Part shown: positions 1 to 64,000 of the stretch, piece after piece
Layout: each line of letters opens with the position of its first letter
Position numbering within the stretch: position 1 is the first letter of the stretch
Source: Intestinibaculum porci
Lineage (GTDB): Bacteria; Bacillota_I; Bacilli_A; Erysipelotrichales; Coprobacillaceae
Direction of reading: 5' to 3'
DNA length: 64,000 nt
Assembly (NCBI RefSeq): GCF_003925875.1
Contig: NZ_AP019309.1
Location: forward strand, 3,148,925-3,212,924
The notes under the pieces: generated by a model
Databases searched by the model: none
What the model saw: the letters and a program-made list of their open reading frames with translations, nothing else
Told to the model about the DNA's origin: nothing
Translations under genes and position numbers: made by a program

Positions 1-3000
1 GATTGTTAAAGCGAAGTCGATATGGCGAAAATCATAGGATTCCACAAAGTTATGGGCCCCTTCACGTAAGCCTTGACTATTCACTGAATCAGTCAGCTCG
101 TCATATTGCGCTAAAGATTTCATGCGTTCTTTAATTTTACGATACTGCGCCACCTCTCTAAAGTAGCCAAGCAGACCGACAATTTTGCCATCATTGCTAT
201 AAATAGGCTGTTTATCAGTCACAATGGTCTTCATATTGCCATGGACAATACTTTCGCCAATTTCACCACGGACCACTTCTCCTTCTTTTAATACTCGCTC
301 TTCAACGCGATTAAAGCGCACCGGATCCACGTTCCAGCCTAATTCTTCATCCGTTTTGCCAATAAACTGACTATCGTCAACAATTTCATAATATTCTTTA
401 AAGACGCTATTGGCCCCTAAGAAGCGACGCTGATCATCTTTCCAGAAGATCCCAAAATCTGTCTGCAAAATGTTATTCCACAATACATCAGTATTCAAGC
501 CCTGCGTATCTTGGACTTGATTTGTATTGAGCGCCTTCGTCTGCATCACCGCAAACTGATCTTTTTCCATATCGCTTAAAGCAACGATTCCTTTCATATG
601 ACCGCTGCGGAAAAGCTTTTTAATCGTTACTAAAGTCCATTTGTAGACGCCATTACGACGTTTAATTCTAAATAAGCCACGTAATGTTTTATCATCGGCT
701 TTTTCGATCCGCTCGCTAAGCGAATCCTTCGCCAAAAACTTCTTAAAGCGTAAACGGTCATCGATATACACTTCCTCATTATAGAAACGATTAACGACTT
801 CATCGATATCTTCCGCATCATTTAAACTGCTAAAATGAGCATTTGTGTAGAGCGTATGCGCCTTATGATCACTTTGATCGATGAGATAAATATGTTCGAA
901 TAATGAGTAAACAATACGCAAAGATGTATTAAGCTCATCTTCATGACGTAATCCGACATTGGTTTTAGACAGGTTTTCACCATGAACAAGAAATGAAACC
1001 GAATCCTTATTGCTGGCAATACCTTTCACTTCTAAAACACAATGATTATCCTGATCAAAGAAATCCAGGTATTCAATTTTATCAGTGTCTCTGGTTTTAT
1101 CCGCAATGGCTTTAAAATGAGCAGAAATATTCCAGCTTTCATCGTTAATAAGAATTTCTGATTCCTTCAGAGAATATACCCCTAATGATTTCAGGAAACC
1201 AAAGTATGCCTGATTCGCATTAATATAACTAAGCTTATAGTCTTTGTATTGCATGATAGCTAGCGGCTCGGCACTTTCATAATTATCTAACCGTTTAAAA
1301 TCAAAAGGATGAGAGCTTAATAAATCAACTCGGCCGATCCGATCGTAATACTCGCTGTAAATTGTATTTTCACCGTGAATATTCTTTTCGTTAAGGACAT
1401 GAAACATCTCATCGATCGGTAATGGTTTACTAAAATAATAGCCTTGAACTTTTTCACAGCCAATGCCTCGTAAGAAGTCATACTGTTCTTTCGTTTCGAC
1501 CCCTTCCGCTAAGGTCTGAATACCTAACTGTTTAGCCATATTGACAATGGAAGCGATAATTTGTTTTGATTTACGGCTGAATTCGCTTAAGAATTTCATA
1601 TCAATCTTCAATTCATCAAATTCATATTCTTTAAGTGTATTTAATGATGAATATTCTGAGCCGAAGTCATCAATCCACACGGCATAGCCAGCATCCTGGA
1701 ACTGATGAATTTTTGCTTTCATGAATTCTTCATTATCCGTCATAATACTTTCCGTAATTTCGATATTCAAATAAGACTTTGGGACCCGATAATTACGGCT
1801 ATTGGTTTCAATGACATCAAAGATATCACAGAGTTCAAAGTCTAAACGAGATAAATTAAAAGATACTGGATAGGTAACCTGATGAGCATCCTGACGCTGA
1901 CGATAAACTTTACATAAGGTTTCGATAATATACATATCAAGATGATGAATCAGATGATAATCTTCTAACACCGGAATAAAGAGTATTGGCGGCAATAAGC
2001 CATAGGTTGGATCTTCCCAGCGTGCTAAGACTTCCATTGAGCATAACTCTTCATTGATCGTTCGTACAACCGGCTGAAAATAAAGTTTGATCCATTTCTT
2101 TTCTAAGGCTTCACGGAAATGTTCAATAATATATTTCTCACGGACATTTTTACCAGAGAAGTTATCACTATAAATACGATACATTTTATTTGTTTTTTTA
2201 ATGTAATCCGCACTGACTTTAGCACGGTCACAATAGGTTTCAAAAGAAAGTGTATCCTCTAATGGAATTTCACAAATCCCTGCTTTAACACCCAAATACA
2301 CACTGTGAGCACCTTGTCTTATAGCCTTTTGAATTGCTTCTAAATCAGCTTTAAAATCTGTTTCATAAAGCATGACGTAAAAATGATCAGCCTCAAAACG
2401 AGCGATAAAATGGTTTGGATATTGTTTACGTAAGACCTTCGCAAATTCTACCAGGAACTGATTTCCTTTATCATAGCCATAATTATCATTGAATAATTTA
2501 AAATTCAGAATATTCAAATACATGATATATATTTTTTGATTATTCAAATGGGCTTTTTCAATAATTTTAGGACACAGTTTGAGAAAATCTTCTTTGGTCA
2601 GCAAGCCGGTAATCTTATCCGTAGTATCTGTCTCATAAAACTGTAAAACATTATTTTCCGTCACATTGATCAGGGAGAAGTATTCAGTTCCATAGACACT
2701 ATCGGTATGCATCGCGAAATCAAGGCAATGCTGGTACATATCTTCAATCTCTTTTTGGTCAACAGGACAGCCATAAAGATAACCAGCACGTAAATGTATA
2801 TTCACTTTTTCATGTTCAATCTCGAGAATCGACCAATCACGGACAATCTGCTGGATATGCGTTTCAAATTCTAGGTCAAAAAGCTTCTTCGCTAAAATGA
2901 CAAAAATACCTTCTTCAAAGTAATAAACATGATCTAAGCCAAAATGTCTTTGTAACAAGCGACCGACAAGACGTAAAATTGTAGAAATATATTCCTTATC

Positions 3001-3171
3001 TTTGCTTTCTGCTAACTGCGCGTACTGAGCGAGACGCACAACGCATAAAACGGAGGAATGTTTAAGATAATAGTTTTCTTCCTTCTTAAAAATAGTATGA
3101 TCTTTTGTACCAGAAATCGAATTTACCCATTGTAAGTTTTGTAATAATTCCTGCTGTTGTAATTGTCCCAT
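1..3171 (-). CDS. Multidomain GGDEF/EAL cyclic-di-GMP signalling protein, C-terminus outside window
   Basis: Frame stays open from an ATG at 3171 (weak GAGG 9 nt upstream) to the window edge, at least 1057 codons. The N-terminal ~180 residues look like a highly degenerate GGDEF-type fold. A second GGDEF-like domain follows (residues ~185-330), with TDKITGLLTKEDF at its start and FEADHF where GGDEF should be, so it is probably catalytically dead. An EAL domain (~345-610) keeps the usual phosphodiesterase residues: EVL (~381), NLS, EITES, WIDDFG (~503), LKID, AEGVE (~555) and QGYYFSKPLP. PAS-like segments follow (~620-1010), then the beginning of another GGDEF domain (YDELTD, ~1022) cut by the edge. 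Inference: a sensor that hydrolyses c-di-GMP; whether the last GGDEF is active cannot be seen. No signal peptide or membrane segment is visible in the part present. A second GGDEF protein lies at 45206-46552. Confidence 0.85.
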   Translation of the reverse strand, partial: MGQLQQQELLQNLQWVNSISGTKDHTIFKKEENYYLKHSSVLCVVRLAQYAQLAESKDKEYISTILRLVGRLLQRHFGLDHVYYFEEGIFVILAKKLFDLEFETHIQQIVRDWSILEIEHEKVNIHLRAGYLYGCPVDQKEIEDMYQHCLDFAMHTDSVYGTEYFSLINVTENNVLQFYETDTTDKITGLLTKEDFLKLCPKIIEKAHLNNQKIYIMYLNILNFKLFNDNYGYDKGNQFLVEFAKVLRKQYPNHFIARFEADHFYVMLYETDFKADLEAIQKAIRQGAHSVYLGVKAGICEIPLEDTLSFETYCDRAKVSADYIKKTNKMYRIYSDNFSGKNVREKYIIEHFREALEKKWIKLYFQPVVRTINEELCSMEVLARWEDPTYGLLPPILFIPVLEDYHLIHHLDMYIIETLCKVYRQRQDAHQVTYPVSFNLSRLDFELCDIFDVIETNSRNYRVPKSYLNIEITESIMTDNEEFMKAKIHQFQDAGYAVWIDDFGSEYSSLNTLKEYEFDELKIDMKFLSEFSRKSKQIIASIVNMAKQLGIQTLAEGVETKEQYDFLRGIGCEKVQGYYFSKPLPIDEMFHVLNEKNIHGENTIYSEYYDRIGRVDLLSSHPFDFKRLDNYESAEPLAIMQYKDYKLSYINANQAYFGFLKSLGVYSLKESEILINDESWNISAHFKAIADKTRDTDKIEYLDFFDQDNHCVLEVKGIASNKDSVSFLVHGENLSKTNVGLRHEDELNTSLRIVYSLFEHIYLIDQSDHKAHTLYTNAHFSSLNDAEDIDEVVNRFYNEEVYIDDRLRFKKFLAKDSLSERIEKADDKTLRGLFRIKRRNGVYKWTLVTIKKLFRSGHMKGIVALSDMEKDQFAVMQTKALNTNQVQDTQGLNTDVLWNNILQTDFGIFWKDDQRRFLGANSVFKEYYEIVDDSQFIGKTDEELGWNVDPVRFNRVEERVLKEGEVVRGEIGESIVHGNMKTIVTDKQPIYSNDGKIVGLLGYFREVAQYRKIKERMKSLAQYDELTDSVNSQGLREGAHNFVESYDFRHIDFALTI

Positions 3172-3274
3172 AATTTTTGCCTCAACTTGTATTGCTTTCT
3201 TTTATTATAATCACTTTAATTTTAAAAAGCTACAAAACTCGAATTTTCCTTTTCCTTTCCTGTTTCATGTGACC

Positions 3275-3310
3275 AAAAAAAAAGAGAAGTGCCCGAAGGC
3301 CTCTTCTCTT
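3275..3310 (-). terminator. Intrinsic terminator of metG
   Basis: Read on the minus strand, an AGAGAAG/CTTCTCT-type stem with a TTCG loop is followed by nine T residues. The left arm overlaps the metG stop codon. Confidence 0.85.
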
Positions 3311-5246
3311 ATCGTACCTGTGATCCGTTTGGTAAATCTCCTGGATCAATTACTTTTAAGTCTTTCTTAGTTGTTGAACATAAGATCATCCCCTGTGATT
3401 CCACACCACGTAATTTAGCTGGCTTTAAGTTCTTCACAACCACGACTTTCTTACCGATCATTTCTTCTGGCGTATAGTACTGAGCAATCCCTGAAACAAT
3501 CTGGCGTTTTTCATCACCGATATCAATCTGTTCAACAAGCAGACGATCAGCTTTTGGATGCTTTTCGCAAGCTACAACTTCACCGACTACTAATTCCACT
3601 TTAGCGAAGTCATCAATAGTGATTTCTTCGACTTCGGCGGCTTTTTTCTTTTCTTCTTTCTTTGGCTTTTTAGGCATTAAAGCTTCAACCTTTTTCGCTA
3701 CTTCCGCTGGTTTTAAACGAGCGAATAATACTTCCGGATGATCTGTCACTTTATTCCCTGAATGGTAAGCGCCAAAGTGATCTAACTGCATTAAGTCTCT
3801 TTCATCAGTATTGATCATATCTAAGATCTTCTTAGATGTTGAAGGCATGAAAGCTTCTAAAGCAATCGCCGCAAAGCGAATCGCTTCAATTAAGTTATAG
3901 AGCACAGTAGCTAAACGATCTTTCTTGCTTTCATCTTTCGCTAGTAACCATGGGGTTGTATCATCAATATATTTATTCGTACGTCTTAATAAGACAAAGA
4001 TTTCATCTAAAGCTTTGGCAGTTTTGAATTCATCCATATAGGCATTGACTTTACCTGGCATCGCTAAAGCGATTTGTTTTAATTCATCATCTACCGGTTC
4101 ATAAACATCTTTATCTGCAACCACTCCACCAAAATACTGATTACTCATGGCAATCGTACGGTTGACTAAGTTACCTAAGATATTCGCTAAGTCAGAGTTA
4201 ATTCTTTCGACAACTAAATCCCAGGTAATTGAACCATCGTTATCATAAGGAATTTCATGTAATAAATAATATCTAACGGCATCTACACCAAACATATCGA
4301 CTAAGTCATCCGCATAGATGACGTTGCCTAAATGTTTCGACATCTTAGAATCACCCATTAATAACCAAGGATGACCAAAAACCTGTTTAGGTAATGGTAA
4401 ATCTAAAGCCATTAAGATAATTGGCCAGTAAATCGTATGGAAACGTACGATATCTTTCCCGATGATATGAACATCAGCTGGCCAAAATTTTTCAAATAAT
4501 TCATCATTATTCCCATCAACATCATAGCCTAAACCAGTAATATAGTTTAATAAGGCATCAATCCAGACATAAACAACATGTTTTTGATCAAAGTCTACAG
4601 GAATTGACCATTTAAATGATGTACGAGAGACACATAAATCCTGTAACCCTGGTTTTAAGAAGTTATTGACCATTTCATTCTTTCTTGATTCTGGTTCAAT
4701 AAAATCAGGATGATCGTTGTAGTATTTCATTAAACGATCCTGATATTTTGATAATTTAAAGAAATATGCTGGTTCACTCGCATCAACCACTGGACCGCCG
4801 CAGTCTGGACACATCCCATCAACTAACTGACTTTCCGTCCAGAATGATTCACAGGCTGTACAGTATTTACCTTCGTATTTACCAAGATAGATATCACCTT
4901 TGTCATAAAGCTTCTTGAACGCTTTCTGAACCTGCTTTTCATGATAAGGTTCCGTTGTTCTAATGAACTTATCATAAGACGCATCCATCAAGTCCCAGAT
5001 GCGTTTCACTTCACCAGCGACCTTATCGACATAAGCCTTTGGTTCAACACCAGCTTCTTTGGCTTTGTTTTCAATTTTCTGGCCATGTTCATCAGTTCCT
5101 GTCTGGAAACGAACATTATAGCCCTGCTGACGCTTGTTGCGGACAATCGCATCACTTAATACGATTTCATAAGTATTCCCAATATGGGGTTTTCCTGAAG
5201 CGTATGTGATGGCTGTTGTTAAATAAAAATCTTTTGGATCTTTCAT
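3309..5246 (-). CDS. metG: Methionyl-tRNA synthetase
   Basis: 645 aa cytoplasmic class I aminoacyl-tRNA synthetase that charges tRNA-Met. Visible hallmarks are the nucleotide-binding motif HIGN (residues ~21-24), a zinc knuckle with two CxxC pairs (CTAC...CPDC, ~130-150), the KMSKHLGN loop (the KMSKS equivalent, with His in the last position) and a C-terminal tRNA-binding (EMAP/Trbp111-like) domain from ~540 containing VELVVGEV and VVVVKNLKPAKLRG. A lysine/glutamate-rich linker precedes that domain. The length fits bacterial MetRS with the C-terminal dimerisation/tRNA-binding domain. ATG at 5246 is preceded by GAGGAGG. The gene is monocistronic: its own promoter and T-box leader lie upstream and a strong terminator follows. 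Confidence 0.97.
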   Translation of the reverse strand: MKDPKDFYLTTAITYASGKPHIGNTYEIVLSDAIVRNKRQQGYNVRFQTGTDEHGQKIENKAKEAGVEPKAYVDKVAGEVKRIWDLMDASYDKFIRTTEPYHEKQVQKAFKKLYDKGDIYLGKYEGKYCTACESFWTESQLVDGMCPDCGGPVVDASEPAYFFKLSKYQDRLMKYYNDHPDFIEPESRKNEMVNNFLKPGLQDLCVSRTSFKWSIPVDFDQKHVVYVWIDALLNYITGLGYDVDGNNDELFEKFWPADVHIIGKDIVRFHTIYWPIILMALDLPLPKQVFGHPWLLMGDSKMSKHLGNVIYADDLVDMFGVDAVRYYLLHEIPYDNDGSITWDLVVERINSDLANILGNLVNRTIAMSNQYFGGVVADKDVYEPVDDELKQIALAMPGKVNAYMDEFKTAKALDEIFVLLRRTNKYIDDTTPWLLAKDESKKDRLATVLYNLIEAIRFAAIALEAFMPSTSKKILDMINTDERDLMQLDHFGAYHSGNKVTDHPEVLFARLKPAEVAKKVEALMPKKPKKEEKKKAAEVEEITIDDFAKVELVVGEVVACEKHPKADRLLVEQIDIGDEKRQIVSGIAQYYTPEEMIGKKVVVVKNLKPAKLRGVESQGMILCSTTKKDLKVIDPGDLPNGSQVR

Positions 5247-5261
5247 ACCCTATTCTCCTCC

Positions 5262-5490
5262 TCAAAATAAAAAAAGTCCTCCAGTAAAGGACGACTTCAT
5301 GCGCGGTACCACCTTAATTTGTACATTTGTACACTCTCAATCTCTTAACGCGAGGTACGTCTTCACCTATTAGATGAAGCAGCTCCCAGACCATTTTTCA
5401 AAGCTTTCCTTGCTTATTTCCACCAGCCATAAGCTCTCTTGAAAGGTCCCCTTTGTCTCTTCTGTTCATTGCCTTTACAAATCTACATCA
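5262..5490 (-). promoter_or_regulatory. T-box riboswitch leader of metG
   Basis: On the minus strand the leader carries an AGAGAGC / GCTGGTGGAA stem-I arrangement, the near-invariant T-box sequence AAGGTGGTACCGCG (around 5300-5314) and a terminator (stem of AGTCGTCC with GGAGGACT plus seven T) ending at ~5268, just before the metG ribosome binding site. T-box leaders sense uncharged tRNA. An ATG within the segment at 5388-5398 sits where a methionine specifier codon would be expected, but Met specificity rests mainly on the gene downstream. Confidence 0.93.
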
Positions 5491-5519
5491 ACTCTATCAA
5501 AACCCTTTCGGCTTGTCAA
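5491..5519 (-). promoter_or_regulatory. metG promoter
   Basis: TTGACA (5514-5519), 17-nt spacer, TAGAGT (5491-5496) on the minus strand. The -35 box overlaps the TGA stop codon of the upstream uracil-DNA glycosylase-like gene. Confidence 0.8.
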
Positions 5520-6100
5520 TCCTCTTTAGATAAGAGTGCTTTTTTTACCTCTTCCTGCAGTTTTAAAACCACCGTTTCTTTAAACCAGGGATTCTTTTTC
5601 TGCCAAATATTATTTAATGGGCTAGGATGCACAATCGGAAAATACTGAGGCAGATAATCCTGATAATGTCTGACTGTCTCCGTTAAGTTCTTCTTTTTCA
5701 TCCCTTTTAAATAATAACTTGTCGCATAATTACCGACTAAAATCGTTAACTGAATATGCGGCATCATGGCAAGAATCTGTTTATGATAAGACTTTGCAAC
5801 GAAAGGACGAGGCGGCAAATCACCCGTCTTCGCTTTTCCCGGGTAATAAAAGTCCATCGGCATAATGGCAATCTCTTCACTATAGAAGGTCTTTTCATCA
5901 ATCCCCATCCACTGCCTTAAAGTGACGCCTGAAGCATCATTGAAAGGAATCTCTGATTCCTCTACTTTCTTGCCTGGCGCCTGACCAATAATAAGGACTT
6001 TAGCCTTTTCACTCACCTGCAGAATCGGCTTACAGCCTCTTTCGGTATATTCTTTATTACGAGGATCCTGCATAATTTCTTCAATAATATCCATTTTCAT
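5516..6100 (-). CDS. Uracil-DNA glycosylase superfamily protein
   Basis: About 194 aa. The UDG-fold hallmarks are motif A LIIGQAPGKKVEESEIPF near the N-terminus and motif B HPSPLNNIWQKKNPWF near the C-terminus, with IAIMPMDFYYPG and TILVGNYATSYYL between. The family removes uracil or related lesions from DNA, but this subgroup (COG1573-like, with HPSPLNN) is less characterised than Ung, so exact substrate is open. An upstream in-frame ATG at 6163 exists but lies inside an inverted repeat (GGACGTGC / GCACGTCC) with no good ribosome binding site. ATG at 6100 or 6094, downstream of an AAGG/GGTG region, is preferred. It follows the YhgE-like gene by ~75 nt on the same strand. Confidence 0.82.
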   Translation of the reverse strand: MKMDIIEEIMQDPRNKEYTERGCKPILQVSEKAKVLIIGQAPGKKVEESEIPFNDASGVTLRQWMGIDEKTFYSEEIAIMPMDFYYPGKAKTGDLPPRPFVAKSYHKQILAMMPHIQLTILVGNYATSYYLKGMKKKNLTETVRHYQDYLPQYFPIVHPSPLNNIWQKKNPWFKETVVLKLQEEVKKALLSKED

Positions 6101-6175
6101 CACCGCATTTATTGTAACCCTTATCTTCATTTCTTCAATCAATATGCTTAAAGGACGTGCCATGCACGTCCTTTA

Positions 6176-8890
6176 TTAGAAGCCTTTTTCTTCGATGAAA
6201 GTACTTAAGACTGGTTTGCCAGCTTTGATACGAACATCACGATATGAGAATAACATAATTGTAAGAACCGTAAAGACGCCAGCAATAATCAGTAAGATAC
6301 TGAGATCAAAACTGATTGATCCAGCCCCAGAAATGACTTTACGATAAGCATCCACCGCATAACTAAATGGCAAGTATGGATGCACCATATTAACAAAGCG
6401 GCCAGAGATTTCTAATGGATAAGTCCCCGCAGAACCACCTAACTGAATAACCGTAAAGACTAACATCACAAAAGAACCAACTTTACCAATTAACGCATTG
6501 AAGAAGTAAAGGATCGACATATAGGTAATCCCAGTAACGCTCGCTAATAAGAGGGTTTGTCCCATATTCGCTGGCGTAAAGCCTAAGACAGCATGGAGGA
6601 TCCCCACCATCACAAAGGCCATCGCAATACTAATTGGATAAGCAATAGTTGCTTTCCCAAGCCACCAGCTTAAACCATTTTTCACTTTTCCATTACGTTT
6701 GATTAATGGATACATAATAGTGAAAGCAATACAGCCTACCCACATTCCAACATTTAACATATAAGCAGCCATCGCATAACCATTGTTCTTAATGTTGTGA
6801 ACTTTTGTCTCCTTACCAGCAACTGGTGCTGCAATCATTTTCTGATTCGCAGTTTTTAAGTTTGCTTTCTTCATCGTATTAGCCCCTGTCGCTAAGGAAG
6901 ACGCTAACTGCCCATTGCCATCTTCAATCTTGCTTAACCCGCTTGTTAAAGTGGCGCTGCCACTTGCTAACTGAGAAGAACCATTTGCAATCGTTCCCGC
7001 TGCTGAAGATAACTTCGCACTGCCATTATTAAGTGTTTTGTTGTTCGCCTGAATCGCTTTTAAACCACTCTGCAGTGAATGAACACCAGTATTTAACTGT
7101 TTCATGCCATTGACGGCACTGCTAGCGCCAGCATTTAATGTCTTCGCACTTCCAGTTAACTTAGTTCCGGCATCGACTAATGCTTTATTATTAGCCTGCA
7201 GTTTATCAATACCAGCAGATAAGCTGCTGTAACCAGCGGCGGCCTTTGGTAATTTATTCGTTGAAACTTCTAAGGTATCAACAGCTGATCCTAATGAATT
7301 AACGCCCTGATCAACTTTAACTGCTCCCGCATAAGCCGTATCTAATGCCGCCGCTAACTTATTGATCATATTCGTATCAATAGCTTTGGAAGACGCTAAC
7401 CCTGTTTCAATCTGCGTTAAGTAACCATCTGCACTATTTAAGGCATCAGATAATGTTTTCATCGATGCAGAAGCGGTTGTTAACTGCGTAGATGCTGCCC
7501 CTAATTTTTCTTTATAAGCATTCGCAACTGCTGATAAATCAACAGTCGTATTCACTTTCGCATTATTTAAAGAGTTAACGACATTCTGTTTTTCTTCATC
7601 ACTCATCGATGAAGCTTTGACGGTCGCAATCGCCTGATCGATTTTCGCATTGCTAGCTACATTCTGCGCAGCAATCTGTTTATTAGCCGCGCCAGCAAAG
7701 GTGTCAGCCATAGTACCCACCTGAGAAGATAACGCAGTTAAAGAAGTACTGATCTGACCTAAGCCGCTTTGTGCCTGATCAATCCCGGTCTTACTCTTAG
7801 AAACAATCGTCTTTGTCCCTGTCACAGCACTATTAAGAGAAGATAACTGTTCATTGATATTGCTGTTTTTCAAAGCATTGACCTGATCATCAATTTGTTT
7901 GAGACCAGTCGCTAGAGAAGATGTTCCCTGTTTTAAAGAACCGCTAATGCCATTAATGGCATTAGAGATCTGCGTTACCCCTGTTGAGATCTGTCCTAAC
8001 TGGGTTAATGCAGATAACTGCTGAGAACCATTTTTAATAGTATTGACACCATCTGTATATTTATTAACGGCATCTACATACTGATTTGTACCATTTGTAT
8101 ACTGAGAAATACCTGAGGCGAGCTGCTTTGACCCTTTTGTTAACTGGGCAGAACCGTTCGCTAATTTATTGGTCCCCTGTAAAGCTGTTGAAACAGCTGA
8201 TGTATATTTCTTTAAGCCGACAGTTAACGTCTCAGCCCCATTTTTAAAGGTTAATGAACCACTTGTTAATTTATTTAAGTTCTTAGTAATCGTTGAAGAA
8301 CCCTGTTTAGCAGTATTCGCCCCATTTGCTAACTGACCGCTGGCATTAGCAGCTTTGTCCATGCCATTAGCCGCCGTCGTGATTGAAGAAGCAATCACTT
8401 TCGCATACGTCTGTGTCACACTAGATGACACTTTCGCCTTCAGTTTACTCATTGCCGATTCACTCATCTTCGCCGCAATGTAGTTCTTACCTGGCGTTGT
8501 ATAATACTGTAATTCCATCTTTTTAGGCGACTTATCTAATACTGTCGTGGCATTTTTAGAGAAATCTTTAGGAATGACAATCATCATATAATAGTCTTTC
8601 CCATTTAAGCCATTTCTTGCATTGGCTTTATTGGTAACTTCGAATCTCAGGGAATCATTTTTCTCTAAATTCTTGGCAAGATCTTTACCAACATGCAATG
8701 TTGTCCCATTGAATTTAACGGCCTGATCTTCATTCACAACTGCCACTGGCAGGTTATCAAGTTTTCCATAAGGATCCCACATCGATCCCAAGAAAAAGGT
8801 CGTATAAATAGATGGTATTAAAATGATCGCTACAAGAACAACAATCATCAGTTTATTCTTGAACAGATTTTTCCATTCGTTTTTAACCAT
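6176..8890 (-). CDS. yhgE: YhgE/Pip-family membrane protein
   Basis: About 904 aa. Layout: one N-terminal membrane helix (IVVLVAIILIPSIYTTFF), a large extracytoplasmic region beginning with a conserved YhgE/Pip N-terminal domain (PVAVVNED...), a long Ser/Ala/Asn/Gly-rich helical repeat region built on L-x-x-G and G-S-x-x-L-A-x-G units (~200-670), then five C-terminal helices of ABC-2 permease type ending in FSYRDVRIKAGKP. Families of this type include Lactococcus Pip (phage infection protein) and Bacillus YhgE; a role as export component or receptor is plausible but unproven here. A GTG at 8899 is also in frame, but ATG at 8890 has AAGGAG at the best spacing. It is divergent from a TetR regulator, the same pairing as B. 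subtilis yhgD-yhgE. Confidence 0.88.
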   Translation of the reverse strand: MVKNEWKNLFKNKLMIVVLVAIILIPSIYTTFFLGSMWDPYGKLDNLPVAVVNEDQAVKFNGTTLHVGKDLAKNLEKNDSLRFEVTNKANARNGLNGKDYYMMIVIPKDFSKNATTVLDKSPKKMELQYYTTPGKNYIAAKMSESAMSKLKAKVSSSVTQTYAKVIASSITTAANGMDKAANASGQLANGANTAKQGSSTITKNLNKLTSGSLTFKNGAETLTVGLKKYTSAVSTALQGTNKLANGSAQLTKGSKQLASGISQYTNGTNQYVDAVNKYTDGVNTIKNGSQQLSALTQLGQISTGVTQISNAINGISGSLKQGTSSLATGLKQIDDQVNALKNSNINEQLSSLNSAVTGTKTIVSKSKTGIDQAQSGLGQISTSLTALSSQVGTMADTFAGAANKQIAAQNVASNAKIDQAIATVKASSMSDEEKQNVVNSLNNAKVNTTVDLSAVANAYKEKLGAASTQLTTASASMKTLSDALNSADGYLTQIETGLASSKAIDTNMINKLAAALDTAYAGAVKVDQGVNSLGSAVDTLEVSTNKLPKAAAGYSSLSAGIDKLQANNKALVDAGTKLTGSAKTLNAGASSAVNGMKQLNTGVHSLQSGLKAIQANNKTLNNGSAKLSSAAGTIANGSSQLASGSATLTSGLSKIEDGNGQLASSLATGANTMKKANLKTANQKMIAAPVAGKETKVHNIKNNGYAMAAYMLNVGMWVGCIAFTIMYPLIKRNGKVKNGLSWWLGKATIAYPISIAMAFVMVGILHAVLGFTPANMGQTLLLASVTGITYMSILYFFNALIGKVGSFVMLVFTVIQLGGSAGTYPLEISGRFVNMVHPYLPFSYAVDAYRKVISGAGSISFDLSILLIIAGVFTVLTIMLFSYRDVRIKAGKPVLSTFIEEKGF

Positions 8891-8908
8891 AATCCTCACT
8901 CCTTTTAT

Positions 8909-8968
8909 TAAGCAACACTGTGTTGCTTATTCGATGATTTGTATTATAATAAAAGCAGATATGAAAGC
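8909..8968 (-). promoter_or_regulatory. yhgE promoter with TetR-type palindromic operator
   Basis: Minus-strand TTGCTT - 16 nt - TATAAT lies just upstream of a perfect 21-bp palindrome at 8909-8929 (half-site TAAGCAACAC, central T). The palindrome falls between the -10 box and the yhgE ribosome binding site, so a bound repressor would block initiation or elongation. The adjacent TetR gene is the obvious candidate regulator; this is inference. Confidence 0.75.
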
Positions 8969-9042
8969 AAGCAACGATTATTGATGCTATATCTATTAAT
9001 AGACACTTAGTCTATTTATGTCGATTAACAAGGTGAATAAAA

Positions 9043-9624
9043 TTGAAAAATATGAAAAAAACTGACCGTAGGGTCAGAAAAACAAGAACATTATTAAAAA
9101 ATGGGTTAATTAAACTTATGAAAGAAAAGAGTATTAAAGAAATTACCGTTCAGGAACTTGTCGATGAAGTGGATATCAATCGTTCCACCTTCTATTTACA
9201 TTACAAGGACATTTATGATCTTGTTGAACAGTTAGAACAGGAAGTGTTTGATTCTTTTAAAATGCTGATCAATGACTTCGGTGAAAAAAAAGAGGATGAA
9301 AAGTTTCTCATCGCTCTTTATCAAAACATTGAAAATTATGGAGATTTAGCTCAGGCACTCATCAGTTCTCATGGGGATATGTCCTTTGTCCATCGTCTGA
9401 TTATGACGATCCGTGGCGAAATAGCCCCTTATGTAGAGGATATTATTACCCAAAAATCCGATATCCAAAATGAATATATTTATGAATACTGTCTTTTTGG
9501 TACTTTGGGTCTCATTAAGAAATGGATGGACCGCGGCTTTCAGGAAACAGCTGAGGTGATGGCTAAAGTCACAAATCAGTTACTCATTGAAAATATTAAT
9601 CAAGGAAACGTTTCACATGGCTAA
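9043..9624 (+). CDS. TetR/AcrR-family regulator (YhgD-like)
   Basis: 193 aa. The N-terminal HTH spans ~10-55 (ITVQELVDEVDINRSTFYLHY, typical TetR recognition helix region). The C-terminal ligand/dimer domain resembles the TetR_C group found next to YhgE and dihydroxyacetone-kinase loci. The TTG start at 9043 has AAGGTG 7 nt upstream; the ATG at 9052 is the alternative. It is divergent from yhgE with the 21-bp palindrome in between, which argues for local control of yhgE and perhaps of itself. The 3' end overlaps the convergent DUF2798 gene by 29 nt. Confidence 0.88.
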   Translation: MKNMKKTDRRVRKTRTLLKNGLIKLMKEKSIKEITVQELVDEVDINRSTFYLHYKDIYDLVEQLEQEVFDSFKMLINDFGEKKEDEKFLIALYQNIENYGDLAQALISSHGDMSFVHRLIMTIRGEIAPYVEDIITQKSDIQNEYIYEYCLFGTLGLIKKWMDRGFQETAEVMAKVTNQLLIENINQGNVSHG

Positions 9625-10099
9625 AAGCCCATCTTGTGAATGGCGCTGCTCCAAACATATTCCAGAAAAACGCCATTGGAAAATTCTTTATTAGTGTCCC
9701 GACAAATACTGCAGGCAGCTGTGATACTGGCACAACACCAGGGATCAAAAAAAATGCCAATGTAGCAAACATACTCATAGAAGGACACATAACCGCAATT
9801 GTCCCAGCTTGTCTCATTAAGACTTTAAAGTAAGCAGGATCATCCTCTTTAGTATGGGTAAGCATAAAATGTTCACCAAATTTATTACCATATAATGATG
9901 ATAAAATAATGACAACAATACCAATCCACAAGATCTCACTCATCGCCGCTGCAAAGACTTTATTCGTCATATTACTAAAGCCACCGGCTTTGAGATCAAA
10001 TCCAAGATTGATAGCACTGTTATAAATTTCCATGCCAAATGCCATCGCGTAAGACATAATCACACCAAATATAAAGCCCTGTTTCTTATTTTCAGGCAT
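9596..10099 (-). CDS. DUF2798-type integral membrane protein
   Basis: 167 aa, four predicted membrane helices arranged as two related halves (IFGVIMSYAMAFGMEIYNSAI and IAVMCPSMSMFATLAFFLI). The opening MPENKKQGFIFGVIMSYAMA resembles DUF2798 proteins, whose function is unknown. ATG at 10099 is chosen because AAGGAGG sits at ideal distance; the frame remains open further upstream to a GTG at 10153, but that stretch forms the leader hairpin. It converges on, and overlaps, the TetR gene. Confidence 0.78.
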   Translation of the reverse strand: MPENKKQGFIFGVIMSYAMAFGMEIYNSAINLGFDLKAGGFSNMTNKVFAAAMSEILWIGIVVIILSSLYGNKFGEHFMLTHTKEDDPAYFKVLMRQAGTIAVMCPSMSMFATLAFFLIPGVVPVSQLPAVFVGTLIKNFPMAFFWNMFGAAPFTRWAFSHVKRFLD

Positions 10100-10106
10100 A
10101 CAAAAA

Positions 10107-10138
10107 ACCTCCTTCTGTACTTGGGTTACAGAGGAGGT
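10107..10138 (-). promoter_or_regulatory. Leader hairpin that encloses the DUF2798 ribosome binding site
   Basis: On the minus strand ACCTCCTCTGTA and TACAGAAGGAGGT form a 12-13 bp stem (one bulge) with a 7-nt loop, followed directly by TTTTT. The 3' arm contains the AAGGAGG ribosome binding site of the gene starting at 10099. It can act as a terminator, an RBS-sequestering hairpin, or both. A possible promoter (TTACGA - 17 - TAAAAT) lies just upstream near 10165-10200. Confidence 0.6.
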
Positions 10139-10240
10139 CTTTTCCAGTTTCACCTACATACGAAGTTATTTTAACACTTGGATCAATTCTTCGTAAGTTT
10201 ATTTTTCAATTACAGAGATTCTTTTTTGAATGATGATGCC

Positions 10241-11311
10241 CTATTTTACATTGATCACCACATATTCCGATGGTGATCCTGTTTTTATTGGGAAGCCCCA
10301 GCCAGCAAGTCCACTTGTTGTGATGGCATGGAAAGAACCAATTGTTTTATTACCATAGCGCATTGATCCTGGCATGAAATCATTTAAATAACCCGTTGGC
10401 CAAATCTGACCACCATGGGTATGTCCACTTAACTGTAAGTCTACACCCTTTTTCGCATTCTTTTGTATTTCTAAGGGCTGATGATCTAACATGATAATAT
10501 ATTGATCTTTATTTACATCTTTAAGTAAATCATCTGTTAATTTACGATCATAGGAAGCATCACGTCTGCCTATGAGTGTAATCTTACCAATATTTTTAAC
10601 ATCATCATCTAGTACAGTAATATGGTTATTTTCCATCGCTGTTCTAATATCACTGGCATTAGAATGAGATCTATTAGATGTATGCCAGTTACCATACTTA
10701 GAATCATCATGATTGCCATAAACATAATAGATGCCTAGTTTATTATGTAATTGACTTAATGCTTTAGTAGCTGCTAGCATGTCTTTCTTCGGTGTATTTT
10801 CATCAAAGATATCGCCATCCAAAACCACTAAATCAGGATTGACCTTATTCATCTTTTGAACTAACCCATTAATTTGTCTAGGATTAAACACCTGATCGGT
10901 ATGTAAATCAGAGATCAGTAGAATCTTTAAGTTATTAATTTTATTACTCTTAATTGTATAATCCGTCTCCACAACATGATGCATGTTGTAATAGCCATAC
11001 CCCATAATCAGACAAACTGCAACCACCGATAACAGTCCACTTTGCAATAACCCCTTTAACATGCCAGCTGGTACAAAATGAGATATTAATCCAAAGACCG
11101 CGCAAGCAGCTAGAAAATAATAATAGAGCACTGCATAGAGTCCTAAGAAATTAACAGCAGGTAAAGCTAATAATACAGCTATTATTGTAATAACAACTTT
11201 AATTGTTATTGTCATATTAATAAAAGAGCCTAAAAATCGTATGATAAAGAATCTTAAATAGATCGATGTCAATAAAGCTGAGACACCACCTATCAAAAAC
11301 AACATGTACAT
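10241..11311 (-). CDS. Membrane-anchored metallophosphoesterase (YkuE/YaeI-like)
   Basis: 356 aa. The N-terminal ~125 residues hold about four hydrophobic helices. The C-terminal calcineurin-like phosphoesterase domain shows the five metal-binding blocks: LISDLHTD, LDGDIFD, YGNHDD, LDHQP and LSGHTHGGQIWP. YkuE/YaeI relatives act on lipid-linked phosphoesters at the membrane, but the substrate here is unknown. ATG at 11311 is preceded by GAGGTGAG. A structured RNA with its own promoter and terminator-like hairpin lies immediately upstream on the same strand and could be its leader. Confidence 0.88.
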   Translation of the reverse strand: MYMLFLIGGVSALLTSIYLRFFIIRFLGSFINMTITIKVVITIIAVLLALPAVNFLGLYAVLYYYFLAACAVFGLISHFVPAGMLKGLLQSGLLSVVAVCLIMGYGYYNMHHVVETDYTIKSNKINNLKILLISDLHTDQVFNPRQINGLVQKMNKVNPDLVVLDGDIFDENTPKKDMLAATKALSQLHNKLGIYYVYGNHDDSKYGNWHTSNRSHSNASDIRTAMENNHITVLDDDVKNIGKITLIGRRDASYDRKLTDDLLKDVNKDQYIIMLDHQPLEIQKNAKKGVDLQLSGHTHGGQIWPTGYLNDFMPGSMRYGNKTIGSFHAITTSGLAGWGFPIKTGSPSEYVVINVK

Positions 11312-11369
11312 ATACTCACCTCATTTTCCATTTTATTGATCTTGTAATATAAGTAAAATGCCTAAAAAT

Positions 11370-11550
11370 AAGAAGAGCTATGCAGATCATGCATAGCTAC
11401 AAATCTTCAAATCGACAGAGATCTCAGTTCAATGATAGTGACAATTAATTTGGAAGCGATCAAGCCTAAAAAAGGCTTAGGAGGAACGAATGCAAAAGCA
11501 TCGTAATCTCTGTCGTTGTTCGGTCAAACAAGTTTAATACTTGTGCCTTA
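11370..11550 (-). ncRNA. Structured RNA of unrecognised class (sRNA or riboswitch-like leader)
   Basis: A clear minus-strand promoter (TTTACA 11578-11583, 16 nt, TAAAAT 11556-11561) starts a ~180-nt non-coding stretch. Folding by eye gives a small hairpin (CAAGTATTAAACTTG), a 10-bp closing helix (CGACAGAGAT with ATCTCTGTCG) holding two internal hairpins (ACGATGC/GCATTCGT and AAGCCT/AGGCTT) and unpaired conserved-looking segments, then a strong hairpin (AGCTATGCA / TGCATAGCT) followed by CTTCTTATTTTT. It ends ~60 nt before the metallophosphoesterase start codon. I could not match it to 6S, SRP, T-box, SAM, TPP, lysine, purine, FMN, cobalamin or c-di-GMP elements. Confidence 0.6.
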
Positions 11551-11695
11551 TAGTTATTTTAACACTATCCCACATATTGTAAAGCGTTTTCATACAATAT
11601 CTTATATAATAATTTTATTACAAATTACATTATAAGACACATCATTTCGTGCATTCTTAATTAATTTATATGCATCAAAGACGAAATAAAGGGTT

Positions 11696-11734
11696 TTTGT
11701 TATCATATGCATTCTACATGCATATGATAACAAA
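11696..11734. repeat. Long perfect inverted repeat (17-bp arms, 5-nt loop)
   Basis: Arms 11696-11712 and 11718-11734 (core TTATCATATGCAT / ATGCATATGATAA) are perfectly complementary around TCTAC. No T-run follows on either strand, so it is not a standard terminator. It could be a cruciform, operator or processing site. Confidence 0.7.
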
Positions 11735-11896
11735 TAGTTTCTACTCACTAAACATCATTTAATTCCAATGTTGCACCAATATATGCCATCATTAATAATA
11801 AACAGTCCAAAACGATAGCACAGAGAACAAAGGGAGATCTTATTTTGAGGATTTTATATAAAATTTTAAAGCAATTTAGAATTAAGCACCTATAAA

Positions 11897-11927
11897 ACTT
11901 AGAAAAGTACGAGGTGCGCACTTTTCT
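11897..11927 (-). terminator. Probable pre-crRNA terminator
   Basis: Immediately beyond the most degenerate repeat, AGAAAAGT / ACTTTTCT arms (11901-11908 with 11920-11927) form a hairpin followed on the minus strand by AAGTTTTAT. Its position fits the end of the array transcript; the U-tract is short. Confidence 0.5.
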
Positions 11928-11932
11928 AAAGC

Positions 11933-14900
11933 ATTTGAGAACAGTTCAAAATCACATACCTCTAAAGCTCAAATCTAATGCTAATGGTTCCCTTCCTAAT
12001 TTGGGAGCAGTTCAGAATAACACACCACTAAAACACAAAAAAAGTGAGTCAACCCACATTTTCAGTTTGAGAGCAGTTCAGAATAACACACCACTAAAAC
12101 AATTCAACTCTGTTTTTACTGCCCATAGTAGTTTGAGAGCAGTTCAGAATAACACACCACTAAAACGATTCGGTTTGATGGATGTTTTCCACGCAAGTTT
12201 GAGAGCAGTTCAGAATTACACACCACTAAAACAACCCCATAGCGCTGAATGTTATAGTCGATGTTTGAGAGCAGTTCAGAATTACACACCACTAAAACTG
12301 ACTCGTAGAAAAAAGTTACCAATTAATTGTTTGAGAGCAGTTCAGAATTACACACCACTAAAACTTGTTATGACATGGTTCAGCAGTTGCACCAGTTTGA
12401 GAGCAGTTCAGAATTACACACCACTAAAACCTTTACCGATGCCGTTATAAGGCCTTGCGCGTTTGAGAGCAGTTCAGAATTACACACCACTAAAACTGTC
12501 ATCGTCTGCGATTGTATAGCCGTCTTGTTTGAGAGCAGTTCAGAATTACACACCACTAAAACGCAACAAGAGAGATCGATACAACAGACTGCGTTTGAGA
12601 GCAGTTCAGAATTACACACCACTAAAACTCAGCGCTTGCCATAATTTTTAATGTTGTTGTTTGAGAGCAGTTCAGAATTACACACCACTAAAACGTTGAG
12701 GGCACTCTAAGCGCGGACCGAGTAGTTTGAGAGCAGTTCAGAATTACACACCACTAAAACCATTAGCCCACATCTTCTTAAGAACTACGTGTTTGAGAGC
12801 AGTTCAGAATTACACACCACTAAAACGATCTGCATCAATGTCAAAAGCACCGTGACGTTTGAGAGCAGTTCAGAATTACACACCACTAAAACGAATCAGC
12901 TCCGACAGCCAAAGTATTTCTTGTTTGAGAGCAGTTCAGAATTACACACCACTAAAACTTCAGCGGTAAGACTTACCTGGTCAATCAGGTTTGAGAGCAG
13001 TTCAGAATTACACACCACTAAAACTGACTGTTCCGTCATGTTCCAGCATATTCCGTTTGAGAGCAGTTCAGAATTACACACCACTAAAACGAGTTTGATC
13101 CGCTCAACGTTGAATAACTAGTTTGAGAGCAGTTCAGAATTACACACCACTAAAACTCAAAAGAGAAAAGATCATTAAATCCCTGAGTTTGAGAGCAGTT
13201 CAGAATTACACACCACTAAAACACCTAACGCGTCAATGTTGGGCGCTATCGGGTTTGAGAGCAGTTCAGAATTACACACCACTAAAACACCATCAAGGGA
13301 GCATCAAACATAGAAAACGTTTGAGAGCAGTTCAGAATTACACACCACTAAAACTTGATGTTGTATTTTCCGGATCCATATATTGTTTGAGAGCAGTTCA
13401 GAATTACACACCACTAAAACCGCGCGTATCTCAGCATCTTTTGCTGACATGTTTGAGAGCAGTTCAGAATTACACACCACTAAAACTGAAGTTATCAATA
13501 GATTTACGACTGCGGAGTTTGAGAGCAGTTCAGAATTACACACCACTAAAACACATGACGCGTATCTAAGCACATCGCGCTTTGGTTTGAGAGCAGTTCA
13601 GAATTACACACCACTAAAACTATGGCATTGTTCCATTTTTTTTGCACCACGTTTGAGAGCAGTTCAGAATTACACACCACTAAAACTTTTTGTCCGGCTG
13701 CATTTTGCCGTCTTTTGTTTGAGAGCAGTTCAGAATTACACACCACTAAAACTCGATCCAGGTGCCGTTTGCGTAGCACTGAGTTTGAGAGCAGTTCAGA
13801 ATTACACACCACTAAAACTTTTATAAAGACTTGAGAAGCTGATATTTGGTTTGAGAGCAGTTCAGAATTACACACCACTAAAACGGGTGACTCATGGAAC
13901 AATACAGGCTTCCGGTTTGAGAGCAGTTCAGAATTACACACCACTAAAACGGACATATTCAACAAAAATTCAAAACGCTAGTTTGAGAGCAGTTCAGAAT
14001 TATACACCACTAAAACTCGGTAAGATGAAAAATGCAAGTGGGCTCGGTTTGAGAGCAGTTCAGAATTACACACCACTAAAACTAAGATTTTTTCAACTCC
14101 TTTGAAATCCTTGTTTGAGAGCAGTTCAGAATTACACACCACTAAAACCTAGACAAGAATATCATGTATGCAGATTTAGTTTGAGAGCAGTTCAGAATTA
14201 CACACCACTAAAACAGATCATATCCTTCTAAGATTGCAATCATAGTTTGAGAGCAGTTCAGAATTACACACCACTAAAACCACCCATAGGCTCATCAATA
14301 ACCTCGATTGGTTTGAGAGCAGTTCAGAATTACACACCACTAAAACAAGAGCGTCTCTGGCCTTAAGTACTTCTCCGTTTGAGAGCAGTTCAGAATTACA
14401 CACCACTAAAACCCGTATGCTGGATTAACTGTCTATGAAGCAGTTTGAGAGCAGTTCAGAATTACACACCACTAAAACACGTCATATGATAATCTTATTA
14501 TGCTTTATGTTTGAGAGCAGTTCAGAATTACACACCACTAAAACTGTGATGTTGAAGTTATATGATTTGAGAGAGTTTGAGAGCAGTTCAGAATTACACA
14601 CCACTAAAACCTTCTCCTCTTTCTCTATTTGTAAATGATGGTTTGAGAGCAGTTCAGAATTACACACCACTAAAACTAACCCTGTAACGATATGACCGCC
14701 AATAGAGTTTGAGAGCAGTTCAGAATTACACACCACTAAAACGCGCTTAAAGCTTTAGAACCCATGTCACTAGTTTGAGAGCAGTTCAGAATTACACACC
14801 ACTAAAACAACGTAAATATAAACAATCGTTGTCATTATGTTTGAGAGCAGTTCAGAATTACACACCACTAAAACACCGAACAGGACACGACAGGAACGAC

Positions 14901-14940
14901 AAAAGTTTGAGAGCAGTTCAGAATTACACACCACTAAAAC
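11933..14940 (-). CRISPR. Type II-A CRISPR array, 46 repeats / 45 spacers
   Basis: 36-bp repeats recur every 66 bp (30-nt spacers), except for one 32-nt spacer at 13553-13584. On the plus strand the repeat begins GTTTGAGAGCAGTTCAGAAT and ends ACACACCACTAAAAC. On the transcribed minus strand it begins GTTTTAGTGGTGTG, like other type II-A repeats. Orientation comes from three signs: the repeat at 11933-11968 is heavily mutated and those at 11999, 12065 and 12131 share a T-to-A variant (old, leader-distal end); the leader motif ATTTGAG abuts the right end; and the tracrRNA anti-repeat complements the minus-strand repeat. A single-base variant is also present at 13981. The spacers look unique by eye; their targets and the PAM cannot be read from this window. 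Confidence 0.98.
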
Positions 14941-15088
14941 CTCAAATAAGGTTTTCAAGTCGATTTTCGGCCTTCATTACCGATAGGAAGGACTATAATT
15001 GGCTATTAAACGCATTATATTGGTTTTAAAGGCTACAGTTACCATGCTGTAGGTAATTCAACTGCTTAGGTATGTAACTACTTATAGT
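14941..15088 (-). promoter_or_regulatory. CRISPR leader
   Basis: 148 bp between the csn2 stop and the first (newest) repeat. The sequence touching the repeat reads TTATTTGAG on the minus strand; ATTTGAG matches the leader-anchoring sequence described for spacer integration in type II-A systems. An AT-rich TATAAT occurs within the leader, with no convincing -35 box, so the array promoter is only tentatively located. Confidence 0.75.
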
Positions 15089-15769
15089 TTATATCATACA
15101 TAGGTCATCATCAATAATATATTGATGACAATCTGGTATTAACTCATTGCAATGATTTTCAATGAATAGAACATTCATACATTTATAATTCATGTACTTA
15201 CATAGTTCTTCTATTTCATGTTTTGTGAAATAGCTGAGGCAATTACAAATAATAAGTGGTGTCTTAGGTGTTAACTCTGAGATTAATTCTATGTAATTGA
15301 GGAATGTATCAAACATCGGTTCTTCTGGATCTTTAGTTATTTTTAAGTTAATGGCTTTAAGATATCCTTCCAATGGTAAATCATCATCGAATGAGAAATC
15401 CACATTAAATTCTTCTATGATATCTAGCACGATTTTATTAATGTCTGTGATGTATTCTTTATATTGTAGGAACTGATCACCATCATCTATTAAAATCTTT
15501 GATACTTCTTCATATAATGCTTTAATAATAGGTTTAGCGTTTAAATCTAATTGGAAGGGATTAATGATCAATATAGCTTTTGAGAGGATATCTTTGTCTG
15601 ACTTATCTTCTAATATTTCTATTTCATTTGTTTTATATTTTTCATTAATGATTGCATTTAGTAACTGGACTATATGTGTATAAAGTTTTGTATCTTCAAC
15701 AACTAATTGCGTATTATCACCATGACCAAAATCAATAGGATCATCATAACCCATAATTAAAAACTTCAT
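15089..15769 (-). CDS. csn2: CRISPR-associated protein Csn2 (type II-A)
   Basis: 226 aa, the length of the short (Streptococcus/Enterococcus-type) Csn2 group. Csn2 forms a tetrameric ring around DNA ends and supports spacer acquisition with Cas1-Cas2 and Cas9. Recognised from its position (last cas gene, next to the leader), its size and its pattern: N-terminal beta-rich MKFLIMGYDDPIDF, acidic helices in the middle, and a C-terminal LIICNCLSYFTKHEIEELCKY ... MNVLFIENH segment typical of the family. It marks the locus as subtype II-A. The start codon overlaps the cas2 stop (ATGA), implying translational coupling. Confidence 0.92.
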   Translation of the reverse strand: MKFLIMGYDDPIDFGHGDNTQLVVEDTKLYTHIVQLLNAIINEKYKTNEIEILEDKSDKDILSKAILIINPFQLDLNAKPIIKALYEEVSKILIDDGDQFLQYKEYITDINKIVLDIIEEFNVDFSFDDDLPLEGYLKAINLKITKDPEEPMFDTFLNYIELISELTPKTPLIICNCLSYFTKHEIEELCKYMNYKCMNVLFIENHCNELIPDCHQYIIDDDLCMI

Positions 15770-16086
15770 AATACAATTAACCTCGCATCACTATCTTCTA
15801 CATCAGTTTTTCTTTCACCAACAAGAAATTGAATTTGTGAGTATTGCTTTTCTGTAATAACCAGTAACTCTACATCACCTGCTGATGGTTTATTTTCTTC
15901 TAGCCTTTTGGTTTCAGCCTTTACAATAGAGTTATTTAAAGCTAGTTTTGAATAAACACTTTCCTGCATCATAATGAAGCCTTCTCTAATTAAAAACTTT
16001 CTAAATAACCGATATTCTTTTCTGTTTAAGTACGTCTCTGTAGGCAAATCAAAAAATACAATCATTCTCATGTATCTATAACTCAT
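15766..16086 (-). CDS. cas2: CRISPR-associated endoribonuclease-fold protein Cas2
   Basis: 106 aa from the ATG giving MSYRYMRMIVFFDLPTET, which aligns with the N-terminus of Streptococcus Cas2; an ATG five codons upstream is in frame but less likely. Ferredoxin-like fold with the conserved Asp in FFDLP, followed by RKFLIREGFIMMQESVYSKL and a C-terminal LLVITEKQY / ARLIVL. Cas2 is the structural core of the Cas1-Cas2 integrase complex. It overlaps the cas1 3' end by 11 nt and the csn2 start by 4 nt. Confidence 0.96.
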   Translation of the reverse strand: MSYRYMRMIVFFDLPTETYLNRKEYRLFRKFLIREGFIMMQESVYSKLALNNSIVKAETKRLEENKPSAGDVELLVITEKQYSQIQFLVGERKTDVEDSDARLIVL

Positions 16087-16948
16087 ATTCAAAAAATTCA
16101 ATTAATGATGCGTCTTTCTTTTTTAAAGCATCAAACACGCTTTTATCATAAATAGATATGGCATTTGATACATATTGATTACTGCCTTTAATACGTACTT
16201 TATGATTTAGAACATCGATAAGTTTAAGCTTCAGATCAGAATCAAAAGACTCCTTTGCATTTTCATAGACTATACGATCGACTAACTGTCGAAATGGCTC
16301 CATTAAATCTGATGAAAGATTAAAAGGATTAAATTCATTTTTATGTTTTATGCCTAGTTGTGTTAAATAACCCTGAGCTGCAATATCACGATTAAACTGA
16401 GATAAAATAATGGCATAGCCATAATTGAGAGCTGCATTTACATTGATCTGTGCATCTCTTGTAAACTTCACACCAAACAAACTATCAAAATAAACCTTAG
16501 CAGAATGACCTTCTCTATTGGTTTTATCAAAGGTAACGAGTTCATCCGCATATTGCTTTAACATCTCTGAGGTTTTGAATCCTTCTATTTCTAGTAATCT
16601 AGCCTGATTCAAGATCTTTTCTTTAATAATTCTTGTCCACACCGCTTGTGCGTTCTCTTCATCCCAATTAATTTGTTCGTTGATCCTTTTAGATACATTA
16701 TGGCATCCATAATAGGGGAGTACCTCCCCTATTGGATCCCTTCGATTATCACAAAAGATAATCTTAACCTTTCGGTTTAATAATTCTGCAATTAAGTACG
16801 ACGTAATTGTCACAGCTGTACTATTAATAACCACGGTATTAATCTCAGATAAATGAATTTGATTTACATTTTCACCACGAATAATCATATAGTCATTCTT
16901 ATAAGATAACTTGGCCTTGGAATTAATGACTACTGTACGCCAACTCAT
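16076..16948 (-). CDS. cas1: CRISPR-associated integrase Cas1
   Basis: 290 aa, normal for type II Cas1. Starts MSWRTVVINSKAKLSYKNDYMII. The all-beta N-terminal domain is followed by the helical catalytic domain, with the conserved segments NYGYAIILSQFNRDIAAQGYLTQLGIKH and NPFNLSSDLMEPFRQLVDRIV, which carry the metal-binding Glu/His/Asp-type residues. Cas1 catalyses spacer integration together with Cas2. Its ATG overlaps the cas9 stop (ATGA). Confidence 0.97.
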   Translation of the reverse strand: MSWRTVVINSKAKLSYKNDYMIIRGENVNQIHLSEINTVVINSTAVTITSYLIAELLNRKVKIIFCDNRRDPIGEVLPYYGCHNVSKRINEQINWDEENAQAVWTRIIKEKILNQARLLEIEGFKTSEMLKQYADELVTFDKTNREGHSAKVYFDSLFGVKFTRDAQINVNAALNYGYAIILSQFNRDIAAQGYLTQLGIKHKNEFNPFNLSSDLMEPFRQLVDRIVYENAKESFDSDLKLKLIDVLNHKVRIKGSNQYVSNAISIYDKSVFDALKKKDASLIEFFEYEL

Positions 16949-19900
16949 AATTTAAACTTCTTTCTATATAATCCTGTTACAGAGTCTGCATAAAAGACTG
17001 TCTTAGATAAATCAATCGTCTTACCACCCAAACGACCAATACGATTACTAATCTTAAAATCATCAAAATTAATATTCCCATTTTGTGGACCAGCATGTAA
17101 TGTGATTAAAATTTGGCGAATGACTTCACATCTTTCTTCTAATGAGATAGTTTGGAAATCATCTCGTTTATCAATGAACTTATTTCTAATATTGTTGTAT
17201 GCTGGATAAAGTTTATCCATCTTATCTAACAAAGTATCATAGACATATAAGAGATCTTCATCATTCACTTGATTATACTTCTTGTATTTCTGTGCTTTTT
17301 GGATCTGATCTAAAATCTTCGCTACGTGTTCATTTACACATAACTGTTTTGCCGTAACATATTCCGTTGGGGATGTTACATAATATAAACCACCATCAAT
17401 TTCAATTAACTGATTCTTTAAGATTTCTCTACCGATTTTTACATCAATTAAGCTTTCATTTTCTAATACATACTTTTCTTTTTCTTCATTTGAGGCATGA
17501 CTTAAGTAGATTGGTAACTGTGTTAACTTATCCACTTTAACGACTTTTTTACCTTTTTGTTTATGACCATGGATTTCAAAGATTTGATATTGTAAATTTT
17601 TAAATCCTCCATACTTATGAATATCAGCACGATATTTATTAACTGGTACTGATGCTTCTGTTATCCCCTTATTCGAATGGGCATCATTTGTTACGACTGT
17701 TAAATTAAATAAAACACCATCATTACGTTCTAATTTCTTAGTGATATAAACATCTTTATAGTAAAAACATTTCTTGATTTTACTAATCCATGCAGGATCC
17801 CAAATGGTTTCACCAGTATCTTCATCACAATAAGCATTAACCATACTGTTTAATACAAAGCCATCGTTGTTTCGTTTCTTGGCATCTTTTTTGTAGTTTT
17901 TAAAGTACTGACCATAGATGTATTTGGTATCCAGGTATTTGAAACGACACTTGATATAGTTACCTACTACGCAGGCAATATATGCATCATGGGCATGATG
18001 ATAATCATTCAAATCACGGCTCTTATAAATGTCATAACGTTTTCTAAAATCATGAGAGATATTAGCTCTGACTGTTCTTACATCCGTACCTTTATAATGA
18101 TTCATAATGATATTCGCAACATTTTTAATAATCTGTCTGGTTTCTACTAACTGGCGATTAATAAAACGTTCCTGATCTTTTTCATTGTATTCAGTTTTAA
18201 TCAAATTAAAGAATTTCTTCTTACTAATCAGTTTATTCTCTAAGAGTTTCGTCCAAAAACCAATCATCTTATTTCGAACTTCTGCTGGAACGGTTGGCTG
18301 ATCTAACTTAAACTGATTTTCTTCTGGTAACACTAATACTCTATTATCAAAGCTATCATCTTTAATCAATGACTGTGGGATAATATGGTCAATCTGATAT
18401 GTATCTAACTTATCAATATCTAGCGGTTTACCAGAGTACATAGATTTACCCATTTGGGTGTAATAGAGATATAAAGCATCGGTATTAATTTTCTTGTCAT
18501 CTTCATTATTAAGTGACTTATACACTTCTTTATCTTTTTCAGTTTCTAAATCTAATTCTCTATAAATAGCCTGTAATCTCTTAATTTGTGATGTCGTTCT
18601 AACCTTTTCGCCTTCTTCTCTAGCAAACTCAATATAAATATTTGTTGGACGATGCTGCATATATTTCGTGATCTCTTCAACAATCATCAATGACTGCCAA
18701 ATACCACGTTTTAATGCTGGTGAACCTGCTAACTTTTCCACTTCTTCATAAGTAAATGGTCCATCTTCTTCTTTTTCATTAGCTGCATCAATGATCTTGT
18801 TAAAGCCATACTTATCATCATTAATAATTTCCATTAAGTTATGATTTGTATTCTCTAAGATATCCATAACTGTTTCATTATGATTTTTAGAGCGAATGCC
18901 TAATAACAGTTTTCTTGATAAACGAGACCAGTCTTTATATCTTAATCGCATGATTTGTTCAATCTGATCATGATCAAGATGATAGTTATTTTGTAATCTT
19001 CTCTTCAAAATCTTCTTATCTTCAAAGATTGTCAAATCAAAGATAATGGACTCAATGAGATCATAGTTATCTTGATTGATCTCACCAAAGATCTTTGTAA
19101 AATCAATCCATGGTGTTAAAGAGGTGGAAAACTCATCTTCTTTCTGAAAGCCTGTAATCTCTAATTCATCTGAAAGCTTATAGACCTGATGAGCTTTTAA
19201 CCATCCATCTAATTTCTTTCTTGTCACCTTCTTATTATTCATGAATAAATCATCTAAAATTGATTTTTTAATATCTGGTTTGATCTTTTTACCATTAACA
19301 CGAATCTTATTTAATTCATTCAAAACTTCAAATCGACTAATTGTAAGGGACATTTTAGGTAATACTTCTTCATCAGGGAAGTAAGTACAATAGCTTAACA
19401 TTCTTTTGATAAAGCCTTCAGCCGTAGCATCGATATCAATAACTTCATTCGCATTCCATGGATGAATACGTTCATTTTCCTTACCTTCTACCTTTTTAAT
19501 CCAGGCAAATGGACTATTACTATTTAATGGGCCAACATAATATGGAATGCGATAAGTAAGAATAGACATCAGTTTATCCTTATTTTCTGCTAAAAGAGGA
19601 TAAAACTCAGCCTGATGATCAATAATCTGTTCCATTTCATATTCCTGCATCTGATAAGGAACAGCACCATTAGTACGTGAATTCTGTTTTACCAGGAAAG
19701 TTTCTAAATCCATTTTTTCTTTGATTGTCTGTGCATCTTCCGTATTAACATTTTTTAACAGATTCTTAATATATTTATAAAAATCTTCAACGGATGTCTT
19801 TCCCGGATGACTCATATAGCCGGTATAATTATGGAGCTTTTCACCATCTTTTCTAAACACTTCATTATAGCAATCAGGTAAGCTTTCTTTGACAACCTTT

Positions 19901-20940
19901 TTCAGTAAAAGTAAGTCATTTTTAAAATCATCATAACGTGATACCATTGCCTCAGAAATTGAAGGGTTTTCCGTATGTGAAGCACCTAAGATAGCCTGTA
20001 ATTCTACCCAGCTATAAATATCATGTAAAGCTACAATAAATTCAATAGATTCCCCTAACTCCGCTTCATTCTCCGCTAAGTTAGCATCATAATTTGCATC
20101 ATCAAATTTTAAAGAAATTGCTTTTCCATCTTTATTAATATCTTTTGCCGGAAGCAGTTTTGTGACATTAAACTGTAAGCCAACCAAAGCATTCGCTAAT
20201 TCCTTATAAATGGCTTTATCCTTTTTATCAAAGATAAACGTATTGACAATTTCATCTCTCTTTTGGCTTCTTTGTTTGGTCTTCTTTAACAATTCCACTA
20301 ATAACTGAACATGTTCATCATCTAAATTGTTTTCAAATTCATTAAGATCAAAGAACTGTTCTAACGCTGCATAGATTTTCTTCTCAATATCAGCACTATC
20401 CATATTGAAGGAATGTCCCTCATACAAGAAATTGCCTCTATATTTTACAATATGGTGTAAAGCTAAATAAATCAGTCGCGGATCTTCTTTCTCCGTTGAT
20501 GTCATCAAATGTTTTCTTAAGTGATAAATCGTTTTGTACTTTTTATAGTAAGTCTGATCATTAAAGGTATCATCAATAAATAAGTTATACTGATTTTTTA
20601 CTTCAAAACCATTTTCCTGTCCAATTTTTTCTTTATCTTCCCGATCTAAAAAGGAAGAATGGGTTAAACGGATATAAAAAGTTGGATCAACCTCTGCAAT
20701 CATTGATTCCATAATACCCTGTAATAATCTAATACGTTCACGACGCTTGTTATATCTTCTTCTAGCAGAACGGCTTAAACGTCTCTCTGATGCAGGATTA
20801 GCCTGTTCAAACAAACGTGATCCCCACATATGATGATTATCTTTTTTAAGTAAGTTGTAATGAGAGTCCATGACGGCCCATCCAACAGAATTGGTTCCAA
20901 TATCTAATCCAATGCTATAACTTGTATCTTTTTTGTTCAT
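16945..20940 (-). CDS. cas9: Type II-A Cas9 endonuclease
   Basis: 1331 aa from ATG at 20940, about 10 nt after GGAGG; an in-frame ATG at 20958 precedes that RBS and is unlikely. Effector nuclease guided by the crRNA:tracrRNA duplex. All nuclease residues are present: RuvC-I Asp13 (SIGLDIGTNSVGWAV), arginine-rich bridge helix (RRLSRSARRRYNKRRERIRL), RuvC-II Glu771 (IYIEFAREEG), HNH His852 (YQIDHIIPQS) with Asn875, and RuvC-III His982/Asp985 (YHHAHDAY). The C-terminal PAM-interacting region ends SVTGLYRKKFKL and lacks the Arg pair used by Streptococcus pyogenes Cas9 to read GG, so PAM preference probably differs. Size and HNH context are close to the Kandleria/Catenibacterium/Streptococcus branch. 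First gene of cas9-cas1-cas2-csn2, all translationally overlapping. Confidence 0.98.
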   Translation of the reverse strand: MNKKDTSYSIGLDIGTNSVGWAVMDSHYNLLKKDNHHMWGSRLFEQANPASERRLSRSARRRYNKRRERIRLLQGIMESMIAEVDPTFYIRLTHSSFLDREDKEKIGQENGFEVKNQYNLFIDDTFNDQTYYKKYKTIYHLRKHLMTSTEKEDPRLIYLALHHIVKYRGNFLYEGHSFNMDSADIEKKIYAALEQFFDLNEFENNLDDEHVQLLVELLKKTKQRSQKRDEIVNTFIFDKKDKAIYKELANALVGLQFNVTKLLPAKDINKDGKAISLKFDDANYDANLAENEAELGESIEFIVALHDIYSWVELQAILGASHTENPSISEAMVSRYDDFKNDLLLLKKVVKESLPDCYNEVFRKDGEKLHNYTGYMSHPGKTSVEDFYKYIKNLLKNVNTEDAQTIKEKMDLETFLVKQNSRTNGAVPYQMQEYEMEQIIDHQAEFYPLLAENKDKLMSILTYRIPYYVGPLNSNSPFAWIKKVEGKENERIHPWNANEVIDIDATAEGFIKRMLSYCTYFPDEEVLPKMSLTISRFEVLNELNKIRVNGKKIKPDIKKSILDDLFMNNKKVTRKKLDGWLKAHQVYKLSDELEITGFQKEDEFSTSLTPWIDFTKIFGEINQDNYDLIESIIFDLTIFEDKKILKRRLQNNYHLDHDQIEQIMRLRYKDWSRLSRKLLLGIRSKNHNETVMDILENTNHNLMEIINDDKYGFNKIIDAANEKEEDGPFTYEEVEKLAGSPALKRGIWQSLMIVEEITKYMQHRPTNIYIEFAREEGEKVRTTSQIKRLQAIYRELDLETEKDKEVYKSLNNEDDKKINTDALYLYYTQMGKSMYSGKPLDIDKLDTYQIDHIIPQSLIKDDSFDNRVLVLPEENQFKLDQPTVPAEVRNKMIGFWTKLLENKLISKKKFFNLIKTEYNEKDQERFINRQLVETRQIIKNVANIIMNHYKGTDVRTVRANISHDFRKRYDIYKSRDLNDYHHAHDAYIACVVGNYIKCRFKYLDTKYIYGQYFKNYKKDAKKRNNDGFVLNSMVNAYCDEDTGETIWDPAWISKIKKCFYYKDVYITKKLERNDGVLFNLTVVTNDAHSNKGITEASVPVNKYRADIHKYGGFKNLQYQIFEIHGHKQKGKKVVKVDKLTQLPIYLSHASNEEKEKYVLENESLIDVKIGREILKNQLIEIDGGLYYVTSPTEYVTAKQLCVNEHVAKILDQIQKAQKYKKYNQVNDEDLLYVYDTLLDKMDKLYPAYNNIRNKFIDKRDDFQTISLEERCEVIRQILITLHAGPQNGNINFDDFKISNRIGRLGGKTIDLSKTVFYADSVTGLYRKKFKL

Positions 20941-20944
20941 CTTC

Positions 20945-20973
20945 TTGACAACCTCCATAATTTCGACTAAGCT
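20945..20973 (+). promoter_or_regulatory. tracrRNA promoter, antisense to the cas9 5' UTR
   Basis: Plus-strand TTGACA (20945-20950), 17-nt spacer, TAAGCT (20968-20973); predicted start ~20980, just before the anti-repeat. It lies only 5 nt from the cas9 start codon and overlaps the cas9 ribosome binding site region on the opposite strand. Confidence 0.75.
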
Positions 20974-20979
20974 AAATAT

Positions 20980-21072
20980 GTAGTCTGAAAGCAGTTCAGA
21001 ATTACATACCGAGTTAAAATAAAGCTTATGCTTAAATGCCAGCTTGCTGGTGCCATTTAGATGGCTTTTTTG
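20980..21072 (+). ncRNA. tracrRNA
   Basis: The anti-repeat (20983-21020) pairs with almost the whole minus-strand CRISPR repeat, including 21 consecutive pairs from GGTGTG to CTGCT. The bulge next to GAGTTAAAAT is laid out like the S. pyogenes bulge region (AAGTTAAAAT). Downstream come a short nexus hairpin (AAGC-TTAT-GCTT, 21022-21033), a second hairpin (GCCAGC/GCTGGT, 21038-21051) and a terminator hairpin (GCCAT/ATGGC, 21052-21065) with six T. A back-up terminator (TGTTGC/GCAGCA plus seven T) follows to ~21098. Confidence 0.93.
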
Positions 21073-21571
21073 AAATGTTGCTTAGCAGCATTTTTTTATT
21101 TACTCTTTTTAGCTATTCATGTAGTGTATAAATCAATTATAGCACCGCGCTTAGATCCTGTAAGCACTTGACAGCTATTAAACATATCTTTATTTTTTTA
21201 TATCTAACACATTATCTCGCTATGCCTGATCACTGCATTTTATATTTTCTAAAACCTAATATTTCATTTACTATTATATCAGGCACTATGTTCAATATTT
21301 TAGACATAAGAAAATAATCTTTCTTTTTTCTCAATTTTATTCTTATAAAACCTTAACCATAAAAGATTAAAAACATAATTCATTAAACTATTAACTCCAA
21401 TATTTGATTTTTTCTCTCATTGCCTTGTACAAACTTAAAATAATCTCATTAGATATGACGCTTAAAGGGTAATTTCATGTATAATGAATTAGTAAACAAG
21501 TAAAACAATAACGGGTGTTTATTGTTTTTAAAAATAGAGTGATGTATCATAAATCCGAGGATGTGAAAAAC
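21073..21571. other. Intergenic region between tracrRNA and aldehyde dehydrogenase
   Basis: No gene recognised in ~500 bp of very AT-rich DNA. Visible signals: the back-up tracrRNA terminator (~21076-21098); a plus-strand promoter-like pair TTGACA - 17 - TATTTT near 21168-21196 with no gene behind it; a TATAAT near 21480; and a hairpin AACAATAA / TTTATTGTT followed by TTT (21503-21530), which could attenuate or terminate transcription just before the aldehyde dehydrogenase gene. Confidence 0.5.
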
Positions 21572-22942
21572 ATGAATATAGAAGAAATCTATAAAACACA
21601 AAAAGCCTATTTTAATAGTTTTGAAACAAGAAATGTCGAAAAACGTAAAGATGTTTTAACAAGAATTATGAACTGGTTAGAAGAGCATGAAGATGATATC
21701 AATCAGGCTCTCAAACTAGATTTAGGGAAAACAAGAGCAGAAGCTTATCTCTCTGAGATTGGTTTAATATATGATGCCTTCTCAGTCATTGAAAAGAATA
21801 TTGATAAATGGACCAAAAGAAGAAAAGTCGGATCACCAATTCGTGCCCTGTTATTTAGAAGTTTTACTGTCTATGAGCCTTATGGCACAGTCTTAGTCAT
21901 GTCACCATGGAACTACCCATATTTATTATCAATGGAACCTGTTCTCTATGCCATTGCAGCGGGGAATACCGTTGTCTTAAAGCCTAGTGAATATGCTCCC
22001 AATACAGCTGAAATCTTTACCCGTTTAGCGGAAGATTTAGGTGAACCAGGTTTATTAAGTGTTATTCAAGGTGATGCAAGAACTTCACGTGAATTATTAA
22101 CCTATAAATGGGATTATATCTTCTTTACCGGTTCAACTTCAGTAGGGAAAGTCGTTTATAAACGAGCAGCCGAAAACCTAACTCCAGTGACTTTAGAATT
22201 AGGTGGTAAATCACCAACAATCGTTACCAACTCCATCGATATCGATGTTGCGGCGAAACGTATTGCTTTTGGTAAGTTCTTAAATGCTGGTCAGACCTGT
22301 GTAGCCCCTGATTATGTCTTTGTTCATGAAAGTGTCAAAGATCAGTTTATTGATCGTTTGAAACATTACATTCATGAATTCTTCGGGGATAATCCATTAG
22401 AATCAGAATCCTTATGTAAGATTATCAATCGTAAACATTTCAATCGACTTTTATCATTAGTTGATCATCAGAACATTCTCATTGGCGGCAGTGCCAGTGA
22501 ACGTTCCTTAAAGATTGCTCCAACTGTTATTGATGGTGTCCAGGAATCTGATGCCATTATGCAACAGGAAATTTTTGGTCCAATCTTACCAGTCATGACT
22601 TATCAGGATATTGATGAAGTCATTGCTTATATCAATAATCATCCTAAGCCATTAGCTCTTTATCTCTTCACAGAAGATAAAGAAATCCAGGATAAAGTCT
22701 TAGATCGCTGCAGCTTTGGCGGTGGCTGTATCAATGATACCATCATGCACTTAAGTGATCATGACTTACCATTTGGCGGTGTCGGTGATAGTGGAATCGG
22801 TGCATATCATGGCAACTATTCCTTTGAAACATTCTCTCATGAGAAATCCGTATTAACTTCATCAACCAAACGTGATATTAACTTCCGTTACTATCCGCTT
22901 ACTGAAGATAAGGAATATCAAATCAGAAAACAATTAAAGTAG
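21572..22942 (+). CDS. Class 3-type NAD(P)-dependent aldehyde dehydrogenase
   Basis: 456 aa from ATG at 21572 (GAGG ~11 nt upstream), exactly the usual length for short, class 3-like bacterial aldehyde dehydrogenases (YwdH / AldH group). Oxidises aldehydes to acids with NAD(P). Seen: cofactor segment SPWNYPYLLSMEPV, KPSEYAPNTAEI, FFTGSTSVGKVV, general base Glu209 (LELGGKSP), nucleophile Cys243 (NAGQTCVAPDY) and the C-terminal PFGGVGDSGIGAYHG. In-frame upstream extension to 21515 lacks an RBS. Substrate unknown. Its own terminator has been split by the downstream insertion sequence. Confidence 0.93.
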   Translation: MNIEEIYKTQKAYFNSFETRNVEKRKDVLTRIMNWLEEHEDDINQALKLDLGKTRAEAYLSEIGLIYDAFSVIEKNIDKWTKRRKVGSPIRALLFRSFTVYEPYGTVLVMSPWNYPYLLSMEPVLYAIAAGNTVVLKPSEYAPNTAEIFTRLAEDLGEPGLLSVIQGDARTSRELLTYKWDYIFFTGSTSVGKVVYKRAAENLTPVTLELGGKSPTIVTNSIDIDVAAKRIAFGKFLNAGQTCVAPDYVFVHESVKDQFIDRLKHYIHEFFGDNPLESESLCKIINRKHFNRLLSLVDHQNILIGGSASERSLKIAPTVIDGVQESDAIMQQEIFGPILPVMTYQDIDEVIAYINNHPKPLALYLFTEDKEIQDKVLDRCSFGGGCINDTIMHLSDHDLPFGGVGDSGIGAYHGNYSFETFSHEKSVLTSSTKRDINFRYYPLTEDKEYQIRKQLK

Positions 22943-22954
22943 GACTCTTTTGAG
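22941..22954 (+). terminator. Left half of the aldehyde dehydrogenase terminator, disrupted by an IS
   Basis: Removing the IS and one copy of its duplicated target restores AGGACTC-TTTT-GAGTTCT followed by GCTTTTTT: a 7-bp stem, TTTT loop and U-tract. The 3' half now lies at 24727-24746. The IS therefore landed in the hairpin loop. Confidence 0.7.
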
Positions 22955-22980
22955 CAATGTCATTCAGTTAAGCATTTTTT

Positions 22981-23024
22981 GAGCCAGTTCACTCAATTCT
23001 ACTTGAGTGGCCTGGCTTTTTTAT
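22981..23024 (+). terminator. Terminator inside the left end of the IS
   Basis: GCCAG...CACTCAA / TTGAGTG...CTGGC stem followed by TTTTTTATTTTT, between the left inverted repeat and the transposase. Such elements limit read-through transcription into transposase genes; here it may also replace the disrupted host terminator. Confidence 0.85.
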
Positions 23025-23110
23025 TTTTAAAATAATGCAAAAAAGACTTGACAAGCAAAATTCCGGAATAAATTCATAATCCGAAGGAAATTGTAGGAGG
23101 ATTTTTACTT

Positions 23111-24496
23111 ATGATTTCTAAACAAGATAAAGAACGAAATTTTGATTATGAAACGGAGGCTTGTGCTTTTAATACTACCCCCGAAGGGGTGAATTTGGCA
23201 TTGGAAAAATCGATTAAGATGGTTACAGACAATATTGCATGTTATGTTATTGATCCTGTATCTGATATGACAAGAAGCCGTAAAGTTCCAGCTGATATGA
23301 TTATTAGATTTCTCATTCACAAGGAAGGAAAATCCATCAGATCTGAGATTTGTGAGCAGATGCCTGAAGGTATGGAGTTTCAAGCTTCAGCTTTCTGCAT
23401 GCAGAGATATAAAATAAAGCCTAATGCATTTAACAGAGTAATGACGCTTTTCAATCAGACTATCAAACCTAAGAACACATTTAATGGCTACTATATCATT
23501 GCCTGCGATGGCTCCGACTTGAACATTCCTTTTATGAAGGATCATCCTGAGTTAATCGTTAAAAGCAAAAAAGGAAGGGATTTTTGTCAGATCCACCTCA
23601 ATGCTCTTTATGACTGCCTTAATGGAGTCTATTGGGACGCAGAAATGACAACACCTAACAAAAAAAGAGAACCTGGTGCTTTGATTACTATGACTGAAAG
23701 AAAGTATTACCCAGAAAAATCAATTATTGTATGTGATAGAGGATATGTTTCATACAAACTGATGGCTGATTTTATTGAGAAAGGACAAAAATTTGTGATT
23801 AGGTCTAAGGATATTAATATCCGTAGTTCAATCCTAAAAAGATTTGATTTGCCAGATGAGGAATTAGACCAGGAAGTCAGCGTTACACTGACAAGAAGCA
23901 ATAAACGTTATAATAGCGATCGAAAAAAATATGCATTGGTCAATTCAAATATCGATTTCCCACAAATTGATACATGGAGTAATGATGATTACGTAATAAG
24001 CTACAGAGTTGTCCGCATAAAGCTTGATGATGAAAACTTTGTAACTCTTGTCACTAATTTAAGCAAGGAAGAAATACCGTTTGAGTATATGAAAGAGCTC
24101 TACCATTTAAGATGGTCTCAAGAACAATCATTTTTTAATTTGAAATATAGAATAGGTTTAAAATATTTCAATTCAAAGAAAGTTGATGGCATACTGCAAG
24201 AAGTATATTCGAAACTTATCATGTTTAACGTAACAAGTGTTATTACGAATAGTGTTGATATTCCTGATATGAAAGCTGAAGAGTATGAGAAAAACAAAAA
24301 AAGAGTTGCACACAAAACGAAGGCAAACTTTGCCGTCGCAATCACCAATGTACATCTCTTTCTTAAGGGAACTATTTCTGAAAAAGGACTCATAAATAGA
24401 ATCAAGAAATTTGTAATCCCAATCAGACCTGGAAGATCATTCACTCGAAAAATAAGACCCCAGTCACTAGCTCCTCTGAACACTAGGGTATCATAA
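23111..24496 (+). CDS. IS4-family DDE transposase
   Basis: 461 aa, no frameshift or stop. DDE catalytic residues are visible: Asp133 (IACDGSDLN), Asp209 (IVCDRGYVSY) and Glu338 in YHLRWSQEQSFFNLK, which is the Y-x2-R-x3-E-x6-K signature of the IS4 family. The C-terminus is basic (RPGRSFTRKIRPQ). AGGAGG lies ~11 nt upstream of ATG 23111, with a TTGACA further upstream whose -10 partner is poor, as often in ISs. Encodes the enzyme that cuts and joins the IS ends. Confidence 0.95.
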   Translation: MISKQDKERNFDYETEACAFNTTPEGVNLALEKSIKMVTDNIACYVIDPVSDMTRSRKVPADMIIRFLIHKEGKSIRSEICEQMPEGMEFQASAFCMQRYKIKPNAFNRVMTLFNQTIKPKNTFNGYYIIACDGSDLNIPFMKDHPELIVKSKKGRDFCQIHLNALYDCLNGVYWDAEMTTPNKKREPGALITMTERKYYPEKSIIVCDRGYVSYKLMADFIEKGQKFVIRSKDINIRSSILKRFDLPDEELDQEVSVTLTRSNKRYNSDRKKYALVNSNIDFPQIDTWSNDDYVISYRVVRIKLDDENFVTLVTNLSKEEIPFEYMKELYHLRWSQEQSFFNLKYRIGLKYFNSKKVDGILQEVYSKLIMFNVTSVITNSVDIPDMKAEEYEKNKKRVAHKTKANFAVAITNVHLFLKGTISEKGLINRIKKFVIPIRPGRSFTRKIRPQSLAPLNTRVS

Positions 24497-24749
24497 TTTT
24501 TCAAAATCTCAAGAATAATTAGGAAATTAATAAATATAGGGATATTATGCCAAATTACATCAATTTACTTAGGATAAAGCTAAATGAGCAAAATCAAAAA
24601 AACAGACCATGAGAATTGGATCATGTTTCGCATTCTCACAGTCTGAAACTTTGGTTAACTGAATAGCCGGTCTCAGCTTTTTCAGATCATTCGTCGCAAT
24701 TTCAGCTTAATTGAATGACATTGCTCTTTTGAGTTCTGCTTTTTTAGCG

Positions 24750-24755
24750 TATAAT
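24750..24755 (+). promoter_or_regulatory. -10 box of the secreted-protein gene, next to the IS end
   Basis: TATAAT 24 nt upstream of the start codon of the following gene. The best -35 candidate (TTTGAG/TTGAGT) lies in the duplicated target sequence and terminator remnant, so the IS insertion sits right at the edge of this promoter. Confidence 0.5.
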
Positions 24756-24778
24756 TCAAATAAGAAAGAAGGTATATT

Positions 24779-25549
24779 ATGAAGGTAAAACACATTTTAT
24801 TAACAGCCGCAATGGTCGTTGCCTTAAATTCAGGCAATGCCGTTTATGCGAAGTCATCCGCTTCCGTTTATGTCATCAATCATATGAAAGGAGATGGCAA
24901 TTATTTTCCGGACTGGACAATGTCCTACAATAAAAACGGTCTAATTCAGAAAATTAAATGGAAAGGCATAAAAAATACTGTTTATGACTTTCCTCGTGTT
25001 AGCACCTATACTTACAAAGGGACTAAAATCACCAAACTCGTTGAAAGCACCCCAGGTACCAAAGAAACCTATGTTTATAAAATGCATTATGTAAAAAATA
25101 AGCTTTCTAAGATCGATTATGTTGGCATCGATCATTACACTGGGACAAAAACATTCTATTATTCAGGTAAAAATATCACGAAAATTACTGATACGCATAT
25201 GCCAGCTTATACGTTTACTTATGATCAAAAAGGCCAATTATTAACATCGCGTGGCAATGGCGGTAACTTTGATTGCCGCTATGATAAAAATGGTCATTTC
25301 TCTTATTATTTTCCAGTCTCTATTAATGATCAGGATAATGGTGTCTATTATCAAAATAGCTATGATCAGCATCATAATCTCACTAAGATTACTGCCAAAA
25401 AGTGGACAATTTATAAAGGTAAACCGGTGGTAGCTGCTAGATTTACCTACAAAAAGAAGAAAGTACCCGCCAACATGGTAAAAAAGATCAAAGCACAACA
25501 GCGCTGGATCCAGACGTATACTAACGATTACTCTATTTACAATTTCTAG
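24779..25549 (+). CDS. Secreted protein of unknown function with YD-like repeats
   Basis: 256 aa. The N-terminal ~24 residues form a Sec signal peptide (KVKHILLTAAMVVALNSGNAVYA, cleavage probably after VYA). The mature part is rich in Tyr, Lys and Thr with short recurring beta-type units (YKGTKITKLVES, YSGKNITKIT, YDQKGQLL, YDKNGHFSYY), reminiscent of RHS/YD-type repeats found in surface proteins. Ends with a basic, tryptophan-containing tail. No family recognised and no cell-wall anchor seen. AAGAAGG precedes ATG 24779. The neighbouring IS may have altered its promoter. Confidence 0.75.
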   Translation: MKVKHILLTAAMVVALNSGNAVYAKSSASVYVINHMKGDGNYFPDWTMSYNKNGLIQKIKWKGIKNTVYDFPRVSTYTYKGTKITKLVESTPGTKETYVYKMHYVKNKLSKIDYVGIDHYTGTKTFYYSGKNITKITDTHMPAYTFTYDQKGQLLTSRGNGGNFDCRYDKNGHFSYYFPVSINDQDNGVYYQNSYDQHHNLTKITAKKWTIYKGKPVVAARFTYKKKKVPANMVKKIKAQQRWIQTYTNDYSIYNF

Positions 25550-25561
25550 ATTTTTCTAATA

Positions 25562-25593
25562 TCTCCCCCGGTAGACTAGACAGGAAGGGGAGG
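25562..25593 (+). promoter_or_regulatory. Hairpin enclosing the ribosome binding site of the next gene
   Basis: CTCCCC (25563-25568) pairs with GGGGAG (25587-25592); the right arm is the core of the GGGGAGG Shine-Dalgarno of the gene at 25604. A 6-7 bp GC-only stem with an 18-nt loop could hide the RBS. Confidence 0.5.
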
Positions 25594-25603
25594 AAAACAT
25601 ATA

Positions 25604-26170
25604 ATGAAAGTAACTCTACAGAAAGGATTATATATAGAAATGGATAATAATAACCAGGTCCCTGTTATTGAACTCTCATTCAAAAACAGTTTTGAACCAG
25701 AAGTTTTACAGGAAAATAAAGAATTACAGAAAGATACAGAAAAGATTGGCTCTGCCATCATTGGCATGTTATCAGATATTTTAAAAGAAATTATCAAAGA
25801 TAACTTAGGTGATGACTATGATTTAAATAGTGTCATCCGTATTGGTGCACAAAATGCCTCTAACTTCACCCATATGTATGATATGTACTCATTCTTTGGT
25901 GGCGAATATATGAATAAGAATGAACAGACAGCTGAAATCATTCCAACCATCAATTCGATCATCATGCAGGATGAAGAAGGCAACTATGTCTTTGGGTTTG
26001 CATCAGATGATGACGAAGTGCAGATCAGCTATTTATTCAGTGCTTTAGCTGTTACCGCTGCGAAGTTATTAACACCTGATGAAGTAGATTCTGTATTAGG
26101 TTTCTTAGTTGGTGCGATCGTTGACGACTTATTCGAAGAAGAAGACGATGACGAAGACGAATACATGTAA
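25604..26170 (+). CDS. Conserved-looking hypothetical protein with acidic C-terminal tail
   Basis: 188 aa, cytoplasmic, no signal or membrane segment. Not recognised. Mostly acidic alpha/beta sequence (pIVELSFKNSFEPEV, a glycine-poor helix around IIGMLSDILKEIIKDNLGDDYDL, then YVFGFASDDDEVQISYLFSALAVTAAKLL) closing with a run of Asp/Glu (EEEDDDEDEYM). ATG 25604 has GGGGAGG about 10 nt upstream; a second ATG at 25640 is possible. Single-gene unit with a strong terminator behind it. The acidic tail suggests interaction with a basic partner, which is inference only. Confidence 0.75.
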   Translation: MKVTLQKGLYIEMDNNNQVPVIELSFKNSFEPEVLQENKELQKDTEKIGSAIIGMLSDILKEIIKDNLGDDYDLNSVIRIGAQNASNFTHMYDMYSFFGGEYMNKNEQTAEIIPTINSIIMQDEEGNYVFGFASDDDEVQISYLFSALAVTAAKLLTPDEVDSVLGFLVGAIVDDLFEEEDDDEDEYM

Positions 26171-26173
26171 TAA

Positions 26174-26203
26174 GTAAGGGCAGGAAAAAATCCTGCCCGT
26201 TTT
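26174..26203 (+). terminator. Intrinsic terminator after the acidic-tail gene
   Basis: GGGCAGG / CCTGCCC stem with an A-rich loop, then GTTTTT. The convergent oxidoreductase gene ends only 3 nt further. Confidence 0.85.
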
Positions 26204-26205
26204 TG

Positions 26206-27168
26206 TTAGTCCTGATCAAAGACAATACCAGCACTTTGTCTTGCTTGCGTTAAGATATCCGCTTCCATCTCTGTATAAGAGAGTAATTCTTCTGCTTTCT
26301 TTTCATCATTTTCATGAATAATACGAATAAATTCTTTGAATTCATAATACATTGCATGATGCTGCTCATCATAGTCTTTTAACTGATTCTTAATGTTATA
26401 ATGCGTCATGCGAGAGACAGGCGTATCAATGAGAATACTGCCATCATCACTCTGAATTGTGTTCATTAATGGTGCTGCGCAATCCTTGGCGCCAATTAAA
26501 ACAGCTTTAAAGCTGCCGTAATCCATGGTCAGTATACCACTGGTATCAATACCATGTGCAATGTTGGCGAGGTAATTCACTTTTTGAGGAGCGCCAAATA
26601 AACCAATCATAAAGTTAATATTATAAACATTAAGATCATAGAGGGCACCACCCGCTTTATGAACATCAAAAGCAGGAAGAATTGTTCCTTCTTTAAAAGC
26701 ATCATAACGTGATGAATACTGTGAATAATTTAAAGAGACAATCTTGATTGATCCTAATGAAGAAAGATCTTTCTTTAACGCCTGATAAGCCGGCATGGCA
26801 TGAATCGTCATCGCTTCTAACAGGAAAACATGTGCTTCCTTAGCGGCCTGAACTAATGTGTCAAACTGCAGACTATTCACGACAAAAGGCTTTTCACAAA
26901 TGACATGCTTATGCGCATTAATAGCCTGTAAAGCATAATCATAATGTAAATGGTTAGGCAAAGCGATATAAACAGTATCAATATCACTTTGTAATAAATC
27001 TTCGTAAGAAGTATAAACACCTGCAAAATGATGTTCATCCGCAATCTTTTGTGCTTTCTCGACTGAACGTGGGGTGGATAAGATATACGTTTTTTCAATT
27101 GGTAAAAGATCATAGGTTTCCATTAAATCTGCTACAATCTTACCTGTTCCTATAATTCCTAGTTTCAT
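26206..27168 (-). CDS. Gfo/Idh/MocA-family oxidoreductase
   Basis: 320 aa. N-terminal Rossmann domain (KLGIIGTGKIVADLM, residues 2-16) binds NAD(P). The family motif is seen as VICEKPFVVN (the EKP lysine, ~100), followed by the C-terminal alpha/beta substrate domain with GGALYDLNVYNINFM (catalytic-type Asp and nearby residues). The family oxidises or reduces sugars, inositols and related polyols; substrate not predictable. ATG at 27168 has AAAGGATG upstream. Monocistronic, converging on the acidic-tail gene. Confidence 0.9.
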   Translation of the reverse strand: MKLGIIGTGKIVADLMETYDLLPIEKTYILSTPRSVEKAQKIADEHHFAGVYTSYEDLLQSDIDTVYIALPNHLHYDYALQAINAHKHVICEKPFVVNSLQFDTLVQAAKEAHVFLLEAMTIHAMPAYQALKKDLSSLGSIKIVSLNYSQYSSRYDAFKEGTILPAFDVHKAGGALYDLNVYNINFMIGLFGAPQKVNYLANIAHGIDTSGILTMDYGSFKAVLIGAKDCAAPLMNTIQSDDGSILIDTPVSRMTHYNIKNQLKDYDEQHHAMYYEFKEFIRIIHENDEKKAEELLSYTEMEADILTQARQSAGIVFDQD

Positions 27169-27327
27169 TGTTTCACATCCTTTAGTTCTATTGTATAAAA
27201 ATCAAATTTCATCTTTTTGATATTTTCTCACATTGAAAAAGTACGATGTAAAATTATGTAAAAGAAATAGATTTTTTATTGATTAAAAGAAGATAATTTA
27301 AGATGCACATCATCAAAACTGTAAAAG

Positions 27328-27358
27328 AAAAGGCATCTGAAATTTCAGATGTCATAAT
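27328..27358 (-). terminator. Terminator of nudC
   Basis: Minus-strand palindrome CATCTGAA / TTCAGATG followed by CCTTTTCTTTT, 2 nt after the nudC stop codon. Confidence 0.7.
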
Positions 27359-27359
27359 A

Positions 27360-28190
27360 TTAATCACAGTAGCTTTCATCAATGAGTCCCTTTTGGAACA
27401 TTTCCATCATTTCATTGGTTAAAGATAAGTGATCCGGCTGTAAATGGATATCTTCCCGTTTGGTCCAGACCCCTTTCTTTAATTCACTGGTGTCTAACTT
27501 AATCTTTGTATCACCATCGACAACGCAGTAAAAGCCCATCAGGATATCATCCACAAAGCCCCAAGGCTGAGATTTATAATAACGAATATTCTTAACCTTT
27601 AAGCCGACTTCTTCCATCACTTCTCGTGCTACCGTCTGTTCCAAGGTTTCACCAATTTCCACAAAACCGGCAATTAAGGCATTATGACCATAGCCTTGCG
27701 CATATTTGGTAATCAGGATTTCATCACCATGCATAACCCCAACAATGACAGCGGGATTCAGACGGGGATAAATACGATTTCCGCAATGCGGACACACGAT
27801 CGCGCGTTCATCATCCGCTAACGTTGTTTCGACGCCGCAGTAACCGCAGTAGCGGTTATGACGATACCAGTTGGATAACGAATAAGCGGTAACAACAGCT
27901 AATAAATAAGGGGCAAAATCTTCATCATCATTACGAAGATTCCAGACATCTTCATAGTAATAGCCTTCTAAACGTACATGATGCTTAATCAGAAAACAGT
28001 CACGATCATCAAGAGAGAATAAATAAACATATTCTGCCTCTGCTGGCATCTGCGCATAAGTTGGAAAGGTAAAATCTTCCGTTACTAAAACACTTCTTTT
28101 CCGGAAAGAAAAGATTAAGCTATCAGCTTGTGGTTTCTTATTAGGATCATAGGAATTGTTTAATATATGTGGTTCAATATCTTGAATCAT
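27360..28190 (-). CDS. nudC: NADH pyrophosphatase / NAD-decapping Nudix hydrolase
   Basis: 276 aa. Zinc ribbon with two CxxC pairs (YCGYCGVET ... VCPHCGNRIYPR, ~115-145), followed by the Nudix domain. The Nudix box is complete (G-x5-E-x7-REVMEEVGL, ~190-212), and the NudC signature SQPW (YKSQPWGF) follows it. NudC cleaves NAD(H) and removes NAD caps from RNA. The N-terminal ~110 residues are the divergent NudC N-terminal domain. The promoter region contains no special signal; start ATG at 28190. Confidence 0.93.
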   Translation of the reverse strand: MIQDIEPHILNNSYDPNKKPQADSLIFSFRKRSVLVTEDFTFPTYAQMPAEAEYVYLFSLDDRDCFLIKHHVRLEGYYYEDVWNLRNDDEDFAPYLLAVVTAYSLSNWYRHNRYCGYCGVETTLADDERAIVCPHCGNRIYPRLNPAVIVGVMHGDEILITKYAQGYGHNALIAGFVEIGETLEQTVAREVMEEVGLKVKNIRYYKSQPWGFVDDILMGFYCVVDGDTKIKLDTSELKKGVWTKREDIHLQPDHLSLTNEMMEMFQKGLIDESYCD

Positions 28191-28249
28191 TCTTTCTGTA
28201 CCTCGTTTCTAGGGTCATTATAAAACATTTTTATGAGATTTCAAACGTG

Positions 28250-28332
28250 AAAAAGAACCGGATGGATTGGGCCCGGTTCTTTTTCGATGTTTGGGATTTT
28301 AAAATTATGAAGGGATGTACTCCTTTGAGTAC
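28250..28332 (-). ncRNA. Candidate small RNA, unit A
   Basis: Extended -10 promoter (TGC-TATAGT, -10 at 28339-28344) precedes a 5' hairpin GTACTC-AAAG-GAGTAC, a linker ATCCCTTCATAATTTTAAAA followed by TCCC, and a terminator stem AAAAAGAACCGG / CCGGTTCTTTTT. The linker is nearly identical to that of unit B 160 nt away and similar to unit C at 61315. Confidence 0.55.
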
Positions 28333-28422
28333 AAATACACTATAGCACACAACTTTTTGCAGAGTTATAAGAATACTGTGTGAAATTATGGGTAATCTTG
28401 AATTTCAAAATGATAGGCTATG

Positions 28423-28508
28423 AAAAAAGCCGGTGGATCACCGACTTCTTTCATGTTTTTGGGATTTAAATTATGAAGGGATGCACTCTTTACTTAAGAG
28501 TACGGATA
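28423..28508 (-). ncRNA. Candidate small RNA, unit B
   Basis: Same plan as unit A: hairpin GTACTC / GAGTGC, linker ATCCCTTCATAATTTAAATC then CC, and terminator AAGTCGGTG / CACCGGCTTTTTT. The T-run is clearly on the minus strand, fixing the direction. The upstream sequence is AT-rich (TATTAT, TATATA) without a clear -35 box. Confidence 0.55.
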
Positions 28509-28586
28509 TATAATATCTAATAATTGTTTTTATATTTTGGAATAATTGTGTGAGAATATGTGAGAATTCGATTACTTCATGCTAAA

Positions 28587-30986
28587 TTATAAAGATTGTT
28601 CTGTACGCCCAATAATATCATCCTGCGTTGCTTTGGATAAAACATTGAAGAAAGCACTATATCCAGCTACACGAACAATTAAGTCTTTATGCTTTTCTGG
28701 ATGTTTTTGGGCATCAATTAAGGTTTCTCTTGAGACGATGTTGTACTGTACATGATAGCCATGGAGACGATTAAAGAAGGTTCGAATAAGAGCTTCTAAT
28801 TTCATCTTATTTTCCTCATTAGCCAGCATGGAAGGATTCATCTTCTGATTCAGTAAAACCCCGCCGGTAATTAAATGCGTTGGTAATTTAGAAACACTCT
28901 TGAAGACAGCAGTTGGACCATGCTGGTCACAGTTATGCGCAGGGGAGCAGCCTTCCGCTAATGGTTCATGAGCTTTACGGCCATCTGGCGTTGCCATGGT
29001 TCCCATTCCCTGTCCGACATTCGCAGAAATCGAAGATGTCCCGCCATAACGGACACCGCCAATTGGCCCACGGCCAAAGCGGGTATTTTTATATTTCTTG
29101 ATTTCATCTAAATAGCTGTCATACGCCTCAACGACTAACTCATCAACTTCATCTTCATCATTACCATATTTAGGTGCCTCATTGATTAACATCTCCTGGA
29201 TCTGTTTGTTTTCTGGTGATGTAAAGTCATCTAAGATCGCATTCCATAAAGCTTCTGGGGTGATTTTCTGTTCATCAAAAACTAATTTCTTAATCGCCGC
29301 TAAGCTATCGGCCATATTCGCAATGCCGACCTGTAAACCCGAGATAAAGTCATAGACAGCGCCGCCTTCTTTAATTGTTTTCCCTCGTTTGAGGCAGTCA
29401 TCCGTTAAGGTTGAACATAAGATATCAGGAACATCACGTTCACTCGCTTTATCGATACAGTTCTCGACGATCACGCTATAACGCGTTAATTCACGGACTG
29501 ATAAATCCCAGGCCTTCATTAATTCCTCATAGGAATGCATATCCTTGAAATAACCATAGCCTTTCATAAAACGCTTGCCACTGGTTAAATCAACGCCATT
29601 ATTCATCACGCATAAGAGAATACGTGGGAAGTTCATATAACTCATCCCAGTACAGCGATAACCCCATTTACCGGGAACAGCTGTTTCAACACAGCCAATA
29701 GCTGAATAATCATAGGCATCTTCTTTCGCAACACCTTTTTCAATAAAGGATGGAATGATGATTTCATCATTATTAAGAGCAGGCATGCCAAAGCCTAATT
29801 TCATAACTTCAATACATTCATCAAAGAAATGTTTATCTAAATGTGCATGATAACGAACGGTTAAGTTAGGCTGAGTTAAACGCGTTTGCGCAACGGACTG
29901 TAAAACAAGGAAGGAAAGGGGATTAACTGCATCTTTACCATCTCTTGTCTGACCGCCAATCGTGACATTCTGATACATTGGAGAACCCGCACTTGAGAAA
30001 GTATGGGCCTGCGAACGCACTTTATTAATTGTCATCGTCTTGATCCATAAGTTATCTAATAATTCCACCACTTCTTCATCAGTAAGGGAATCATGAGCAT
30101 AATAAGGATACATATACTGATCAAAACGACCATAAGATAAAGAATGACCATTCGATTCAATCTGTAAGATCAACTGAATAAACCATACTGACTGGATTGC
30201 TTCTTTAAAGCTTTGCGCTGGCTGATAAGGAACCTTCTCACAAATATTAGCGATGTCTTCTAATTCTGTTTTACGTTTGCCCGTCGCCGTTAAACTCATT
30301 TCATGAGCTAACTGCGCATAACGATGAGCAAAGTTCTTTACCGCTTCAATAACAATTAATACAGCTTTATAGAAGATACGCTGATCAATCGCATCGATAT
30401 CTGTCATATCTAAGTGAGAAAGATACTCTTTGGCTTTATCTTCATAACCTTTTAAACCATATTGTAAAACTTTCTGATAATTAACCGCTAAATGCGCATC
30501 GCCGGCATTGAGTTTTCCTTCCATGCCAAAGAAGCCTGTCTCCATAAAGACTTTCACTTCTTCCGGCAGTAATTCTAAGCCGCGATCACGCAAGGTATTA
30601 TTGTGCCAGAAAGGGGCAATCTCCCGTAAGATCTGTTTGGTTTCTTCAGTGATATAGAAAACATCACCATCACGTTTTTCAAAAGTATCCAGTTCGTCCA
30701 TGACAAAACCCATGGTATATTCTGGGAAAATAGGGGCATTACGATTCTTTGTGGCCTGGTTCCCCACGATCAGGGTATCATCTTCAATATAAATAGACAT
30801 CTTTTCTAAGATTTCTTTTAACATCACCGCACGTAATAAAACCCGTGGTAAATGTTGGTTATTTTTATAAACATCAGTGACAATCTGTGCTCTTTCAGCA
30901 TCGATATAAGGTTTTTCATCTAAGACCTGGTTGCGGAAATGATCCATTCTTTGTGTCAATTTTCCAAAGTGTTCTGTATGTTCCAT
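28587..30986 (-). CDS. YbiW (PflF)-like glycyl radical enzyme
   Basis: 799 aa. Radical site RVAGYSAFF near the C-terminus (the Gly loop) and the active-site cysteine loop AIGCVETAVPGKWGYRCTGM, with the Cys-x-Glu arrangement of the dehydratase/lyase branch rather than the Cys-Cys pair of true pyruvate formate-lyase. Sequence over the C-terminal third (GLQVGIANMADSLAA, RFGRGPIGG, VSRETLIDAQ) closely follows the E. coli YbiW/PflF type, whose substrate is unsettled; choline lyase or propanediol/glycerol dehydratase activity cannot be assigned. Promoter TTGACT - 17 - TACATT (31010-31038). Divergent from its activase, with a DeoR regulator behind it; this trio suggests anaerobic use of a small carbon compound. 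No microcompartment genes are present. Confidence 0.88.
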   Translation of the reverse strand: MEHTEHFGKLTQRMDHFRNQVLDEKPYIDAERAQIVTDVYKNNQHLPRVLLRAVMLKEILEKMSIYIEDDTLIVGNQATKNRNAPIFPEYTMGFVMDELDTFEKRDGDVFYITEETKQILREIAPFWHNNTLRDRGLELLPEEVKVFMETGFFGMEGKLNAGDAHLAVNYQKVLQYGLKGYEDKAKEYLSHLDMTDIDAIDQRIFYKAVLIVIEAVKNFAHRYAQLAHEMSLTATGKRKTELEDIANICEKVPYQPAQSFKEAIQSVWFIQLILQIESNGHSLSYGRFDQYMYPYYAHDSLTDEEVVELLDNLWIKTMTINKVRSQAHTFSSAGSPMYQNVTIGGQTRDGKDAVNPLSFLVLQSVAQTRLTQPNLTVRYHAHLDKHFFDECIEVMKLGFGMPALNNDEIIIPSFIEKGVAKEDAYDYSAIGCVETAVPGKWGYRCTGMSYMNFPRILLCVMNNGVDLTSGKRFMKGYGYFKDMHSYEELMKAWDLSVRELTRYSVIVENCIDKASERDVPDILCSTLTDDCLKRGKTIKEGGAVYDFISGLQVGIANMADSLAAIKKLVFDEQKITPEALWNAILDDFTSPENKQIQEMLINEAPKYGNDEDEVDELVVEAYDSYLDEIKKYKNTRFGRGPIGGVRYGGTSSISANVGQGMGTMATPDGRKAHEPLAEGCSPAHNCDQHGPTAVFKSVSKLPTHLITGGVLLNQKMNPSMLANEENKMKLEALIRTFFNRLHGYHVQYNIVSRETLIDAQKHPEKHKDLIVRVAGYSAFFNVLSKATQDDIIGRTEQSL

Positions 30987-31009
30987 AATATCTACCTCTC
31001 TTCACCTAT

Positions 31010-31092
31010 AATGTACGCGCTTGAAAGATTAAAGTCAACAACTTTCATTTCATTTATAATTATTTTACTTTCATATGAAACTATGATACAAT
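31010..31092. promoter_or_regulatory. Divergent promoters of the glycyl radical enzyme and its activase, with palindrome
   Basis: Minus: TTGACT (31033-31038) - 17 - TACATT (31010-31015). Plus: TTTACT (31064-31069) - 17 - TACAAT (31087-31092). The 12-bp palindrome TTTCATATGAAA (31069-31080) occupies the plus-promoter spacer, and TTTCATTTCAT repeats lie between the two promoters, making a likely binding site for the nearby DeoR regulator (inference). Confidence 0.7.
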
Positions 31093-31111
31093 CATTTCAG
31101 GAGGAATTCTT

Positions 31112-32008
31112 ATGGAAGGTATTGTCTTTAATATTCAGAAATTTAGTATTCATGATGGGCCAGGAATCCGTACGACGGTCTTTTTAAAAGGGTGCCCCTT
31201 ACATTGTAAATGGTGCGCTAATCCTGAATCCCAGTCACCCCATATTCAGATCATCCGTGATGATGATCTTTGTATTCATTGTCATCATTGTCAAAAGATT
31301 TGCCCTAAACAGGCAATCTTAGAGGATTTAAACATCACTTCAGCCTGTGATGGCTGCCTAACATGCGTCAATGAGTGCCCCGTCCATGCGCTTTCTTATG
31401 AAGGTAAAAAAATGAGCGTTGAAGATGTTGTAAAGATTTGTCTGCAGGATCGTGATTTCTATGAGGAATCAGGAGGCGGGGTCACTATTTCCGGCGGTGA
31501 AGGGATGATGCAGCCGCCATTTGTGAAAGCCTTAGTGACCGCTTTAAAAGAAGAACATATCCATGTAGCCATTGAAACAACTGGCTATGCGTCTGAGCAA
31601 GTCTTTCAGGAGTTAGCCCCTTTATTTGATCTCTTATTATTTGATGTCAAACATTATGATGATGCCAAGCACCAAGAAGGTACAGGCGTTACCCATCAGC
31701 TGATCGATTCCAATATGCGTTATGCAATTGCACATCATATTCCTTTATTAGCCCGCATTCCGGTCATTCCTGGTTTTAATGACAGCTTAGAAGATGCAAA
31801 GGGGTTAGCAGCTTATCTCTTATCCTGTCAGATCGATAAAGTGCAGTTATTGCCTTTCCATCAGATGGGCGAAAATAAATATGTCAAACTGCATCGGAAT
31901 TATGCTTATACGAATGTGAAAGCGTATCATGAAGAAGATCTTAATGAATATGCCGATATTTTTAGAAAGCAGGGGGTCAATGCCTTCTTCCACACTGAAA
32001 AAAGCTGA
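31112..32008 (+). CDS. Glycyl radical enzyme activating protein (YbiY/PflE-like)
   Basis: 298 aa radical-SAM enzyme that installs the glycyl radical on the partner at 28587. Motifs: the radical-SAM cluster CPLHCKWC (C-x3-C-x2-C), then an inserted ferredoxin-like region with two clusters (CIHCHHCQKICP and CDGCLTCVNECP), ISGGEGMMQ and LLARIPVIPGFND. The extra clusters are typical of activases for dehydratase-type enzymes and absent from PflA. GGAGGA lies just upstream of ATG 31112. Confidence 0.92.
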   Translation: MEGIVFNIQKFSIHDGPGIRTTVFLKGCPLHCKWCANPESQSPHIQIIRDDDLCIHCHHCQKICPKQAILEDLNITSACDGCLTCVNECPVHALSYEGKKMSVEDVVKICLQDRDFYEESGGGVTISGGEGMMQPPFVKALVTALKEEHIHVAIETTGYASEQVFQELAPLFDLLLFDVKHYDDAKHQEGTGVTHQLIDSNMRYAIAHHIPLLARIPVIPGFNDSLEDAKGLAAYLLSCQIDKVQLLPFHQMGENKYVKLHRNYAYTNVKAYHEEDLNEYADIFRKQGVNAFFHTEKS

Positions 32009-32030
32009 GTGTCTTCTCACTCAGCTTTAT
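32001..32030. terminator. Bidirectional terminator between activase and DeoR gene
   Basis: 11-bp perfect stem AAAGCTGAGTG / CACTCAGCTTT (32001-32011 / 32018-32028) that overlaps the stop codons of both converging genes. Confidence 0.85.
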
Positions 32031-32763
32031 AGATTTCAACACCTTGATCGGTTAATGTCGTTTCGTATTCCAAAGGCAGTGAGCTATCTGTAACCACCGC
32101 TGAAACTTCTGAAGCTCGTAATAAGTTCACCGTGCCTTGTTTACCAAACTTTTCTGATTCACTGACGACAATGACATTCTTCGCATGACGAGAGATTTCT
32201 CGTACCGTCATGCAGCGTTCAAAGTCACGACCGGTAAAACCCGTAACATCGGTATAACCATCAGTTCCAATAAAATAGTGATCGACATAAAAACTTGAGG
32301 CGGCCTGACTCGTCAATGGCCCGACTAACACCTGGGATTCTTTCTGATAACTGCCGCCTAATAAAATCAGATTGATATCCATATTTTTAACGTAATCACA
32401 AATAAAAGCGGAATTGGTAATAATGGTCATATTTTTTTTATGCAAGGCTAAAGCTTTCGCCACGAGCGCGCAGCAGGATCCTGATTCAATCATCAGGGTT
32501 TCCCCATCTCTGACAAGTTCAATCGCCTTACGGGCGATTTTTTCTTTTTCTTCATAGTGATAGCTTAATCTAGTAGAAATGTTATCTAAACCATTGAGGC
32601 GGGCATAGCCATGTTCGCGTTTAATCATGCCAGCATCTTCCAGTTTATTGAGATCCTTACGGATCGTCACCTGAGAAACACCTAATAAGCGTGATAATTC
32701 AACGACCTCCATCGATTCATTTTTAGTAATGAGATTTAAAATTGTCTTTTGTCTTTCGTTCAT
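32017..32763 (-). CDS. DeoR-family transcriptional regulator
   Basis: 248 aa. N-terminal winged HTH (VVELSRLLGVSQVTIRKDLNKLEDAGMIKREHGYA) followed by the DeoR sugar-phosphate-sensing domain (MIESGSCCALVAKAL, TIITNSAFICDYV, LLGGSYQKESQVLVGP, HYFIGTDGYTDVTGF). The family represses catabolic genes and responds to phosphorylated sugars or related metabolites. Converging on the activase gene, it is the likely regulator of the glycyl radical enzyme pair, though this is positional inference. It has its own upstream region of ~130 bp shared with the serine acetyltransferase gene. Confidence 0.9.
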   Translation of the reverse strand: MNERQKTILNLITKNESMEVVELSRLLGVSQVTIRKDLNKLEDAGMIKREHGYARLNGLDNISTRLSYHYEEKEKIARKAIELVRDGETLMIESGSCCALVAKALALHKKNMTIITNSAFICDYVKNMDINLILLGGSYQKESQVLVGPLTSQAASSFYVDHYFIGTDGYTDVTGFTGRDFERCMTVREISRHAKNVIVVSESEKFGKQGTVNLLRASEVSAVVTDSSLPLEYETTLTDQGVEIYKAE

Positions 32764-32892
32764 TCTTTCATTCTCCTGCCTACTAGAATACCATAAGTTA
32801 AGCGTTTACGCTAGATGTGATTTGATGATCATATTTTACCGGAAATGCCTTAAGTCATGTTATAATGGACACAAAAGAAATGAGGTTATAGC

Positions 32893-33840
32893 ATGGGTAA
32901 TATTGAACAGAATGATATTAATCATATCATCGATAATATTATGGATGATTACTCTCAAGGACGCGATATTGACTCGATGGAAGTTTTCCATCAGCCAGAC
33001 ATGGATGTCATCATTGATATCCTGCATAAATTATTACGAGTATTCTATCCAGGATTTTATCGAGAAAAAGTCTATAAGTATTATAATGAACGCAATAATC
33101 TTGCGGTCTTAATTGAAGATATTATGTATCATCTCCAGCAGCAGATTGCAATTGTCTTACACAATCGTGATGAATATCTGGATTGCGATGAAGAATGCAC
33201 CGAACGTGAAGCCTATCTGATCACTAAAAAATTCTTCAATGAAATTCCTAAGATTCGTGCTTATCTGGATACTGATATGCAGGCTGCTTTTGATGGTGAT
33301 CCAGCCGCCAATGGCAAAGATGAAATTGTCTTATGTTATCCTGGGTTATTAGCGACAACCATTAATCGTATCGCCCACGAATTATTTGTCTTAGATGTCC
33401 CGCTGATTCCGCGCATGATGAGTGAATATGCCCATTCCCGTACCGGTGTGGATATTCATCCGGGTGCGGTCATCGGCAAATACTTCTTTATTGACCATGC
33501 CACTGGCATTGTCATCGGTTCTACAACCAAAATAGGGGATCATGTCAAAGTATACCAAGGCGTGACATTGGGCGCTTTATCAACCCGTAAAGGCCAGTTA
33601 CTGCATGGTGTGAAACGTCATCCAACCATTGAAGATAACGTCACCATCTATGCGGGAGCAAGCGTCCTGGGCGGAGATACTGTGATCGGTCATGATACCG
33701 TCATTGGCTCTAATGCCTTTATCACATCATCGGTCGCACCGAATTCCCGTATTTCCATTGAAAATAAATCCATTCATGTGGAAAATCAAAAAGTAAAAAA
33801 AGAAGATTTAGATGATTCCACATGGTTCTACATTATCTAG
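32893..33840 (+). CDS. cysE: Serine O-acetyltransferase (EpsC type)
   Basis: 315 aa. Acetylates L-serine with acetyl-CoA in the first step of cysteine synthesis. The C-terminal left-handed beta helix shows hexapeptide repeats (GVDIHPGAVIGKYFFIDHATGIVIG, VYQGVTLGALS, YAGASVLGGDTVIG), with the catalytic-type DHATG. The helical N-terminal domain (~1-170) is longer than in E. coli CysE, as in EpsC-type enzymes (~310 aa). ATG 32893 has GAGG 7 nt upstream; an extended -10 (TGT-TATAAT) lies just before. No cysK is adjacent; the next gene is an Mrp protein 10 nt downstream, probably in the same operon. Confidence 0.93.
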   Translation: MGNIEQNDINHIIDNIMDDYSQGRDIDSMEVFHQPDMDVIIDILHKLLRVFYPGFYREKVYKYYNERNNLAVLIEDIMYHLQQQIAIVLHNRDEYLDCDEECTEREAYLITKKFFNEIPKIRAYLDTDMQAAFDGDPAANGKDEIVLCYPGLLATTINRIAHELFVLDVPLIPRMMSEYAHSRTGVDIHPGAVIGKYFFIDHATGIVIGSTTKIGDHVKVYQGVTLGALSTRKGQLLHGVKRHPTIEDNVTIYAGASVLGGDTVIGHDTVIGSNAFITSSVAPNSRISIENKSIHVENQKVKKEDLDDSTWFYII

Positions 33841-33850
33841 GAGGCCTAAT

Positions 33851-34624
33851 ATGGATAAGTTTAGAGCAAAATTTCGTAAAGAATTAAACGCCCATTCGCA
33901 TGTCGGTAAAGTCATTGCGGTCATGTCCGGCAAAGGCGGGGTAGGGAAATCGCTGACTACGACACAGTTAGCGGTCGCTTTAAATCGTCAGGGTTATAAA
34001 GTCGCGATTATGGATGCCGATTTAACCGGTCCTTCCATTCCCCAGGCTTTTGGCTTAAGCGGTCAGACTTATGGCGTTAAAGAAGGGATTGTTCCAAGAG
34101 TGACTAAGACTGGTATTAAAGTCATGTCCATTAACTTATTAGTGGAAAATCCTGGTGATCCAGTCATTTGGCGTGGTCCCGTCTTAGCGGATATGATCAA
34201 CCAGTTCTGGACGGATGTCTACTGGGGAGAAATTGACTATATGCTCATCGATATGCCGCCAGGAACAGGGGATATCCCACTGACAATCTTCCAGTCTTTA
34301 CCAGTTGATGGCATCGTTGTCGTCACTTCACCACAGGACTTAGTATCCATGATTGTCGAAAAATCTGTGCGCATGGCGAATACGATGGATATTCCATTAC
34401 TCGGGATCGTTGAAAATATGAGTTATTATGTCTGCCCTGACTGCGGTCATAAGCACTATATCTTCGGCGAATCACATATTGAAGATGTCGCTAAACAGTT
34501 TGGCATTGATACTTATACCCAAATGCCAATCGATCCAACGATTGCCCAAACCATTGATGCAGGTAAAGCCGAAAGCTTAAAGATTGAACATTTAGACAAT
34601 ATCATTGCAGCCATTGAAAAATAG
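33851..34624 (+). CDS. Mrp/NBP35-family P-loop ATPase (iron-sulfur carrier)
   Basis: 257 aa from ATG 33851, preceded by AGGAGG at ideal distance and 10 nt after the cysE stop. Deviant Walker A MSGKGGVGKSLTTTQLA (residues ~24-40), Switch/Asp segment MDADLTGPSIP, IDMPPGTGD, and a CxxC pair (YVCPDCGHKH) that binds a 4Fe-4S cluster in Mrp/ApbC proteins. Role: scaffold or carrier in iron-sulfur protein maturation. No DUF59 domain at the N-terminus. Pairing with cysteine synthesis makes sense because cysteine supplies sulfur for clusters, which is inference. Confidence 0.93.
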   Translation: MDKFRAKFRKELNAHSHVGKVIAVMSGKGGVGKSLTTTQLAVALNRQGYKVAIMDADLTGPSIPQAFGLSGQTYGVKEGIVPRVTKTGIKVMSINLLVENPGDPVIWRGPVLADMINQFWTDVYWGEIDYMLIDMPPGTGDIPLTIFQSLPVDGIVVVTSPQDLVSMIVEKSVRMANTMDIPLLGIVENMSYYVCPDCGHKHYIFGESHIEDVAKQFGIDTYTQMPIDPTIAQTIDAGKAESLKIEHLDNIIAAIEK

Positions 34625-34650
34625 AGGATGGAACGCTCCATCCTCTTTTA
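34623..34650. terminator. Bidirectional terminator between mrp and DsbA-like gene
   Basis: 10-bp stem AGAGGATGGA / TCCATCCTCT with ACGC loop, then TTTT on the plus strand. It overlaps the stop codons of both converging genes. Confidence 0.85.
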
Positions 34651-35346
34651 CTTACAGCCATCCACGCCGCAGGCAGCGCCTTCGGCAATGATCTGATCTT
34701 CTTCTAATATTTTATTAAAAATCTTTTTCATCTCTGAGGTCGGTAAAGCTCCCGGAATCGCATACTTATCATTAATAATGAAGTAAGGCACCGCATTGAT
34801 ACCATATTGCTTTGCTAACGCTTCTTCAGAGCGCACCTGCTCACTATAATCATCACTATTTAACAGTTGCTCAAAGTCTTCTTCGCTGATTCCCGCTTCT
34901 AACGCTAATGGCTTTAAAGCCTCTAAATCACTCATTTCACGATGTTCTTCAAACATCGCTTGAAACAAGCGATCAATGAATTGATTTGCTTTTTCAGATG
35001 ATAATTTTTTCTGCGCTAACTTGGTTAAACGATGAGCCGGGAAGGTGCTTGTATAACGGGCATGGACATAATCTAAAGCAATATCAGAATCACTAGCCAT
35101 CGTTTCTACCTTTTTAATTTCCTCACTGGCCTGGCTTAAACTGATACCATATTTCGATGCGAGCAACTGCGTTGAAGGACCTACATAATGGTTGGGAAAT
35201 GTCGGATCTAACTCAAATGATAACATCGTGACATCACTATCATTTTCTAAGCCGCTTTCTTGAATTGCTCTTTTTAAATGGGTTTCCCCGATATAACAAA
35301 ACGGACAGGCATAGTCCGAAAAGAATTTTACTGATAATTTTTTCAT
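34648..35346 (-). CDS. DsbA/FrnE-family thioredoxin-fold oxidoreductase
   Basis: 232 aa from ATG 35346 (GAGAGG 6 nt upstream; longer in-frame starts lack an RBS). Thioredoxin-like active site CPFC (FFSDYACPFCYIG) with helical insertion and cis-proline segment NAVPYFI. No signal peptide, so cytosolic, as for FrnE proteins that handle disulfides under stress. A second cysteine pair near the C-terminus (ACGVDGC) also resembles the extra cysteines reported in FrnE relatives. Transcribed downstream of, but separated by a terminator from, the ATP synthase operon. Confidence 0.88.
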   Translation of the reverse strand: MKKLSVKFFSDYACPFCYIGETHLKRAIQESGLENDSDVTMLSFELDPTFPNHYVGPSTQLLASKYGISLSQASEEIKKVETMASDSDIALDYVHARYTSTFPAHRLTKLAQKKLSSEKANQFIDRLFQAMFEEHREMSDLEALKPLALEAGISEEDFEQLLNSDDYSEQVRSEEALAKQYGINAVPYFIINDKYAIPGALPTSEMKKIFNKILEEDQIIAEGAACGVDGCK

Positions 35347-35409
35347 AGATAACCTCTCTTTCGCTGTTATCCTAGCATAAGATTGCGCACAATTCATTAT
35401 ATATGCATT

Positions 35410-35438
35410 GAAAAAGACTAAGGCTTTCACCTTAGTCC
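35410..35438 (-). terminator. Terminator of the atp operon
   Basis: Minus-strand stem GACTAAGG / CCTTAGTC with a 6-nt loop followed by TTTTTC, 6 nt after the atpC stop. Confidence 0.9.
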
Positions 35439-35443
35439 TTTGC

Positions 35444-38122
<2,679 letters not shown>

Positions 38123-38125
38123 CTA

Positions 38126-39649
38126 TTACCCTGCTTTCTGAAGTCTTTCGAACTGTTCTACATAAGTCTTCATGGCAGCTTTTAAGTTTTCGATCAGACT
38201 ATCTGATAAGACTTTCTTTTCGGTAATTTCTTTAACGTAATCAGGATGATGGGCGGTCATGTTATCGACTAAACCACTCATGAAATCACTGATTTTGTCG
38301 GTCTTAATAGTTTTCGTAAAGCCATATTTTAAGGCGAATAACGTTAAGACCATTTCTTCTACACTACGTGGCGAATACTGTGGCTGAATTAACGTCTGTA
38401 AGATTCTTTCCCCTTTATCGATGACTGATTTCGTTTCTGCATCAAGGTCAGAACCAAACTGAGCGAAAGATTTCATTTCTTCATACTGTGCTAATTCATA
38501 TTTTAATGTCGATGAAACCTGCTTCATGGCTTTGATCTGGGCAGCGGAACCAACACGGGATACGGATAAACCAGTATCGATGGCTGGTCTGAAACCAGAG
38601 TTAAATAATTCCTGCTGTAAGAAGATCTGACCATCAGTAATCGAAATAACATTGGTTGGGATATAAGCTGAGATATCGCCAGCCTGGGTTTCGATAATTG
38701 GCAGGGCGGTAATGGAACCACCGCCATTTTCTTCATTTAATTTACAAGATCTTTCTAGTAATCTTGAATGTAAGTAGAAGACATCACCTGGATAAGCTTC
38801 ACGACCTGGGGCTCTCTTTAATAAGAGGGATAAGGTACGGTAAGCAACGGCGTGTTTACTTAAATCATCGTATACGATCAGGACATCTTTGCCCTGTTCA
38901 AGCCATTCTTCACCAATCGCACAGCCGGCATATGGAGCGATGTACTGAACTGGTGCTAATTCTGAGGCACTGGCAGAGACAACGGTTGTATATTCCATTG
39001 CGCCACCTTCTTTTAATTTCTGAACAACCTGCGCAACGGTTGAGTTTTTCTGTCCAATTGCGACATAGATACAGTAAATATTCTGACCTTTCTGGTTCAA
39101 AATAGTATCAATGGCAATCGCTGTTTTACCAGTCTGACGGTCACCGATAATTAATTCTCGCTGACCACGACCGATAGGGATGATGGCATCGATCGTTGTA
39201 ATCCCGGTCTGTAATGGCGTATCAACACTCTTACGGGTCATAACCCCTGGTGCAATACGTTCAATTGGACGGGTTTTAGTGGTATGGATTTCTCCCTGAC
39301 CATCAATCGCCTGTCCTAATGGGTTAACAACACGACCTAATAATTCGTCGCCGACCGCAACTTCCATAATACGGCCTGTACGACGGACTTCATCGCCTTC
39401 CTTAATTTCATCTGAATTCCCTAAGAGTGTGACACCGACACTATCTTCATCGAGGTTCATGACCATCCCATATACGCTATGAGGGAATTCGATTAATTCA
39501 CCCAGCATGGCATTGTCTAAACCGTGAATAACTGAGACACCGTCACCGACAGTCATGACTGTACCAACGTCTTTCTGTTCAATGACATCATCGTAATGCT
39601 TGATTTGTTCTTTAATCAAAGCACTGATCTCATCTGGTCTTAAACTCAC
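38126..39649 (-). CDS. atpA: ATP synthase F1 alpha subunit
   Basis: 507 aa from GTG at 39649 giving (M)[15 protein letters not shown], which matches the usual AtpA N-terminus and has AGGTG 6 nt upstream; a GTG three codons earlier (39658) is in frame but lies in the RBS. P-loop [18 protein letters not shown], regulatory nucleotide site, C-terminal helical domain. Non-catalytic nucleotide-binding subunit of F1. Confidence 0.98.
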
Positions 39650-39658
39650 ACTGTTCAC

Positions 39659-40195
39659 CTACTTTCCTAAAAGCTCATTTCTAAGCTTTTCAACTTTATT
39701 TTTAATAGAATCATCATAGACTCTGTCATTGATCTGAACACGGATCCCACCGATCAGGTTCTGATCAACAATCTGGCGAAGAACGATGGATTTGTTTTCT
39801 TTCTTAGAAACAGCACCGGCAATATCCTTGATCTGAGCATCAGATAATGGATAAGCAGTATACACAATACCTTCTTCGATTCCTAACTTTTTATTGCATA
39901 AACCAATAAAGCTTCGAACAATATCACGAATATAACGAACTCTTCTTTTCTTGACTAACAGTTTAAGAAAATTCAGCACATATTTAGAAACTGATGAGGC
40001 AAATGCCTGATCTAACAGTTTGTATTTGTCATCATCAGAAACCAAAACATGTGAAAAGAACTGAATAAATACAGGATCACTTTCTAAAACAGTGTCCACT
40101 AACTTCATATCCTTGAGATACGCATCAACTGCATTCTCATCTTCCGCTAAAGCGAAGAGAGACTCAGCATAGCGATCAGCAACCTGACTATCCAT
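39659..40195 (-). CDS. atpH: ATP synthase delta subunit (OSCP)
   Basis: 178 aa. N-terminal six-helix domain (VADRYAESLFALAEDENAVDAYLKDM) and C-terminal GGIRVQINDRVYDDSIKNKVEKLR, the standard delta signature. Joins the peripheral stalk to F1. Its ATG overlaps the atpF stop. Confidence 0.96.
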   Translation of the reverse strand: MDSQVADRYAESLFALAEDENAVDAYLKDMKLVDTVLESDPVFIQFFSHVLVSDDDKYKLLDQAFASSVSKYVLNFLKLLVKKRRVRYIRDIVRSFIGLCNKKLGIEEGIVYTAYPLSDAQIKDIAGAVSKKENKSIVLRQIVDQNLIGGIRVQINDRVYDDSIKNKVEKLRNELLGK

Positions 40196-40695
40196 TAGTT
40201 CACAACCTTATCTACAAAGTCTTTAACCATGGCATCGTTAGCAGCTGCATCCATTTCTTTATTCATAATCTTTTCCGCTACCTGCGTGGCGATATCGACG
40301 ATTTCCGTCTTCATCTCAGCGCGCGCCTGCGCTTTCTGTGCTTCGATTTCTTCTTCGGCCTGGGCCATTTTCTTTCTAGCCTGTTCGTTAGCAGCATCCA
40401 TGATTTTCTGCTTTTCTTTATTTGCATCTTCTTTTGCCATATCGACAATTTCACGATACTGTTTCGCACTTTCACGAGCCTGTTTTTCTGACTCATCTAA
40501 GTATGTCTGTGCCTGATCGCGCATATCTTTGGCATCAGTGATGTTCTTTTCGATCGCATCTGCTCGTTTATCCAAGAAACCAACGACAAATTTCCAGCAG
40601 TATTTCTTAAATAACAAGAACAGAATGCCAGTCGAGCATAACTGCACAATGATTGTGGTAATGTTCGGGAATAGCTTCAATTCAATATCTGGCAT
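40195..40695 (-). CDS. atpF: ATP synthase F0 b subunit
   Basis: 166 aa. One N-terminal membrane helix (TIIVQLCSTGILFLLFKKYCWKFVVGFLDKR) followed by a long charged coiled coil (residues ~45-150, rich in Lys/Glu/Ala/Gln), the peripheral stalk. Normal length; 29 nt downstream of atpE. Confidence 0.96.
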   Translation of the reverse strand: MPDIELKLFPNITTIIVQLCSTGILFLLFKKYCWKFVVGFLDKRADAIEKNITDAKDMRDQAQTYLDESEKQARESAKQYREIVDMAKEDANKEKQKIMDAANEQARKKMAQAEEEIEAQKAQARAEMKTEIVDIATQVAEKIMNKEMDAAANDAMVKDFVDKVVN

Positions 40696-40724
40696 CGCAA
40701 TTCCTCCTTAAATAATAAATGGTA

Positions 40725-40952
40725 TTAATATACGAAGATTAAGATTAATGAAACAAGTAAACCATATAAGGCTACAGTTTCTGTTAAGGCGATACCTAAA
40801 ATCATTAATGTACGAATCTTGTTTTCAGCTTCTGGGTTACGACCTAATGCTTCAAGGGCTCTTGAAGCGGCGATCCCTTCACCGATACCTGTACCTAAAC
40901 CTGCTAATACTGCGATACCTGCAGCGATCGCAATCAAACCTTTATCTGTCAT
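40725..40952 (-). CDS. atpE: ATP synthase F0 c subunit (two-carboxylate ion site)
   Basis: 75 aa helical hairpin forming the rotor ring. Loop RNPE (38-41) contacts F1. The ion carboxylate is Glu58 (LTETVALYG). Helix 1 carries a second carboxylate, Glu25 (GIGEGIAASRA), where many Na+-type c subunits have Gln. Thr59 and Tyr63 match other Na+ ligand positions of Ilyobacter-type rings (Ser66, Tyr70), while Leu56 and Val60 differ from Val63 and Thr67. Two-carboxylate rings are known in Na+-driven synthases (Fusobacterium), so Na+ coupling is possible but not certain. Confidence 0.96.
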   Translation of the reverse strand: MTDKGLIAIAAGIAVLAGLGTGIGEGIAASRALEALGRNPEAENKIRTLMILGIALTETVALYGLLVSLILIFVY

Positions 40953-40991
40953 AATTTCTTTTCCTCCTAAATAAATAGATTAGACATTTTT

Positions 40992-41657
40992 TTATTCCTC
41001 ATCAGGGTTCTCAATCGAGATCATGATTGTGGATATAGTAACAAAGACTAACGCCTGGATGACACCTGAGAATACATCGAAATATGCATGTAATAATGGT
41101 GCAACCAGCGGACCAATAAAGTTAAATGGAATAATGTGACTAGACAGCCAGTTCGTAAACGTGTAAACCAAGGCCATAATAAATGTCCCACTTAACATAT
41201 TACAGAAAATACGCAATGAAATAGAGATCAATGGTGAAATCAAACCAAAGAGGTTTGTAGGCGGAATCAGATTCCCTTTAATGTAGGAACCTAAGCCCTG
41301 GTGTTTAATCGAATTAATCTGGATCAAAACGAAAGTAACCATTGTCAGTGATAATGTTACGGACCAGTTCGAAGTCGGGGCATCAAAGCCAATCAGACCT
41401 GACAGGTTAGAACATACCAGCCAAATAAACAGCATCGTGTACCAGACATAATAGTTTTGTGAGAATTTCTTTGGGAAAATCCCGCCAAAATAGTCATATA
41501 ACCATTTAATTAACGATTCAAACACAAGCATAATACCATGAGGTCTCTCTAACGGATCTGCTTCTTTGAATTTCTTACCTACCCAAATGAAGAATATTGC
41601 CAAAACGGTTGTGATGATTAAAGAATAAACCAGCTCACTTTGAATGACGATCTTCAT
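40992..41657 (-). CDS. atpB: ATP synthase F0 a subunit
   Basis: 221 aa, 5-6 membrane helices. The penultimate helices contain ISLRIFCNMLSGTFIMALVY with the essential Arg (ISLRIFCN), and a C-terminal helix FSGVIQALVFVTISTIMIS with the usual Gln. Forms the ion half-channels facing the c ring. Starts at TAATG overlapping the atpI stop. Confidence 0.97.
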   Translation of the reverse strand: MKIVIQSELVYSLIITTVLAIFFIWVGKKFKEADPLERPHGIMLVFESLIKWLYDYFGGIFPKKFSQNYYVWYTMLFIWLVCSNLSGLIGFDAPTSNWSVTLSLTMVTFVLIQINSIKHQGLGSYIKGNLIPPTNLFGLISPLISISLRIFCNMLSGTFIMALVYTFTNWLSSHIIPFNFIGPLVAPLLHAYFDVFSGVIQALVFVTISTIMISIENPDEE

Positions 41658-42019
41658 TATTCATGTTTCCTCCTTTCCCTGAATGTCGTCCAGTAGATGG
41701 TATACTTTGGCAGCATCAGCGCCAGAAAGCTCGTCACTAATAACGGATAGAGCTTAAAATAGACCCCCGGCAGTAGACCGATGGCATAGATTGGCAGCTT
41801 TAACATTAAAAGCAGAACCCCCCACTTAGACTTTTTTAAAATGATCAGATCGACCATTTTTATATTTACAAAATATACAAGCATGCCAATGGCTGAGCCA
41901 TAAACCCAGCCCAAGGCATAACCTACATTTTTTGTAACGATAGTAACGATGATCAGAATAACCAGCACAAAACTGAAAAGAGGCTGGCTCTGCCTGAGCA
42001 TCTTCTTGAGATCATCCAT
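41657..42019 (-). CDS. atpI: ATP synthase accessory subunit I
   Basis: 120 aa with four hydrophobic helices (FVLVILIIVTIVTKNVGYALGW, SAIGMLVYFVNIKMVDLIIL and two more). Position between upp and atpB and the fold pattern fit AtpI, which helps assemble the c ring and has been linked to cation supply. Sequence conservation is low in this family, so the call relies on context. Abuts upp and atpB by 1-nt overlaps. Confidence 0.85.
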   Translation of the reverse strand: MDDLKKMLRQSQPLFSFVLVILIIVTIVTKNVGYALGWVYGSAIGMLVYFVNIKMVDLIILKKSKWGVLLLMLKLPIYAIGLLPGVYFKLYPLLVTSFLALMLPKYTIYWTTFRERRKHE

Positions 42020-42642
42020 TAATCCGTACCAAACAGACGATCCCCAGCATCCCCTAAACCAGGAACAATATAACCATTTTCATTCAAATGATCATCTAAC
42101 GCAGCTAACGTAATATCCACATCCGGATGCTTCTTCTGTAAGAATTTAACGCCTTCTGGGGCGCCCACTAAGCACACTAAGATAATATCTTTCGCACCGC
42201 GTTTTTTAATATCTTCAATCGCCATATCAGCGGACCCGCCGGTCGCTAACATCGGATCGACAATAATCACTTTAGAATTTTCAATACCTTTAGGAAAACG
42301 GGCATAGTATTCATGGGGTTCTAATGTTTCCTCATCACGATACATCCCGATGTGACCAATTTTCGCATTCGGCATAATCGTTCTGAATCCATCTACTAAC
42401 CCGATCCCAGCTCTTAAAATCGGTACTAAGACAATCTGTTCTGCTAATTCATAACCGGTCGTCTTACAAACTGGGGTTTCGATATCGATCAATTTCAATG
42501 GGAAATTCTTTGATACTTCATAAGCCATTAACATGGCAATTTCATCAAGCGCCTGCTTGAAAAGATAAGTGGAAGTATCCTTATTTCGCATAATCGATAA
42601 TTTATGTTTAATAAGGGAATGATCAATAATTGTAACACTCAT
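42019..42642 (-). CDS. upp: Uracil phosphoribosyltransferase
   Basis: 207 aa. Converts uracil and PRPP to UMP (pyrimidine salvage). PRPP loop [18 protein letters not shown] and uracil-binding C-terminal region [22 protein letters not shown]-terminal [17 protein letters not shown] is characteristic. 6 nt downstream of glyA. The upp-atpI link is shared with Bacillus. Confidence 0.98.
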
Positions 42643-42648
42643 AAAAAA

Positions 42649-43896
42649 CTACTTCTCCAAATAATTAATATCCTTGTACATTGTCACTTTATCAGTTAAA
42701 GCTTTCACTCTTGCTAAACAAGCCTGTTTCACTTCATCTGTTTCTTCATTCTTTAAACGATAAGCGATAATCTTACCAACTTCTCTAAAGTCGTCTTCCT
42801 TAAAGCCTTTTGTCGTCATTGCCGGGGTACCCACACGGATCCCAGATGCTTTGAATGGTTTTTCAGTATCAAAAGGAATCGCATTCTTATTAGCAGTGAT
42901 GTTGACTTCATCAAGTAAACGCTGGGCTTTCTTTCCAGAGATACCGCAGCTAGCTTTCACATCCACTAACATTAAGTGGTTATCTGTACCGCCCGTCACG
43001 ATTCTAAAACCTTCTTCTTTTAAAGATGCTTCTAAAGCTTTGGCATTGGCTTTCACCTGTTTCGCATATTCTTTGAATTCTGGCTGCAGTGCTTCATAGA
43101 AGCAGGCTGCTTTGGCCGCGATAATATGCATTAATGGTCCCCCCTGCATACCTGGGAAGACAGCCGAATTGATCTTCTTGATTAATTCTTCGCTATTAGT
43201 CATGATAACCCCGCCACGAGGACCTCTTAAAGTCTTATGCGTAGTGGTGGTAACAACATCCGCATATGGGAATGGTGAAGGATGTTCACCAGCGGCTACT
43301 AAACCAGCGATATGAGCAATATCCACCATGAATAAAGCGCCATTTTCATGAGCTACATCAGCCATGAATTTAAAATCGATCACTCTTGAATAAGCTGAAG
43401 CACCAGCCACAACTAACTTTGGTTTGATCTCTTCAACTAATTTCTTGTAAGCATCGTAATCGATGGTTTCCGTATCACGTTTCACCCCATATTCATGGAA
43501 TTCATAAGTTTTCCCTGAGAAGTTGACTGGGGAACCATGCGTTAAATGACCGCCATCAGCTAAGCTCATGCCTAAGACTTTATCACCGGGCTGTAATAAC
43601 GCAAAGTAAACCGCGGTGTTGGCCTGAGCCCCAGAATGAGGCTGGACATTAGCATATTTGCAGTTAAATAACTGACATACCCGGTCGATCGCTAATGTTT
43701 CGACTTCATCGACGAACTGACAGCCGCCATAATATCTCTTCCCGGGATAACCTTCGGCATATTTATTTGTTAAAACGGAACCAGCTAACTGTAAGATTTC
43801 TTCAGACACAAAGTTTTCTGAAGCGATTAATTCAATGTTATTTCTCTGTCTGTTTAATTCTCTCTGAACACTTTCAAATACTGCTGTATCTCTCAT
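42649..43896 (-). CDS. glyA: Serine hydroxymethyltransferase
   Basis: 415 aa PLP enzyme interconverting serine and glycine with tetrahydrofolate; main source of one-carbon units. PLP lysine in [18 protein letters not shown] (~225), substrate region [10 protein letters not shown]-like ([16 protein letters not shown]) and [10 protein letters not shown]. Length and motifs are standard. Confidence 0.99.
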
Positions 43897-43900
43897 CGGT

Positions 43901-44341
43901 TTACTCCTTTTCTAAAGCCATCATTTTTTCGATACGGCGGACATGACGTCCTCCTTCAAAATCAGTTGTTAACCAGGCTTTTAAGATTTCTACGGCTAAG
44001 CCTTCACCAATCACGCGCTGACCCATGGCAAGCATATTGGCATCGTTATGGGCACGTGTCGCTTTAGCACTAAAGACATCATGACATAAAGCACATCTGA
44101 TGCCGTCTACTTTATTGCAGGTAATGGATACCCCAATTCCTGTCCCGCAGACAACAACACCTTTTTCACATTCTCCGCTGGCAACTGCTTTAGCTGCTTT
44201 GGATGCATAATCAGGATAATCGCAGGATTCTTCACTATAAGTACCAAAATCCTCAATTTCATATCCCATCTTCTTCATTTCTTCGATTAAAACATTTTTT
44301 AATCGGAATCCGCCATGATCACAGGCGACGGCAATTTTCAT
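43901..44341 (-). CDS. rpiB: Ribose-5-phosphate isomerase B
   Basis: 146 aa RpiB/LacAB-type isomerase. [10 protein letters not shown] at the N-terminus, catalytic cysteine region [27 protein letters not shown] and [15 protein letters not shown]. Interconverts ribose 5-phosphate and ribulose 5-phosphate. Overlaps tsaC by 4 nt and sits 4 nt before glyA. Confidence 0.96.
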
Positions 44342-44940
44342 CGAAAGGCCTCCTTTATTTCTTTTTCGGTGATTTCACCTTCACGCAGCACTTTAACCTG
44401 GCCATCTGTTAACATCACCACGGTGCTCGCCACCAGTGAGTGAGAATGTCCTTCAACCACCAGATCAATGCGTCCATCGAGCTGCTCGAGAACTTCCTGC
44501 GTACTGCTGGTATTGCCATGTCCTGAAAGATTCGCACTCGTCACTGAGAGAGCCCCGCAGCGATCAATCAGATCGAGTACAAAAGGGCTATCCGGAATCC
44601 GAATACCGATGGTTGGTAAACCATTGGTCATCGCCTCCGCCACATTCTCCTTTTTCTTTAAGACGAGGGTAATGCGTCCGGGCATGAATGTTCTCGCTAC
44701 ATTCATGATCTTTTCATCGACATAAGCATACTTTTCGATTTCTTCGATATGCGATAACATCAGCGTAATCGCCTTGGAATGATCACGGTTTTTCGCGATA
44801 AAAAGCTTTTCTAAAGCCTTGGGATCACCAAATTTCACCCCAACGCCATAAACCGTTTCGGTTGGAAAAGCGACCACTTCACCGCGTTGCAGCGCGTCAG
44901 CCACTTCCGCAATTTGTTCCTGTTTGACGATTTTTGTCAT
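44338..44940 (-). CDS. tsaC: L-threonylcarbamoyladenylate synthase (TsaC/YrdC type)
   Basis: 200 aa YrdC-fold enzyme making the intermediate for t6A37 of tRNAs. Motifs: FPTETVYGVGVKFGDPKAL, AKNRDHSKAITLM, TIGIRIPDSPFVLDL, LSVTSANLSGHG. It lacks the C-terminal Sua5 extension present in B. subtilis YwlC, so it is the short TsaC form. First gene of the tsaC-rpiB-glyA-upp-atp run, start ATG 44940 with AGGTG upstream. Confidence 0.94.
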   Translation of the reverse strand: MTKIVKQEQIAEVADALQRGEVVAFPTETVYGVGVKFGDPKALEKLFIAKNRDHSKAITLMLSHIEEIEKYAYVDEKIMNVARTFMPGRITLVLKKKENVAEAMTNGLPTIGIRIPDSPFVLDLIDRCGALSVTSANLSGHGNTSSTQEVLEQLDGRIDLVVEGHSHSLVASTVVMLTDGQVKVLREGEITEKEIKEAFR

Positions 44941-45205
44941 AATATCACCTCATACTAGTTGATATTTTAGCACAAATAATCATGTATTTATAGGACATCC
45001 CGGCTCATGAAATCGTTTTCTTTGTGTAAAAAACAACTTTTTTCTACAAATTTCTTGTTTTGCATAGGACTATCGCTGCCTTTTCATATTTCCTTTCATT
45101 TTTGGTCACATAAATTTCATCATAAAAAATTTAATCCATATTGTGAAACTTTCTTGTTTTATGTTATGATAAAAGGTTATAATGTACCAAAGGGAGTTTT
45201 TTTAC
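44941..45205. promoter_or_regulatory. Divergent promoter region, tsaC operon / GGDEF gene
   Basis: 265 bp without a supported gene (a 74-codon plus-strand frame lacks an RBS and start context). Plus strand: TTGTGA (45141-45146) - 18 - TATGAT (45165-45170) before the GGDEF gene. Minus strand: TAAAAT ~25 nt upstream of tsaC, with poor -35. Confidence 0.5.
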
Positions 45206-46552
45206 ATGAAAGAATTAATGCAGTTTTTTGAAAACTACGAAGATGTGGTCTATATCACTGAGATCAGTACTAATAAAGTCGTTTTCCTTAATAAAGCAGG
45301 TCGGGAAGCCTTGCATTTGACAAGTGATGATCAATATTTGGGACAAAAGTGCTATAAAACATTTTATGGTTATGATTTGCCATGTGCCAACTGTACCAAT
45401 GATTTTTTAAATGAGAACACGTTCTATGACTGGAGTGTTATTAATGAACGCGTCGCTTCGACTTTTTTGGTAAGAGACACGATGATTGTCGAAAATGGCG
45501 TCGCGTATCGCGTGGAAATAGCGACCGATCTTAATACTCTTAATCCATCTCCATCTCAAACGCAGATCAAAATGAATAATAATGAACGCATTCTTAATAA
45601 TGTCTATGACGCCGCCTATAGTACAAATGATCCCATTAAGGCGATTGAGCTGTCCATCGAAACTTTAGGGCGACAGTTTGATAGTGACCGCATGTACATT
45701 TTTGAGGATAATCCAGACGGCACTTCATCCAATACGTATGAATGGTGCCGGGAAGGCATTACCCCAGAAATTCATAATCTCCAGAATGTGTCAGCAAGTA
45801 CCATGCATGTTTGGAATAAACACTTTGAAAAAGGGGAAAATATCATCATTTATGATTTAGAGGAATACAAACCGATCGATCCGGAAATGTATGATACTCT
45901 CAAGCCGCAAAACATTCACAGCTTAGTGGTGGGACCGTTAACGCTTGGCAATCAGCGCTTTGGATTCTATGGTGTCGATAATCCTCCTCATGATGCGATT
46001 GGCAATATCACCACCATGTATACGCTCTTAGGCAAGTTTCTCGCTTCCCTGGTGCGTGACCGGGATCGCGCTAAAAAACTGCGTCAGCTCAGTTATAATG
46101 ATGCCTTAACCGGACTGTTTAACCGTGCTTCCCTGCATGATTATATGAAAGCCTTGAAGAATCAGTCGATTACATTCTTTTTCTTTGATCTCAATGGTCT
46201 CAAGCATATCAATGACTACTATGGTCATCATGAAGGCGATTTATTTATTATCCGCGCAGCCAATGTGCTGAAAAACTTCTTTATGCCAGACCCTGTTTTC
46301 CGCATGGGCGGTGATGAATTTTTAAGCATTAAAATCGGCTTGACAGAGGCAGAGGCTCAAGACATGAATGAGGCCCTGCGCAAACATTTGGTAGACGAAG
46401 ATATCTCGACAGCTGTCGGGATGGTCTGGAAACCAGATAATTCTTTACCATTCAATATCATTTTCAAAGAAGCCGATTATCAGATGTATAACGACAAGAA
46501 AAAATACTATAGTTCAAGGCTGCATGATCGCCGTATTGATCGTAACTCATAA
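45206..46552 (+). CDS. PAS/GAF-like diguanylate cyclase
   Basis: 448 aa from ATG 45206 (AAGGGAG 8-9 nt upstream). N-terminal PAS domain (VVYITEISTNKVVFLNKAGREAL) with a short cysteine cluster CYKTFYGYDLPCANC, typical of a sub-group of gut Firmicutes PAS domains; a GAF-like domain (~130-285: AIELSIETLGRQFDSDRMYIFED); then a GGDEF domain (DALTGLFNRASLHDYM, FFDLNGLKHINDYYGHHEGD) with an intact active site MGGDEFLSI. The GGDEF lacks an obvious RxxD inhibitory site. Predicted to make c-di-GMP; with the EAL protein at 1-3171 it indicates a c-di-GMP network. Confidence 0.88.
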   Translation: MKELMQFFENYEDVVYITEISTNKVVFLNKAGREALHLTSDDQYLGQKCYKTFYGYDLPCANCTNDFLNENTFYDWSVINERVASTFLVRDTMIVENGVAYRVEIATDLNTLNPSPSQTQIKMNNNERILNNVYDAAYSTNDPIKAIELSIETLGRQFDSDRMYIFEDNPDGTSSNTYEWCREGITPEIHNLQNVSASTMHVWNKHFEKGENIIIYDLEEYKPIDPEMYDTLKPQNIHSLVVGPLTLGNQRFGFYGVDNPPHDAIGNITTMYTLLGKFLASLVRDRDRAKKLRQLSYNDALTGLFNRASLHDYMKALKNQSITFFFFDLNGLKHINDYYGHHEGDLFIIRAANVLKNFFMPDPVFRMGGDEFLSIKIGLTEAEAQDMNEALRKHLVDEDISTAVGMVWKPDNSLPFNIIFKEADYQMYNDKKKYYSSRLHDRRIDRNS

Positions 46553-46607
46553 ATTCATTTCATTCATTTTTTGAATATGTTAAACTGAAAGAAAGGGGGT
46601 TAAACAC

Positions 46608-47540
46608 ATGAAAAAAGATACCAAAATTGCCATTGGGGCAGCCCTGGTTACCGGGGTGATTACTTACAGTCTGATCGGTTATGAAGCACTCAAATTTGCG
46701 GCGCAGCGCAATTTAAAAAGAAAAGCGATTCATACACCTGATGTCCACCACGAATTAAAGAAAGAAGATATGGATTTCTTAGATCAGGCGCACTTTATTG
46801 ACATGGAAATCACCGCTTTTGATGATTTAAAACTAAAAGGAAAACTGCTTCCAGCCAGTGAGGATAGTAATAAAGTCATTATTCTTGTCCACGGTTATCA
46901 TTCGACGAATTTCCGCGACTGGGCTTACTTCTTACGTTTCTATCATGAATTAGGCTATCATATCTTACTGCCAAATGCCCGCGCTCATGGCGATAGCGAA
47001 GGGGACTATGCTGGTTTTGGCTGGTTAGATCGCTTAGATATCTTAGAATGGATTCATGAAGTCCAGAAATATTTTGCCTTCAAACCATTACAAATTGTTT
47101 TACACGGCTTATCGATGGGCGGCGCGGCCGTTTTAATGGCCAGTGGTGAAGATTTATCGCAGGATGTCAAATGCATTATTTCCGACTGCAGCTATACTAA
47201 TATCATTGATGAATTCAGAAATATCCTGAAAAACAAAAAAATCCCTTCAAACTTGCTTGTTCCAAATGCAGAAACAATGTCGAAGAGAGTTCTTGGTTAT
47301 GATATTAAAGATGCCGATGCTACTAAGCAGGTGGCGAAGTCTCATACCCCAACATTATTCATTCATGGAGATCAGGATGACTTTGTCCCAACTTATATGG
47401 TCTATGAATTATATAAAGCCTGCAATGCCCCAAAAGACTTACTCGTTGTCGAAGGAGCGAACCATGCCGATAGCTACATGGTGAATCAGCCGCTTTATGA
47501 AAGTACCGTTAAAAATTTCTTAAACAAATACGTTCATTAA
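46608..47540 (+). CDS. Membrane-anchored alpha/beta hydrolase
   Basis: 310 aa. One N-terminal hydrophobic helix (IAIGAALVTGVITYSLIGYEAL) suggests an anchor or uncleaved signal. The alpha/beta-hydrolase core has IILVHGYHS (oxyanion region), nucleophile elbow GLSMGGAA, acid in HGDQDDFVP and His in EGANHADSY. Related to the YqkD/BAAT-like serine hydrolases; substrate unknown. GGGGG-type RBS upstream of ATG 46608. Convergent with, and overlapping by 4 nt, the ketopantoate reductase-like gene. Confidence 0.85.
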   Translation: MKKDTKIAIGAALVTGVITYSLIGYEALKFAAQRNLKRKAIHTPDVHHELKKEDMDFLDQAHFIDMEITAFDDLKLKGKLLPASEDSNKVIILVHGYHSTNFRDWAYFLRFYHELGYHILLPNARAHGDSEGDYAGFGWLDRLDILEWIHEVQKYFAFKPLQIVLHGLSMGGAAVLMASGEDLSQDVKCIISDCSYTNIIDEFRNILKNKKIPSNLLVPNAETMSKRVLGYDIKDADATKQVAKSHTPTLFIHGDQDDFVPTYMVYELYKACNAPKDLLVVEGANHADSYMVNQPLYESTVKNFLNKYVH

Positions 47541-48436
47541 TTTCCTAGCATTGCTAGGAAATTTTCATTATAAGGGACTTTCACCTTATATTTATGGGCG
47601 AGGGGCACAATCATCCCGGCAAACAAACCAATTTCTGTCGGCCGATTTTCCAATACATCCTGAGCCATGCTTGGCATCCCTTGCGGATCAACAGCATCTA
47701 AAGCCTTCATCCAGGCCGTGATGTCCTCTTCAGTAAGACGAATATCTTCAAAGGCGGCGACTTTCGCAACTTCCCGCATCGTCGCTATGACCATATCGCG
47801 ATATTTTCCTTCTTTTTGGAGATCACCATAAGTGAGATGATAAGCTGCACACGTCTGATTGACGCCGCAGTTAATCATAAGTTTAGAATAGGCATCACGT
47901 TTAATATCCGTTGAGAGGAGATAAGGAATCTCGGCATAGTCAAAGACTTCCTCCAAGCGGGCTAAGTTGGCTAAGTCATTACGATCTTCCGCGCCGATTA
48001 CTAATTCGCCAAGAGGATGAGCGGTAACCTGGTTATTATGGTAAACCGAGCTCATCTTCTGAGCGATCGTGCGAATAACGTGATAACGGCCAAAAGATTC
48101 ACGCAAGTCATCTTCACTCTTGATCCCGTTCATCGTCGAAATAATAACGGTTGACTCATGAACAAAAGGACGAATTTCTTCAATTGTCTGTTTAATTTTC
48201 ACATACTTCGTGGCCACAATAATCAGATCTGGATAAAAGTCATCCCCCTGGGTAATATACTGAAAATGCATCGGCTGGCCATTGAAGAGGACATCCTGTT
48301 TTTCATATCTTGCTTTACGTTTTGCATCGCAGAGGAAGGCAACATGTTTATAACCCATTTTTTTCATTAGTAAGGAGCCATAGATCACGCCGATCGCACC
48401 GCGACCGACAATGGCAATATTCTGTATCTTCTCCAT
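47537..48436 (-). CDS. Ketopantoate reductase family protein
   Basis: 299 aa from ATG 48436 (AGGAGG 8 nt upstream). Rossmann motif IAIVGRGAIGVIYGSLL, then VATKYVKI, STMNGIKSEDDL and the C-terminal helical domain with KLMINCGVNQTCAAY (Lys, Asn and Cys in the substrate pocket). ApbA/PanE-like proteins reduce 2-dehydropantoate or other 2-keto acids with NADPH. It lies 43 nt downstream of lysA on the same strand, so it may be co-transcribed from the lysine riboswitch promoter; that would be an unusual partner for a lysine operon. Confidence 0.85.
   Translation of the reverse strand: MEKIQNIAIVGRGAIGVIYGSLLMKKMGYKHVAFLCDAKRKARYEKQDVLFNGQPMHFQYITQGDDFYPDLIIVATKYVKIKQTIEEIRPFVHESTVIISTMNGIKSEDDLRESFGRYHVIRTIAQKMSSVYHNNQVTAHPLGELVIGAEDRNDLANLARLEEVFDYAEIPYLLSTDIKRDAYSKLMINCGVNQTCAAYHLTYGDLQKEGKYRDMVIATMREVAKVAAFEDIRLTEEDITAWMKALDAVDPQGMPSMAQDVLENRPTEIGLFAGMIVPLAHKYKVKVPYNENFLAMLGN
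47541..47568. terminator. Bidirectional terminator overlapping convergent 3' ends
   Basis: Perfect palindrome TTTCCTAGCA-T-TGCTAGGAAA followed by TTTTC on the plus strand; it forms the last codons of the ketopantoate reductase-like gene on the minus strand. Confidence 0.75.
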
Positions 48437-48479
48437 CGGAAAACCTCCTTTTAGCAAAAAAGACAATCGTGTGATTGCC

Positions 48480-49793
48480 TTATTTGTAATCTTCTGTCAC
48501 ATCATAGGCAACCAGATCATCGAAAGTCTGGCGGCGAATTACGCATTTCGTTTTGCCTTCATAAGTGAAGACAACCGCAGGCTTTGGCAGCTGATTGTAG
48601 TTTGATGACATAGTGTAGTTATAAGCACCGGTCGTGAAAACAGCAAAGATATCACCCGGCATAATATTGGCCGTGACATTGACATCTTTGACGACAATAT
48701 CCCCGCTTTCGCAGCATTTCCCAGCGACGCGGACATTTTTCGTCTTCGTTTCACCAGCTTTATTCGCAACGATGCCATCATAGTCAGCATCGTATAAAGC
48801 GGTACGGATATTGTCGGCCATCCCGCCATCGACAGAAACATATGTCCGCACATCAGGAATTTCCTTGATGGCGCCAACGGTATAAAGAGTGATCCCGGCA
48901 TTCCCGACAACATAACGGCCTGGTTCGATCATGACTGCTGGATGCGCCCAGCCTTTTTCATCATAATGCCCATAGATGACTTTCATAATTTCAGAAGTGA
49001 TGACTTCAAAATCTAGCGGTTCATCATTTTTGTTGTAGGCGATACCGTACCCGCCGCCGGCATTGACTTTCGAAGTGACAACACCGAAGTTTTCATAGAT
49101 TTCATCCACGAAGCCCATGAATTTATTCATCGCCGAAATATAAGCGTAGAGATCGAAAACCTGTGAACCGATATGGGCATGTAAGCCTTCGTATTCGATA
49201 TTTTCAGAGTTTAAGATTTTCGCAATGGCCTTCAGATAGATGCCGTAGTGTGAAGAGAAACCGAACTTCGTATCTTTATGGCCAGTCATAATGAAGTTAT
49301 GACCGCCGGCTTTAATGCCTGGTACAACACGGACGGTCGCTTTGACCTTCTTGCCTAATTCCCCAGCGATCTTTTCGCATAATTCAATTTCATAGAAGTT
49401 ATCAATGACAAAATGAGTCACATCATGGGATAAGGCATATTCAATTTCACTTGGCAGTTTGTTGTTGCCATGAAAATAGATTTTATCAGGATCGAAACCA
49501 GCTTTTAAGGCAATCGAAATTTCTCCCGCGGAAACGCAGTCGATTCCGATGCCGTATTCACTCGCTAATTTATAAATAGCGAGACAGCTGAACGATTTCG
49601 AAGCAAAAAGAGGTAAAGCATTCTCATATTTATCTAAAAATTTTGTTTTTAACTCATTCATCTGCTGACGAATGTGTCCTTCGCTCATAACATAGAGCGG
49701 CGTGCCGTATTGCGAAGCTAAATCCGTGGCTTTCACACCATCAATATAAAGATCATTTCCCTTAATTGTCGCAAACTTTGTCTGAAGTACCAT
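48480..49793 (-). CDS. lysA: Diaminopimelate decarboxylase
   Basis: 437 aa PLP fold-type III enzyme for the last lysine step. PLP lysine in LFASKSFSCLA (~65), GIGIDCVSAGEI, FHGNNKLPSEI, GAGGGYGI-like VNAGGGYGIAY, EPGRYVVGNAG, CCESGDI (substrate Cys) and the closing YNYTMSSNYNQLPKPAVV. All expected motifs are present. Downstream of dapB by 14 nt. Confidence 0.97.
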   Translation of the reverse strand: MVLQTKFATIKGNDLYIDGVKATDLASQYGTPLYVMSEGHIRQQMNELKTKFLDKYENALPLFASKSFSCLAIYKLASEYGIGIDCVSAGEISIALKAGFDPDKIYFHGNNKLPSEIEYALSHDVTHFVIDNFYEIELCEKIAGELGKKVKATVRVVPGIKAGGHNFIMTGHKDTKFGFSSHYGIYLKAIAKILNSENIEYEGLHAHIGSQVFDLYAYISAMNKFMGFVDEIYENFGVVTSKVNAGGGYGIAYNKNDEPLDFEVITSEIMKVIYGHYDEKGWAHPAVMIEPGRYVVGNAGITLYTVGAIKEIPDVRTYVSVDGGMADNIRTALYDADYDGIVANKAGETKTKNVRVAGKCCESGDIVVKDVNVTANIMPGDIFAVFTTGAYNYTMSSNYNQLPKPAVVFTYEGKTKCVIRRQTFDDLVAYDVTEDYK

Positions 49794-49806
49794 CCTGTTC
49801 TCCTTT

Positions 49807-50553
49807 TTAATTATAGAGTGTCTCTAAGTTATAGAAACCTTTGTCTTTTTTCGCTAAGGCATTCATCGCTGAAACCGCGCCTTTCGCGAAGATATCTCTT
49901 GATAATGCGGTATGCTTAATTTCAATTAATTCATCATCACCGCCATAAAGCACGGTGTGTTCTCCATAAATGGTCCCGGCTCTTAATGAGGCGATGCCAA
50001 TTTCATTACGTTCACGTTTTTCGTGACGTGATTCACGATCATAGATCGGATGCGCGCCATCGATTGCTGAGGCCGCTGAGTTGTAAAGCATTTTAGCCGT
50101 GCCAGAAGGGGCATCAATCTTACGATGATGATGCGCTTCTAAGATTTCTACATCGAAATCATGAGCATATAATTCAGCGGTAAATTCTTTGACCATCTTA
50201 TTGAGCATAGCGACACCATAAGATGTGTTGTAAGACTGGAAGATCGGCGCTTCTTTGCTGGCTTCCTGAATAGAAGCTAACTGGTCTTCACTAAAACCAG
50301 TTGTCGCAATAACAGCGGGAATCTTATGAGCTTTCACATAAGCTAAGATATCCGCTAAGTTATTAGGGTGAGAGAAGTCGATAATGCCTTCTACTTCACC
50401 AGTTACTTCCTTTAATGATTTATAAGCAGGAACACCAGGATCCTGATCAAAGACTGGTGACACAACACCGACTAATTCTAAATGCGCATCATTATTCACG
50501 GCATTGACAACTTTCTTGCCCATCACGCCGTATCCATAAACAATTACTTTCAT
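49807..50553 (-). CDS. dapB: 4-hydroxy-tetrahydrodipicolinate reductase
   Basis: 248 aa from ATG 50553 (AAAGGA 7 nt upstream; a longer frame start is unlikely because it enters dapA). NAD(P) motif VIVYGYGVMGKKV, substrate region EAHHHRKIDAPSGTAKML (diagnostic HHxxKxDAPSGTA) and AISR-type C-terminus. Reduces the DapA product. Confidence 0.97.
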   Translation of the reverse strand: MKVIVYGYGVMGKKVVNAVNNDAHLELVGVVSPVFDQDPGVPAYKSLKEVTGEVEGIIDFSHPNNLADILAYVKAHKIPAVIATTGFSEDQLASIQEASKEAPIFQSYNTSYGVAMLNKMVKEFTAELYAHDFDVEILEAHHHRKIDAPSGTAKMLYNSAASAIDGAHPIYDRESRHEKRERNEIGIASLRAGTIYGEHTVLYGGDDELIEIKHTALSRDIFAKGAVSAMNALAKKDKGFYNLETLYN

Positions 50554-50554
50554 T

Positions 50555-51454
50555 TTAGTATCCTTTCTTTTCGAAAGCTGCCATCGCATCGAATAATAAT
50601 TTTTTATTTTCATCCGTCGTTGGGATTAATGGCTGTCTTAATGCTTCAGAATCAATATAACCCATATGTTTTAAGGCTGCCTTTGGCATAATTGGGTTTG
50701 TATCAATGAATAAGTATTTAGAGACATCATTGAAGTCTAAAGCCATTTCACGGGCTTTTTCTAAATCACCTTTTAAACATAACTGGGCAAACATTTCTGT
50801 TTCTCTTGGATAAAGGTTTGATAAAACAGAGATGACACCTTTTCCCCCAGCCGCAATAAATGGCAGGATATTATCATCACAGCCTGAATATAAATCAAAG
50901 TCTAAATCACGTGTTCTTGTTAAGACTTCCATCGCATAAGCGATATCATCCGTGGCATCTTTCATGGCGATGATATTTGGCACTTTCGCTAATTCCACAA
51001 CCGTATCAACGGCAATCTTCATGCCGGTACGACCAGGCACGTTATACATGATTAATGGTAAATCAGGAGCCGCCGCCGCGATTGCTTTATAATGAGCAAT
51101 CAAGCCGCGCTGTGAGGTTTTATTGTAATAAGGGGTTACCACTAAGTTGGCATCAGCGCCAACGGCTGCATTAAATTTGGCTTTTTCAATTGCGACAGCC
51201 GTATTGTTTGAACCGCCGCCAGCGATCACTTTGGTTTTTGTGCCTTTGCACATTGCAACGGCAATCTTAGTTAATTCCTGTTCATCTTCCCATAAGATGG
51301 TCGCTGGTTCACCCGTTGTCCCATTGACTAAGATGGCCTGTACACCGCCATCAATCATTCTTTGTACATGTTTTTTAAATCCTTCATAATCGATATCGCC
51401 ATTGTCTTTCATTGGTAAGATCATAGCGACAGCGCTGCCTTCAAATAGTGCCAT
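50555..51454 (-). CDS. dapA: 4-hydroxy-tetrahydrodipicolinate synthase
   Basis: 299 aa class I aldolase condensing pyruvate and aspartate semialdehyde. LVNGTTGEPATI, catalytic Tyr in LIMYNVPGRTG and Schiff-base Lys in IIAMKDATDDI (~165). One nucleotide separates its stop from the dapB ATG and from the upstream ACT gene. Confidence 0.97.
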   Translation of the reverse strand: MALFEGSAVAMILPMKDNGDIDYEGFKKHVQRMIDGGVQAILVNGTTGEPATILWEDEQELTKIAVAMCKGTKTKVIAGGGSNNTAVAIEKAKFNAAVGADANLVVTPYYNKTSQRGLIAHYKAIAAAAPDLPLIMYNVPGRTGMKIAVDTVVELAKVPNIIAMKDATDDIAYAMEVLTRTRDLDFDLYSGCDDNILPFIAAGGKGVISVLSNLYPRETEMFAQLCLKGDLEKAREMALDFNDVSKYLFIDTNPIMPKAALKHMGYIDSEALRQPLIPTTDENKKLLFDAMAAFEKKGY

Positions 51455-51455
51455 T

Positions 51456-51911
51456 TTATTTCATTTCCTCCTTAATGACTGTTAAAGCTTTTTCGATATA
51501 TTTCTTATGTAAAACAAATGAGATCGAGATCTCACTGGTCGTCACCTGTGAGAAGGGGATCATATGTTTGCCTAAGATGGCGAATACCTCCGCCGCCACC
51601 CCTGGGCGATCACGCATTTCTTCTCCTTCGACAATCAGTTTGCCGACATTACGTTTGGTGAAGATATGAATACGCGGATGTTTTTCCGTTACTTCGCCAA
51701 TCGCTTCGTTTAAGGCTTTGCTGGAAGAATCATCACAAGTAAAATCCATGCGTAATGAGTCTTCATAGTTGACTGATGAAATCATATCAATGTTTACATC
51801 ATACTTGGCAAAGGTCTGAAAGATATCTGCCACCGGCAAAGAATTCTTTTCGACATTTTCCATACGTACCTGAATAATGTTTTCATCAGCTTCAATACGT
51901 GTAAAAGTCAT
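51456..51911 (-). CDS. Stand-alone ACT-domain protein resembling the aspartokinase regulatory half
   Basis: 151 aa with two tandem ACT units: ~1-75 (IIQVRMENVEKNSLPVADIFQTFAKYDVNIDMI, DSLRMDFTCDD) and ~80-150 (KLIVEGEEMRDRPGVAAEVFAILGKHMIPFSQVTTSEISISFVLHKKY). The pattern matches the C-terminal regulatory domains of aspartate kinase, but the kinase domain is entirely absent and there is no sign of a broken upstream kinase. First gene after the lysine riboswitch. Inference: a separately encoded lysine-sensing subunit for an aspartokinase elsewhere. RBS AGGAGG 7 nt upstream of ATG 51911. Confidence 0.85.
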   Translation of the reverse strand: MTFTRIEADENIIQVRMENVEKNSLPVADIFQTFAKYDVNIDMISSVNYEDSLRMDFTCDDSSSKALNEAIGEVTEKHPRIHIFTKRNVGKLIVEGEEMRDRPGVAAEVFAILGKHMIPFSQVTTSEISISFVLHKKYIEKALTVIKEEMK

Positions 51912-51931
51912 AGTGTATCCTCCTTAAAATA

Positions 51932-52146
51932 TAAAAAAACAATAGCGCAAGCTATTGTCATACGTTCAGGTATTTTCAATAGCTCTCCACAAGATGTCTT
52001 GTGACAGTGAGATAGATATTCTCTAGCCCACCAGTTAGCCAAACCATGCAGAACCTGACTCCTTCGGCAATCCTCCTCCTTCAATATCTGGCTGCACCCA
52101 TTTATATAATACTGAATTCATAGTCCTTGCGCCTCTATTTGAGCTT
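51932..52146 (-). promoter_or_regulatory. Lysine riboswitch (L-box) with terminator
   Basis: Minus-strand leader starting ~52140 contains L-box core segments AGAGGCGCAAGGACTAT and GGATTGCCGAAGGAGTC, plus the closing AGAGCTATTG. It ends in a terminator ACAATAGC-TTGC-GCTATTGT followed by seven T (51933-51958), about 20 nt before the first gene. Lysine binding is expected to favour termination. Controls the ACT-dapA-dapB-lysA operon. Confidence 0.93.
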
Positions 52147-52175
52147 AGTATACTACAGCTACTTACTAATTACAA
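52147..52175 (-). promoter_or_regulatory. Lysine operon promoter
   Basis: Minus-strand TTGTAA (52170-52175), 17-nt spacer, TATACT (52147-52152). Confidence 0.8.
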
Positions 52176-52487
52176 TCCTTTTAATATTTCGTTTACCGTT
52201 TAGAAAAACCCCTATTATAGGCTTTTGAAATTATGCTATAACCAAACATCACCGCTCATCTTACTGCATAAATGCATTTAAACATCAAAGGCAATCATCA
52301 TCAATCATCTGATTTTATTTTAAAACGTATAAATTTAACATGTATGAAAGAGCTTGTAAAGGGATTTTTGACGAGTTATGAAAGATTTGAAAACGCTCTC
52401 AATTTATTTGAAAAAGTTATAGACAAAGCGTATGAAATACTATAATATATCGACGTATAAATGAACTGAAAGAAATGAGGAATGATT
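52176..52487. other. Intergenic stretch before the PRD gene
   Basis: About 310 AT-rich bases without a gene. Only the promoter of the PRD gene is visible: TATAAT at 52441-52446 with weak -35 candidates (TATAGA / TAGACA near 52418-52425). Confidence 0.5.
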
Positions 52488-53159
52488 ATGGTAATTGAAC
52501 TAGAGGAACAATATAAAAAGCTCAAGGATGAAGTCTATCATACGGTTGCTCAGTTTTCACAGCAATATAAGTTAGAAACCCCAGATACGGTTATTTACAA
52601 TTTAGCGATCCACTTATCATTATCGATTGCCCGGGAAATAACTGGCAGTTATATTGATACCAGCAATTCACAGCTGGAAGCTTGTAAAGAATTAAATACA
52701 TATCCGATTGCCCAGGAGATCATTAAAGTCCTTAATGAGGAATATAAGATTGATTTACCAGAATCAGATACCTGCTATACCGCGATGTATCTGGCTAATA
52801 AATCATTATTAGACTTAGATTTCAACTGTGAATTTGACATCGTTGATGATGAAATTGAAAATATCATGAACGAAACTCTTGATGCTATTAAAGATCAGTT
52901 AGGCTATGATTTAAGAGAAAATGAAAACTTTGTGAAAGGCATGTCTTTACATTTCTATCCGGCCATTGAACGTTTAGAAAACAACAAGCAGCTTGATAAT
53001 AATCCAATGGTCAAAGAAATCAGTTCTTATGAAGAACCACTCAAGTGTGCCCATATTTTAAATGACATTGTCACCAAACATTACAACAAATCTTTTAATG
53101 ACAATGAACTCTCTTATATCACATTACACTTTGGTACAGCTTTCTATGATGCCAAATAA
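52488..53159 (+). CDS. Stand-alone PRD (PTS-regulation domain) protein
   Basis: 223 aa from ATG 52488 (GAGG 7 nt upstream; ATG 52482 abuts the RBS). Two PRD-type helical units: ~10-108 (NLAIHLSLSIAREI, YPIAQEIIKVLNEEYKIDLPESDTCYTAMYLA) and ~118-222 (FVKGMSLHFYPAIERLENN, NPMVKEISS, AHILNDIVTKHYNKSFNDNELSYITLHFGTAFY). The conserved histidines that PTS proteins phosphorylate have equivalents in AIHLSL, LHFYP and LHFGTAF. No HTH, RNA-binding CAT domain or EII domain is attached, unlike LicT or MtlR/LevR. Function unknown: perhaps a PTS-responsive partner protein. Followed by a strong terminator. Confidence 0.82.
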   Translation: MVIELEEQYKKLKDEVYHTVAQFSQQYKLETPDTVIYNLAIHLSLSIAREITGSYIDTSNSQLEACKELNTYPIAQEIIKVLNEEYKIDLPESDTCYTAMYLANKSLLDLDFNCEFDIVDDEIENIMNETLDAIKDQLGYDLRENENFVKGMSLHFYPAIERLENNKQLDNNPMVKEISSYEEPLKCAHILNDIVTKHYNKSFNDNELSYITLHFGTAFYDAK

Positions 53160-53184
53160 AAAGATCCGCGAGGATCTTTTTTTC
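53158..53184 (+). terminator. Terminator of the PRD gene
   Basis: AAAGATCC-GCGA-GGATCTTT stem followed by TTTT on the plus strand, adjoining the convergent GntR gene end. Confidence 0.9.
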
Positions 53185-53893
53185 ATACGATAATGTTGTG
53201 ATGAAAGCGGAAGAGATTGGGTAAAGCGCGTACTTCGGTATAATCAATGAGCACACTTTCCTGATCATAGAGATGTTTACGGACAATCTGCATGATCGAT
53301 GCCTGCGCATTGACATACTGACGATCCAAATCAGAAGCTGTTTCACTGCTCACATCATAACTGCAGGCTTTGAGACGATGCCCATGATCTTCAAGATAAC
53401 GGGTGAGGGACTCCTGGGCCTGCCTTTGATCTAAGCGGTGATACACATCTTTTTTTAACATGTTAATTTCTAATATCACCGGCTGATCATCAATCAGCCG
53501 TAAACGCATCAGCAGCAATATCTCTTCTCCTAACTTAAAACCGCTTTGTAAGACAATGTTCTCATCAGCCGTGATCGTCGTCATCATCAAAAGTTTTGTC
53601 GTCACGTTTAAATGATAACGATAGCCAAAGGCATCAAAGCTTTCAACGGGATCATAAACATAGAGGGAAGAGGCGAACATCTGAAAGATGACCTTCACCC
53701 CTAAGCCATGACGGGAAAGAACATAGCCTTCTGCTTCTAGTTTCTTGATGGCGCGTCTCACCGTATTACGGGAAACGCCATAAATCTTTTCACAGCGATG
53801 CTCTGAAGGTAATAAACTCTCATAAGCATATGTACCATTTAAGATCTTCTTTTTGAGATCAAGATAGATTTCATCATATTTAATGGCTGGCAT
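53183..53893 (-). CDS. GntR-family regulator with UTRA domain
   Basis: 236 aa. N-terminal winged HTH (LLPSEHRCEKIYGVSRNTVRRAIKKLEAEGYVLSRHGLGVKV, ~28-68) and a C-terminal UTRA effector domain (~95-235: LLLMRLRLIDDQPVILEINML, SQALIDYTEVRALPNLFRFHHN-like end). Such HutC/TreR-type regulators sense phosphorylated sugars or amino-acid derivatives. Its target is not evident; no sugar gene is adjacent. The ATG overlaps the end of the upstream small membrane gene by one nucleotide. Confidence 0.9.
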   Translation of the reverse strand: MPAIKYDEIYLDLKKKILNGTYAYESLLPSEHRCEKIYGVSRNTVRRAIKKLEAEGYVLSRHGLGVKVIFQMFASSLYVYDPVESFDAFGYRYHLNVTTKLLMMTTITADENIVLQSGFKLGEEILLLMRLRLIDDQPVILEINMLKKDVYHRLDQRQAQESLTRYLEDHGHRLKACSYDVSSETASDLDRQYVNAQASIMQIVRKHLYDQESVLIDYTEVRALPNLFRFHHNIIV

Positions 53894-54141
53894 TATTTGC
53901 TTTTCTTAGCCTTTCTTAACATGTACTTGCTTAAGATAAAGAGCGTTGGAATTTCCACAAAAGAGGCTAAAGCTAAGGTCAGAGCAATCATCGTTAAAGC
54001 GTTGAGCACTGGGGTGCCTTGATTAAAGGCTGATAAGAGAAAGAAGACAATCAGTGAGACGACAAAGACGATTGCCACATATTTCATAAATCTTTTATAA
54101 CGTAAACCAATTTGTTCATAAACATTCTGTTTTTGTTTCAT
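53893..54141 (-). CDS. Small two-helix membrane protein
   Basis: 82 aa: basic N-terminus (MKQKQNVYEQIGLRYKRFMK), two membrane helices (YVAIVFVVSLIVFFLLSAF and ALTMIALTLALASFVEIPTLFIL) and a basic tail RKAKKSK. No family recognised. It is wedged between mnmE (1 nt upstream gap) and the GntR gene (1-nt overlap), so it is translated in the same operon. Confidence 0.72.
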   Translation of the reverse strand: MKQKQNVYEQIGLRYKRFMKYVAIVFVVSLIVFFLLSAFNQGTPVLNALTMIALTLALASFVEIPTLFILSKYMLRKAKKSK

Positions 54142-54142
54142 A

Positions 54143-55477
54143 TTATTTACCTACACAGAAACGAGAGAATAATTCATCTAAGAGATCTTCTTTCGCCTGT
54201 TCTCCTAAAATTTCTTTTAAGGCATTCCAACTGTCATATAAATCTTCAACGATCAAATCGACTGGGACACTTAACCGCATCGCCGAGATCGCCGCATCTA
54301 AAGATTTCGATGCTTTCATTAACAGCGATAACTGACGCTCATTGGCGACTACCTGCGCATCCTGACCATTCATTGACGAGAAATCAAAACTGTCTTTGAT
54401 ATAGTTAGTTAAAGCATCAATCTTCATTTCTTTGGCACTGATTTGAATGCCTTCTAAATCAACCACGCAGCCTAAATCAGCTTTATTGATGATAATGATG
54501 CGATTGGTATCTTTGGTCTTCTCTAAGATGCGCTGATCTTCTTCATCAAGCGGCGAAGAGCCATCAACGACAACTAATACCAGATCGGCTTTGTCAATTA
54601 ATGAGAGTGATTTTTCAACCCCCATCTTTTCAATCGTTTCCTTCGTTTCATGAATGCCGGCCGTATCAATCATGTTCAAGACCACGGAATCTAAACGAAT
54701 CGTCCCTTCGACGATATCGCGAGTCGTCCCAGCGATATCCGTGACGATCGCTTTTTCTTCATCTAATAAAGCATTGAGTAAAGATGATTTACCAACATTA
54801 GGTTTACCGACAATGACGGTGGAAATCCCATCTTTCATGAGTGAGACATGACGGGAACGCTGAATAATATCATCCATCTTCTCTCTCAGCGATACGCTTC
54901 TTGGCAAAAGCTTTTCCGCCGTTAGTTCTTCGACATCATCATATTCTGGATAATCAATATTGACTTCAATCTGAGTAATGATCTGAATCAGATCCTCTTT
55001 TAAGTCTTTAATAAAATGGGAGATATTCCCCTGAATGCCACGCAGGGCTAACTTGGCCGCTTCGTCATTATTGGCGGTCACCATATCAGAGATCGCTTCG
55101 GCCTGCGATAAGTCAATACGTCCATTGAGAAAAGCGCGCTTACTGAATTCGCCTCGCTGAGCTAAACGAGCGCCTTTACGGATACAGAGATTAAAGACTT
55201 TGCGGGTAATGAAGACCCCGCCATGACAGTTGATCTCGACCATCTCTTCACCGGTAAACGTATGTTTTCCGCGATAGATGGAAACGAGACATTCATCGAC
55301 TTTTTCATCCCCATCCATAATATAACCATAGGTTAAAGTCTGGGTTTTCTTATCGATGATGCGGCCGCTAAAGAAGGACTGCACAAAGGCAATGACATCT
55401 TTACCGGATAAACGTATGATCGAAATAGCGGCTTCTAAACGACTTGTCGCAATCGCCGCAATAATATCATCATTCAT
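54143..55477 (-). CDS. mnmE: tRNA modification GTPase MnmE
   Basis: 444 aa. Domains: N-terminal tetrahydrofolate-binding domain (DDIIAAIATSRLEAAISIIRLSG), helical domain, inserted G domain with G1 VGKPNVGKSSLLNALL, IAGTTRDIVEG, DTAGIHET and NKAD, and the C-terminal Cys motif FCVGK needed for the modification reaction. With MnmG it forms cmnm5U34 in tRNAs. In many Firmicutes it sits next to jag by the origin; here it is ~6 kb from jag. Overlaps the MFS gene by 8 nt. Confidence 0.97.
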   Translation of the reverse strand: MNDDIIAAIATSRLEAAISIIRLSGKDVIAFVQSFFSGRIIDKKTQTLTYGYIMDGDEKVDECLVSIYRGKHTFTGEEMVEINCHGGVFITRKVFNLCIRKGARLAQRGEFSKRAFLNGRIDLSQAEAISDMVTANNDEAAKLALRGIQGNISHFIKDLKEDLIQIITQIEVNIDYPEYDDVEELTAEKLLPRSVSLREKMDDIIQRSRHVSLMKDGISTVIVGKPNVGKSSLLNALLDEEKAIVTDIAGTTRDIVEGTIRLDSVVLNMIDTAGIHETKETIEKMGVEKSLSLIDKADLVLVVVDGSSPLDEEDQRILEKTKDTNRIIIINKADLGCVVDLEGIQISAKEMKIDALTNYIKDSFDFSSMNGQDAQVVANERQLSLLMKASKSLDAAISAMRLSVPVDLIVEDLYDSWNALKEILGEQAKEDLLDELFSRFCVGK

Positions 55478-56642
55478 ATTTTCTTCTCCTTGTATAAACT
55501 ATTGATAAAATAAGTGCTCCTAAAACCGCGAGCATGCTTAATAAAAATGGGCCCTTTTTATAAAGCGGATAGAGCATCCCGGCAAACAAAGCGCCTAAAA
55601 TCATGCCGAGGGATTTTGTTGACTGATAAAAACCTAAAACCAGGTTACGGGTTTTTGGTTCACTGCGATTAGTAATCAGATTCTGTTCGATCGGCACACA
55701 TAAAGCATACAAACCGTCAAAGACAATAACCATGGTCATCAGGGCTAATGCATTATTGACAAACAAAAGACTGATGACACTAAGCTCTGCTAAAGCTAAT
55801 AAAGCCATATTGGCGCGACGGATATTTGTATGTTTTAAAAGATAAAGCCCCACACTCATATTAAGAATCAGGGTTACTAATCCGACAATGCCTTTAAAGG
55901 TGCCGTTGTATTTGCTGGTAAAGGCAAAAACATCTTTGAGATAGTAGTTAAAGCTCTGATCTAAACAGGTATAGCCTAAAAAGACGCAGGTTGTCATGCC
56001 AAAAAGAATCGCAAAGCTGACGGACATAAACTCTTTGGCACTAAGAAAGGCTTTAAAAGGGTTAGAGGCTTTGGCAACTTCTTTGAAAGTGGCCGATGTT
56101 TCTACATCACGATCTAATAAGAGATAAAAAAGAATCCCCGTAATGATTAACTGCATAATTTGGGCGCGAAAGCTGAGCTGTACGCCTAATTCGCCAACCA
56201 TTCCGCCAATAAAATAACCTAAGGCATCAGAGATGGTCTGCAGGGTCGCATTCAGGGTTAAAAGGGAGCCACGCGAGGACTCATTCGCCTGATTGGCAAT
56301 ATAGGTTAATGAGCCGACAAAGAAGGCGCCACAGGATAAGCCGGCTAATAATCTTGCGATTAGAATCAGCCAGGAACTATGAGACAGGGAAAATAATAGC
56401 TGACATAAACCATAACCGATCCCGCCAATCGCTAAGGCGCTTTTGGAATTGATCACTCTTGTCATTTGGCCCCAAAAAGGGGAAGAGAGAAACATTCCAA
56501 AGGCCATCGCCGCAAAAGCATAACCAAACATCGCATCAGAGAGATGCAGCTGTTTAAAGAATGTTGGCGTTACAGGATGGGCATAGCTGGCCGCTAAGTT
56601 CCATAAAACCACCAATATAAAAAATCTTATTTTTTTCTTCAT
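55470..56642 (-). CDS. MFS transporter
   Basis: 390 aa from ATG 56642 (GGTG 6 nt upstream; earlier ATGs at 56654 and 56660 are alternatives). Twelve predicted helices, typical MFS loop between helices 2 and 3 (GYAFAAMAFGMFLSSPFWGQMTRVINSKSALAIGG), and AGLSCGAFFVGSLTYIAN. Drug-efflux-like branch with unknown substrate. Co-directional with mnmE, overlapping its start. Confidence 0.85.
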   Translation of the reverse strand: MKKKIRFFILVVLWNLAASYAHPVTPTFFKQLHLSDAMFGYAFAAMAFGMFLSSPFWGQMTRVINSKSALAIGGIGYGLCQLLFSLSHSSWLILIARLLAGLSCGAFFVGSLTYIANQANESSRGSLLTLNATLQTISDALGYFIGGMVGELGVQLSFRAQIMQLIITGILFYLLLDRDVETSATFKEVAKASNPFKAFLSAKEFMSVSFAILFGMTTCVFLGYTCLDQSFNYYLKDVFAFTSKYNGTFKGIVGLVTLILNMSVGLYLLKHTNIRRANMALLALAELSVISLLFVNNALALMTMVIVFDGLYALCVPIEQNLITNRSEPKTRNLVLGFYQSTKSLGMILGALFAGMLYPLYKKGPFLLSMLAVLGALILSIVYTRRRKYE

Positions 56643-56702
56643 AAATGTCACCATGCCCATTATATAGGCGAAAAACATGTTTAATCAAGTAGAATACCCT
56701 GA

Positions 56703-57965
56703 TCATTTCCCGGGCAATTCTTTGAAAACATGCCGCACTTTATCAAAAGGAATCTTCTCTTTGATATTCTCAGTCAGCGCTGCCACGTCAGGCACTTTGA
56801 TCTTCCGATCACCGGTCCAGATTGCCAGGGCGACTTTAAGGATCTGATCACGTTCTTCCGCTGGAATCGTGACCATCGTTTTTAAGATATTGACAAGCGT
56901 CCCGACATTGATATCAAGAAAATCACTGGCGCTGTTACAGCCTGCTTTTTCTAATAACTGAAAGAACGCATTGACGAATTTTTCCTTTTCTTCAGCGTCC
57001 ATACTATGAACCCAGTCTTTAAAGTCTTTCTCTACTTTCACACTTTCTTTATCGCGGGTCGCTAATAAAAAATGCTTGCCATTGACAATCCATGAATAAC
57101 CATCATGCTGATTCATGCCTTCATAGAAACTATCTACGGTGTAATCTTTACGATAGTGATCCATACATAAACCAATGGCCGAGAATTTCGGCGTAAAGGT
57201 CATCATCCGATCTTTAATCTCATGATAGCGAGGCATATCTTCAAAGGGCTGAGAAAAGCCAGGTCCATCAAAGGAATAGAGCGCTTTGACTTTTTTAATA
57301 AGCTCTTCCTGACAGTAGAAGCAGCCATACATGGCAAGATTCCCGCCTTTGGAATGGCCGCCGATATAATAATGGTCAAAGATATGTTTGAGATCACAGG
57401 GAATCGTTTCGTTGAGATAAGAAACGGCGCGCACCTGGCCGGCGACATGTTCTTTATAAAGCATCATAAAGTTTTCTTTCCAGCCAACTAACGTATCATC
57501 GGTGCCGCGAAAGGCAATAAAGGTATCATGTTTGGTAAAACGGAAGTGCACAGCACTAAACTGCTCGGTTAATGTGGGATCTAATTCATCACAGAAGTGA
57601 CTCAGCATCACATCACCAAAACGTTTAGATCGCGCAGCTTCTCCCAGGAGTTCGCGTTCATGCGCTTTTAAGCTGCGATGTTTATGCGGTTTATTGCCTT
57701 CTTCCATGGTAAAAATATCAACTTCTTCATCATGTTTACGAATATGCTTTTTCTCATAGGTTTCATTATCGGTTTCTAACGCTAAAATGGCATTATAAGC
57801 ATCGACAATGGAGACTTCCTTGTCATCGTAAGGAACAATCCCATTGAAATCGAAATAGCATAACAAAGTAAAAATCAGGGCATCAATTTCATTGAAAGGA
57901 TCTTCTTTAAAACTGCGGTCTCCTCTAAAGCGGACATAAGTTGTGACATTATCTCTTCTTTCCAT
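56703..57965 (-). CDS. DUF2974 (lipase-like alpha/beta-hydrolase) protein
   Basis: 420 aa from ATG 57965 (AAAGGTGGTG upstream). The central domain resembles Mbeg1-like/DUF2974 proteins: FIAFRGTDDTLVGWKENFMML followed by YYIGGHSKGGNLAMYGCFYC, with a GHSKGG nucleophile elbow as in class 3 lipases, and later DGPGFSQPF. No signal peptide, so likely cytoplasmic. Enzymatic substrate unknown. The C-terminal ~120 residues are helical and of unclear role. Confidence 0.82.
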   Translation of the reverse strand: MERRDNVTTYVRFRGDRSFKEDPFNEIDALIFTLLCYFDFNGIVPYDDKEVSIVDAYNAILALETDNETYEKKHIRKHDEEVDIFTMEEGNKPHKHRSLKAHERELLGEAARSKRFGDVMLSHFCDELDPTLTEQFSAVHFRFTKHDTFIAFRGTDDTLVGWKENFMMLYKEHVAGQVRAVSYLNETIPCDLKHIFDHYYIGGHSKGGNLAMYGCFYCQEELIKKVKALYSFDGPGFSQPFEDMPRYHEIKDRMMTFTPKFSAIGLCMDHYRKDYTVDSFYEGMNQHDGYSWIVNGKHFLLATRDKESVKVEKDFKDWVHSMDAEEKEKFVNAFFQLLEKAGCNSASDFLDINVGTLVNILKTMVTIPAEERDQILKVALAIWTGDRKIKVPDVAALTENIKEKIPFDKVRHVFKELPGK

Positions 57966-58028
57966 TTCTATCACCACCTTTATTATATCAAAAGCCATGT
58001 TTTTTTAAATTGTCCCCTCGATATATTG

Positions 58029-58057
58029 TAATATTTTATCTATATGATAAAATATTA
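58029..58057. promoter_or_regulatory. 12-bp perfect inverted repeat upstream of the amidotransferase gene
   Basis: TAATATTTTATC-(5 nt)-GATAAAATATTA, 21 nt before the start codon at 58079. Likely an operator or promoter-overlapping palindrome, as the -10-like TATAAT-type sequence must lie here; regulator unknown. Confidence 0.55.
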
Positions 58058-58078
58058 TTACACAAAGAGGTGATCTGT

Positions 58079-58777
58079 ATGAAGCCGATTATTGGCGTGA
58101 CAAACTTAATTGATACCGCAAAAAACAGTTACTGGATGTTGCCAGAATATTTGGAAATGATTGAAGACTTAGGCGGCATTCCGTTAATTCTGCCGGTGCT
58201 TTCCGACAAAGAAGATATCGCCCAGATCTTAAGTCAGATTGACGGAGTGTTATTAACGGGCGGGCAGGATATTCAGCCTTCGCTTTATCGTGAACTGCAG
58301 TTAGAATGCTGCGGAGAAACTTCATTAGAACGTGATGAGTGTGAATGTGAACTGATCAAACAGGCGATCGCAAAGGATATGCCAATCTTAGGCATCTGTC
58401 GCGGGGTTCAGATTTTAAATACCATTCATGGCGGTACGCTTTATCAGGATTTAGCGACCCAGTATCATACTTATGTCAATCATCATATGAGTGCCCCCTA
58501 TAACCGTTATGTCCACAAGGTCCGCTTAGATCATTATCTCCGTTATCTCTTAGGAGAAGATGAAATTGCCGTCAATTCTTACCACCATCAGGCGGTCAAA
58601 GACTTAGGGAAGGGGTTAGAAGTTAATGCGACTGCTGAAGATGATTTGATTGAGGCGATTGCTTTGCCAAGCAAACGCTTTGTCGTAGGGGTGCAGTGGC
58701 ATCCGGAATTTCTCTATGATCAGGATGAAGCCAATCACCACTTAGTGCATGCCTTTATTGCCAAATGCAAGAAATAG
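58079..58777 (+). CDS. Class I glutamine amidotransferase, gamma-Glu-GABA hydrolase (PuuD)-like
   Basis: 232 aa from ATG 58079 (AGAGGTG upstream). Catalytic Cys in LGICRGVQILN, His/Glu in VQWHPEFLYD, and an oxyanion region GVLLTGGQDIQPSLY. PuuD-type C26 peptidases hydrolyse gamma-glutamyl amides such as gamma-Glu-GABA. No polyamine genes are nearby, so the physiological substrate is open. Monocistronic with a palindromic site upstream and a terminator downstream. Confidence 0.9.
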   Translation: MKPIIGVTNLIDTAKNSYWMLPEYLEMIEDLGGIPLILPVLSDKEDIAQILSQIDGVLLTGGQDIQPSLYRELQLECCGETSLERDECECELIKQAIAKDMPILGICRGVQILNTIHGGTLYQDLATQYHTYVNHHMSAPYNRYVHKVRLDHYLRYLLGEDEIAVNSYHHQAVKDLGKGLEVNATAEDDLIEAIALPSKRFVVGVQWHPEFLYDQDEANHHLVHAFIAKCKK

Positions 58778-58779
58778 AA

Positions 58780-58810
58780 AAAGAGCAGGGTTCTTAAAGA
58801 ATCCTGCTTA
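58780..58810. terminator. Bidirectional terminator before putP 3' end
   Basis: GAGCAGG-GTTCTT / AAGAATCCTGCTT stem following the amidotransferase stop and touching the putP stop codon region. Confidence 0.75.
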
Positions 58811-60343
58811 TTTAGACATCGATGAAACCTGATCAAAGTCCGCTAAGACATTGTCATCAGGTTTTTTTGTTAATAAGGAGACGATGATATTAATAAGAAT
58901 GGCCACTAAGAAAGCTGGTAATAATTCATAAATATCAAAGTTGCCGCCTAATGGACGGACTAAGTATTTCCAGATGAAGACCATGATTCCGCCGCTTAAC
59001 ATGCCGGCAAAGGCACCATAGAAGTTCGAACGACGCCAATAGAGGGCTAATAAAACAGTCGGACCAAAGGAAGCCCCAAAACCAGCCCAGGCAAAAGAAA
59101 CGATTTTAAAGACGGAGCTGTTAGGATCCCAGGCCATAATCATTCCGATGCTGGCAATGAGCACTAAGGAAATACGTGAAATCAGTAACAGTTTTTTCTG
59201 TTCAATCTTCTTATGGAAGAAGCCGACTAAAATATCGCTGGTCACACTTGAAGAGGCCGCTAATAACTGTGAATCAGCCGTTGACATCGTCGAGGCAAGA
59301 ATCCCTGATAAAACGATTCCGGCAACACAGGCAAAGAAAATACCATGCGTTGATAATAATGACGCTATTTCCACGATAATCGTTTCAGAGGCATTTCCCG
59401 CTAATGGTTTTAAAGCCCCATTGGCACTGGCTGCTAAACCGATAATACCGATTAAAACAGAGACCGCCATGGCGATTAAAGCCCAGATGGAAGCGACACG
59501 ACGTGATAATTTCAATTTAGAATCATCTTCAATAGCCATAAAACGTAATAAGATATGTGGCATGCCAAAGTAACCTAAGCCCCAGGCTAATGTGGAAACG
59601 ATTGATAATGCGCTAAATGGCACGGCACTATGGGTCGCTGCATCATACTTTTTCAATAATGAAAAGTAGCCTGGTAAAGCTTTCGCATGGTTAATAACAG
59701 CATCCATACCGCCGGCAATCGTGACACCAAAGATTAAGATAATAAGCAAGGCCAGCGACATGATAATCGACTGGATGAAGTCGGTAGTCGAAGCGGCTAA
59801 GAAACCGCCTAAAGTCGTATAAGCAATAATGACAATGGCACTGACAACCATCGCCGCATGATAATCAACACCAAGTAAAGAATGGAATAATTTTCCGCAG
59901 GCCGCAAAGCCAGAAGCGGTATAAGGGACAAAGAAGATAATGATCCAGATCGCCGCAATCAGGCGCAGGACATTCTTTTTGTCGTGATAGCGATTGGAAA
60001 AGAATTCTGGAATGGTAATGGAATCATTTACTTCACTGTAGCGACGTAAACGTCTTGCCACAATCAGCCAGTTCAGATAGGTTCCGGCTGCTAAACCGAT
60101 AATGGTCCAGCTGACTTCAGACATGCCGGATAAATAAGCTAAGCCAGGAATCCCCATTAACAGGTAAGAACTCATATCGCTAGCTTCCGCAGACATCGCC
60201 GTGACTAACGGTCCGAGTTTTCGTCCTCCCAGATAAAAATCACCAACAGTTTTATTGCGATCAGCAACTCTAAACCCGATATAAATCATCCCCACGAGAT
60301 AGACAGTCATCGCAATAAGCATTCCAATTTGTGATACTGACAT
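58808..60343 (-). CDS. putP: Sodium/proline symporter
   Basis: 511 aa, about 13 helices of the SSS (LeuT-fold) family. Diagnostic segments: FYLGGRKLGPLVTAMSAEASDMSSYLLMGIPG (Na+ site helix, with Asp and Ser positions of PutP), GGFLAASTTDFIQSIIMS and AGIVLSGILASTMSTADSQLLAASS. Imports proline with Na+. AGGAGG precedes ATG 60343. Confidence 0.95.
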   Translation of the reverse strand: MSVSQIGMLIAMTVYLVGMIYIGFRVADRNKTVGDFYLGGRKLGPLVTAMSAEASDMSSYLLMGIPGLAYLSGMSEVSWTIIGLAAGTYLNWLIVARRLRRYSEVNDSITIPEFFSNRYHDKKNVLRLIAAIWIIIFFVPYTASGFAACGKLFHSLLGVDYHAAMVVSAIVIIAYTTLGGFLAASTTDFIQSIIMSLALLIILIFGVTIAGGMDAVINHAKALPGYFSLLKKYDAATHSAVPFSALSIVSTLAWGLGYFGMPHILLRFMAIEDDSKLKLSRRVASIWALIAMAVSVLIGIIGLAASANGALKPLAGNASETIIVEIASLLSTHGIFFACVAGIVLSGILASTMSTADSQLLAASSSVTSDILVGFFHKKIEQKKLLLISRISLVLIASIGMIMAWDPNSSVFKIVSFAWAGFGASFGPTVLLALYWRRSNFYGAFAGMLSGGIMVFIWKYLVRPLGGNFDIYELLPAFLVAILINIIVSLLTKKPDDNVLADFDQVSSMSK

Positions 60344-60368
60344 ATTAAATTTTCCTCCTAATATGTCT

Positions 60369-60397
60369 TTTTTACCAAATTATCCGCTATTCGTCAA
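60369..60397 (-). promoter_or_regulatory. putP promoter
   Basis: Minus-strand TTGACG (60392-60397), 17-nt spacer, TAAAAA (60369-60374). Confidence 0.7.
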
Positions 60398-60425
60398 TGC
60401 TTGGGGGAAGATCGTCTATTTTCTT

Positions 60426-61265
60426 TTATAAAGCGTGATGATTTTCCATAATCAATGGTTTGGCTGTCGGCTGATGCTGATCGACATCATATTTTTTCAT
60501 CAGATAGGCTTTTAACTGCTTTTTCGAGCGGAATTGAACAGCCTGATAAGGCTCTTCAAAAGAGAGTTTTTCGACAAACAAATAGCCTTGAGAAGCTGGT
60601 AAAAGCACACCGGTATGACCGACAAAAAGATAATCTTCCTGCGGTGAGAAATAGCTATGCATGACCACCGAAATCATTGTGGCTTTACATTTTTTATAAT
60701 GAATCCCTCTTTTATTCATCGCCTGCTGGTACCTTTTTCTTTGATAGTTCACGTTTTTCGTCAGCTTCGTCCCGCTAGCTGCATAATAAGTGATAAAGTT
60801 TTTCATATCCTTACTTGAAAAATAAGGAGTTGGCTGATCCTCTAAGGAAGAGAGATCCATGAATAATGTCTGATACTGATCTTGCGCCGATTTAGTGATT
60901 TTCAGCTGATCTTTCATAAGTGTAAAAGCCGTAATTCGACAGTTATTGCCAATGAAAGAGCCTTGGCTCTTTTCCCACAGCTGTGACTGCTTCACGCTGT
61001 CATAATTGGGGATCGCGGTTTTATAGCCCTGGGAAATGAGTGATGTATAGCGGATGGCTTTATTATACATGTTGACATCTTTGAAAAAGCGTTTCACATT
61101 TGCTTTAGATAACCCATCTTTTAACATGATTGCTTCGACACTTTTTTGCGTCTTGAGATCGGCAAGATTAGAATACGTGATTGACATGCTTTGGGCCTTC
61201 ACAGGCTCAATCATACTGCTTAAAAGCAGGCATAAGCCAACTATGGCCATTTTTAATGTTTTCAT
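60426..61265 (-). CDS. Secreted DUF4300-like protein
   Basis: 279 aa from ATG 61265 (GGAGG 6-7 nt upstream). Signal peptide LKMAIVGLCLLLSSMIEPVKA (cleavage probably after VKA); no lipobox Cys. The mature domain (ITYSNLADLKTQKSVEAIMLKDGL, FFKDVNMYNKAI, NNCRITAFTLMKD, HTGVLLPASQGYLFVEKLSFEEPYQAVQF) resembles DUF4300 proteins, which have a cysteine-histidine arrangement suggestive of a papain-like fold. Function unknown. Transcribed just downstream of candidate small RNA C. Confidence 0.7.
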   Translation of the reverse strand: MKTLKMAIVGLCLLLSSMIEPVKAQSMSITYSNLADLKTQKSVEAIMLKDGLSKANVKRFFKDVNMYNKAIRYTSLISQGYKTAIPNYDSVKQSQLWEKSQGSFIGNNCRITAFTLMKDQLKITKSAQDQYQTLFMDLSSLEDQPTPYFSSKDMKNFITYYAASGTKLTKNVNYQRKRYQQAMNKRGIHYKKCKATMISVVMHSYFSPQEDYLFVGHTGVLLPASQGYLFVEKLSFEEPYQAVQFRSKKQLKAYLMKKYDVDQHQPTAKPLIMENHHAL

Positions 61266-61314
61266 AAGTAACCTCCATTTACTTATAAGAGCCATCTATA
61301 AGAAAAAAGGTGAC

Positions 61315-61430
61315 AAAAAAAAGACATGCTGGGGAAACATGTCTTCATGATGTCTATTATCATTGACATCAAAATTAGGGAAGGGAAATTTAAATATGAT
61401 TGTTTAGCTTTGTCAGGTTTCTCCTGACAA
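61315..61430 (-). ncRNA. Candidate small RNA, unit C
   Basis: -10 TATAGT (61435-61440), 5' hairpin TTGTCAGG-AGAAA-CCTGACAA (61410-61430), linker containing ATCATATTTAAATTTCCC then TTCCC, a weaker inner hairpin (GATGTCAA / AGACATC), and terminator AAGACATG / CATGTCTT with eight T. The plan and linker motif match units A and B at 28250-28508. Confidence 0.55.
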
Positions 61431-61471
61431 GGATACTATAATAAAGTAATGTGAAGGGAATATGAACACAT

Positions 61472-61499
61472 AAAAAAAGAACTAGAGTTTCCTCTAGTC
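61472..61499 (-). terminator. Terminator of the rpmH-rnpA-yidC-jag operon
   Basis: Minus-strand GACTAGAG-GAAA-CTCTAGTT followed by CTTTTTTT, overlapping the jag stop codon region. Confidence 0.9.
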
Positions 61500-62096
61500 C
61501 TCAACATAATGAATAGTAATAAAACGGTTACGGCCTTCCCCCTGGGATTTCGTTGATAAGTGATCCATATCTGCAATGACCTGATGAATAACTTTTCGTT
61601 CATCAGCTGGCAGCGGATCTAATGCAACATCCACATGGGTACGCTGCACCTGCTTGCCAAAACGTTTGGCTAAGGCAGTGACCTTTTTATAACGGTTTTC
61701 TTTATAACCATTAATATCTAAGCTTAATTCAATCTTTTCTTTGAAAGCAGTGCTGACCGCATTCTTCGTAATGAAGTTTAAGGTTCTTAAAATGACACCG
61801 TTTTTCCCGATTAAGATGGAATTATGATCGGTATCTAAGTTGACATAGATGCGATCATCCTGTTTAAAGATTGCCATTTCCACATCGTAGCCTAAATCGG
61901 TAAGGATCGTGCGTAAATAGTTTTCAATGAATTCTTCAACCATGTTTTCCGTGAAGCATTCAATGACAACTTTCTTACTAAATAAACCCTTTTTTTCTTC
62001 GATTACATTATAGGTTAACTGATCTGGTGTCACACCTAAATCCTGGCAGGCGTTATTGATGGCATCTTCTAATGTTTTCGCCTCATAGTTTTTCAT
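61494..62096 (-). CDS. jag: RNA-binding protein Jag (KhpB/EloR)
   Basis: 200 aa. Jag-N domain (KTLEDAINNACQDLGVTPDQLTYNVIEEKKGLFSKKVV), KH domain (NSILIGKNGVILRTLNFITKNAVS, ~90-125) and C-terminal R3H domain (DPLPADERKVIHQVI ... EGRNRFITIHY). Involved in control of cell elongation and RNA binding in Gram-positives. Shorter than the pneumococcal form because the Jag-N linker is brief. 9 nt downstream of yidC. Confidence 0.95.
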   Translation of the reverse strand: MKNYEAKTLEDAINNACQDLGVTPDQLTYNVIEEKKGLFSKKVVIECFTENMVEEFIENYLRTILTDLGYDVEMAIFKQDDRIYVNLDTDHNSILIGKNGVILRTLNFITKNAVSTAFKEKIELSLDINGYKENRYKKVTALAKRFGKQVQRTHVDVALDPLPADERKVIHQVIADMDHLSTKSQGEGRNRFITIHYVED

Positions 62097-62105
62097 AAAA
62101 TCACC

Positions 62106-62996
62106 TTATCTAATGACATTTGCGTCTTTCTTTTTCTTTTCTTCATCGGCTTTTTCAATGAAGTAGATCTGAATGAATACAGTACGAATGATCGTAATGA
62201 TGTTGGTTGTAATCCAGTAGAATGACATCGCCGCTGGCATTGTCAAACCAAAGTAAACGATCATTAAGACCATGATGTAGTTCATACTCTTCATTGATTT
62301 CTGTTGCTGAGATTCTTTATAGTTAGGATTACGTTTTAACATAATATTGTTAATTTCAATCGCTAACCACTGGGTTAAACCCATCACCGCAATCAGAATA
62401 ATATAAGCGAACTGACCTTTACCGATCTGCCCCATTGGCGTTGCCCCTAAGTTTAAGGTAAACGCAGTAGAGCTGTAAAGCACCTGCACACGCTGCACGG
62501 CTGCGTACATTGCGAACATGATTGGTAAGGTTAAGAATGTCGCAAAAGAACTGAACATTGAGACATCGTTATCTTTATAAAGTTTCTGGATTTCGGCCGA
62601 CATACGTAACTGGCTAGCCTGGTCCGTCTTTCCTTTATACTTGTTCTGAATCTTTTCCATCTCCGGCTGAATCATCTGCATCTTCTGCATTGACACCGTT
62701 GATTTGATCATGATTGGTAAGATAATTAAGTTGATCAGGACTGTCATCCCAATGACACCCCATAAAATATTACCTGTTACGTTATTGAGGAATAAGATGC
62801 CCTTTGCAATTGGAATAACCAGCAGGAAATCAAAGAAGCCGGCTTTAGGCGTCCATTTTGTTGCTTCAGTAATTGCACGGCTGGCTTTTAACTTGCCATG
62901 GGCGTCCATGTTGTTAGTACATCCTGTTAACAATAGTACGAAAGCAAGTAATGCAAAGATCTTTAAATACTTCTTTGTACGTTCATCAAGTACCAT
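62106..62996 (-). CDS. yidC: Membrane protein insertase YidC/OxaA (SpoIIIJ type)
   Basis: 296 aa. Lipoprotein signal with lipobox LLTGC (residues ~21-25), then five core helices with GVIGMTVLINLIILPIMIKSTVSMQKM (conserved Arg/hydrophilic groove region replaced by Lys-containing sequence), the cytoplasmic coiled region MQKMQMIQPEMEKIQNKYKGKTD, and a basic tail EEKKKKDANVIR. Inserts membrane proteins, alone or with Sec. Its ATG directly follows the rnpA stop. Confidence 0.96.
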   Translation of the reverse strand: MVLDERTKKYLKIFALLAFVLLLTGCTNNMDAHGKLKASRAITEATKWTPKAGFFDFLLVIPIAKGILFLNNVTGNILWGVIGMTVLINLIILPIMIKSTVSMQKMQMIQPEMEKIQNKYKGKTDQASQLRMSAEIQKLYKDNDVSMFSSFATFLTLPIMFAMYAAVQRVQVLYSSTAFTLNLGATPMGQIGKGQFAYIILIAVMGLTQWLAIEINNIMLKRNPNYKESQQQKSMKSMNYIMVLMIVYFGLTMPAAMSFYWITTNIITIIRTVFIQIYFIEKADEEKKKKDANVIR

Positions 62997-63332
62997 TTAC
63001 TTTTCCATCCTTTGTAGAGTTTTCTTATATAAAGAATCCAGCAGCTGCTTATTGGTTTCAAAATCGTTCTTCAGATACTGATTCCTTACTATAATGATAT
63101 AATCACATTTTGCATCGACATCAAAAATGTCTTGAGCCATCATTCGCACCTGACGCTTGATCTTATTACGGACGACCGCTTTACCAAGTTTTTTAGACAC
63201 CGAAATGCCGACTCTCAGATGATCATCATTGGGGAAGTAGTAAAGGACAAACTGTTTGTTTGCGACACTCTTTCTTTTATGAATGATTTTTTCAAAATCC
63301 TGACTCTTTTTAATTCTATATCGTTTTTTCAT
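62997..63332 (-). CDS. rnpA: Ribonuclease P protein component
   Basis: 111 aa basic protein. Diagnostic motif KLGKAVVRNKIKRQVRMMAQ (the RNR region) and the start MKKRYRIKKSQDFEKIIHK. Partner of the RNase P RNA in tRNA 5' maturation. Between rpmH and yidC, the canonical origin order. Confidence 0.96.
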   Translation of the reverse strand: MKKRYRIKKSQDFEKIIHKRKSVANKQFVLYYFPNDDHLRVGISVSKKLGKAVVRNKIKRQVRMMAQDIFDVDAKCDYIIIVRNQYLKNDFETNKQLLDSLYKKTLQRMEK

Positions 63333-63345
63333 GTCTCATTAGAAA

Positions 63346-63370
63346 AAAAAGCCACATTAAAGTGGACATT
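63346..63370 (-). terminator. Attenuating hairpin between rpmH and rnpA
   Basis: Minus-strand TCCAC-TTTAA-TGTGG followed by CTTTTTTTT. The short stem suggests partial termination, which would give more L34 mRNA than rnpA mRNA (inference). Confidence 0.65.
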
Positions 63371-63372
63371 TT

Positions 63373-63507
63373 TTAAACTGATAATACTTTTCTTCCTCTT
63401 TTACGGCGTCTAGCAATGACTTTTCTGCCACCAACTGTTGCCATTCTAGCTCTAAAACCATGAGTTTTAGCTCTTTTTCTTTTATTTGGCTGATATGTTC
63501 TTTTCAT
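63373..63507 (-). CDS. rpmH: Ribosomal protein L34
   Basis: 44 aa, strongly basic: [18 protein letters not shown], then [20 protein letters not shown] and a KVLSV end. This is the full L34 consensus. ATG 63507 has GGAGG 9 nt upstream; an ATG at 63513 is also in frame but too close to the RBS. First gene of the operon reading away from the origin. Confidence 0.97.
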
Positions 63508-63564
63508 ATTCATTTACCTCCATTTGTTTAAATTACTTTATACTAAGTTAACATATGCTCATCC

Positions 63565-63593
63565 ATTATATGGGAAATGGCCCTTTAAGTCAA
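63565..63593 (-). promoter_or_regulatory. rpmH promoter
   Basis: Minus-strand TTGACT (63588-63593), 17-nt spacer, TATAAT (63565-63570): near-consensus, as expected for a ribosomal protein gene. Confidence 0.88.
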
Positions 63594-63639
63594 CAAAATT
63601 CGGGAAAAGATTCCATGAATCCAGGAGAATTGCCATTTT

Positions 63640-64000
63640 TCGGCTAAATAACTCACAAATTCCTGGTTTTTCAGTAGGGTTTTTCACCAGAAAAACGCTA
63701 AAAAGTTATTCACATTCACTATTTTGCTTGAGTTCGGAAAAAGACAAAACAGCTCAATTCTAATATATCAAAATCGTATAGAAGAGGTTTTTGGGGGACA
63801 GAAGCCTCTTTTTTAGCACCCGAAAAGAAGACCTCAGAAGTTCCGCTTGCGCATAGCCCTTTTGGTGTGTACACTGAAGGGTGCCATTGTGCATAACTTA
63901 GGGTTTTACACACAAGTTATGCACATGTGATTCAATAGTTATGCACAATTGTGAATAACTCTATAAATTTCAATAAAACAGGGTGTTTTATGAGGTGCGT
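63640..64000. other. Replication origin (oriC), left part
   Basis: Gene-free DNA after rpmH with five DnaA-box-like 9-mers: TTATTCACA at 63706-63714 (+), TTATGCACA at 63888-63896 (-), 63917-63925 (+) and 63939-63947 (+), and TTATTCACA at 63950-63958 (-). Four cluster in the last ~75 bp, where the window ends. The order jag-yidC-rnpA-rpmH-oriC-dnaA is canonical in Firmicutes, so dnaA is expected just to the right. Confidence 0.85.

Follow-up and report, generated by a model that had tools for sequence, protein, structure and literature searches.

What kind of RNA is encoded in front of the membrane phosphoesterase gene of Intestinibaculum porci, and does it act on that gene? A sequence-only reading of the 64,000-nucleotide stretch of DNA analysed here (the window) had described an unclassified structured RNA that resembles a riboswitch, with a free-standing sRNA as the alternative. 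From comparative sequence analysis, we conclude that the RNA is probably a control element for the phosphoesterase gene. The reading that we favour, a structured 5' leader of the attenuator type, is given a probability of about one half. The features needed for the argument are listed below in the direction of transcription; the homolog is that of a second species of the genus.

11579..11592, minus strand: LacI/CcpA-type operator TGAAAACGCTTTAC, overlapping the -35 box, identical in the homolog
11583-11556, minus strand: sigma-70-type promoter TTTACA-16-TAAAAT with TG before the -10 box (extended -10), score 10/12
11413..11515, minus strand: conserved RNA core of 103 nt, closed by helix P1
11505..11515, minus strand: 5' arm of P1, CGACAGAGAUU, 100% identical in both species
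11486..11504, minus strand: P2 hairpin ACG-AUGC-UUUU-GCAU-U-CGU, whose inner stem is ACACA/UGUGU in the homolog
11480..11486, minus strand: CU-rich segment UUCCUCC, invariant, between P2 and P3
11461..11479, minus strand: P3 hairpin, 7 bp in I. porci, partly kept in the homolog
11424..11460, minus strand: long conserved, largely unpaired segment AUCGCUUCCAAAUUAAUUGUCACUAUCAUUGAACUGA, with 0 substitutions and two small indels against the homolog
11413..11423, minus strand: 3' arm of P1, GAUCUCUGUCG, 100% identical in both species
11376..11398, minus strand: terminator-like hairpin AGCUAUGCA-UGAUC-UGCAUAGCU, missing in the homolog
11363-11375, minus strand: U-rich tract after the terminator-like hairpin
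11317..11322, minus strand: Shine-Dalgarno (SD) sequence GAGGTG of the phosphoesterase gene
10241..11311, minus strand: gene of a membrane calcineurin-like metallophosphoesterase of 356 aa (Pfam PF00149, E 2.2e-17)

The good promoter noted by the sequence-only reading is borne out by the motif listed above, and transcription would start at about 11549. The predicted 190-nt transcript folds with -51.8 kcal/mol (z -4.0), and only one of 200 shuffles folded equally well. The core gives z -4.5 in I. porci and z -3.0 in its homologous counterpart. The closing helix, described earlier as 10 bp, was found as CGACAGAGAT/ATCTCTGTCG with 11 pairs when the terminal U-G is counted, and both hairpins of the proposed multi-branched interior, P2 and P3, are predicted from the window sequence. 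Once P1 is left out, the stability of the interior is ordinary (z -2.0 in I. porci, 0.0 in the homolog), so most of the folding signal is carried by P1. The UUCCUCC segment is unpaired in the predicted folds of both species. The two-species comparison gave no conserved upstream reading frame, the frames being disrupted by indels.

Among 60 related genomes, the sole convincing match came from the other species of the genus, on contig ONFH01000310.1 of the uncultured Erysipelotrichaceae bacterium RUG246, a rumen MAG (79% identity over query positions 20-142, E 1.2e-23). It has the same place and strand, behind the same promoter and immediately ahead of the membrane phosphoesterase ortholog, which is 54% identical. 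The two cores share 90% of aligned bases (81% of all alignment columns); for comparison, four-fold-degenerate sites are 33% identical in the phosphoesterase gene and 40% in metG, and shuffled cores 50% (maximum 58%). As 90% in the core stands against 33-40% at four-fold sites, the comparison indicates that the core is under strong selection. No change is seen in either P1 arm, in CGUUCCUCCUAAGC, in UUGAUCGCUUCC or across most of the 3' strand.

An alignment with homologs had been suggested as a way to find compensatory changes, and its outcome was divided. The inner stem of P2 was swapped from AUGC/GCAU to the sequence of RUG246 with pairing maintained, but P1 and the base of P2 showed zero variation in the pair counting and P3 is only partly kept. 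MAFFT did not align the two P2 inner stems with each other, and the counting was therefore limited to P1 and the P2 base. Judged from these two sequences, covariation is thin and confined to the inner part of P2; with P1 and the P2 base invariant in a sample of two, the fold is unproven by covariation.

The region had no match in Rfam 15 at gathering scores, and at E<=10 there were five, all at chance level (E 3.6-7.5) and four from eukaryotic families. A phosphoesterase-associated motif is not mentioned in the main text of the papers on new structured RNAs that were consulted. The description as an unclassified structured RNA, placed as the leader of the gene in both species, is supported: Rfam has no match and the fold is better than chance. 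The sequence-only reading had named a known RNA such as 6S as the identity that would speak against it; 6S RNA (RF00013) had no match at this locus. Two 6S RNA candidates were seen at other places in the same genome, 2887681-2887789 (minus strand) and 1584143-1584304 (plus strand), one over and one under the gathering score. The window also holds a T-box leader before metG (5284-5478, minus strand) and a lysine riboswitch (51972-52145, minus strand), both over the Rfam gathering score.

A covariance model was built from the two sequences and run on 39 other genomes of the family, 395 of the class and 392 of the phylum, which are overlapping samples. It gave one copy per genome in each of the two species of the genus and nothing convincing in the family, class and phylum sets, where stricter filters were used and weak matches may be lost. 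The best weak family matches (25.8 bits and below) did not retain P1 together with several conserved strands, and the best BLAST fragment elsewhere was short and 71% identical. A pattern scan of GTDB contigs returned the known MAG and three unrelated matches in other phyla, no more than expected by chance; the same kind of scan of viral contigs returned none, and the element had no phage or plasmid match. It is missing before the orthologous phosphoesterases of other genera that have readable upstream DNA. For the closest of the orthologs in other genera, at 51% identity, only 114 nt of upstream DNA remain on the contig, and the search returned no copy of the RNA from the rest of that genome. 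The element seems to have arisen within the genus, or to have diverged past recognition elsewhere.

The promoter is shared by RUG246, with the -10 box conserved and the -35 box conserved at 5 of 6 bases. New here is the predicted LacI/CcpA-type operator that overlaps the RNA promoter and is conserved in both species. The core of TGAAAACGCTTTAC matches cre, and its final CA is one base off the classical cre. In RUG246 the same or nearly the same sequence stands before ppdK-, scrB- and galE/galT-like genes, which we take from their sequences to be sugar genes, for pyruvate phosphate dikinase and sucrose-6-phosphate hydrolase in the first two cases and galE/galT in the third. Near-matches to the operator number 10 against 4 for a reversed-pattern control in RUG246, and 6 against 13 in I. 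porci, where there is no excess over the control. Both genomes encode a CcpA-like protein, the best at 255 bits, under the 442-bit family cut-off. Because the count in I. porci is not above the control, CcpA is a regulator that we infer for this operator. Since the -35 region is overlapped by an operator of this type, synthesis of the RNA is probably under carbon control.

In I. porci, a CRISPR-Cas locus of about 9 kb, absent there in RUG246, separates the RNA promoter from an aldehyde dehydrogenase gene; in RUG246 the aldehyde dehydrogenase gene is the next one upstream, with no CRISPR locus in between. The locus is of type II-A and looks complete (window 11950-21010; csn2, cas2, cas1, cas9; 41 exact repeats), and degenerate CRISPR repeats lie near 11930-12140. 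The stretch from the RNA promoter to the CRISPR array holds two more strong terminator-like inverted repeats, at 11696-11734 and 11898-11930. Terminator-like sites in the region number 3, against 0.3 expected.

Behind the core the two species differ. The terminator-like hairpin that the sequence-only reading had placed before the phosphoesterase gene is present in I. porci, its end 65 nt from the ATG (11311). A weak promoter-like site at 11357-11330 makes a separate drive of the gene possible in this species. In RUG246 the ATG is 25 nt past P1, with a U-tract directly behind P1 and the SD AAGGAGG about 10 nt past it; as 25 nt leave no space for another promoter, the RNA belongs to the leader of the phosphoesterase gene there. 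The downstream parts are thus a hairpin and a U-tract in one species and a U-tract and a strong SD in the other. A U-rich run, UUAUUUUUA, is common to both, close behind P1 in RUG246 and behind the hairpin in I. porci, as though the space between P1 and the tract had gained or lost a hairpin.

Attenuator leaders show just this combination of a conserved core and a downstream part that can be exchanged, and for this reason a cis-acting leader is favoured. It is supported by the occurrence of the RNA before the orthologous gene, at the same position, in both species examined, by the conservation of the core and by the replaced but still paired inner stem of P2; the absence of the element before the orthologs of other genera, the weak promoter-like site, the thin covariation and the ordinary stability of the interior count against it. 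Under this reading, transcription would start from the promoter that the operator overlaps and the nascent RNA would fold into the multi-branched domain closed by P1. The conserved unpaired strands would probably bind a metabolite, an ion or a protein, and folding or binding would set whether RNA polymerase or the ribosome enters the gene. The decision would be made by the terminator hairpin in I. porci and by the U-tract or SD directly behind P1 in RUG246.

A hairpin of another kind was seen in the leader of the next gene, which encodes a two-TM-like protein (MPENKKQGF...) with no Pfam match. The hairpin, ACCTCCTCTGTA-ACCCAA-GTACAG-A-AGGAGGT (window 10099-10200, minus strand), is followed by TTTTTT and the ATG; it is terminator-like and contains the SD itself. 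At the same leader in RUG246 (about 4440-4480 of its contig, minus strand), GTACAGAAGGAGGT is kept and the upstream ACCTCCT half is not.

The rival that survives best, possible although we consider it unlikely, is a free-standing, catabolite-controlled sRNA of about 150-190 nt that ends at a terminator and blocks the ribosome binding sites of other mRNAs through UUCCUCC, the phosphoesterase gene being a neighbour or reached by read-through. It would account for an own promoter with a LacI/CcpA-type operator, for the terminator-like end in I. porci and the bare U-tract directly after P1 in RUG246, and for a CU-rich segment that is invariant and unpaired in both predicted folds. In Staphylococcus aureus, RsaI is repressed by CcpA and pairs with SDs, and RsaE has been proposed to work via a UCCC motif (PMC9266662). 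The sequence-only reading had suggested that TTCCTCC pairs with the SD of the phosphoesterase gene. The motif is present and invariant, but the pairing with GAGGTG is weak (-5.2 kcal/mol) and 43 of the window's 54 predicted starts give a stronger pairing, many SDs a far stronger one (down to -15.2 kcal/mol), which fits an sRNA; however, any anti-SD-like motif pairs with SDs, and target energies prove little.

In RUG246, the SD AAGGAGGU could pair with CCUCCU, and the segment reaches -10.3 kcal/mol with the phosphoesterase SD, sharing second place among 13, which is what a strong SD would give. A switch between UUCCUCC and the phosphoesterase SD was set aside, being weak in I. porci and accounted for by SD strength in RUG246. 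A P0 helix between the 5' segment and the SD region behind P1 was also set aside; it is borderline in RUG246 (31 of 500 shuffles as good) and was not seen in I. porci. Against the sRNA, the gene of RUG246 begins so close behind P1, with no other promoter, and the element keeps company with the same gene in both species. The strict conservation of P1 and of the 37-nt strand outside the CU motif also exceeds what a seed would need. The two readings are not exclusive: a leader terminated by attenuation could double as an sRNA.

The RNA may be a new riboswitch class of one genus of Erysipelotrichaceae-like gut bacteria, with a ligand tied to the substrate or product of the phosphoesterase and with control acting on transcription in one species and through the SD or a U-tract in the other; we put this forward as a candidate identity and consider it rather doubtful. 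Still more improbable is a leader bound by a protein, autogenously or by an RNA-binding regulator, instead of by a small molecule. P1 is identical in sequence and not merely in pairing while synonymous sites are near saturation, which fits sequence-specific recognition, and the element is restricted to the genus, as is common among protein-binding leaders; but there is no candidate protein or recognised protein-binding motif, and the product of the downstream gene is not an RNA-binding protein. A mobile inverted-repeat element or other DNA-level feature (suggested by terminal inverted repeats of 10-11 bp), the tracrRNA of the adjacent type II-A CRISPR-Cas locus directly upstream, and a divergent 6S RNA have next to no chance and are taken as refuted, since the element is single-copy per genome at an orthologous place with no phage or plasmid match, the RNA core holds no anti-repeat to the CRISPR repeat (that sequence lies next to cas9, at 20990-21006) and RUG246 has the RNA without CRISPR there, and the 6S matches are elsewhere in the genome.

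We regard the element as real, under strong selection and uncatalogued, a leader or a small RNA found in one genus. Should it prove to be a riboswitch, the ligand would hint at what a widespread family of membrane phosphoesterases acts on, and the enzyme would be tied to sugar status by the carbon-type operator. Should it prove to be an sRNA, this lineage would have a candidate for a regulatory RNA under carbon control, for which we know of no characterised example. Either way, it is a candidate orphan conserved RNA absent from Rfam 15.

Like 6S RNA (RF00013), the element is about 180 nt long and has a helix that closes off a large open interior, but it gives no 6S match and has no long terminal hairpin. 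It shares with RsaI a catabolite-type operator at the promoter, and with RsaI and RsaE an unpaired CU-rich stretch that can pair with SDs (PMC9266662); unlike these sRNAs, it has no Rfam sequence match, has a strong 11-bp closing helix and lies 5' of the same gene in both species. Riboswitches and attenuator leaders differ from it in that here there is no Rfam family match, there are only two representatives, P1 is invariant and the element is known from sequence alone. It is like them in its promoter, in a multi-branched domain closed by P1 with conserved unpaired strands, in the terminator or SD that then follows before one gene, and in a core that is kept across species with differing downstream parts.
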